From Acidobacteriota bacterium (GTDB taxonomy: Bacteria; Acidobacteriota; Terriglobia; Acidiferrales; UBA7541), in contig QHYL01000260.1 in the NCBI GenBank assembly GCA_003224105.1, positions 1 through 33,225 on the forward strand: a stretch of 33,225 bases of DNA, read 5' to 3'. This document shows, piece after piece, positions 1-33,225 of this stretch (position 1 is the stretch's first letter; every line of letters starts with the position of its first letter). A model generated the notes under the pieces. That model did not search any database. It had not been told where the DNA came from and saw nothing but the letters and a program-made list of their open reading frames with translations. Both the position numbers and the translations under genes were made by a program.

Positions 1-130
1 GTCCCGCCCTGCACGTGAAGTGCGCGCAAAAATCGCTGCCCGTGCCAGGGTGGCCGTTCAGCGTTTCAAAAATCCGCTGTATCGCTCCCGCTGCAAAAAC
101 AAGCCGCCTCCCCACCATTCCACAGCCTCA

Positions 131-673
131 ATTCAAAACTCGTGAGAAATCCGGGTTAGGTGCGTGTCCCGACCAAAAGTGTTTCAACGGCTCAGGACAA
201 TCAGACTTTTCAGGATGGGTGGACCGGAAGCGCCGGAAGATGTTGAAACCTCCGCGCTCGTGCGGCACGTAGTCGAGATTCGGATGCAGGGTGTCGCTGA
301 GGGCGTTCGATTGCAAAAGCTGCGCGCCAGTCGAAGCAGGCGTCCAGTTCGCCGGTAGCTCACGTACTCACGAAGCACCACGGCAAGCTGTCGGCAGAGG
401 TCCACTTAGCGAGTCCCGTTCTTTGTTTTTCAGGTATGGCTGAATCTCCCCGCGCTTTGCCTTCTGCAAGATATAGAGGTGCGGAAGTCTTCGGGTACAG
501 CCATTTGTCCAGGGCATATCGGCGGTTGTCGATCGTCGTCTGTTCGACGGATGACGTTTGCGGTTGGCGAGAGACTTAAGCCAGAGTTTCGCTTGCTGTT
601 TGAGAGTGATTGTGCTGGTTGATTCAATAAAATGCTGAGCGGAGTTGATGCCGAGCGTTTCGATTTCCTCCAC
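131..673 (-). pseudogene. Decayed tyrosine recombinase (phage integrase family) remnant
   Basis: The minus strand encodes an N-terminal SAM-like segment (TITLKQQAKLWLKSLANRKRHP) that continues in another frame as VEQTTIDNRRYALDKWLYP (about 493-550). A third piece encodes a C-terminal fragment LHPNLDYVPHERGGFNIFRRFRSTHPEKSDCPEPLKHFWSGHA (about 165-300), resembling the integrase HxFRRFR..T...LxRFWLGHA core. The central catalytic region is missing. Confidence 0.7.
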
Positions 674-816
674 GTATCTGCGCTCGCCGTCATACCGTCA
701 CCTCACCGCCGTCGGGGCTCACATCTTTAATTCCTCCCTCCCTTTTCCCTGTAGGGGATTAATAACGCCATACCGCCACAAGCCCCATTTGACGCGGGTC
801 CTTGCGAATTTTGATC

Positions 817-892
817 GGCCACAGCCGGATCCGTGTGGCGTTTTGTTTTTCGTTCCATCTCCTCTGAAATGAGCGGTGTGGCGGCTGTGGCC
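817..892 (+). promoter_or_regulatory. Possible intrinsic terminator with an alternative long-range pairing
   Basis: GCCACA (818-823) pairs with TGTGGC (834-839), followed by GTTTTGTTTTTC. The overlapping GGCCACAGCCG (817-827) is also a perfect 11-bp inverted repeat with CGGCTGTGGCC (882-892). Confidence 0.4.
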
Positions 893-1139
893 CTTTCACT
901 AGGGGTGCAGGGCGAAGTAATGCCAGAAATCCGCAGAAACCGCGGCCACGCATCCCCGAAGCCCCGGTCAGGTCGTCTCCGATGAAATTTTAAGGTTTTC
1001 ACCTCATAGTAAAGCACTTCCGCTCAGCTTAGCGTAGCCTCGGGGGGTGCCCCCTCTTTCGACCAATGAACCCGGGTCCTGGCCCCGGACGATTAGGCCC
1101 CGGACAACTTGGTTTGACGTGACTTAGAAAACCAAGCCC

Positions 1140-1994
1140 ATGAAAACCAATCTGAGGCCCGGGAAGCCAGTCAGAGTGTTCATTGCTGATTCAAGCAGCA
1201 TGGGCTGTCAATTGATGGTGCGGGCCCTGCAACAGAGCCGCCGAACGATTCGGGTTGTCGGTTCTGCTACTGAGTCGGCTGAGATCCTCAAGGGGCTGGG
1301 CGAAAATCCCGCAGACGTTGCCATCATCAGCGCAAATTTGAAAGATGGCCCAACCAAGGGCTTTCAGGTGGTGCGGGGAATACGGGTTTCTCGGCCGCAG
1401 ATTCGTAATATTGTACTGATCGATTCTCCGGATCGCTCCATGGTTGTGGAAGGGTTTCGCGCTGGGGCTGACGGTGTATTCTCCCGCGGCGAACCCTTTG
1501 AAATGTTATGCAAGTGCATCCATGCAGTCGGCCGGGGGCAAATTTGGGCTGGAAGCGACCAACTGCGCTTTGTCATTGAGTTTATGGCTACTAACGGGAC
1601 GAGGCCTATCAAAGACGCCAATGGTACAAAACTGCTGACCAAAAGAGAGGAAGAGTTGGTGCAGTTGGTGGCCCAAGGTTTGACCAACCGGGACATCTCT
1701 CGTCAGCTCAATCTGACGGAACATACGGTCCGCAATTACTTGTTTCGCATCTTTAACAAACTGGGCATTTCGAGCCGTCTCGAACTAGCCCTTTACGTAA
1801 TAAGGCACAGAGGACCAGATCACGGCTCACAGTTTGCCCGCGCGTTTCTCAACGAGCCGGCGCCCGTGATGAGCGATGGGCGGCTTCGGACGTCTGGTCC
1901 TAACGTCGAGCCGCAAAGCCTCAAACACGCGTTACCTCCGGTGAGGCCAACCCTCAACGGACGCACCTACCAAAAACCAACAGCTAGAAACTGA
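1140..1994 (+). CDS. NarL/FixJ-type LuxR-family response regulator with degenerate receiver domain
   Basis: 284 aa. C-terminal HTH_LuxR (LTKREEELVQLVAQGLTNRDISRQLNLTEHTVRNYLFRIFNKLGISSRLELALY). The N-terminus has a receiver-like fold pattern without the canonical acidic residues. Confidence 0.88.
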   Translation: MKTNLRPGKPVRVFIADSSSMGCQLMVRALQQSRRTIRVVGSATESAEILKGLGENPADVAIISANLKDGPTKGFQVVRGIRVSRPQIRNIVLIDSPDRSMVVEGFRAGADGVFSRGEPFEMLCKCIHAVGRGQIWAGSDQLRFVIEFMATNGTRPIKDANGTKLLTKREEELVQLVAQGLTNRDISRQLNLTEHTVRNYLFRIFNKLGISSRLELALYVIRHRGPDHGSQFARAFLNEPAPVMSDGRLRTSGPNVEPQSLKHALPPVRPTLNGRTYQKPTARN

Positions 1995-2399
1995 AGAAGT
2001 CCCATGTCGTTGCGGATGTGGCAGCAGCACCTGGGAGCACGGTGACACCCAAACTCTCCAGCGCAAGCCGAAGAATGGTTTCGTGTTGATAGAGCGTCGT
2101 CGATTGATACGCGACCTTAGAACATTTTGGGCTAATTAGCACTGCCGCGACGCCCCCCGCCATCAGTGTTACCTTGGCTGACTCGTCGAACACAACGATG
2201 AGCAGGCACTCTGCCCCGTCATCACGGTCTGATTTGTCGGCTGGGTCGTGATCGAGGGAGGTGACTGTGTGAAATGTGCGTTTAAGCTGGTTGCTCCGGT
2301 GCAGCCCGACAGACCTATGGCCATTAATAGTAAAGGTGCCCCTACGACCCAGCTTCGGAAAGGCATAAGAAACCCCCGCGAGAAAATCTCGCAACTCAC
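1984..2399 (-). pseudogene. Remnant of a lipoprotein with Ig-like N-terminus and phosphoesterase (acid/alkaline phosphatase family) C-terminus
   Basis: One minus frame gives a lipobox signal plus Ig-like start (LLLMAIGLSGCTGATSLNAHFTQSPPSITTQPTNQTVMTGQ). Another frame gives a phosphoesterase-like C-terminus (LLIVVFDESAKVTLMAGGVAAVLISPKCSKVAYQSTTLYQHETILRLALESLGVTVLPGAAATSATTWDFF). The middle is absent. Confidence 0.6.
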
Positions 2400-2829
2400 T
2401 TTTGTTGTATGGCTGAGTAAAACCCCGCACGAACAAAACCTCTTTGGCCGAGTTACATCCGTTGTTCCGAACTCGATAACCAGTCCTTTCCCTTCGGGGA
2501 GCTACCTTGTCAGGTCTCTCTAGTTCAACGGACCGTCGAGGTGAAGCAGCCGGGCGCGTCGCTCCCTAAGGGCGAATCCGTGACTGTACGCAGGTTTCCC
2601 CCGAGCACAAGGAGCGAAATGTCTCCCTAGATCACAGGGCACGACGAAGGACTTTTGTACCTGAGACCGCATTGACTTTCGTACCCAGCACGTTGTGGAA
2701 AACAGAAGCTGTTTCTATCCTCAGGCAAATGTCTTCCTCCTCAGAGGATATTTCGCTTCTTGTGATCAGTTCAGAGGCGCACATACTCTCTTTCCTGGTG
2801 AATTCTAAAGCCTTCGGTTGAGGTGACCC

Positions 2830-3171
2830 GTGGGAACGCCGGAAAATGCCCGAAAAGCCATTCGGTTCCCGTTGGAAGTGCCGATTGTGTTTTGGTGGGT
2901 GGACTGTGGAAATGAGAAACGGAGTGAGGGCCGCACGCGTGACATCAGCGAGATGGGGGCATTCATTTTTGCCCCTGCTTATCCGCCCATGGGAACTCAG
3001 GTTTGCTTCAATTTCCTCCTTCCGATGCTCCCCGGGCTGGAAGCCAAAACACAGGTGGACGCAGAGGGCCAAGTTCTGCGGGTGGAGCGGCCCAGCGTTC
3101 GCGAAAAGCGCAGCGGCTTTGCGATTTCAACTCGACGCACGCTCTTGCGCATTAACAACGACACTCATTAA
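2830..3171 (+). CDS. PilZ domain protein
   Basis: GTG start. ARKAIRFPLEVPIVF contains RxxxR and DISEMG contains DxSxxG. Size and C-terminal pattern fit a single-domain PilZ. Confidence 0.8.
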   Translation: MGTPENARKAIRFPLEVPIVFWWVDCGNEKRSEGRTRDISEMGAFIFAPAYPPMGTQVCFNFLLPMLPGLEAKTQVDAEGQVLRVERPSVREKRSGFAISTRRTLLRINNDTH

Positions 3172-3408
3172 TCGGGAGAGAGCGTAGCAAGAAGTCGCGT
3201 TTGAATTGAGTTGTTGGTTTTGATGCGGGAAAGTTCCAGTCATTGCCATCGGCCCAGGTTGATCACCCGGAACAGGGACCGATGGCCGGCCGGGATAAAC
3301 ATGGGTTCTGTAAGTCACAGGGCGAAGCTATGTCCATTTGGGGCTCTCAGGAACGTAGAAACTAAAAAGCAACGCAACTGCTTCCAAGAAGCAGCTAGGG
3401 GAAACCGT

Positions 3409-4002
3409 ATGGTGGAGCAAGATCTTGATTATGAATGGTACGCGGTTTGCACTCGTCACCAACACGAAAAAGTTGCAGCCCGAGTTCTAGCGTATAAGCA
3501 ACTTGAGGTTTTTCTGCCGCTCTATAAAGCGCGCCGCAGATGGAAAGATCGCTTCAAGGAAATTTCTCTACCCCTTTTCCCTGGATATTTGTTTGTCAGG
3601 GAAAGGCAAGAGAGATGGCTTCCGATCCTCACCGCACCTGGCGTCTGCCATATCGTCAGTTGCGGCGAACGGCCAGCCGCCATTCCATCTTCAGAAATCG
3701 AGGCGCTACGGCGAATTGTTGAAAGTACTTTGCGCATTGAGCCTCATCCCTTCCTGAAATCCGGTGATTGGGTCAGAGTAAAGTATGGCCCCATAGCAGG
3801 GGTGGAAGGCATATTACTCCGGAAAAAGAACATCGATCGGTTGGTTCTTTCCGTGGATATGCTCGGAAAATCGGCTGCCGTGGAGGTCGACGTAACCCAC
3901 GTCGAGCGCATACCTGCGCGAACGCCTGAAAATCATCCCGTTCCTCGAATCAATCCTATTTCTGTGCCGACAAGCGGTCGGCCTGCCCTTTCTGCGGCGT
4001 AA
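3409..4002 (+). CDS. NusG/RfaH-like transcription antitermination protein (UpxY/LoaP type)
   Basis: EWYAVCTRHQHEKVAARVLAYKQLEVFLPLYK...FPGYLFVR is an NGN domain; a KOW-like C-terminus follows (GDWVRVKYGPIAGVEGILLRKK). The ORF track opens at 3211, but homology begins at ATG 3409. Confidence 0.92.
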   Translation: MVEQDLDYEWYAVCTRHQHEKVAARVLAYKQLEVFLPLYKARRRWKDRFKEISLPLFPGYLFVRERQERWLPILTAPGVCHIVSCGERPAAIPSSEIEALRRIVESTLRIEPHPFLKSGDWVRVKYGPIAGVEGILLRKKNIDRLVLSVDMLGKSAAVEVDVTHVERIPARTPENHPVPRINPISVPTSGRPALSAA

Positions 4003-4153
4003 GCGAGCCGAGGTGTTTTCTGCAATGTCCAATCCCATGGTGCGTCCCCAGCTGATAGACGAATCCTCGAGTGTGTCCCCGTCTGTTGGTGGGGAGTAAC
4101 TCGTCAGCGCACCTGCAAATCGACGCACGTTGCAAATAGCAAGAGCGTGCCTC

Positions 4154-7100
4154 ATGAAGAACCTGGAGCAGTTGCATCGTCAAGATGGGAAAATGGTCTG
4201 TCTTGCAGTCCTCTTCGCTCTCTCAGTTGGTTCGTACCTCGTTTTGAGTAGACTTACAGCCCGACAAGGGAAAGATCGCGGGGCGCTTCTGCGCTCCCCC
4301 GATACAAGGCTACCCAGGAGCTCGTCTGCTCAGCGGACTTCAGCCTTGGTGGAACCATCGATTCTTTTGGCAAAACCTGCGCCAGGATCTCGCGCTTCCC
4401 TGCAGGAAAGCTATGGCAAAAACCCTTTGGCTTTCGAGGCCAATCAGGGCCAGGCGGACGCAAGGGTGAGGTTCCTTTCACAGGGCACCGGTTATGCCCT
4501 CTTTTTCACGGCGAAGGAAGCTGTTGTAGTGATGCGTAAATCGGCAGCCGAATCCTCAACCGCTAGCTCTGTTTCTGAACCACAGCCCTTTGCTGCGATG
4601 CGGATGCGTTTCGTAGGTGGTAACCGCTCTCCTCGCGTCTCCGGCTCGGACGAGCTTCCAGGCAAAGTGAACTATTTTATCGGCAACGATCCCAAACAGT
4701 GGCGTTCCGGGGTCTCCACCTTCGCCCGCGTGCGCTACGAAAACGTGTACCCGGGCGTCAGCGTGGTCTACTACGGAACACCAGGACGTTTGGAATATGA
4801 CCTCGTCATTGCCCGCGGTGTCGACCCAAAGATCATCGCCCTAGACTGTCTGGGGGCAAGCCAGGTGAGAATCGATTCCCAAGGCAATCTTCGCCTCGTG
4901 ATCGCCGGCAGCGACTTGCTCTTGAGCAAGCCCCACATCTATCAAATGACTCCAAACGGACCAGCGCGGCGAAAGAGTATTCCTGGCGGGTATCTCCTCA
5001 AAGCCGGAGGGCACGTTGGATTTCAAGTCGGCGAGTACGACCGGAACCAGCCACTTATCATTGACCCTGTGTTGACCTACTCCACGTATTTGGGAGGAAG
5101 CGGATACGACGCAGGGACCGCGATTGCTGTGGACACTTCGGGCAGCACGTACGTTACCGGCTTCACTCGATCCACAAATTTTCCGGTGACAGCGGGGGCT
5201 TTGCAAACCAGCTGTGGAACGACCGGCACGTGTAATGGATATTTTTGGGACGCTTTCGTCACAAAGTTAAATTCCACCGGACAGTTGGTCTACTCGACTT
5301 ACTTGGGCGGGAGCGCAAATGACATAGGAAAAGCCATTGCTGTAGACGCTTCTGGCTCCGCATACATCGCCGGCCAGACTTTTTCGACCGACTTTCCGAC
5401 TACGGCGGGAGCTCTTAATACGGCTTACGCCGGAGCGGGAGATGTGTTCTTAACCAAGCTGAGCGGCACGGGAACATCACCTCAATATTCGACATACCTG
5501 GGAGGCACCGGAATTGACAATGCCGAAGGCATAGCTGTTGATGCTGCCGGCAACGCCTATGTGACGGGTCAAACGTACTCCACGGATTTTCCTACGGTCG
5601 CGCCGACCCAGGCCTTTTATGGCGGCAACCAGGACTCGGACGCCTTCGTCACGGAAATCAACAGCACCGGCTCAGCTTTGGTGTATTCCACTTATCTTGG
5701 CGGCAGCAGTATGGATTGGGGTAATGCGATTGCCTTGGATGCTTCCGGAGACGCCTATGTCGTTGGCTTCACAAGATCAACCGATTTCCCCTTGGCAGGT
5801 TCACTTCAGCCCGTCTGCCGTGGATGCCCGGGCTTCGCAGACGCTTTCATAGCCGAATTGGCACCCAATGGTACCTCCCTGCTCCACTCCACTTACTTGG
5901 GAGGCAGTGGTGATGACCAAGCTGCCGGTATCGCCGTCGACACAGACGGCAATATTTATGTGACTGGCTTTACCTATTCCACCGATTTCCCGACCATCTC
6001 CGGCGCTTACCAAACCACTCTGACAACTGGGCAATCCGCCGCATTTGTAACCAAGATTGCGCCCGGCTTCTCTTCCCTTACTTGGTCAACATACCTTCGA
6101 GGGACCGGGCTGAACTACGGAAAGAGCATCGCGGTGGATACGGGAAATGTCTTCGTTGCGGGAGTGACGTATTCTCCAGCGTTCCCGGTTTTGCTTCCCA
6201 CCCAAAGCACGTGTGCCCCTTCGAACTGCTATTACGGCACTGGCTTCATTGCCGAGCTAAACGCCTCCGCCTCAGGCCTGATTTTCTCGACCTACCTGGG
6301 TGGCTCGCACGGCGATGACATTGCCGGAATTGCGCTCGATCCGTCCGCAAACATTCAGTCGACAGGACAAGCCGCTTCAACAGATTTTCCAGTGGTGAAC
6401 GCCGTTCAGGCCTCCTTCGCTGGCAGCTACGGCGATGCGTTCGTTACGAAGATCTCGCTCCAACCCGTGGCTACACCTTCCCCAACCAGCTTAACCTTCG
6501 GCAGCCAGACTGTGGGCACCACGAGTTCTCCGCAGACAGTTACACTTTCCAGCAACGGCACCGCTCCTTTGCATATCACAGGCGTATCTATCAACGGCGA
6601 TTTTGCAGAGACCGATAACTGCACTCCTGGAGTCGCCGCCGGATCCACATGCACGCTCAATGTAACCTTCACTCCGACAGCGAGCGGCACGCGCACCGGC
6701 ACGCTGACGATCAATGACAACTCTGGCAGCCCGCAAGCGGCTACGCTTACGGGCACAGGTACATCTGCGGGGGTGCCCGTCGCGAGCTTGTCAACTTCAA
6801 GCCTTTCGTTTGGCAATCAGCCGCTGGGCGCAACCAGCGCACCTCAAAACTTTAACCTAACAAATACGGGTGACGCGCCGTTGTCAATCACTAGAGTCAC
6901 CATCAGTGGTCTGAACCCTGGTGACTTCGCGCAAACCAATGATTGCGGGACTACGGTGGCAGTCGGAGCAAGTTGCACCTTTAGCGTCACGTTTACTCCT
7001 ACTGCAATTGGGAACCGCTCTGCGACTATAAACATTACGGACAACGCTAGCGGCAGTCCGCAGCATGTAAGCCTGGCCGGCACAGGTTTCGGGCCGATGG

Positions 7101-8053
7101 TGACTCTGAATCCGACCAGCCTTCCCTTTGGCAATCAGAATGTTGGCACTACCAGCAGCGCAAAAGCCATACAACTCAAGAACACAGGCAATGCGACACT
7201 CACCGTAAGTAGCCTCACCATTACCGGGACGAACGCCACTGATTTTACCCAGACGAGCAATTGCCCGAATTCGCTAGCTCCGGGCGCGCAATGCAACATA
7301 AGCGTGACCTTTACTCCCACGAATATTGGAACGCGCGCCGCAGCCGTGAGTGTTTCTGACGACGCGCTTAACAGTCCTCAGACGGCTAGCCTGACAGGAA
7401 GTGGCACGTCTGGCTCTACCAAAGTAACTCTGACCCCCAACAAACTCTCTTTTGGCAACCAAGCGATGGCATCAACAAGCTCCGCTCAGACCGCGATCCT
7501 CAAAAACACTGGTCAAGCCATCTTGGTCATCTCAAGCATCGCCATTGCTGGTCCCAATTCTGGCGATTTCGCGCAAACGAATGATTGTGGAAATACGATG
7601 GCAGTCGGAGCCAGTTGCATGTTCAGTGTCACGTTTACTCCTACTGCAAGCGGGAACCGCTCCGCGACCATAAGCATTACGGACAATGCGGGGGGCAGCC
7701 CACAGCACTTAAACCTCACCGGCACGGGTTTCGGCCCAATGGCAACTCTGAATCCGACCAGTCTCTCCTTTGGTAATCAGAACGTGGGCACAACCAGCGG
7801 CGGAAAGGGCATCCAGCTGAAGAACACAGGCAATGCCGCGCTCACGATCAGCAGCATTGTGATAGGCGGGACGAACGCCACCGACTTTGCACAAACCAAC
7901 AACTGCCCCGGCTCGTTGGCTCCCGGCGCGCAATGCAATATAAACGTGAAGTTCTCACCAGCCGCGTCGGGAGCCCGCACGGCAACGCTTACCATCTCGG
8001 ACAATGCTACCAACAGCCCCCAGACAGCAAGTCTCACAGGAGCGGGCCAGTGA
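4154..8053 (+). CDS. Secreted SBBP-repeat beta-propeller protein with C-terminal choice-of-anchor D (ASPM/SPD-2/Hydin-like) repeats
   Basis: N-terminal domain (NPLAFEANQGQADARVRFLSQGTGYALFFT). Seven SBBP-type repeats (e.g. YSTYLGGSGYDAGTAIAVDTSGSTYVTGFTRSTNFP) and five Hydin-like repeats (e.g. SLSFGNQ..GTTS..Q...L.NTG.A.L.I). ORF opens at 4130; ATG 4154 is the likely start. Confidence 0.9.
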   Translation: MKNLEQLHRQDGKMVCLAVLFALSVGSYLVLSRLTARQGKDRGALLRSPDTRLPRSSSAQRTSALVEPSILLAKPAPGSRASLQESYGKNPLAFEANQGQADARVRFLSQGTGYALFFTAKEAVVVMRKSAAESSTASSVSEPQPFAAMRMRFVGGNRSPRVSGSDELPGKVNYFIGNDPKQWRSGVSTFARVRYENVYPGVSVVYYGTPGRLEYDLVIARGVDPKIIALDCLGASQVRIDSQGNLRLVIAGSDLLLSKPHIYQMTPNGPARRKSIPGGYLLKAGGHVGFQVGEYDRNQPLIIDPVLTYSTYLGGSGYDAGTAIAVDTSGSTYVTGFTRSTNFPVTAGALQTSCGTTGTCNGYFWDAFVTKLNSTGQLVYSTYLGGSANDIGKAIAVDASGSAYIAGQTFSTDFPTTAGALNTAYAGAGDVFLTKLSGTGTSPQYSTYLGGTGIDNAEGIAVDAAGNAYVTGQTYSTDFPTVAPTQAFYGGNQDSDAFVTEINSTGSALVYSTYLGGSSMDWGNAIALDASGDAYVVGFTRSTDFPLAGSLQPVCRGCPGFADAFIAELAPNGTSLLHSTYLGGSGDDQAAGIAVDTDGNIYVTGFTYSTDFPTISGAYQTTLTTGQSAAFVTKIAPGFSSLTWSTYLRGTGLNYGKSIAVDTGNVFVAGVTYSPAFPVLLPTQSTCAPSNCYYGTGFIAELNASASGLIFSTYLGGSHGDDIAGIALDPSANIQSTGQAASTDFPVVNAVQASFAGSYGDAFVTKISLQPVATPSPTSLTFGSQTVGTTSSPQTVTLSSNGTAPLHITGVSINGDFAETDNCTPGVAAGSTCTLNVTFTPTASGTRTGTLTINDNSGSPQAATLTGTGTSAGVPVASLSTSSLSFGNQPLGATSAPQNFNLTNTGDAPLSITRVTISGLNPGDFAQTNDCGTTVAVGASCTFSVTFTPTAIGNRSATINITDNASGSPQHVSLAGTGFGPMVTLNPTSLPFGNQNVGTTSSAKAIQLKNTGNATLTVSSLTITGTNATDFTQTSNCPNSLAPGAQCNISVTFTPTNIGTRAAAVSVSDDALNSPQTASLTGSGTSGSTKVTLTPNKLSFGNQAMASTSSAQTAILKNTGQAILVISSIAIAGPNSGDFAQTNDCGNTMAVGASCMFSVTFTPTASGNRSATISITDNAGGSPQHLNLTGTGFGPMATLNPTSLSFGNQNVGTTSGGKGIQLKNTGNAALTISSIVIGGTNATDFAQTNNCPGSLAPGAQCNINVKFSPAASGARTATLTISDNATNSPQTASLTGAGQ
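5083..6450 (+). repeat. Seven tandem SBBP-type coding repeats
   Basis: Recurrent YSTYLGGS...D.G.AIAVD.SG.AYV.G.T.STDFP motifs in the translation. The sixth and seventh copies are the most divergent. Confidence 0.85.
6470..8050 (+). repeat. Five tandem Hydin-like coding repeats; the last four form an A-B-A-B higher-order duplication
   Basis: Units contain DFAQTNDCG(T/N)T(V/M)AVGASC(T/M)FSVTFTPTA(I/S)GNRSATI(N/S)ITDNA or FGPM(V/A)TLNPTSL(P/S)FGNQNVGTTS...NATDF(T/A)QT(S/N)NCP(N/G)SLAPGAQCNI in alternation. Confidence 0.85.
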
Positions 8054-8093
8054 TGACCCTATGCGTTCAATAGAGGCTGAAGGGAGTCTGCTG

Positions 8094-8996
8094 ATGAAAA
8101 AATCAATAGCCGTTCTATGTTGCGCGTTGCTCTTAGTTCTTTGTTTTCCTGCAGGTGATTTCAAAGCGCAAACTCAGGATGTCATTCTTGTCGGAGCCGG
8201 CGACATTGCCCGTTGCGGCCCGGAAAACCTTCACTATCCCCAGGCCACCGCCACGTTACTCGATTCCCTTCCCGGCAGCGTCTTTGCCATCGGCGACCTT
8301 GCGTACGTCGACGGACTGGAAACCGAGTTCAACAGATGCTTTGACGCCACTTGGGGGCGCCACCGTGGTCGCCTGCATCCGGTCCCTGGCGTGCACGACA
8401 TGATCGCGCCAAACGCTTTTGGCTACTTCAATTATTTCGGGCCTTCCGCGGGCGATCCCACGAAGGGCTACTACAGCTTTAACTATGGTGCCTGGCACGT
8501 GGTGGTCCTCAATAGTGTGTGTACCAAGGCGCCTACCTTACCTGGCGCTTGCACAGCCACTTCGCCCGAGGGGCAATGGCTTCAAGCCGACCTGGCCGCG
8601 AATCCCACTGCCTGCACCGTGGCTCTCTGGCATACCCCGCTCTACACTTCCTCGACGGCCGACGCAACTCCCGCCGTGCAGCCTTTCTGGCAGATTCTCT
8701 ACAACGCCAGAGCCGACCTGATCATCAACGGCCACGCCCACAACTATGAACGTTTCGCCCCGCAAGACCCCAACGGCAATTTGGATACAGCCAGCGGCAT
8801 TCGCGAATTCGTCGTTGGGACCGGTGGCGAAACTCTGATGTCCTTTGACACCACACTCGCGCCAAACAGCGAAGTCCGCAACAGCTCGACCAACGGCGTC
8901 ATTCAAATCACTCTTCATGCAACCAGCTTCGATTGGCAGTTCATACCAGTCGCAGGTCAAACCTTTACTGATTCGGGTTCCCAGGCGTGCCATTGA
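8094..8996 (+). CDS. Secreted calcineurin-like metallophosphoesterase
   Basis: Signal peptide MKKSIAVLCCALLLVLCFPAGDFKAQ, then GAGDIARCG, GDLAYVDG, PVPGVHDM, LWHTPLYTSS, NGHAHNYERFAPQDPNG. ORF opens at 8004; ATG 8094 fits the signal peptide. Confidence 0.88.
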   Translation: MKKSIAVLCCALLLVLCFPAGDFKAQTQDVILVGAGDIARCGPENLHYPQATATLLDSLPGSVFAIGDLAYVDGLETEFNRCFDATWGRHRGRLHPVPGVHDMIAPNAFGYFNYFGPSAGDPTKGYYSFNYGAWHVVVLNSVCTKAPTLPGACTATSPEGQWLQADLAANPTACTVALWHTPLYTSSTADATPAVQPFWQILYNARADLIINGHAHNYERFAPQDPNGNLDTASGIREFVVGTGGETLMSFDTTLAPNSEVRNSSTNGVIQITLHATSFDWQFIPVAGQTFTDSGSQACH

Positions 8997-9058
8997 CGGT
9001 AGACCCGCTGCCTCTTGTGGCGCCACCGAAAATCACACCTGGAGAGTTCGAGGAGAAA

Positions 9059-9799
9059 ATGTCCATGCATAGCAAAATTCTTTGTTTTTTCGGAGCTTGG
9101 ATTCTTCTTGTGACGGCCGGGCGTGCATGCGCGGGCCAAGGAAAGCCAGAGGCGTCCACAGCCGACGCACTGACGGCAGCGGGTGGTCCCAAGACGACTC
9201 CAGAGGCGGTGGACCGCCCTGAGCTACATCGACGGAATCCGCGATACCAGTTGAGCAAAGACGATGTCCTTCAGTTGAATTTCGCTTTGACACCAGACTT
9301 AAATCAAACGGTCAGTGTCCAGCCAGATGGCTACATCACTTTGCTGGGTGTGGGTGATCTACATGTGGAGGGACAAACGATTCCAGAGGTCAGGGAATCG
9401 ATTCGCCTGGCTTACGCCAAAACGTTGCACAACGCCATCATCACCGTCCGCCTGATGGACTTCGAGAAACCGTATTTCATCGTGGGTGGAGAAGTGGGAC
9501 ATCCAGGCAAATTTGAATTGCGTGGAGACACGACTGTGACGGAGGCGGTAGCCATCGCGGGCGGTTTCACAGAAAGCTCGAAACACTCACAAGTCTGGCT
9601 TTTCCGCCGCGTTTCGAACGATTGGGCGGAGACACAGCGGTTTGACTTAAAGAGAATGCTCAAGAGCGGCGATCTGCGGGAAGACGCGCATCTGCGTCCT
9701 GGCGACATGTTGTACGTTCCCAAGAATACACTCTCGAAGATGAAACGCTTTATCCCCGTCGCTACTTTAGGAACGTATCTCAATCCGGGCCAGTTTTAG
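9059..9799 (+). CDS. Wza-like polysaccharide export protein (Poly_export/SLBB)
   Basis: Signal peptide, then YQLSKDDVLQLNFALTPDLNQTVSVQPDGYITLLGVGDLHVEGQTIPEVRESIRLAY and YFIVGGEVGHPGKFELRGDTTVTEAVAIAGGF. Confidence 0.92.
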   Translation: MSMHSKILCFFGAWILLVTAGRACAGQGKPEASTADALTAAGGPKTTPEAVDRPELHRRNPRYQLSKDDVLQLNFALTPDLNQTVSVQPDGYITLLGVGDLHVEGQTIPEVRESIRLAYAKTLHNAIITVRLMDFEKPYFIVGGEVGHPGKFELRGDTTVTEAVAIAGGFTESSKHSQVWLFRRVSNDWAETQRFDLKRMLKSGDLREDAHLRPGDMLYVPKNTLSKMKRFIPVATLGTYLNPGQF

Positions 9800-9834
9800 C
9801 CACACGACTCGAATGTCCTTGGAGGAGGTCGATC

Positions 9835-11367
9835 ATGGACGAAGCGAAATCAGAAAAAAAACACAATGGTAACAATGGCGCGTCGCCCTCTTTTTCTTTG
9901 CGGGATTTGCTTGGTGCGATTTTTCGCCGCAAAAGACTGATCCTGCTCTCCTTCATGGGAGTTTTGCTGGGCGCCCTTCTCGCAATTATCATCCTGCCTT
10001 CCACGTATGAAGCGCAGATGAAAATCCTGGTGGAGCATGAACGTGTGGACCCGGTCGTATCTCCTCAGGGCAACGTAGTTGAATCAGACCGGTACCTCAC
10101 TCCCGACGAGGTTTCCTCGGAAGTCGAGCTGTTCCAGAGCCGTGATTCCCTAAAACAAGTCGTCGTGGATCACGGACTTCATGAAATCAAGAATCCGTGG
10201 TCTCTGGCAGGCATCAAGATGCGTGTGCTGGGAACCCTCGGACTTGCGCCCGGCAAGGATGAGCGGATTTTTAAGGCTGTCCTTAAGCTGGAAAAGGACC
10301 TGCATGTCATTCCGCTGAACAACTCAAATATGATCCGGGTGACGTACGAGGCGCGCTCGCCCCAGACCGCTGAGCAGGTGCTTACCGGGCTAGGGAACCT
10401 CTACCTAGCAAAGCACGCCGAGGTGCATCGTCCAGGGGGGACCACTGAGTTCTTCGAGCAGCAAGCCGATCAATACAAGAGAGAACTGGCCAGCGCCGAG
10501 TCGCGGCTGATCAAAATGAGTCAGCAAACCGGAGTCGTTTCCGCGGACTTCGAGAAACAAGCCACTTTGCAGAAACTCAGCGATTTCGACGTTTCGCTTG
10601 AGCAAACACGCGCCTCCATCGCCGAGACAAAACAACGGATCCAGGCCTTGCAAGAAAAAGAGGAATCCATTCCTTCCCGCATTACGACCCAGGTTCGTAA
10701 CGCGGATAATCCCGAACTCATGGCAAACCTTAAAACGACCCTGCTGAATTTGGAAATCAAACGCACGGATTTGCTCGAGGCTTATGAGCCGGGCTATCCA
10801 CTGGTTCAAGAAGTTGAGAAGCAGATTGCCCAGGCAGTGACAGCAATCGCGGACGCCAAGGCAGGTGCAGTTCACGAAGAGACCACTGATCAGAATCCCA
10901 CTCATGAGTGGGTCAGCACCGAGATGGCCAAAGCCCAGGCCGACTTAATGGGCTTGGAAGCGCGCTCTTCCGCGCTTTCCCGAGGCCTCAACACTCTTCA
11001 TCAAAAGGCCTTGAAATTGGACCAACAATCGGTGGTTCAGCAGGACCTCTTGCGCACGGCTAAAGCGGACGAGGACAGCTATCTGCTGTATCACAGGAAG
11101 CGCGAAGAAGCGCGCATTGCCGATGCGCTCGACCGCAGCAAGATTATCAACGTGGCCGTAGCAGAAGCGGCAGCCGCTCCATTAGTCCCCACGGGGCTTT
11201 CGTTGACGGTAAAGCTCATCTTAGCGATTGTCATCGCTGCCCTCGCAAGCTTGGGAGCAGGCTTGCTTCAAGAGCATCTCGATCCCTCCTTCCGGACAAC
11301 CGCCGAAGTTAAGGAGTATCTGGACATTCCCTTGGTGGCTGCTGTTCCAAGAAACGATCATAGGTAG
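9835..11367 (+). CDS. Wzz/GumC-like polysaccharide chain-length determinant / co-polymerase
   Basis: N-terminal TM (KRLILLSFMGVLLGALLAIIILPSTYEAQMKILVEHERVDP), long coiled-coil region, C-terminal TM (LTVKLILAIVIAALASLGAGLLQEHLDPSFRT). No fused kinase domain. Confidence 0.92.
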   Translation: MDEAKSEKKHNGNNGASPSFSLRDLLGAIFRRKRLILLSFMGVLLGALLAIIILPSTYEAQMKILVEHERVDPVVSPQGNVVESDRYLTPDEVSSEVELFQSRDSLKQVVVDHGLHEIKNPWSLAGIKMRVLGTLGLAPGKDERIFKAVLKLEKDLHVIPLNNSNMIRVTYEARSPQTAEQVLTGLGNLYLAKHAEVHRPGGTTEFFEQQADQYKRELASAESRLIKMSQQTGVVSADFEKQATLQKLSDFDVSLEQTRASIAETKQRIQALQEKEESIPSRITTQVRNADNPELMANLKTTLLNLEIKRTDLLEAYEPGYPLVQEVEKQIAQAVTAIADAKAGAVHEETTDQNPTHEWVSTEMAKAQADLMGLEARSSALSRGLNTLHQKALKLDQQSVVQQDLLRTAKADEDSYLLYHRKREEARIADALDRSKIINVAVAEAAAAPLVPTGLSLTVKLILAIVIAALASLGAGLLQEHLDPSFRTTAEVKEYLDIPLVAAVPRNDHR

Positions 11368-11372
11368 AGCCG

Positions 11373-12353
11373 ATGTTCCTCGATCATTTCGGTCTGCGCG
11401 GGCAACCATTCGGGGTTACTTCGGATCCCCAGTTTCTCTATTTCGGCCCGTCCCATCAGGAGGCTTTGGCTTCCCTGTTTTATGGGATTCAGACGCAACG
11501 CGGATTCATAGCCCTGATTGCAAAACCGGGGATGGGCAAGACCACCCTGCTCTTCCACCTATTAGAGCATTTACGAAGCTCCGCCCGCACCGCCTTTTTG
11601 TTTCAAGCGCACAGTGACTCGCGGGAGTTTCTGCGCTCTCTTGTCGCCGATCTAGGGGTCAATGTCGAACAGGATGACCTTCGGGGGATACACCGCAAGT
11701 TGAATGACCTTCTGATCCAGGAACTGCGCGCTGGCAGGCGCGTTGTCATTGTGATTGATGAAGCGCAGAACCTCGACGACTCGGTGCTGGAAACGGTACG
11801 AATGCTGTCCAACTTCGAAGTCCCGGGAACAAAGCTCATGCAGATCCTCCTCGCCGGCCAGCCGCAATTGGCCGACAAACTGGCAAGCAAAAATATGGTT
11901 CAGTTGCGTCAGCGAATCTCCATTCTGTGCAGCTTGGCGCCGTTCAGCGCGCCTGAAACTGCAGATTACATTGGCCATCGCCTGCGCGTCGCGGGCTACC
12001 GCGGCAAACCCCTCTTCACTGCCGGGGCGCTGGCGTTGATCCATTCCCGAAGCGAGGGAATACCACGCAATGTCAATAACCTCTGCTTCCACGCGTTAAC
12101 TTTAGCGTTCGCCAATGGCCAAAAGACCATCGACACCTCGACCCTGAACGAAGTGTCTGAGGACCTGGCTATGGAGATGCTCGGCTCCTCTCCTGCAAAT
12201 CAAACCTCTGCGCGGTTGCAATCCAAGCCCGGAGACGCGGCGGATCTGACTCAGATCACAGCGGAACAAAATGGGGAGGCTTCCGAATGGCTAGAAGAAG
12301 AGGGCGTCTCCGGCACCCAGGTCATCTCGGGTCGTGTCAAACTGCGTCTTTAA
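11373..12353 (+). CDS. ExeA/GspA-like AAA ATPase (type associated with XrtA/PEP-CTERM EPS loci)
   Basis: MFLDHFGLRGQPFGVTSDPQFLYFGPSHQEALASLFYGI; Walker A KPGMGKTTLL; Walker B RVVIVIDEAQNL. Confidence 0.92.
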   Translation: MFLDHFGLRGQPFGVTSDPQFLYFGPSHQEALASLFYGIQTQRGFIALIAKPGMGKTTLLFHLLEHLRSSARTAFLFQAHSDSREFLRSLVADLGVNVEQDDLRGIHRKLNDLLIQELRAGRRVVIVIDEAQNLDDSVLETVRMLSNFEVPGTKLMQILLAGQPQLADKLASKNMVQLRQRISILCSLAPFSAPETADYIGHRLRVAGYRGKPLFTAGALALIHSRSEGIPRNVNNLCFHALTLAFANGQKTIDTSTLNEVSEDLAMEMLGSSPANQTSARLQSKPGDAADLTQITAEQNGEASEWLEEEGVSGTQVISGRVKLRL

Positions 12354-12450
12354 TTTCAGCGCGGAAGGGAACGCAATGAAGTGTGCTGAGGAATACTTCT
12401 TCACGGTCAAGTAGGGTCTTGGCAGCTCGCAAGCGAATGGGAGGCACATC

Positions 12451-13191
12451 GTGAGCAAAAATATTGAAGTACTTCTGCGGGCCAAAGAAACAACGGAGCT
12501 GTTCAAGCCCAAAAGCGTTCCTCAGAAGTGTTCGGAACCCCGGCTCCCGTCCAAACCCACCGAAGCCGTCGGTTCTGCGGAAGAAGCCGACTTGGTCCAA
12601 CAGGTGTTCCTCCTGCCTGCTCGGGAGGTGCCTCGCGTTGTGGTGTTTTATGGCGTCGGGGAGGTAGATGGAGCGATTGGTATTTGCGCCCGCGCCGCGG
12701 AAAACCTTGCCAACCAGACCGGTTCGTCGGTGTGCGTTGTCGAGGGACATTTTCATGCTCCCTCTGTGCATGGATATTTTGGTGTAAGTAACTCCCGCGG
12801 ACTTACGGATGCTATCCTGGAGCCGGGGCCGATCCAGGATTTCGTTTGCCCTCTTCCAGAAAGCAACCTCTCCGTCCTATCCGCCGGCTCTCGTTGCGGA
12901 GAGGCGCATGCACTTTGGAAATCCGAGTCGTTGCGAGCCCGCATGGAGGAGCTTCGCTCTAAGTTTTCCTACGTGTTGATTTATTGCTCTCACGCGAATC
13001 GCCACGTTGACGCGATGCTCCTAGGTCAAATCGCGGACGGAGTCATCCTAATTCTTGAGTCTATGGTGACTCGACGTGAGACCGCGCGAACGGTCAAAGA
13101 AAATCTAGATGCTGCAAATGTGAAAATTCTGGCGGCAGTACTGAACAACCATTCTTATTCCATCCCGGAAAACCTTTATAGAAAGCTCTAA
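12451..13191 (+). CDS. CpsD/CapB-like BY-kinase homolog with degenerate nucleotide-binding motifs
   Basis: The global pattern (AAENLANQTGSSVCVVEGHFHAPSVHGYFGVSNSRGLTDAILEPG...LLGQIADGVILILESMVTRRETARTVKENLDAANVKILAAVLNN) matches BY-kinases of EPS loci. Walker A, A' and B positions are altered. Confidence 0.8.
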   Translation: MSKNIEVLLRAKETTELFKPKSVPQKCSEPRLPSKPTEAVGSAEEADLVQQVFLLPAREVPRVVVFYGVGEVDGAIGICARAAENLANQTGSSVCVVEGHFHAPSVHGYFGVSNSRGLTDAILEPGPIQDFVCPLPESNLSVLSAGSRCGEAHALWKSESLRARMEELRSKFSYVLIYCSHANRHVDAMLLGQIADGVILILESMVTRRETARTVKENLDAANVKILAAVLNNHSYSIPENLYRKL

Positions 13192-13287
13192 TAGAGAGCT
13201 GTGCCGAGCGCGTGTTTGCGCCAGTCCCGTTCGCTCTGCCGGCCGCGCCTGACTTTTTCTGGATTCCGAGAATTCTGCAGGAACCAA

Positions 13288-14496
13288 GTGAAGCCCGATT
13301 TGGTTAGACATAATCACACGGAGAGATCGGCAGCCACACTCTCCAAGGATTTGCAGAGAACGGAGTTTGACATCCACGGGGTTTTGGGGGTTGCGCTCGT
13401 CGATCCTTCCTCTGCGGATGTGAAAGCGGTTATCAAGCATCTTGGACCTCTTCGGGGGCCTTTGCTGCGCGAGCCGGACATCACCATCCGCTTTGACAAA
13501 AATCTGGCGCCCCTCTGCTTACGGCACTTAGGTCAGAAGCAAAACGCCTTCACGGACGATGCATTCTTTGTTTTTGATGAGACAGACAGAAGCGCCATGG
13601 CGAAGATTCCCTTCGACCAAGTAGGAAGTCGCTGTGAAATTGTTTGCACGCGTAGCCGCGGGTCCATGCCCCTTCTGGTGCCCCTCTTGAGTTTGATTGC
13701 CTTGGCGAAGGGCTTTGTCGCGGTTCATGCATCCGCTTTTGTTCATCGTGGCGTAGGCATCCTGATGGCCGGATGGGCTGGAAGCGGAAAGACCACGGCG
13801 CTTCTCGGGTTTGCTAGCGAAGGAGCGGAATTTATTGGAGAGGAATGGGTTCTCCTCAGCGGAGACGGACAAACCATGTGTGGGCTTCCGAGGGAGATCG
13901 AACTCTCGCCCGCCCACTTGGACACCGTGCCCGAAGTTCGTCGCGCGATTAAACGCTCGAGGCTCTGGGGATTTGAAAGCCTTCGTCACCTAACCACAAT
14001 GCAAGACCTTCTTCCCAGGAAAGCCGATGGCACAACTCCCGCGAAGGCCCTGCGAAAAGTGATTTCCGCGGCACAGCGGCGCATTCTCCCCACAGTGCGC
14101 CCACAGGCGCTTTTTGGCGACCGCGTCGCTTCGTTGACCGCAAGGCCCGACAAAGTCTTCCTGCTGATCAGTCACGATGATCGCAACGTAGAAATAATAC
14201 CGACTCCGCCCCGGGAAATGGCGCGCCGCATCGCTCACATGATGCAGTATGAGCAGCGCCGGTTTATGGAACACTACCTCGCCTTCCAATTTGCATTTCC
14301 TGAAAGGAAGAACGCCTTCGTAGAAGAATCGTCGAGCTATCGATATGAATTACTCTTGAGCGCTCTCCAGGGAAAGGAAACTTATACGGTACGGCACCCG
14401 CATCCGATAGCCTTTTCTTCGCTGTATGAAGCAGTGAAGCCATTTTGCGGAACCACGAAAAGTATTCAAACCGAGGTGGTTTGTGCGGTCCCATGA
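13288..14496 (+). CDS. HprK-like P-loop kinase/phosphorylase-related protein
   Basis: FVAVHASAFVHRGVGILMAGWAGSGKTTALLGFASEGAEFIGEEWVLLSGDGQTMCGLPREIEL. ORF opens at GTG 13201; GTG 13288 is an in-frame alternative start and the exact start is uncertain. Confidence 0.75.
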   Translation: MKPDLVRHNHTERSAATLSKDLQRTEFDIHGVLGVALVDPSSADVKAVIKHLGPLRGPLLREPDITIRFDKNLAPLCLRHLGQKQNAFTDDAFFVFDETDRSAMAKIPFDQVGSRCEIVCTRSRGSMPLLVPLLSLIALAKGFVAVHASAFVHRGVGILMAGWAGSGKTTALLGFASEGAEFIGEEWVLLSGDGQTMCGLPREIELSPAHLDTVPEVRRAIKRSRLWGFESLRHLTTMQDLLPRKADGTTPAKALRKVISAAQRRILPTVRPQALFGDRVASLTARPDKVFLLISHDDRNVEIIPTPPREMARRIAHMMQYEQRRFMEHYLAFQFAFPERKNAFVEESSSYRYELLLSALQGKETYTVRHPHPIAFSSLYEAVKPFCGTTKSIQTEVVCAVP

Positions 14497-14683
14497 GTCT
14501 CAACTGCGGGAGTAGTGGAGTTTTTGCCAGATACACTGTCTTTGGAACACAAGATTGCTTCGCTTCGCGGACAAAGAAAGAACGCAAACGGATGAGCTGG
14601 ACTGGGCATCGGTCCAAAGCTCGGGTGCCAGGGCAGGCATGTGTCCCGGTCCGGCGAGCCAATAGGAACAACGAAAACTAAAG

Positions 14684-16234
14684 ATGGCTTCCATAGCTGA
14701 AGTGATCCCGGCCGAAACTCAGTGCGCGAGGGATGCGACGCGGACGCAGATCCGCGGGTCCAGCCTTTTCCTCGCGGGTAGGTTCCTCTCAATGGGAATC
14801 AATTTCTCGGCACAGGTGTTGATGATCCGCTATCTCGCCACGTCAGAGTTTGGCGCACTTGCTTATGCCCTGGCAGTTGTTGCGTTCTTCCAACCCTTCG
14901 CCACGCTTGGATTACACGAAGCAGTTTCCCGCTTTGTTCCCATCTATCAAGAGAACCGCGAATTTCCAAAGATGCTCGGGACGATCCTGCTCTCCATCGG
15001 CACAGTTTTCTCGACGGGCCTGCTGATCATTGTGGCCATCTGGAGCGGCCCCGCCCTTCTCACCCATTTCATGACGTATGAAAGACTGCCCCGCCACCTT
15101 CTGTCCATCCTAATAATGGTCGTGCCGCTGGATGCGGCCGATGAGCTGTTTAATTCGCTCTTCGCGAGTTTTGCCAAAACACGGGCAATCTTTTTCCGCA
15201 AGTATGTCTTAGGCCCAAGCCTCAAGCTGGGCACCGTGCTTCTGCTCATCGGGTTGAAAAGCTCCGTCGTTTTCCTGGCGTACGGCTATCTAGTTGCCAG
15301 TGCAGCCGGAATCGCGATTTACGGTTGGATGCTTGTACGCCTCTTGCAGCAACAACATCTCTTGCAGCAACTACGGTTAGGCCCAGTGAAAATCCCGGCT
15401 CGTGAAATTCTGGCATTTGTTCTACCAGGAATCACTTCCAGCTTGGTTACGGTGGCTATTCACTCGGTCAACATTTTTATCCTGGGTTACCTGCACCCGA
15501 TGACGGAGGTGGCCTACTATCGGGCGGTGGTTCCCGTGGCGCAATTAAACGGTGTGGTTATGGCTAGCTTCACGCTTCTCTATATGCCGGCGGCCGCACG
15601 TCTCTTAGCCAAATCGGACTATCATGGAATCAATAAGCTGTATTGGCAGACGGCTGCATGGATGTCCGTGATGTCTTTTCCGGTTTTTGCACTTACCTTC
15701 TCTTTTGCGCAGCCGCTGACTGAGTTTCTTTACGGCGCCCGCTATGCGCGGTCAGGCCCCATCCTAGCGTTGTTAGCCCTGGGGAGCTATACGAACGTTG
15801 CCCTCGGCTTCAACCTGCAAACACTCAAAGTTCTGGAGAGGTTGCGTTACATCATTGTGGTGAGCTTGGTTGCAGCGTTGGTGGACGTTGTCCTGAATCT
15901 CCTGTTGATTCCCGGTCATGGAGCCCTTGGCGCAGCCATCGGCACGGCGGCAACACTTATCATTTACAACATACTCATGCAGGTGGGATTGCTTCCGGCC
16001 TCGAAGTTCACCGCGTTTGACCATCGCTATCTGCCCGTCTACCTGAGCATCGCGCTAGGCGCGGGAGGGCTGTTCTTGGTTCAATCGTTGCGCTCGATGA
16101 GTTTGTACCTTGCTGTGCTCTTGGTTGCCTCTATGTCGTTCCTAGTATTTTCCGTGACTAAGAAGACGCTTAGAATTGCCGAAACGTTCCCGGAACTATT
16201 GAAGGTGCCTTTGATGCGTCTGATTTTTGCTTGA
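14684..16234 (+). CDS. Wzx-like polysaccharide/oligosaccharide flippase (copy 1)
   Basis: Polytopic membrane protein. QIRGSSLFLAGRFLSMGINFSAQVLMIRYLATSEFGALAYALAVV is typical of the polysaccharide biosynthesis (MATE/MOP) flippase family. Confidence 0.9.
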   Translation: MASIAEVIPAETQCARDATRTQIRGSSLFLAGRFLSMGINFSAQVLMIRYLATSEFGALAYALAVVAFFQPFATLGLHEAVSRFVPIYQENREFPKMLGTILLSIGTVFSTGLLIIVAIWSGPALLTHFMTYERLPRHLLSILIMVVPLDAADELFNSLFASFAKTRAIFFRKYVLGPSLKLGTVLLLIGLKSSVVFLAYGYLVASAAGIAIYGWMLVRLLQQQHLLQQLRLGPVKIPAREILAFVLPGITSSLVTVAIHSVNIFILGYLHPMTEVAYYRAVVPVAQLNGVVMASFTLLYMPAAARLLAKSDYHGINKLYWQTAAWMSVMSFPVFALTFSFAQPLTEFLYGARYARSGPILALLALGSYTNVALGFNLQTLKVLERLRYIIVVSLVAALVDVVLNLLLIPGHGALGAAIGTAATLIIYNILMQVGLLPASKFTAFDHRYLPVYLSIALGAGGLFLVQSLRSMSLYLAVLLVASMSFLVFSVTKKTLRIAETFPELLKVPLMRLIFA

Positions 16235-16315
16235 GGGCGTGGATTCTGTCCCTCTGCTTATTACTTTCCGCCGTAATCCTATCAGTCGGGTTCGCACAAG
16301 TTTGGGTGTTTCAAA

Positions 16316-17539
16316 ATGGGACGCGTACGAGCCTTTGTTCAGGATGACATTCCAAGAGTAGCGGAGTTGTACTGGCAATTCCTTCAGAGCCAGAAAGGCC
16401 CGCATCCTCCAGGCTTGGAGGAGTATTTTCAAGAAGTTTTTCTTCACAACCCGTGGTTTGACAGTTCCATTAGATCGCTCGTTTATGAGGACGGAAGCCG
16501 GATCGTCGGCTTTCAAGGCGTCGTGCCGCGGCCAATGTTCATGAACGGAAGAGCCATTCAGGCAGCTTTTGGGAGCAGTCTTGTGGTTCACCCGGAGAGT
16601 CGAGCGACGTTGGCGGGGCTGAAATTGCTCGTGGCCTTCATGGACGGGAAACAAGACGTGGCCATGACTGACACCTCGAACCGGTTGAACCAGCAGCTCT
16701 GGGAAAGATTGGGAGGAAGTACATCAGCCGCATATGGCATGAAGTGGGCGCGCCCCTTGCGGCCGGGCTTGTACGGGCTCTACACCATGTCCCGCCTTGG
16801 AAAGGAACGCTTCTCGGGCGCTGTCAGTCACCTGTGTGGGGTCCTCCAAGAGACCATCAACGTCGTGGCCGCAAGAATTCCCCGAGGCCACCTCCGCCGG
16901 CCGCCTGATGACGTCACGGAAGAAGAACTCGAGATTGACACGCTGCTGCGTTCCTGCCTCCCAGGTACTTCTGAGTGTTATTCGCTGCGGCCCGAGTATA
17001 ACCGGGAATCACTGAGATGGCTTTTGGATTTCATGAGCCGGATGAAGGCATTCGGAAATCTGCGCAAAGTCGTCTTGCGAGGCGCAACGAAAGAAATCAT
17101 CGGTTGGTTTATTTACTACGCGAAATGCGGCGGGATCGCTGATGTGGTGCAGATGGAGGCGGCAAAGTTCCACATGAACAAAGTCTTAGACTACTTATTT
17201 TGGGACGCATGGAACCGCGGAGCGATAGGTGTCCAAGGCAGGCTCGAAATTCGTTATGCGCAGGAATTATCAGAGGCGCGCTGCTTCTTTTGGGGGAGCG
17301 TTCCCTTACTTCTCCGTACTCGTAATCCGGAACTGGCGCGACTAGTTCAGCGGGGTGACGCTTGCATCTCGCGACTGGATGGCGAGTGGTGCCTGAGATA
17401 TGGCGCGCCAGGGCACGAGGGCGCGAGTGCCGCATTGGATCTCGCCAGCAAGCAGGAATCGAATCCCGAAACCACAAAGAAGCTCGCGCCAAGCAACTTT
17501 CAGCCTTCGCAGCCACTGCAACCGAAGGCGGCCGAATAA
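16316..17539 (+). CDS. GNAT-family N-acetyltransferase-like protein
   Basis: MGRVRAFVQDDIPRVAELYWQFLQ...SLVYEDGSRIVGFQGVVPRPMFMNGRAIQAAFGSSLVVHPESRATLAGLKLLVAFM has the GNAT-like beta4-alpha3 pattern. Confidence 0.75.
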   Translation: MGRVRAFVQDDIPRVAELYWQFLQSQKGPHPPGLEEYFQEVFLHNPWFDSSIRSLVYEDGSRIVGFQGVVPRPMFMNGRAIQAAFGSSLVVHPESRATLAGLKLLVAFMDGKQDVAMTDTSNRLNQQLWERLGGSTSAAYGMKWARPLRPGLYGLYTMSRLGKERFSGAVSHLCGVLQETINVVAARIPRGHLRRPPDDVTEEELEIDTLLRSCLPGTSECYSLRPEYNRESLRWLLDFMSRMKAFGNLRKVVLRGATKEIIGWFIYYAKCGGIADVVQMEAAKFHMNKVLDYLFWDAWNRGAIGVQGRLEIRYAQELSEARCFFWGSVPLLLRTRNPELARLVQRGDACISRLDGEWCLRYGAPGHEGASAALDLASKQESNPETTKKLAPSNFQPSQPLQPKAAE

Positions 17540-19081
17540 ATGGAAGTAGCCCTGGAAACCACCAAGACGCCTGGCGAACAGGACGCCACACGCAAGCAGA
17601 TCCGTGGCTCCAGTCTATTTCTCTTCGGTCGCATGTTGTCTCTGGGCATCAATTTTTTTACTCAAGTGCTAATGGTGCGCTACCTCTCGACGAGGGACTA
17701 CGGAGAGTTGGCTTATGGACTGGCGGTGGTCAGTTTTCTCCGAATTTTTGCTTCGTTGGGTCTGCAGGATGCAATTCCGCGTTTCGTGCCGATTTACAGG
17801 GAAAACCGCGAGTACGGAAGGATGTTCGGTACGATTCTCTTGGCCGTAGGAGCAGTTCTAGTTACCGGACTCCTTATCGTCGTCGTTATATGGAACGCAC
17901 CCCTGTTTCTCATGCCCTTCATCACGCACGAGGGCCTGCCTACCTTGGCTGTATTTTCGATCTTGATTGTCTTGGTACCTGTCGAAACGGCGGACGCACT
18001 GTTAGATGGTCTTTTTGCCAGCCTCGCGGGCACTCGGGACATTTTCTTTCGCCGGTACTTGCTGGGACCGGGGCTTAAGTTTGGTGTCGTGGCTCTTCTC
18101 TTGTGGATGAAAAGCACAATTATTTTCCTGGCGTGCGGATATCTCCTGGCGGGCGCAACGGGAGTGTTGATCTACGGAGTTCTGTTCATAAACCTTCTGC
18201 GCAAGCAAAACCTTCTTCAGCACTTGCGGCTTAAGGAGATAGCCATTCCTGCCCGAGAGACACTTGCTTTCGTTCTCCCGGGCCTTGTTTCCACTCTAGC
18301 CACGTGCATCGCTCCCGTGCATGTCTTCTTGCTGGGTCGCCTACGGACCATGCCGGAGGTCGCATTTTATCGAGCCGCGGTTCCGATTGCTGATCTAAAC
18401 AGCATTGTTTTTGCGAGCTTCACACTGTTGTACACGCCCCTTGCAGCGCGCCTTTTCGCCAGGTTGGACTACCGCGGCATCAACGGCCTTTACTGGCAGA
18501 CGGCCGCGTGGATGTCCGTATTGTCCTTTCCCATCTTCGCCGTTACCTTTTCTCTCGCAAAGCCTCTCACGGTGTTGCTTTACGGGGCGCGTTACGCACC
18601 GGCTGGTCCCGTGCTGGCTGTGCTTTCGTTATCCGTTTATTTCAACGTTATCCTCGGCTTCAACCTCCAGACGCTGAAGGTCTTTGAAAGACTGCGCTAC
18701 GTCATCGGCGCGAGCGTCACGGCGGCGCTTGCCAACCTCGTGGTGAGCGCAGTCTTGATAAAGCTATATGGAACAATAGGCGCTGGGATCGGTTCAGCCG
18801 TGACGCTGATTGGGTACAACTTGCTGTTGCAAGTGGGTTTATTACCGACCGCGGATTTTCATGTCTTTGATCGGCGCTATTTTTGGCTCTATTTGACGAT
18901 CGCATTGGCCGCGTGCGGTCTGTTTTTTGTGGGCTGGCTTACTTCATTAAGTTTGTATGTTTTACTTCCTCTTGCAGCGTGTGTCTCCTTATGCGTGCTT
19001 GCACTGGCAAAGAAGAAGCTCAGCATTGCGGAAACTTTCCCGGAGTTGCTTACCTTGCCGTTCGCGCGGCTCCTTACGTGA
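17540..19081 (+). CDS. Wzx-like polysaccharide/oligosaccharide flippase (copy 2, paralog of 14684-16234)
   Basis: Collinear with copy 1 along its whole length: DATRKQIRGSSLFLFGRMLSLGINFFTQVLMVRYLSTRDYGELAYGLAVV ... ERLRYVIGASVTAALANLVVSAVL ... AETFPELLTLPFARLL. Confidence 0.9.
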   Translation: MEVALETTKTPGEQDATRKQIRGSSLFLFGRMLSLGINFFTQVLMVRYLSTRDYGELAYGLAVVSFLRIFASLGLQDAIPRFVPIYRENREYGRMFGTILLAVGAVLVTGLLIVVVIWNAPLFLMPFITHEGLPTLAVFSILIVLVPVETADALLDGLFASLAGTRDIFFRRYLLGPGLKFGVVALLLWMKSTIIFLACGYLLAGATGVLIYGVLFINLLRKQNLLQHLRLKEIAIPARETLAFVLPGLVSTLATCIAPVHVFLLGRLRTMPEVAFYRAAVPIADLNSIVFASFTLLYTPLAARLFARLDYRGINGLYWQTAAWMSVLSFPIFAVTFSLAKPLTVLLYGARYAPAGPVLAVLSLSVYFNVILGFNLQTLKVFERLRYVIGASVTAALANLVVSAVLIKLYGTIGAGIGSAVTLIGYNLLLQVGLLPTADFHVFDRRYFWLYLTIALAACGLFFVGWLTSLSLYVLLPLAACVSLCVLALAKKKLSIAETFPELLTLPFARLLT

Positions 19082-19143
19082 AACGCGTCTCGAAGAAGTC
19101 GGGATGCGCGACTCTTTCTTTCGTTCGCGCCTGACTTGGATCG

Positions 19144-20733
19144 TTGAACGCTATGAGAACCATGTCCATAGATGCCTTCGCGGTACGTGATGCGAAGGCT
19201 CTGCTGCCGTTTGCCGTTGGCGGCTTCGCTATTTTCTTTCTGCTGCAACTCAACGTAGTGGTGGCAGCAGGCGCGCTCATCCTCGTTGGCGTGCTGGCGT
19301 TAATGCTTCGTCGGCCGGAGCTGGGAGCGGCTGTAGCTCTTTTCGCCATCTACTCGAATATCGCCGTTCTCGCCATGCGGTCCGAGAGAGCAGTTCAAAC
19401 CGCGGCGGGATCGGCCGGCCAGAATCCGCGAATCGCGATGGTGCTGGCGGCGGTGTCGTTGCTTCTCTTGGTGCCTTTGGTCCACCAAACAATGGTCCGC
19501 AGACAAAAATTGATCTTCGATCGCGGATTTGTTCTCATGCTCGTCCTCGTTGCGGCTTTACTCGCATCTTCCTTTTTTGCCCGAGACTGGCAAATCGCGG
19601 AATCGCAGGTTGCCGACTATCTACTTGAGGGCCTCGTTCCCTATTTTCTCTTGACCAACGTCATCCGCGATTTCTCGACCCTGAAACGAGTTACCTGGAG
19701 TTTGCTTCTCGCCGGTAGCTTGATGGGCGGGCTCACTCTCTATCAAAGAGCGACACATACCGAGGAAAAAATTTACGGCGGCCTCGCCCAGATGGGCGTG
19801 GACATTACCTTGAGTGAAAACGGGCAGGAACGTTCGCTGCGGCCCGTCGCTTCGGCCGAAGAAAACGGGCAAACAAGAGGCCAGTTGCGAGCGGCAGGTC
19901 CCATCGGCGAGCCGAATCGGTATGCACAGATTCTGCTGGTTCTTCTCCCGTTAGCTGCTCTGACATTTCGCATGGAGCGCTCCCGCAGGCTGCAAGCACT
20001 CGGCTTGGCTACGGGCGCCCTCATCCTCGGCGGTCTCCTGCTGACATTCTCGCGATCCGCTATTCTCGCGGGATGCGTGTTGTTCGCCATGATGGCGTAC
20101 CTGCGATTGCTAAAACCTCGCCAAGTTCTTGTGTCCGGGTTCGGCCTGGGCGTGGTGACCCTAGCTTTTGCCCCAGGGGTGGTTGGCAGGCTGGCAACTC
20201 TGGAGAATTTGAAGAGCCTGGTGCTCCATACGGACTACACTTACCGGGCGCCGGACAGTTCCGCGGTCCACCGCTATGTATTGAATTCCGCGACGTGGCA
20301 TGTGTTCCTGGATCACCCGATCCTCGGCGTTGGCCCAGGGCACTTTGCCGAATATTACGCGATACCCTATTCCAATCGCGTTGGCTTGATCGAAACAAGA
20401 AAAAAGTATCGAGGCCATAACCTTTATCTGGAAACGCTGGCGGAAACGGGTGTCATCGGCTTTGTCTCGTTGCTAGCCATTCCGTTCGTCGTCATGCGCG
20501 AGCTCTGGAAAGAACACCGCTCGTTGGAACAAACCCATCCGGAACTCCGAAACTGGGCGGGGGCGTTCTTTCTCTGCCTTTGTGGCTACGCCATAACGGC
20601 TATCTTTGACCATTTATCCTACCAGAGGTACTTCTGGCTGCTGGTGGCAGTCTGCAGCGCCGCAGCTCGGATTGTGCGTTCCGAGCGCAACGCGCAGGAC
20701 GTGAAAGGATCCTTTTCGTTTCAAGGAGTTTGA
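19144..20733 (+). CDS. O-antigen ligase / Wzy polymerase family membrane protein
   Basis: Polytopic. Wzy_C-like segment with FSRSAILAGCVLFAMMAYLRL and HVFLDHPILGVGPGHFAEYYA...KKYRGHNLYLETLAETGVIGFVSLL. Confidence 0.9.
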   Translation: MNAMRTMSIDAFAVRDAKALLPFAVGGFAIFFLLQLNVVVAAGALILVGVLALMLRRPELGAAVALFAIYSNIAVLAMRSERAVQTAAGSAGQNPRIAMVLAAVSLLLLVPLVHQTMVRRQKLIFDRGFVLMLVLVAALLASSFFARDWQIAESQVADYLLEGLVPYFLLTNVIRDFSTLKRVTWSLLLAGSLMGGLTLYQRATHTEEKIYGGLAQMGVDITLSENGQERSLRPVASAEENGQTRGQLRAAGPIGEPNRYAQILLVLLPLAALTFRMERSRRLQALGLATGALILGGLLLTFSRSAILAGCVLFAMMAYLRLLKPRQVLVSGFGLGVVTLAFAPGVVGRLATLENLKSLVLHTDYTYRAPDSSAVHRYVLNSATWHVFLDHPILGVGPGHFAEYYAIPYSNRVGLIETRKKYRGHNLYLETLAETGVIGFVSLLAIPFVVMRELWKEHRSLEQTHPELRNWAGAFFLCLCGYAITAIFDHLSYQRYFWLLVAVCSAAARIVRSERNAQDVKGSFSFQGV

Positions 20734-20787
20734 ACTCCTGATGTGGCAGAGTTGGAGTAAGCCGCCACTCCACTGAGGAGGTTCGCC

Positions 20788-22470
20788 ATGACTATATGCG
20801 GAGTGAGTGATAAAAAGGGCGGCGTCGCCGGTCGGGTAAGGTTCTCTGTATGGCTGCTAAGTCTGGGAGCGGCCACGGGTTGGCTTACGGGTTGCGGAGG
20901 AGGCCAGGCGTCCGAACCCGTTACCTTGGTTTCCATCACCGTGACCCCGGCCAACGCTTCCCTTCAAGCGCCAGCGAGTCAGCAGTTTACCGCCACTGGC
21001 GCCTTCAGCGACGCTTCGACAAAGGACATCACCAAGTCTGTGAGTTGGACATCTTCGGACACCAGCAAGGCGACCATTCAGAATTCGGGACTCGCGACCG
21101 TTGTCGCGGCCGGTTCGGTAACCATTGCAGCCGCATCCGATGGCAAAACCGGAACGGCAACGCTCGCGATCACCGCGCCCACTCTGACTTCAGTTGACGT
21201 AAGCCCCCTCAATCCCACGATCGCTGCCAATGGAACGCAACAATTCTTTGCCAATGCCAGATACAGCGACAACTCCCTCCAAGATGTCACGCAAAATGCG
21301 ACCTGGACATCTTCAGATCCGAATGTCGCCACGGTTCAGAGTACGGGCCAGCAGAACCCCGGCCTGGCCATGGGCGTAGCGGCTGGGACGGCGACGATCA
21401 CAGCCGCTTTCAATGGCACGAGCAGCTCAACCTCCCTCACGGTAACCATTCCAGCCGGCAACGGCACCAAGATACCCTTGATGGACATGACACCGTCAGA
21501 AAACTATTTGACTTTCCAGGGAGGGCTATACGAAAACAGCAGCGGCACAGCCTCCCCGGATCATGACAGGGCAGGCTTAGCAGCGGCCGCCACGATTCAA
21601 CCCCTGGATATAAACGGGAACCCAAGTGCGTCGGGCAAGATTGTCTTCGTCGCAGTTGGCAGGTCCACCACTGTGGACGAGTTTGCGGCCTTCATGAACC
21701 AAGCCGCGGCCAATTCTGGCGTCAATCACGCCACGCTGGTAATTGCGAACGGAGCACTCAGCGGAGCCATGCCCTGTGTTTGGACCGTGGCTAGCGGACT
21801 GCCGCCGTGCGACCCGAGCCTGGGGAACCAGTATGATCGCGTTCGGGATTCAGTCCTCGCTCCACTAGGGCTCACTGAAAAGCAGATACAAGCTGCCTGG
21901 ATCGAAGAATACAACGCTGACCCGGCCGGTGACGGCTTCCAATCCTTGTGCGATCCCACGGTCGCCGGGTGCTCGAACAGCGCGAGCCAAACAGAGGCAT
22001 TGCGCTACGAGCAGCAGTTGGGAGGCGCCTTACGAGCTGCCAAGACGCGCTGGCCAAACTTGCAACAGGCTTTTCACTCCAGCCGCATTTATGGCGGATA
22101 TGCGACCACAAACCATAGCTCTGAGCCATATCCGTACGAGTATGGCTTTTCCGTGAAATGGCTGATCCAAGCGCAGATTCTCCAAATCCGCGGCGGCGGA
22201 ACGTCCATCGATCCCACAGCCGGCGATTTGAATTACCAAGTTGGCGCGGTTCCTTGGACGGCGTGGGGTCCTTACACCTGGGCCAACGGTGACACACCGC
22301 GCTCAGATGGCTTGGTCTGGTGCAACGGGCAAGCCGGCTCGCCGTGCAACGGCGAAGTGGACTTCCAGACCGATGGCACGCATCCAAATCCTCAAGGCGA
22401 CACTAAGGTGGCGAATCTGTTGATGAACTTCTTCCTGAATTCTCCTTACACCCCCTGGTTCCGGCCATGA
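20788..22470 (+). CDS. Lipoprotein with two Big_2-type Ig-like domains and a SGNH-hydrolase-like C-terminal domain
   Basis: Lipobox GWLTGCGGG. Ig-like repeats (SITVTPANASLQAPASQQFTATGAFSDASTKDIT...VSWTSSDTSKATI; DVSPLNPTIAANGTQQFFANARYSDNSLQDVTQNATWTSSDPNVATV). C-terminus contains RIYGGYATT...YPYEYGFSVKWLI and DGTHPNPQGDTKVANLL. Confidence 0.75.
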   Translation: MTICGVSDKKGGVAGRVRFSVWLLSLGAATGWLTGCGGGQASEPVTLVSITVTPANASLQAPASQQFTATGAFSDASTKDITKSVSWTSSDTSKATIQNSGLATVVAAGSVTIAAASDGKTGTATLAITAPTLTSVDVSPLNPTIAANGTQQFFANARYSDNSLQDVTQNATWTSSDPNVATVQSTGQQNPGLAMGVAAGTATITAAFNGTSSSTSLTVTIPAGNGTKIPLMDMTPSENYLTFQGGLYENSSGTASPDHDRAGLAAAATIQPLDINGNPSASGKIVFVAVGRSTTVDEFAAFMNQAAANSGVNHATLVIANGALSGAMPCVWTVASGLPPCDPSLGNQYDRVRDSVLAPLGLTEKQIQAAWIEEYNADPAGDGFQSLCDPTVAGCSNSASQTEALRYEQQLGGALRAAKTRWPNLQQAFHSSRIYGGYATTNHSSEPYPYEYGFSVKWLIQAQILQIRGGGTSIDPTAGDLNYQVGAVPWTAWGPYTWANGDTPRSDGLVWCNGQAGSPCNGEVDFQTDGTHPNPQGDTKVANLLMNFFLNSPYTPWFRP

Positions 22471-22662
22471 GTTTCCACACCCATGACATCGGGCAGCAGT
22501 GCACGAACTCAGTGAATGATGGAGTCGGTGTTTGCCTCGGAAGTTGCAATTTCCCGAATCGAGCAAAGACCTCCAGTGAACCGGGTCACGCGTAGCCTGA
22601 AAGGCTTCTGGGCAACGCGCCTACCATAGTTTGTTTCACAAAAAGGTAAAAGGAGTCTAGCC

Positions 22663-23153
22663 ATGAAGAGAAACATTAGAAATGTCGAAATGCACGTGCT
22701 CGCCGCTAGAGTTACGGCGGCTCGCCATTCACGGTGGAGTCGGCGGCGTTGCCTACTATCACCTCGTTCTCGCCGGCGAGCTTCACCGTGGTATCGGACA
22801 CGCAGATCACGGCGACGGTGCCGGGCGGAGCGCTAACCGGCTGGATCAGCATGAAGACGGCTGACGGCACCGCCTGGAGCAGCAGCAACTTCGCCGCGAC
22901 CTCGGCGGGCGCGCCCACGATCAGCAGCTTCTCGCCCGCCAGCGGGTCGGCGGGCTGGACGGTGACGCTGACAGGGACGAATTTCACCGGCACGACGGGA
23001 GTGAGCATCAACGGTACGGCTGCCACCACGTTCTGGGCCACCTCGGACACCCAACTCAAAGTAAGCGTGCCGAGCGGGGCGACGAGCGGACCAATCGCAG
23101 TGACCAACACAGCAGGGACAACCACGAGCGCGAGCAACCTCACAGTGAATTAA
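22663..23153 (+). pseudogene. TIG/IPT-domain protein remnant with frame disruption
   Basis: AAAAGGAG (22647-22654) precedes ATG 22663, but that frame stops at 22834 after 57 codons. The recognisable TIG/IPT coding sequence (SFSPASFTVVSDTQITATVPGGALTGWISMKTADGTAWSSSNF...PTISSFSPASGSAGWTVTLTGTNFTGTTGVSINGTAATTFWATSDTQLKVSVPSGATSGPIAVTNTAGTTTSASNLTVN) is in another frame with an in-frame TAG at 22707-22709. Confidence 0.6.
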
Positions 23154-23234
23154 AGGGCGAGCGAGGCAGGGACCCGTATTTCTCCTGAGGCCCTTTTTTC
23201 AATCTCCGAGCTAAAACCTGAAACGACGATCCTC

Positions 23235-24215
23235 TTGCTGAGAATCCTGGCATACCATCGAGTCGCTGAATTACGGGACACACCTACGGTAGATTCCCGG
23301 AGCGTCAGTGCGACGCCTGCGGTTTTTACTCGGCAGATGCAGCATCTGGCGCGTCATTATCATGTCATCGGTATGCCCCAACTCTTGAACAGCATTGAGA
23401 GCGGGGCGTCCCTTCCCAAGCGAGCCGTGCTGATTACTTTTGATGACGCTTATGCCGACTTCGCCGAAATCGCGTGGCCAATTCTGAAGCGATTGGGGCT
23501 GCCCGCGACCATGTTCGTTCCAACCGCTTATCCAGACCATCCCGAAGTGCCCTTTTCGTGGGACAAGCTGTATCAGGCGTTCAAAGCTACTGCTCGAACA
23601 GAATTGTGCGGAACGCCGCTTGGCCATTTGCCGCTCCGCGACTTTGAAGAGAAGCGGCGCGGCCTACGCAAAGTCCAAGGCTGCTGCACCACCATCCCAC
23701 ACGATGAGGCGATGAGACTGGTTGATTCGGTGTGTGCTGAACTCGTGGAAGGACAGGAATATTCAGGGAGCGTCTTGACCTGGGACCAACTCCGCAAACT
23801 GACAAAAGAAGGACTTACGCTGGGATCACACACACGAACACATCCCATCATGACCCAAGTGACGGCAGACACTATGCGCGAGGAGGTCAAGGGATCTCAA
23901 GAAGATCTCAAAAGAGAAATGGGAACTGCTCTGCCAATCTTTTGCTATCCCAACGGGAATCATAACAACACGGTCGTTTCGGTTGTGAGAGACGAGGGTA
24001 TCCGGCTAGCTTTTACAACACTCAGCGGAGAAAACAAGTCGGAATCGCTGGACCTCCTGCGGTTGCGACGCGTCGTTATCACTCCCCGAACATCGATTGC
24101 TGTTTTCTATGCCCGCCTCTTCCGGATAGGCGCCTACCTCGATGCCTGGCGCCATGGAAGCTTGAAAAAGAATCCAATTGCAACGTGGTCCAAGCATCGA
24201 GCCAGCGTCGTCTAG
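23235..24215 (+). CDS. Polysaccharide deacetylase (NodB homology domain)
   Basis: LRILAYHRV, motif 1 LITFDDAYADF, motif 2 GSHTRTHPIMT, FCYPNGNHN. TTG start as tracked. Confidence 0.9.
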   Translation: MLRILAYHRVAELRDTPTVDSRSVSATPAVFTRQMQHLARHYHVIGMPQLLNSIESGASLPKRAVLITFDDAYADFAEIAWPILKRLGLPATMFVPTAYPDHPEVPFSWDKLYQAFKATARTELCGTPLGHLPLRDFEEKRRGLRKVQGCCTTIPHDEAMRLVDSVCAELVEGQEYSGSVLTWDQLRKLTKEGLTLGSHTRTHPIMTQVTADTMREEVKGSQEDLKREMGTALPIFCYPNGNHNNTVVSVVRDEGIRLAFTTLSGENKSESLDLLRLRRVVITPRTSIAVFYARLFRIGAYLDAWRHGSLKKNPIATWSKHRASVV

Positions 24216-24342
24216 GCCCGCACTAGACTCCACTATTAAGCATGAAAAGAGTTCTGAATACGCTCTTAGGAAACTGCTGACGACTAACCGGGAGGGTCCG
24301 GAATTTCCGCATAGATACTCACATCCGTTGGACTAACGACAA

Positions 24343-25668
24343 ATGAATAGCCAGCCCCTAACATCTGGGACGCTCATGTTTGACGGCGGAATCGGGACGA
24401 CGATCTCGCCGTCGGACGCCCCATTGAAAAGGCCGGACTCGCAGTCAAGGTTAGACAGGGTCCTGATATTGGATGGAAACACCAGAAGCGCGCTCGCGGC
24501 AACGCGGTCTCTGGGAATGAAAGGAGTGCATGTCGTAGTCGCTGACGAGAACAAAAGAACCTTGGCGGGCGCCTCGCGATACTGCAGCGAGAGGTTTACC
24601 TACCCGTCCCCAACCGGCGACCTGGAAGGCTTCCTGGCGACCGTTAAGAGGGAATGCTCCCGGCGCGAGATCGGGGTGATCCTGCCCATGACGGATATTA
24701 GTACCTCGACGGTGTTGAGACATCGCGAAGAATTTGAACCTTTGCGAGTGCCGTTCGCGGAACTTAAAGCTTTTGAAGCGTTGACTGACAAATGGAGGCT
24801 GTTCCAACTCGCGCAACAGCTCAATCTATCGATGCCAAAAACGCAGTTCGTGAGGGACATCAACTCACTCGGCGATGTCTTTCAAGCGCTGAAGTTCCCC
24901 GTAGTCCTGAAACCCCACCGTTCCATGATCTCGTCCAACGGACGCTGGATTGCAACCTCCGTACGGTACGCCCGCTCGGTCGAGGAGCTAAAAGCGATTG
25001 CGGCGCGATATGAGTACTTTAGCCGGCACCCTTTCATGATCCAAGAATATATCTCGGGCCAAGCCGAGGGAGTATTTGTTCTGTGCGATCAGGGCAAACC
25101 GATTGTTTTTTTCGCGCACCGGCGCTTGCGAGAAAGACCACCAACTGGCGGAGTCAGCGTTCTGAGTGAAAGCATCGAGCCGAATCCGGAAGCGCAGAGG
25201 ATAGCGCGCACCATACTCGAACACGTTGGATGGCACGGCGTGGCCATGGTCGAGTTCAAGGTTTCCGCTGAGGGAACTCCGTACCTCATGGAAGTGAATG
25301 GGCGCTTTTGGGGATCGCTGCAATTAGCAATCGACGCGGGCGCAGACTTTCCTTGGCTCCTCTATCAATCGGCGATTGGAACAGATTTAGACAAGGTAAA
25401 ACCATACAGCACCGGAGTCAAATGCCGATGGCTGCTGGGTGATTTGGTCAGCCTTTGGAAGGTATTAATCAGCAACGGATCAGGTCCCCACCCGTTACCT
25501 TTCGGGAAGGTCCAATCGATTCTGCAGTTTTTGAATTTCTTCGAAAAAGCCTCGCGATGTGAAGTAAACCGCTGGGACGACCTTAGGCCTTTTTGGTTGG
25601 AAATGACCCAGTACGCCAGGGAATTGGGATCCAGCTTTGTAAAGCGCATCGTTCGACCCCGCATTTAA
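24343..25668 (+). CDS. ATP-grasp domain protein (carbamoyl-phosphate-synthase-like ligase)
   Basis: RVLILDGNTRSALAATRSLGMKGVHVVVAD; FPVVLKPHRSM; PFMIQEYISGQAEGVFVLCDQGKP; GVAMVEFKVSAEGTPYLMEVNGRFWGSLQLAIDAG. Confidence 0.88.
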   Translation: MNSQPLTSGTLMFDGGIGTTISPSDAPLKRPDSQSRLDRVLILDGNTRSALAATRSLGMKGVHVVVADENKRTLAGASRYCSERFTYPSPTGDLEGFLATVKRECSRREIGVILPMTDISTSTVLRHREEFEPLRVPFAELKAFEALTDKWRLFQLAQQLNLSMPKTQFVRDINSLGDVFQALKFPVVLKPHRSMISSNGRWIATSVRYARSVEELKAIAARYEYFSRHPFMIQEYISGQAEGVFVLCDQGKPIVFFAHRRLRERPPTGGVSVLSESIEPNPEAQRIARTILEHVGWHGVAMVEFKVSAEGTPYLMEVNGRFWGSLQLAIDAGADFPWLLYQSAIGTDLDKVKPYSTGVKCRWLLGDLVSLWKVLISNGSGPHPLPFGKVQSILQFLNFFEKASRCEVNRWDDLRPFWLEMTQYARELGSSFVKRIVRPRI

Positions 25669-25784
25669 GTCTAGGACCTTTTTCGATCAAGCAATCTAAA
25701 TATGTGAGCAATTTCCGTCTTCGAGCAGGCCTCATTCCACAAGGCTCCATCGCTGACAGCCACACATCTGGAGAAGCTACTCCT

Positions 25785-26957
25785 ATGACAACTTCGACGG
25801 TCACAAAATCCGTGCCTTTCCACGTTCCCTCGATTGGAGAAGAGGCGATCCGCGCCGTGACAGAAGCCTTAGAGAGCGGGTGGATCACAACAGGGCCCAA
25901 GACGAAGTGCTTTGAAGAATCATTCGCCCGTTTTATTGGCGTGCGGCACGCTCTCGCCGTGAGTTCCTGCACGGCGGCGCTACATCTTTCTCTCGATGCG
26001 GCGGGCCTCAGCGAGGGCGATGAAGTATTGATCCCCACGCTGACCTTTGCGGCGACGGGGGAAGTGGTGACGTACCTCAAGGCAAAGCCGGTGCTGGTAG
26101 ATGTCGACCCTGTCCATTTCAATTTGAACGTGGAAGATGCCAGGCGAAAAATCACAGCAAAAACCAAGGCCGTCATTCCGGTGCACTTTGGCGGCCATCC
26201 GTGCCCCATGCATGCCATAGGCGAATTCGCCGTGGCGAATAGCTTGACGGTCATCGAAGATGCGGCTCACGCGATCCCCGCAAAGTTCCGAGGCCAAAAT
26301 ATCGGAACGCTGAGTCCCCTGACGGCATTCAGCTTTTATGCCACGAAGACGCTGACAACCGGCGAAGGCGGAATGGTGACGACAAACGATGACGCGCTGG
26401 CAAATCGCGTCGCCCTCATGCGGCTGCACGGAATGAGCCGCGACGCCTGGAAGCGATACACGGCGGAAGGAACGTGGCGATACGACATTACGGAGGCCGG
26501 GTACAAATACAACCTGACCGATCCGCAAGCCGCTCTGGGGCTGGTGCAACTCGCCAGGTGCGAGGAGATGTGGCGGCGGCGGGTGGAAATCGCGGAGGAA
26601 TATGACAAAGCTCTGAACTCACTGGAGGCGTATCGCACGCCTCAGGTGGCACAGGACGTACAACACGCCTGGCACCTGTATGTGGTCCTCGTCGAACGGT
26701 CTGCTCTTCGCATTCATCGTGACCAAGTGATTGAAGAGCTACGCCAGCGTGGAATCGGGACGTCGGTTCACTTCATTCCGCTGCACTTGCACCCGTATTA
26801 CCAAAGAGTTTGGGGATATCGAGGGGGCGAATTCCCCGTCGCGGAAGATTATTTTGACCGGTGCATTTCGTTGCCTATTTATCCCGGCATGACCAATGAA
26901 GATGTGCAGTATGTGATTGAAGCCTTGCGCGATATTTCCAAACAGTTTCGCAGATAG
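25785..26957 (+). CDS. DegT/DnrJ/EryC1/StrS-family PLP-dependent sugar aminotransferase
   Basis: GVRHALAVSSCTAALHLSLDAAGLSEGDEVLIPTLTFAATGEVV; VIEDAAHAI; FSFYATKTLTTGEGGMVTT with the PLP Lys. ATG 25785 preferred over the 25593 opening. Confidence 0.94.
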   Translation: MTTSTVTKSVPFHVPSIGEEAIRAVTEALESGWITTGPKTKCFEESFARFIGVRHALAVSSCTAALHLSLDAAGLSEGDEVLIPTLTFAATGEVVTYLKAKPVLVDVDPVHFNLNVEDARRKITAKTKAVIPVHFGGHPCPMHAIGEFAVANSLTVIEDAAHAIPAKFRGQNIGTLSPLTAFSFYATKTLTTGEGGMVTTNDDALANRVALMRLHGMSRDAWKRYTAEGTWRYDITEAGYKYNLTDPQAALGLVQLARCEEMWRRRVEIAEEYDKALNSLEAYRTPQVAQDVQHAWHLYVVLVERSALRIHRDQVIEELRQRGIGTSVHFIPLHLHPYYQRVWGYRGGEFPVAEDYFDRCISLPIYPGMTNEDVQYVIEALRDISKQFRR

Positions 26958-27033
26958 CTAAACGCAGGCCCGGCGGGACTTACGCCCAACGTCACGCCAA
27001 AAACAAACACAGGACAAATGGAGGTTACAAGCC

Positions 27034-27813
27034 ATGAGCAGAGTTCCACAACTTCGCCGGGGCTGCGCGCAGAGTCGCGGCGCAAGCGGCTTGCCGGCCA
27101 CCCGCGCGGGAGAAACCAAGAACCGCGTAAGCCCAGAAAACTTGGGGGCGAGAAGTGGGTTCTACGTGCGTTTTGGCAAGAGGATATTTGACTCCGCCGG
27201 AGCCGCCGCGGTGTTGGTGATCGCAGCTCCTTTTCTCCTCCTTTGCGCACTTGCGGTGCGACTAGAGTCTCGAGGTCCAATCTTCTTCCGGCAATGGCGA
27301 GTCGGCCAGAACGGCAAACCTTTCCAGGTCATCAAATTTCGGAGCATGGTTCGTGGAGCGGACAAACAGGGACTGAAAATCACAGCCTCGGGCGACCCGC
27401 GAATCACCAAGATGGGTAGACTTCTTCGACGAAGCAAAATGGATGAACTTCCGCAACTATTCAACGTACTTCGAGGCGAAATGAGCCTTGTAGGACCGCG
27501 CCCGGAAGTGCCGGAGTACACGGCGAAATACAGTCTCGCCGAAAGGAAAGTTCTGGAGGTGAAACCCGGAATCACCGGACCCGCCTCCCTGGCTCACATT
27601 GACGAGGAGCAGCTTCTCGCTGGCCGGTCGGACAAAGAGCATTTCTACGTCAGCACGATCATGCGGCGCAAACTGCAGATCGATCTGGCGTACTGCCGGA
27701 ACGTAGGCTTTGGCGAAGACGTGAAGAACCTATTGTTGACCGCGGGAGCCTTGTTTATGCCGGGAAATTTTCGCGCGAAGAGCATGGAGACCGCCCCGGA
27801 AGGCATCGAGTAG
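27034..27813 (+). CDS. Sugar transferase (polyprenyl-phosphate hexose-1-phosphate transferase, PglC/WbaP C-terminal type)
   Basis: GKRIFDSAGAAAVLVIAAPFLLLCALAVRLESRGPIFFRQWRVGQNGKPFQVIKFRSM; RITKMGRLLRRSKMDELPQLFNVLRGEMSLVGPRPEVPEY. Confidence 0.94.
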   Translation: MSRVPQLRRGCAQSRGASGLPATRAGETKNRVSPENLGARSGFYVRFGKRIFDSAGAAAVLVIAAPFLLLCALAVRLESRGPIFFRQWRVGQNGKPFQVIKFRSMVRGADKQGLKITASGDPRITKMGRLLRRSKMDELPQLFNVLRGEMSLVGPRPEVPEYTAKYSLAERKVLEVKPGITGPASLAHIDEEQLLAGRSDKEHFYVSTIMRRKLQIDLAYCRNVGFGEDVKNLLLTAGALFMPGNFRAKSMETAPEGIE

Positions 27814-27862
27814 ACGGATAAGCAAGCGCGAAGGTCCCCGCAAAGGGCTTCGCACGGGGCTG

Positions 27863-29509
27863 ATGCGTGAGCATGCTACTTCGAAGGAGAAGAAGGCGAT
27901 GTGGAATGCAATGCGAACGACGTTTCAGAGTATCAAGTGGCGGAACGTGGCTCCTCGAATCGTCGCGGATTTCGCGGTGATCCACTGCGCCATGCTGGTT
28001 GCGTTCGGCATTTCGATGGCCTATCAGACGCGGGCGGACGATTTGTCGAGCGTGTCGAATCTGGCAAACACTTTTCGGCACTATTACCTTTCGCAATTTT
28101 TGTTTTTGTCGCTCCTGTTCCCGGCGGCCTTCTTTGCGAACGGACTTTACACACACGTGCGTTACTATCCGACCAAGGCGAAGCTGGAACGATTTACCCT
28201 GGTGGTTTTCCTGTCGCTGACGGTTTTTCTCACCGCGAATTATCTGGTGATCCAGTATAGGAATCCGATCGGCCGGAGCGTCTCGCTCACGTTCGGAGTG
28301 GTAGCTCTGTTGGGATTAGTGGGAACCCGAGTGGGCAAAGAATGGTTCATCGGGGGCGAGCGAATCGAGAGAAGAAAGAGCTCGCGAGCGCCTAAAGACG
28401 GCTTGGTGCTGGTGATCGGCGGGGCCGGGTACATCGGGTGCTGTCTCGTCAGGCGCTTACTCGAGCAGGGCAAGCGCGTTCGCGTATTGGATACTGCGGT
28501 GTACGGGTTGGAACCAATTCAAGATCTTTTGAATCACCCCAACCTGGATTACGTGTATGGCGACTGCCGGAATATTCAGGATGTTGTGAAAGCAATCCGT
28601 CACGTGTCGCGGATTGTTCATTTGGCGGCAATCGTCGGCGACCCGGCCTGCGAGCTCGATCAAAAGACGGCGATTGAAATTAATTACGCCGCGACACGGA
28701 TGCTCATCGAGGTCGCAAAGGGTTGTGGAGTCGAGCGTCTCTTGTTCGCGTCAAGTTGCAGCGTCTACGGCGCTACCGATGAATTCATGGACGAACACTC
28801 GAAGGTGCAGCCAGTTTCCTTGTATGGAGAAACGAAAGTGTCTTCCGAACAGGTACTGCTGGAAAGCGCCAGTTCGGGCTTTCATCCCGTGATCATGCGG
28901 TTTGCCACGGTCTTCGGCCTTTCGAACCGGCCACGGTTCGACCTGGTTGTGAACCTTCTTTCCGCGAAGGCGATGCAGGACGGCCGAATCACCATTTACA
29001 ATGGTCAACAGTGGCGGCCGTTCATTCACGTCAGGGACCTCGCCGAGGCGATCCTGCTGCTTCTCAACGCACCTCTGAGCGCCGTGGACAGGGAAATCTT
29101 CAATGTGGGTGACAACCACTTGAACCATACGCTCGCCGAGGTCGCCGAAGTTATCCAGCGTGTGTTTCCGGGGGCCTGCGTCGAACATCGCGAGAATGCG
29201 GACCGGCGCAATTATCGTGTTGACTTTACGAAGATTGAGAAACGGATCGGATTCCACTGCAAGTACGGGCTGGAAGATGGTGTTCGAGAGGTCAAAGCCG
29301 CGATCGATTCCAACGAAATTGAGGATTACCGGAACATTCGCTTCAGCAACATCGGGTTTCTCCGTGAAATAGGAACGCCCGAGAACAAGAGCGAATTCGA
29401 CGCCGCGGTAATGGCGGCCCTTGGGACCGAGCAAAGTCGCGCAGGTACCGCGGGGAAAATGAGCCAGCAATATTTCCAAGTAAAGACAACCCCAGCTTTG
29501 CCAAGTTAG
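27863..29509 (+). CDS. NAD-dependent epimerase/dehydratase (extended SDR) with N-terminal multi-TM domain
   Basis: About four hydrophobic segments precede the Rossmann motif VLVIGGAGYIGCCLVRRLLEQGKRVRVLD. Active-site features SSCSVYG and SLYGETK are present. ATG 27899 (MWNAMRTTFQ) is an in-frame alternative start. Confidence 0.88.
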   Translation: MREHATSKEKKAMWNAMRTTFQSIKWRNVAPRIVADFAVIHCAMLVAFGISMAYQTRADDLSSVSNLANTFRHYYLSQFLFLSLLFPAAFFANGLYTHVRYYPTKAKLERFTLVVFLSLTVFLTANYLVIQYRNPIGRSVSLTFGVVALLGLVGTRVGKEWFIGGERIERRKSSRAPKDGLVLVIGGAGYIGCCLVRRLLEQGKRVRVLDTAVYGLEPIQDLLNHPNLDYVYGDCRNIQDVVKAIRHVSRIVHLAAIVGDPACELDQKTAIEINYAATRMLIEVAKGCGVERLLFASSCSVYGATDEFMDEHSKVQPVSLYGETKVSSEQVLLESASSGFHPVIMRFATVFGLSNRPRFDLVVNLLSAKAMQDGRITIYNGQQWRPFIHVRDLAEAILLLLNAPLSAVDREIFNVGDNHLNHTLAEVAEVIQRVFPGACVEHRENADRRNYRVDFTKIEKRIGFHCKYGLEDGVREVKAAIDSNEIEDYRNIRFSNIGFLREIGTPENKSEFDAAVMAALGTEQSRAGTAGKMSQQYFQVKTTPALPS

Positions 29510-29529
29510 ATTCCGTTGCAGAGGTCTGT

Positions 29530-30228
29530 ATGTTTTCCGTGGCACTTATTGGCCCCGATGGAGCAGGAAAGTCGACGATCACCCAGGCACTCGTCGAGAC
29601 ATCGCCGTTCGCCTTCAAGGCCATTTACATGGGGGACAACATCGACGCTTGTAACTTCTCTTTGCCTACTTCCCGGCTCGTCCAGTATTGCCGAAAGCGC
29701 CGCCAACGTGGAAACACTGAAAGAACAGCGGGAGGCGAGCCTCCTGTGGGGAACGGCAACCGGAAACCGTCACGTGGACAAATGCTTTGGTCCGCGTGCC
29801 GACTCGTCAATTTCTTGGCCGAAGAGTGGTACCGGCAGCTATTGTCCTGGAGCTACCAGGCGCGTGGATACATCGTTTTGTATGACCGACATTTCCTTTT
29901 TGACTTTTGTCTGGATGGAGTCGACAGCGATGTGTGGCCTCTCGAAAAGCGCCTGCACCGCTGGTTCCTGACATGGCTCTACCCCGCGCCCAATTTGGTG
30001 GTTTATCTGGACGCACCCGCAGCGATCCTCTTCGCCCGCAAGGGAGAAAAGACTCCCGCGGAACTTGAACATCGGCGACAAGCGTTCCTTCGCCAAGGAA
30101 CACGAGTCCGGAACTTTGTGCGAGTGGATGCGATGCAGCCACTCGAGAAGGTTTGTGCCGAGATCTGCAGACTCATTTCTGAATACTCCGGCCGCCCCAG
30201 TACAGCAGACGCCTTTGCCGACTTGTAA
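29530..30228 (+). CDS. Thymidylate-kinase-like P-loop protein
   Basis: VALIGPDGAGKSTITQALVE; YIVLYDRHFLFDFCLDG; NLVVYLDAPAAILFARKGEKTPAELEHRRQAF. Confidence 0.82.
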   Translation: MFSVALIGPDGAGKSTITQALVETSPFAFKAIYMGDNIDACNFSLPTSRLVQYCRKRRQRGNTERTAGGEPPVGNGNRKPSRGQMLWSACRLVNFLAEEWYRQLLSWSYQARGYIVLYDRHFLFDFCLDGVDSDVWPLEKRLHRWFLTWLYPAPNLVVYLDAPAAILFARKGEKTPAELEHRRQAFLRQGTRVRNFVRVDAMQPLEKVCAEICRLISEYSGRPSTADAFADL

Positions 30229-30234
30229 GCATCG

Positions 30235-31134
30235 TTGGGTCGCTTAACTGCACCGACTAACTATGACAATTCCCTGGCCTTCGGCGCCTTGACCAAAGTT
30301 CTCCCACAGTTCCAAATGCGCGGTCCTTATGTCTTCAATTCACTTCGCGATCAATTCACCGCTCGCCTGAAAGCCGAGCAGTTACAAGCTGAGGAACGTT
30401 CAATGAAAAGCCAAAGCGACCTTGTGCGCTCAGTCTTCCAGACAGCTGAGTGGCATCTCAAGGCAGCGTACAACATCCGGATTCGAAGAGAAACGGTACA
30501 AGCATTTCTCAAATACGAATCCTTTACGCGAATCTTGGACATCGGATGCGGTGATGGATCACTCTCGCTGCCTTTGCTCACTGCCGAGCGTTATCTCACG
30601 CTGCTTGATTTTTCCGAGACCATGCTTTCGTTGGTGCGATCGCGAATTCCGAATGAACTGGCCGACCATGTTGAATTGCTCAATCAAAATGTACTTTCCG
30701 CGACCTTGAGGCCGCACAGCTACGACTTGATTCTCTGTGTCGGCGTAATCGCGCATGTGGAGTCGCCTAATGCCCTTCTCGAAAAGATCATCTCTTGGCT
30801 GAAACCGGGAGGGAGCCTGATCCTGCAGAATACAGAGGCAGATCATGTCCTGACCAGCGTCGCACGCTTCTTGGAAAGGATACGCTCCGTTCTCCGTCCG
30901 AAGATATACGACCGAAACCAGCTTCGAAGCTCTGAACTTCTTGGCGCTCTTACTCGTAAGAACTTTGATTTACAAGCAGCGTTTAGCTATGGCTTGCCGT
31001 TGTTGGGGATGCGACGAATCGCTAGCCAAGAGACGCTGTATCGGGTGGTCCGACTCGCTTACGGCGCCTATCCGGATGCACGACTGCCGTCATGCGGTAA
31101 TGAATGTCTTTATTTTCTCAAGGCTAGGCCTTAA
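30235..31134 (+). CDS. Class I SAM-dependent methyltransferase
   Basis: ILDIGCGDGSLSLPLL (motif I), LILCVGVIAHVESPNALLEKIISWLKPGGSLILQNTE. ATG 30316 or 30403 are alternative starts. Confidence 0.85.
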   Translation: MGRLTAPTNYDNSLAFGALTKVLPQFQMRGPYVFNSLRDQFTARLKAEQLQAEERSMKSQSDLVRSVFQTAEWHLKAAYNIRIRRETVQAFLKYESFTRILDIGCGDGSLSLPLLTAERYLTLLDFSETMLSLVRSRIPNELADHVELLNQNVLSATLRPHSYDLILCVGVIAHVESPNALLEKIISWLKPGGSLILQNTEADHVLTSVARFLERIRSVLRPKIYDRNQLRSSELLGALTRKNFDLQAAFSYGLPLLGMRRIASQETLYRVVRLAYGAYPDARLPSCGNECLYFLKARP

Positions 31135-31143
31135 TCCCAAAAA

Positions 31144-32403
31144 ATGGATGCCGCGAGCCGGGATGCGAGAGGGTTCTCTTCTGCCTTCGCCGTTTTGCAG
31201 GCCGATGCGCTGCGTCCTAGGTTTTATGAGCAGGTAACGATGATGTTTCGCGGTCAAGCACGTCAGCTATGGGCGCGTACACTTACGAGCTGCGGTGCAG
31301 TGCCTAGTACGATGGCTTGCGCGGTGGAGCCCCACGCAATTGAGCTGGGAACAATTGAGCTTCCAGAACAAAAGCGGCCCATCCGGGTTCTTGCCGTCAC
31401 CCCGCTGCCTAGCTCCAAGTCCTCGATGATCTACGTCACCAGACAGGTGGCGTCTCTCGAGGCCGTGGGAGTCACCTGCCAGACCTTCAGCGTTGCCTCG
31501 CGCACGTCTCCATGGGTGGTCCTAGGCGAGTGGCGCAGATTGCGCAGAGAGATTCGGAAATTCCAACCTGAGCTAGTGCATGCGCACTACGGAACGGTGA
31601 CAGCATTCTTGGCCGTTCTGAGTACAACCCTCCCAGTCGTAGTCACGTATCGAGGAAGCGATTTGAACCCAAATCGCGGGCGGGGATGGCTGCGCGAGGT
31701 TGTCGGCGTGCTGCTTTCACAAATTGCTGCACTACGAGCGGCACGAATCATCTGCGTGAGCAAGCAGCTAAAGAACAAACTTTGGTGGCGACGAAACCTC
31801 GCCAGCATCATCCCCACGGGAGTGGACATGACTCTCTTCTATCCTCACGACTTGCAGGAAGCGCGCCGGGAGCTTGGATGGGGGCTGAGCGAGCGCGTGG
31901 TGTTCTTCAACGCAAGCGATCCCCTTTGCAAGCGTTTGGATTTAGCCAAGGCGGCCGTTCAATTTGCAGAGTCTTTGTGCGGAAGAATCCGGTTTGCGGT
32001 CCTGAATGGCAATGTTCCTCCCAATCTCATTCCGCTAATGATGAGCGCCGCTGATTGTCTATTACTGACGAGCGACTGGGAAGGTTCTCCTAACGTGGTC
32101 AAAGAGGCGCTTGCTTGCAATCTTCCTGTGGTTTCTGTGGATGTGGGGGATGTCCGGGAACGATTGGACGGAGTCTGGCCATCGCTGATTGTTCCGCGGG
32201 ATGCCCGCGAAATCGGCAAAGCAATTTGCGAGATTCTGGGGCGGGGCCAGAGGTCTAATGGCCGCGAGTCAGAAAAGGATTTGTCAAGCGAAGCCGTCTC
32301 GGCGCGAATTGTCTCGGTCTACAGAGCGCTTCAAATCGATGGTCTAAAGTCTGACTCTGCAGTCTTGGAGACGACCAAATCACCGTCCTCCTTACGAGCC
32401 TGA
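31144..32403 (+). CDS. Glycosyltransferase family 4-like
   Basis: PIRVLAVTPLPSSKSSMIYVTRQVASLEAVGV; ELVHAHYGTVTAFLAVLS; IPTGVDMTLFYP; SDWEGSPNVVKEALACNLPVVSVDVGDVRERL. True start may be near 31240. Confidence 0.9.
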   Translation: MDAASRDARGFSSAFAVLQADALRPRFYEQVTMMFRGQARQLWARTLTSCGAVPSTMACAVEPHAIELGTIELPEQKRPIRVLAVTPLPSSKSSMIYVTRQVASLEAVGVTCQTFSVASRTSPWVVLGEWRRLRREIRKFQPELVHAHYGTVTAFLAVLSTTLPVVVTYRGSDLNPNRGRGWLREVVGVLLSQIAALRAARIICVSKQLKNKLWWRRNLASIIPTGVDMTLFYPHDLQEARRELGWGLSERVVFFNASDPLCKRLDLAKAAVQFAESLCGRIRFAVLNGNVPPNLIPLMMSAADCLLLTSDWEGSPNVVKEALACNLPVVSVDVGDVRERLDGVWPSLIVPRDAREIGKAICEILGRGQRSNGRESEKDLSSEAVSARIVSVYRALQIDGLKSDSAVLETTKSPSSLRA

Positions 32404-32481
32404 GTTTGAGGAGTGAAGAACTGCTTCACTCACCTCAACTCACGTTGCTGATATCTATTTTTACAGAGCGGCTGGCAGCCG

Positions 32482-32775
32482 ATGCCTATGCCAATTGGCC
32501 GGTCCGAGAAGCGTGCGCCGATAGAAATGACTGTGACGCTCACTCGCGTGAGCAAAAGGTCATTCACGGAAAAGACTATCACAGAGAACGTGAGCTCCCA
32601 TGGCGTGCGCGCCGTTACAAAAAAGATATGGGAGGCTGGGGCTGGCTTGCTGATTTGCTTTGCTGGCAAGGACATCCCGGATCAGGCCCGCGTTGTTTAT
32701 TGTCAACGCCTGACAAACAAGAGGTTTGCTGTGGGACTTGCATTATATGTGAAGGAGCAGAAATCGGACGACTGA
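32482..32775 (+). CDS. PilZ domain protein (second)
   Basis: RSEKRAPIEMTVTLTR has RxxxR; ITENVSSHGVRAVTKK has NxSxxG; QARVVYCQRLTNKRFAVGLALY. Confidence 0.78.
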   Translation: MPMPIGRSEKRAPIEMTVTLTRVSKRSFTEKTITENVSSHGVRAVTKKIWEAGAGLLICFAGKDIPDQARVVYCQRLTNKRFAVGLALYVKEQKSDD

Positions 32776-32880
32776 TCCTCGCAACTGCACTGCGTTTCAC
32801 TTTTTTGATCTGGTGCCTACTGCACCATGCGAGCGCTGTGAGCCAGACCTGACCGGAACAATGGAGGCCGCGACATCCCT

Positions 32881-33225
32881 ATGAAAATCGTCATCCACAC
32901 GCAGTATTTTCCGCCGGAGATTGGAGCAGCTCCGAACAGGCTAAGCGCTTTAGCTCACGGCCTGGCGGATGCCGGCCACCAAGTTACGGTGCTCACAGCG
33001 ATGCCCAATTATCCGATGGGCCGCTATTTTCCGGGCTATTCAGGATTGGTCCGGCGCGAAAATCACAATGGCCATGGTGTCATTCGCACATTTATTTACC
33101 CGACTCAAAACGCGGGAATGATAAAGCGGCTCCTGTGCTACTTTTCGTTCGTTTTCTCTTCCGTGGCGCTGGGAGGCCATTTTTTAGATGAGCCGGATTA
33201 CATCCTCACAGAAAGTCCGCCCCTC
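32881..33225 (+). CDS. Glycosyltransferase family 4 (WcaI-like), 3' truncated by the window edge
   Basis: Own translation from ATG 32881: MKIVIHTQYFPPEIGAAPNRLSALAHGLADAGHQVTVLTAMPNYPMGRYFPGYSGLVRRENHNGHGVIRTFIYPTQNAGMIKRLLCYFSFVFSS; open to the window end. Confidence 0.88.
   Translation, partial: MKIVIHTQYFPPEIGAAPNRLSALAHGLADAGHQVTVLTAMPNYPMGRYFPGYSGLVRRENHNGHGVIRTFIYPTQNAGMIKRLLCYFSFVFSSVALGGHFLDEPDYILTESPPL

Follow-up and report, generated by a model that had tools for sequence, protein, structure and literature searches.

The window, by which we mean the whole stretch of 33,225 nucleotides that was analysed (Acidobacteriota bacterium, contig QHYL01000260.1), contains a run of genes on the plus strand for an outer-membrane polysaccharide export protein, a Wzz-like protein, an AAA ATPase, and a protein with a BY-kinase fold in which the catalytic motifs are altered. 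The genes and the features within them are as follows.

8987..9799, plus strand: outer-membrane polysaccharide export protein (OPX) with SLBB domains, TIGR03027-like
9835..11367, plus strand: Wzz-like PCP-2 without a kinase domain, the proposed partner (Pfam Wzz; TIGR03007-like)
11272..11364, plus strand: cytoplasmic C-terminus of the PCP, EHLDPSFRTTAEVKEYLDIPLVAAVPRNDHR, a proposed docking tail, conserved in all complete orphan PCPs examined
11373..12353, plus strand: AAA ATPase, TIGR03015-like (251 bits against a cut-off of 324.5), Walker A PGMGKTT intact
12440..12444, plus strand: GGAGG, a Shine-Dalgarno-like site 6 nt 5' of the GTG start, read from the sequence
12451..13191, plus strand: BY-kinase-fold pseudokinase of 246 aa (open reading frame, homology, predicted model, Foldseek)
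12451..12483, plus strand: N-terminal peptide MSKNIEVLLRA (family MS[KR]NFELLQ; this or a variant in 55 of 58 homologues)
12580..12609, plus strand: helix EEADLVQQVF at the site of the BY-kinase EX2RX2R oligomerisation helix, Arg residues lost
12649..12687, plus strand: former Walker A loop YGVGEVDGAIGIC, with Ala75 at the Lys position
12733..12762, plus strand: former Walker A' CVVEGHFHAP, Asp to Glu98 and Asp to His100
12970..12999, plus strand: former Walker B YVLIYCSHAN, Asp to Tyr178
13144..13188, plus strand: C-terminal tail NNHSYSIPENLYRKL (family N[NK]RTFPIPExLYxRL) at the site of the Tyr cluster

The product of 12451-13191 is a genuine BY-kinase homologue, too degraded for the Pfam P-loop models, which gave no match to it, or for the NCBIfam cut-offs (69 bits against 108 for TIGR01007; 52 bits against 230.65 for TIGR03018). 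It matched S. aureus CapB in phmmer at 7.7e-11. An AlphaFold2 model, for which the input alignment contained some canonical kinases, had a pLDDT of 83 and a pTM of 0.78; its best Foldseek match was CapA2B2 (4jmp, E 6e-15, TMq 0.74), and the top ranks were filled by the CapA2B2, CapAB, VpsO and Wzc kinase domains at TMq of about 0.62-0.74. A plasmid search returned records that were all below 60% identity, 35 of 40 among the matches listed being annotated as tyrosine kinase. A "tyrosine autokinase" label drawn from fold similarity alone would misname the genes of this family.

The translation reads VFYGVGEVDGAIG at Walker A, with no GKS/T, and departs from the expected A' and Walker B motifs in just the way that the original prediction had quoted. 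Features of a catalytic BY-kinase are missing throughout, including the Walker A Lys (Ala75), the A' DxD and Walker B Asp (Glu98/His100 and Tyr178), and the C-terminal Tyr cluster, where the tail reads NHSYSIPENLYRKL; what is left is a BY-kinase fold without catalytic motifs, as in EcpK and HfsB. The cluster was correctly called absent, the protein ending in NLYRKL, but its C-terminus is not empty, as it carries the family-wide NxRxFPIPExLYxRL tail with one near-invariant Tyr, modelled as a short helix at 240-245. Sequencing error is an unlikely source of the motif losses because the closest relative (L006), which comes from a different genome, has most of the same ones, namely those of the Lys, the first A' Asp and the Walker B Asp.

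Homologues were sought in the window's own genome, in 100 relatives and in contigs of named genomes; the last of these started from a single peptide pattern immediately preceding the tail and therefore favours VLN[NK]R sequences, a bias from which the search of the relatives' genomes is free. The family was found in Acidobacteriota, chiefly Terriglobia and Acidiferrales, and includes the cultured species Acidicapsa dinghuensis (L075), with remoter matches in Omnitrophota, Brocadia, a spirochaete, Desulfobacterales, Nitrospinaceae, Burkholderiales and Methylomonas. Also found in the window's genome were a second pseudokinase locus on contig C21, its product 44% identical to the window protein and with its N-terminal peptide set apart from the domain by some 200 additional residues, and three intact BY-kinases, two of them fused PCP-kinases (C43 and C256) and one a stand-alone XrtA-type kinase (C2).

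None of the 58 sampled acidobacterial homologues has the Walker A Lys, its position being taken by Cys (42), Ser (7), Ala (5), Gly (2), Pro (1) or His (1). The first A' Asp position in the same 58 proteins holds Asp in 52 and Glu in 6, the second Asn in 50, Asp in 6, and His and Gly in 1 each, and the Walker B Asp position Asp in 39, His in 12, Asn in 6 and Tyr in 1. That sole Tyr belongs to the window protein, and the Walker B state has changed at least 8 times on the tree. Because of these motif states across the 58 pseudokinases, the Lys loss and the A' change from Asp to Asn are regarded as family features. Judged from the sampled sequences, the loss of the Walker A Lys is old, ancestral to the whole family and fixed, and losses of the first A' Asp and of the Walker B Asp are later and patchy; on the same grounds the further A' and Walker B loss, unlike that at Walker A, is peculiar to the window lineage. 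The window protein is the most degraded member of the family, and both it and L006 are off the family pocket consensus. Across the family the altered segments are conserved above average (Walker A 2.5, A' 3.0 and B 2.8 bits, against 2.2), which suggests a reshaped pocket rather than mere erosion. The motifs had been described as eroded, which is right in that all three have changed but misleads in that the Lys disappeared long ago, with the loss now fixed, and most relatives conserve the altered pocket (G.GCS.IC, VDANLR). Cysteines are frequent by the former nucleotide pocket in the family alignment (in window numbering, Cys95 invariant, Cys79 in 79% and Cys75 in 67%); the pairing of Cys75 with Cys79 is not strict across the family, and Cys75 is absent from the window protein.

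Neighbouring genes were tallied at the 34 acidobacterial loci for which the sequence extended 3 kb or more upstream. A kinase-less Wzz-like PCP was present at all 34, OPX at 31 and the AAA ATPase at 25, and the order OPX-Wzz-AAA-pseudokinase is retained in the genome of L006 (G032) and in the desulfobacterium L087. At the window locus, as in systems of the EcpK/HfsB kind, the linked PCP-2 has no kinase domain, and complete orphan PCPs end soon after D.SFRTP.EV..L..PVLA..P or close variants, a segment that leads into the kinase domain in fused PCP-kinases. With a PCP and a separate pseudokinase, these loci have the layout of a bipartite PCP-2. Within the window there was no match to an intact BY-kinase or to an exosortase, the only exosortase match in the genome being on contig C389 in a search limited by contig ends. 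Directly 3' of the pseudokinase, at 13201-14496, is an HprK-related protein with an intact P-loop (GWAGSGKTT), a neighbour also seen in the G032, L040 and L055 loci (dN/dS 0.21-0.26). Upstream of the export genes, at 4130-8053, a 1307-aa protein with an SBBP-type beta-propeller and five choice-of-anchor D stretches is encoded, which is syntenic in G032.

Conserved in the family are the fold, the N-terminal MS[KR]NFELLQ, which occupies the same place as MSRIHEALKKA of the intact C2 kinase, and the C-terminal N[NK]RTFPIPExLYxRL, located where canonical kinases carry the Tyr cluster and including a Tyr (Tyr243) that is 97% conserved. Tail and Lys state were concordant in 103 of 106 rows, 68 without Lys and with the IPxxxY tail and 35 with Lys and a Tyr-rich tail, the exceptions being two without Lys but with another tail and one (L095) with Lys and the IPxxxY tail; these rows are related by descent, so no p-value is given, and sampling beyond Acidobacteriota was seeded by the nearby peptide pattern. 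Treating the Lys/tail contingency as independent counts was rejected, as it goes back to only about two changes on the tree. The 58 acidobacterial homologues form one supported clade (SH-aLRT 96). In a second tree, from which eight rows were omitted (L095, L115 and the groups of L087, L089 and L090, which are long branches and their kin, all IPxxxY-tailed), 63 Lys-less rows lay on one side of a branch and the 35 canonical kinases on the other (support 91.7, not starred). We suggest tentatively, at a little under even odds, that these sequences may represent one ancient, cross-phylum BY pseudokinase lineage, in which the Walker A Lys was lost, A' DxD became DxN, and a VLN[NK]RxxxIPxxxY docking tail took the place of the Tyr cluster. 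If true, this would provide a sequence rule separating phosphorylation-independent PCP-2 systems from kinase-driven ones.

The kind of protein is already known, as BY pseudokinases of bipartite PCP-2 have been published in the pairs EcpK/EpsV and HfsB/HfsA (PMC12004946). In M. xanthus EPS depends on EcpK, which binds EpsV, and in Caulobacter HfsB stabilises HfsA in holdfast synthesis (PMC12004946). Like the window protein, EcpK (MXAN_7447) is a stand-alone BY-kinase fold with no Walker A, A' or B motif and no Tyr cluster, and it works with a kinase-less PCP-2, EpsV, in a Wzx/Wzy exopolysaccharide pathway (PMC12004946). Compared by description, the C-terminal helix of EcpK has Lys/Arg and no Tyr, whereas the acidobacterial family has the IPxxxY tail, and it also differs from EcpK in its MS[KR]NFELLQ peptide, its conserved altered pocket and its frequent AAA neighbour; the role of EcpK has been tested by experiment, and that of the acidobacterial family is predicted by computation. 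HfsB/HfsA, with HfsB likewise compared by description, is similar in being a bipartite PCP-2 with a stand-alone pseudokinase (PMC12004946) but belongs to another pathway and another phylum. The gene company of the pseudokinase matches that of the XrtA-associated tyrosine autokinase (TIGR03018), whose locus has a TIGR03007 PCP and a TIGR03015 ATPase; the N-terminal peptide is positioned as in the XrtA-type, but the GEGKT and Tyr tail seen in the C2 kinase are both gone from the pseudokinase family. CapB/CpsD (PDB 2ved, 3bfv, 4jmp) shares the fold and the bipartite design with a separate membrane PCP, but CapB binds ATP and autophosphorylates its Tyr cluster. What appears to be new is the acidobacterial clade, together with its altered but conserved pocket and its IPxxxY tail, the last of which also occurs in other phyla; no description of them was found in the literature searched, which included few subscription journals.

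We propose, with a probability of about 0.7, that the window protein is a BY pseudokinase scaffold that completes a bipartite PCP-2 and does not carry out ATP-driven tyrosine phosphorylation. The proposal builds on the predicted fold and on the motif loss, its age, the gene linkage and the selection described below, and from these we infer a complex, a lack of nucleotide binding and an effect on export. The Wzz-like PCP-2 encoded two genes upstream lacks a cytoplasmic kinase domain, for which the stand-alone pseudokinase would substitute. The cytoplasmic tail of this PCP, LDPSFRTTAEVKEYLDIPLVAAVP, probably docks on the pseudokinase in the position that the first helix and strand occupy in a canonical kinase domain, and the N-terminal peptide and the IPxxxY tail are the likely docking elements on the pseudokinase side. 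By binding and release, rather than by ATP-driven tyrosine phosphorylation, the pseudokinase could help the PCP ring to assemble and come apart, and this in turn would affect polymer length and export. In 2025 EcpK raised the question of how a PCP-2 can function when there is no cycle of tyrosine phosphorylation; the family extends that case to a whole soil-bacterial clade, including A. dinghuensis, shows graded catalytic loss under continuing selection, and makes two short conserved peptides stand out as candidate docking elements.

The same motif losses might be expected of a dying gene, an ex-kinase under relaxed selection in the window lineage. All three motifs are altered, the window branch of the tree has roughly double the length of the L006 branch (0.24 against 0.13), and change is greatest in the former active-site loops, where the window protein deviates from the family consensus more often than elsewhere (odds ratio 2.9, p 0.015). 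L006, however, is 69% identical and lies in a syntenic OPX-Wzz-AAA-pseudokinase-HprK-like locus, and against it dN/dS for the pseudokinase was 0.14 (NG86) or 0.17 (YN00), approximate values from a single close relative with dS above 1. The neighbours gave similar values by the same two methods (Wzz 0.11/0.16, AAA 0.13/0.17, OPX 0.14/0.20), and other close family pairs ranged over 0.05-0.25. Neither frameshifts nor stops were found in the pseudokinase in this comparison, a relative-rate count of 12 against 5 sites indicated no significant acceleration (p 0.14), and the tail and fold are retained. Decay was rejected on the dN/dS, the intact frames and the unaltered rate and is a most improbable reading; the fold is kept under purifying selection, in agreement with the earlier view that it has been preserved, which had named relaxed selection and frameshifts as signs of simple decay.

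The remaining alternatives accept a functional protein and differ from the scaffold in what it does. Binding of a non-canonical ligand, with the P-loop altered for a Lys-free nucleotide or other ligand at a new site formed by G.GCS.IC and VDANLR, is compatible with a scaffold and fits both the conservation of the altered segments and the prevalence of Cys at the Lys position (42/58) and Asn at the second A' Asp (50/58), but the window protein has lost these residues (Ala75, His100, Tyr178) at a locus still under selection, which makes this reading unlikely. Even so, the Walker B Asp and one of the A' Asp residues persist in the majority of relatives, so that other family members, if not the window protein, may have retained binding of a nucleotide or another ligand. 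A regulatory subunit, pairing with an intact BY-kinase or phosphorylated in trans on the single tail Tyr like some eukaryotic pseudokinases, could draw on the kinases at C256, C43 and C2 and would account for the near invariance of Tyr243; it is quite unlikely, given that the linked PCP has no kinase domain and the window no intact BY-kinase, that the EX2RX2R oligomerisation residues are lost, and that EcpK has been argued to work without the M. xanthus BY-kinases (PMC12004946). The protein might instead be an adaptor or substrate of the AAA ATPase, which would supply energy that the pseudokinase relays to the PCP. The P-loop of the ATPase is intact and the OPX-Wzz-AAA-pseudokinase order is frequent, but the ATPase is not specific to pseudokinases, as it is absent at 9 of the 34 loci and also adjoins the intact Walker A/Tyr-tail kinase at C2. 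Its presence there indicates a locus companion rather than a substitute for kinase activity, and an obligate AAA partnership is weakened accordingly; this role is decidedly unlikely, though the adjacent ATPase might nonetheless power a cycle together with the pseudokinase. Of the two partners first suggested for a non-catalytic protein, the Wzz-like PCP, its most constant neighbour, thus fits better than the ATPase.

Several related sequences were unusual. L095 is a long Methylomonas open reading frame with the Walker A Lys kept, an IPxxxY-like tail and a degraded A', and it is the sole mixed case. Long reading frames with the IPxxxY tail and without the Lys in Omnitrophota, Brocadia, a spirochaete and another bacterium (L077, L079, L082, L083 and L085) are probably PCP-pseudokinase fusions. 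On contig C389 of G000, beside the genome's only exosortase (2239-3015, plus strand), a BY-kinase gene (L099; 3292-3675, minus strand) keeps a Tyr-rich tail but is seemingly missing the region that spans Walker A and A' (...LKKVLINLRGEADEYGVIQKG...), by true deletion or an assembly fault. A TIGR03015-type ATPase at 1576-2242 of contig C166 in G000 is in two pieces with an in-frame TAA and is a probable pseudogene or assembly fault. The record CAJCHZ010000019.1 (L054), titled Betaproteobacteria bacterium, has the same sequence as G006:C19 from the window's genus, a probable taxonomic mislabel. In paralogous pseudokinases of 424-460 aa (L002/L098, with L008, L010, L011, L016, L017, L019, L020 and L035), a long insert separates the N-terminal peptide from the domain, and nearly all of them have His in place of the Walker B Asp.
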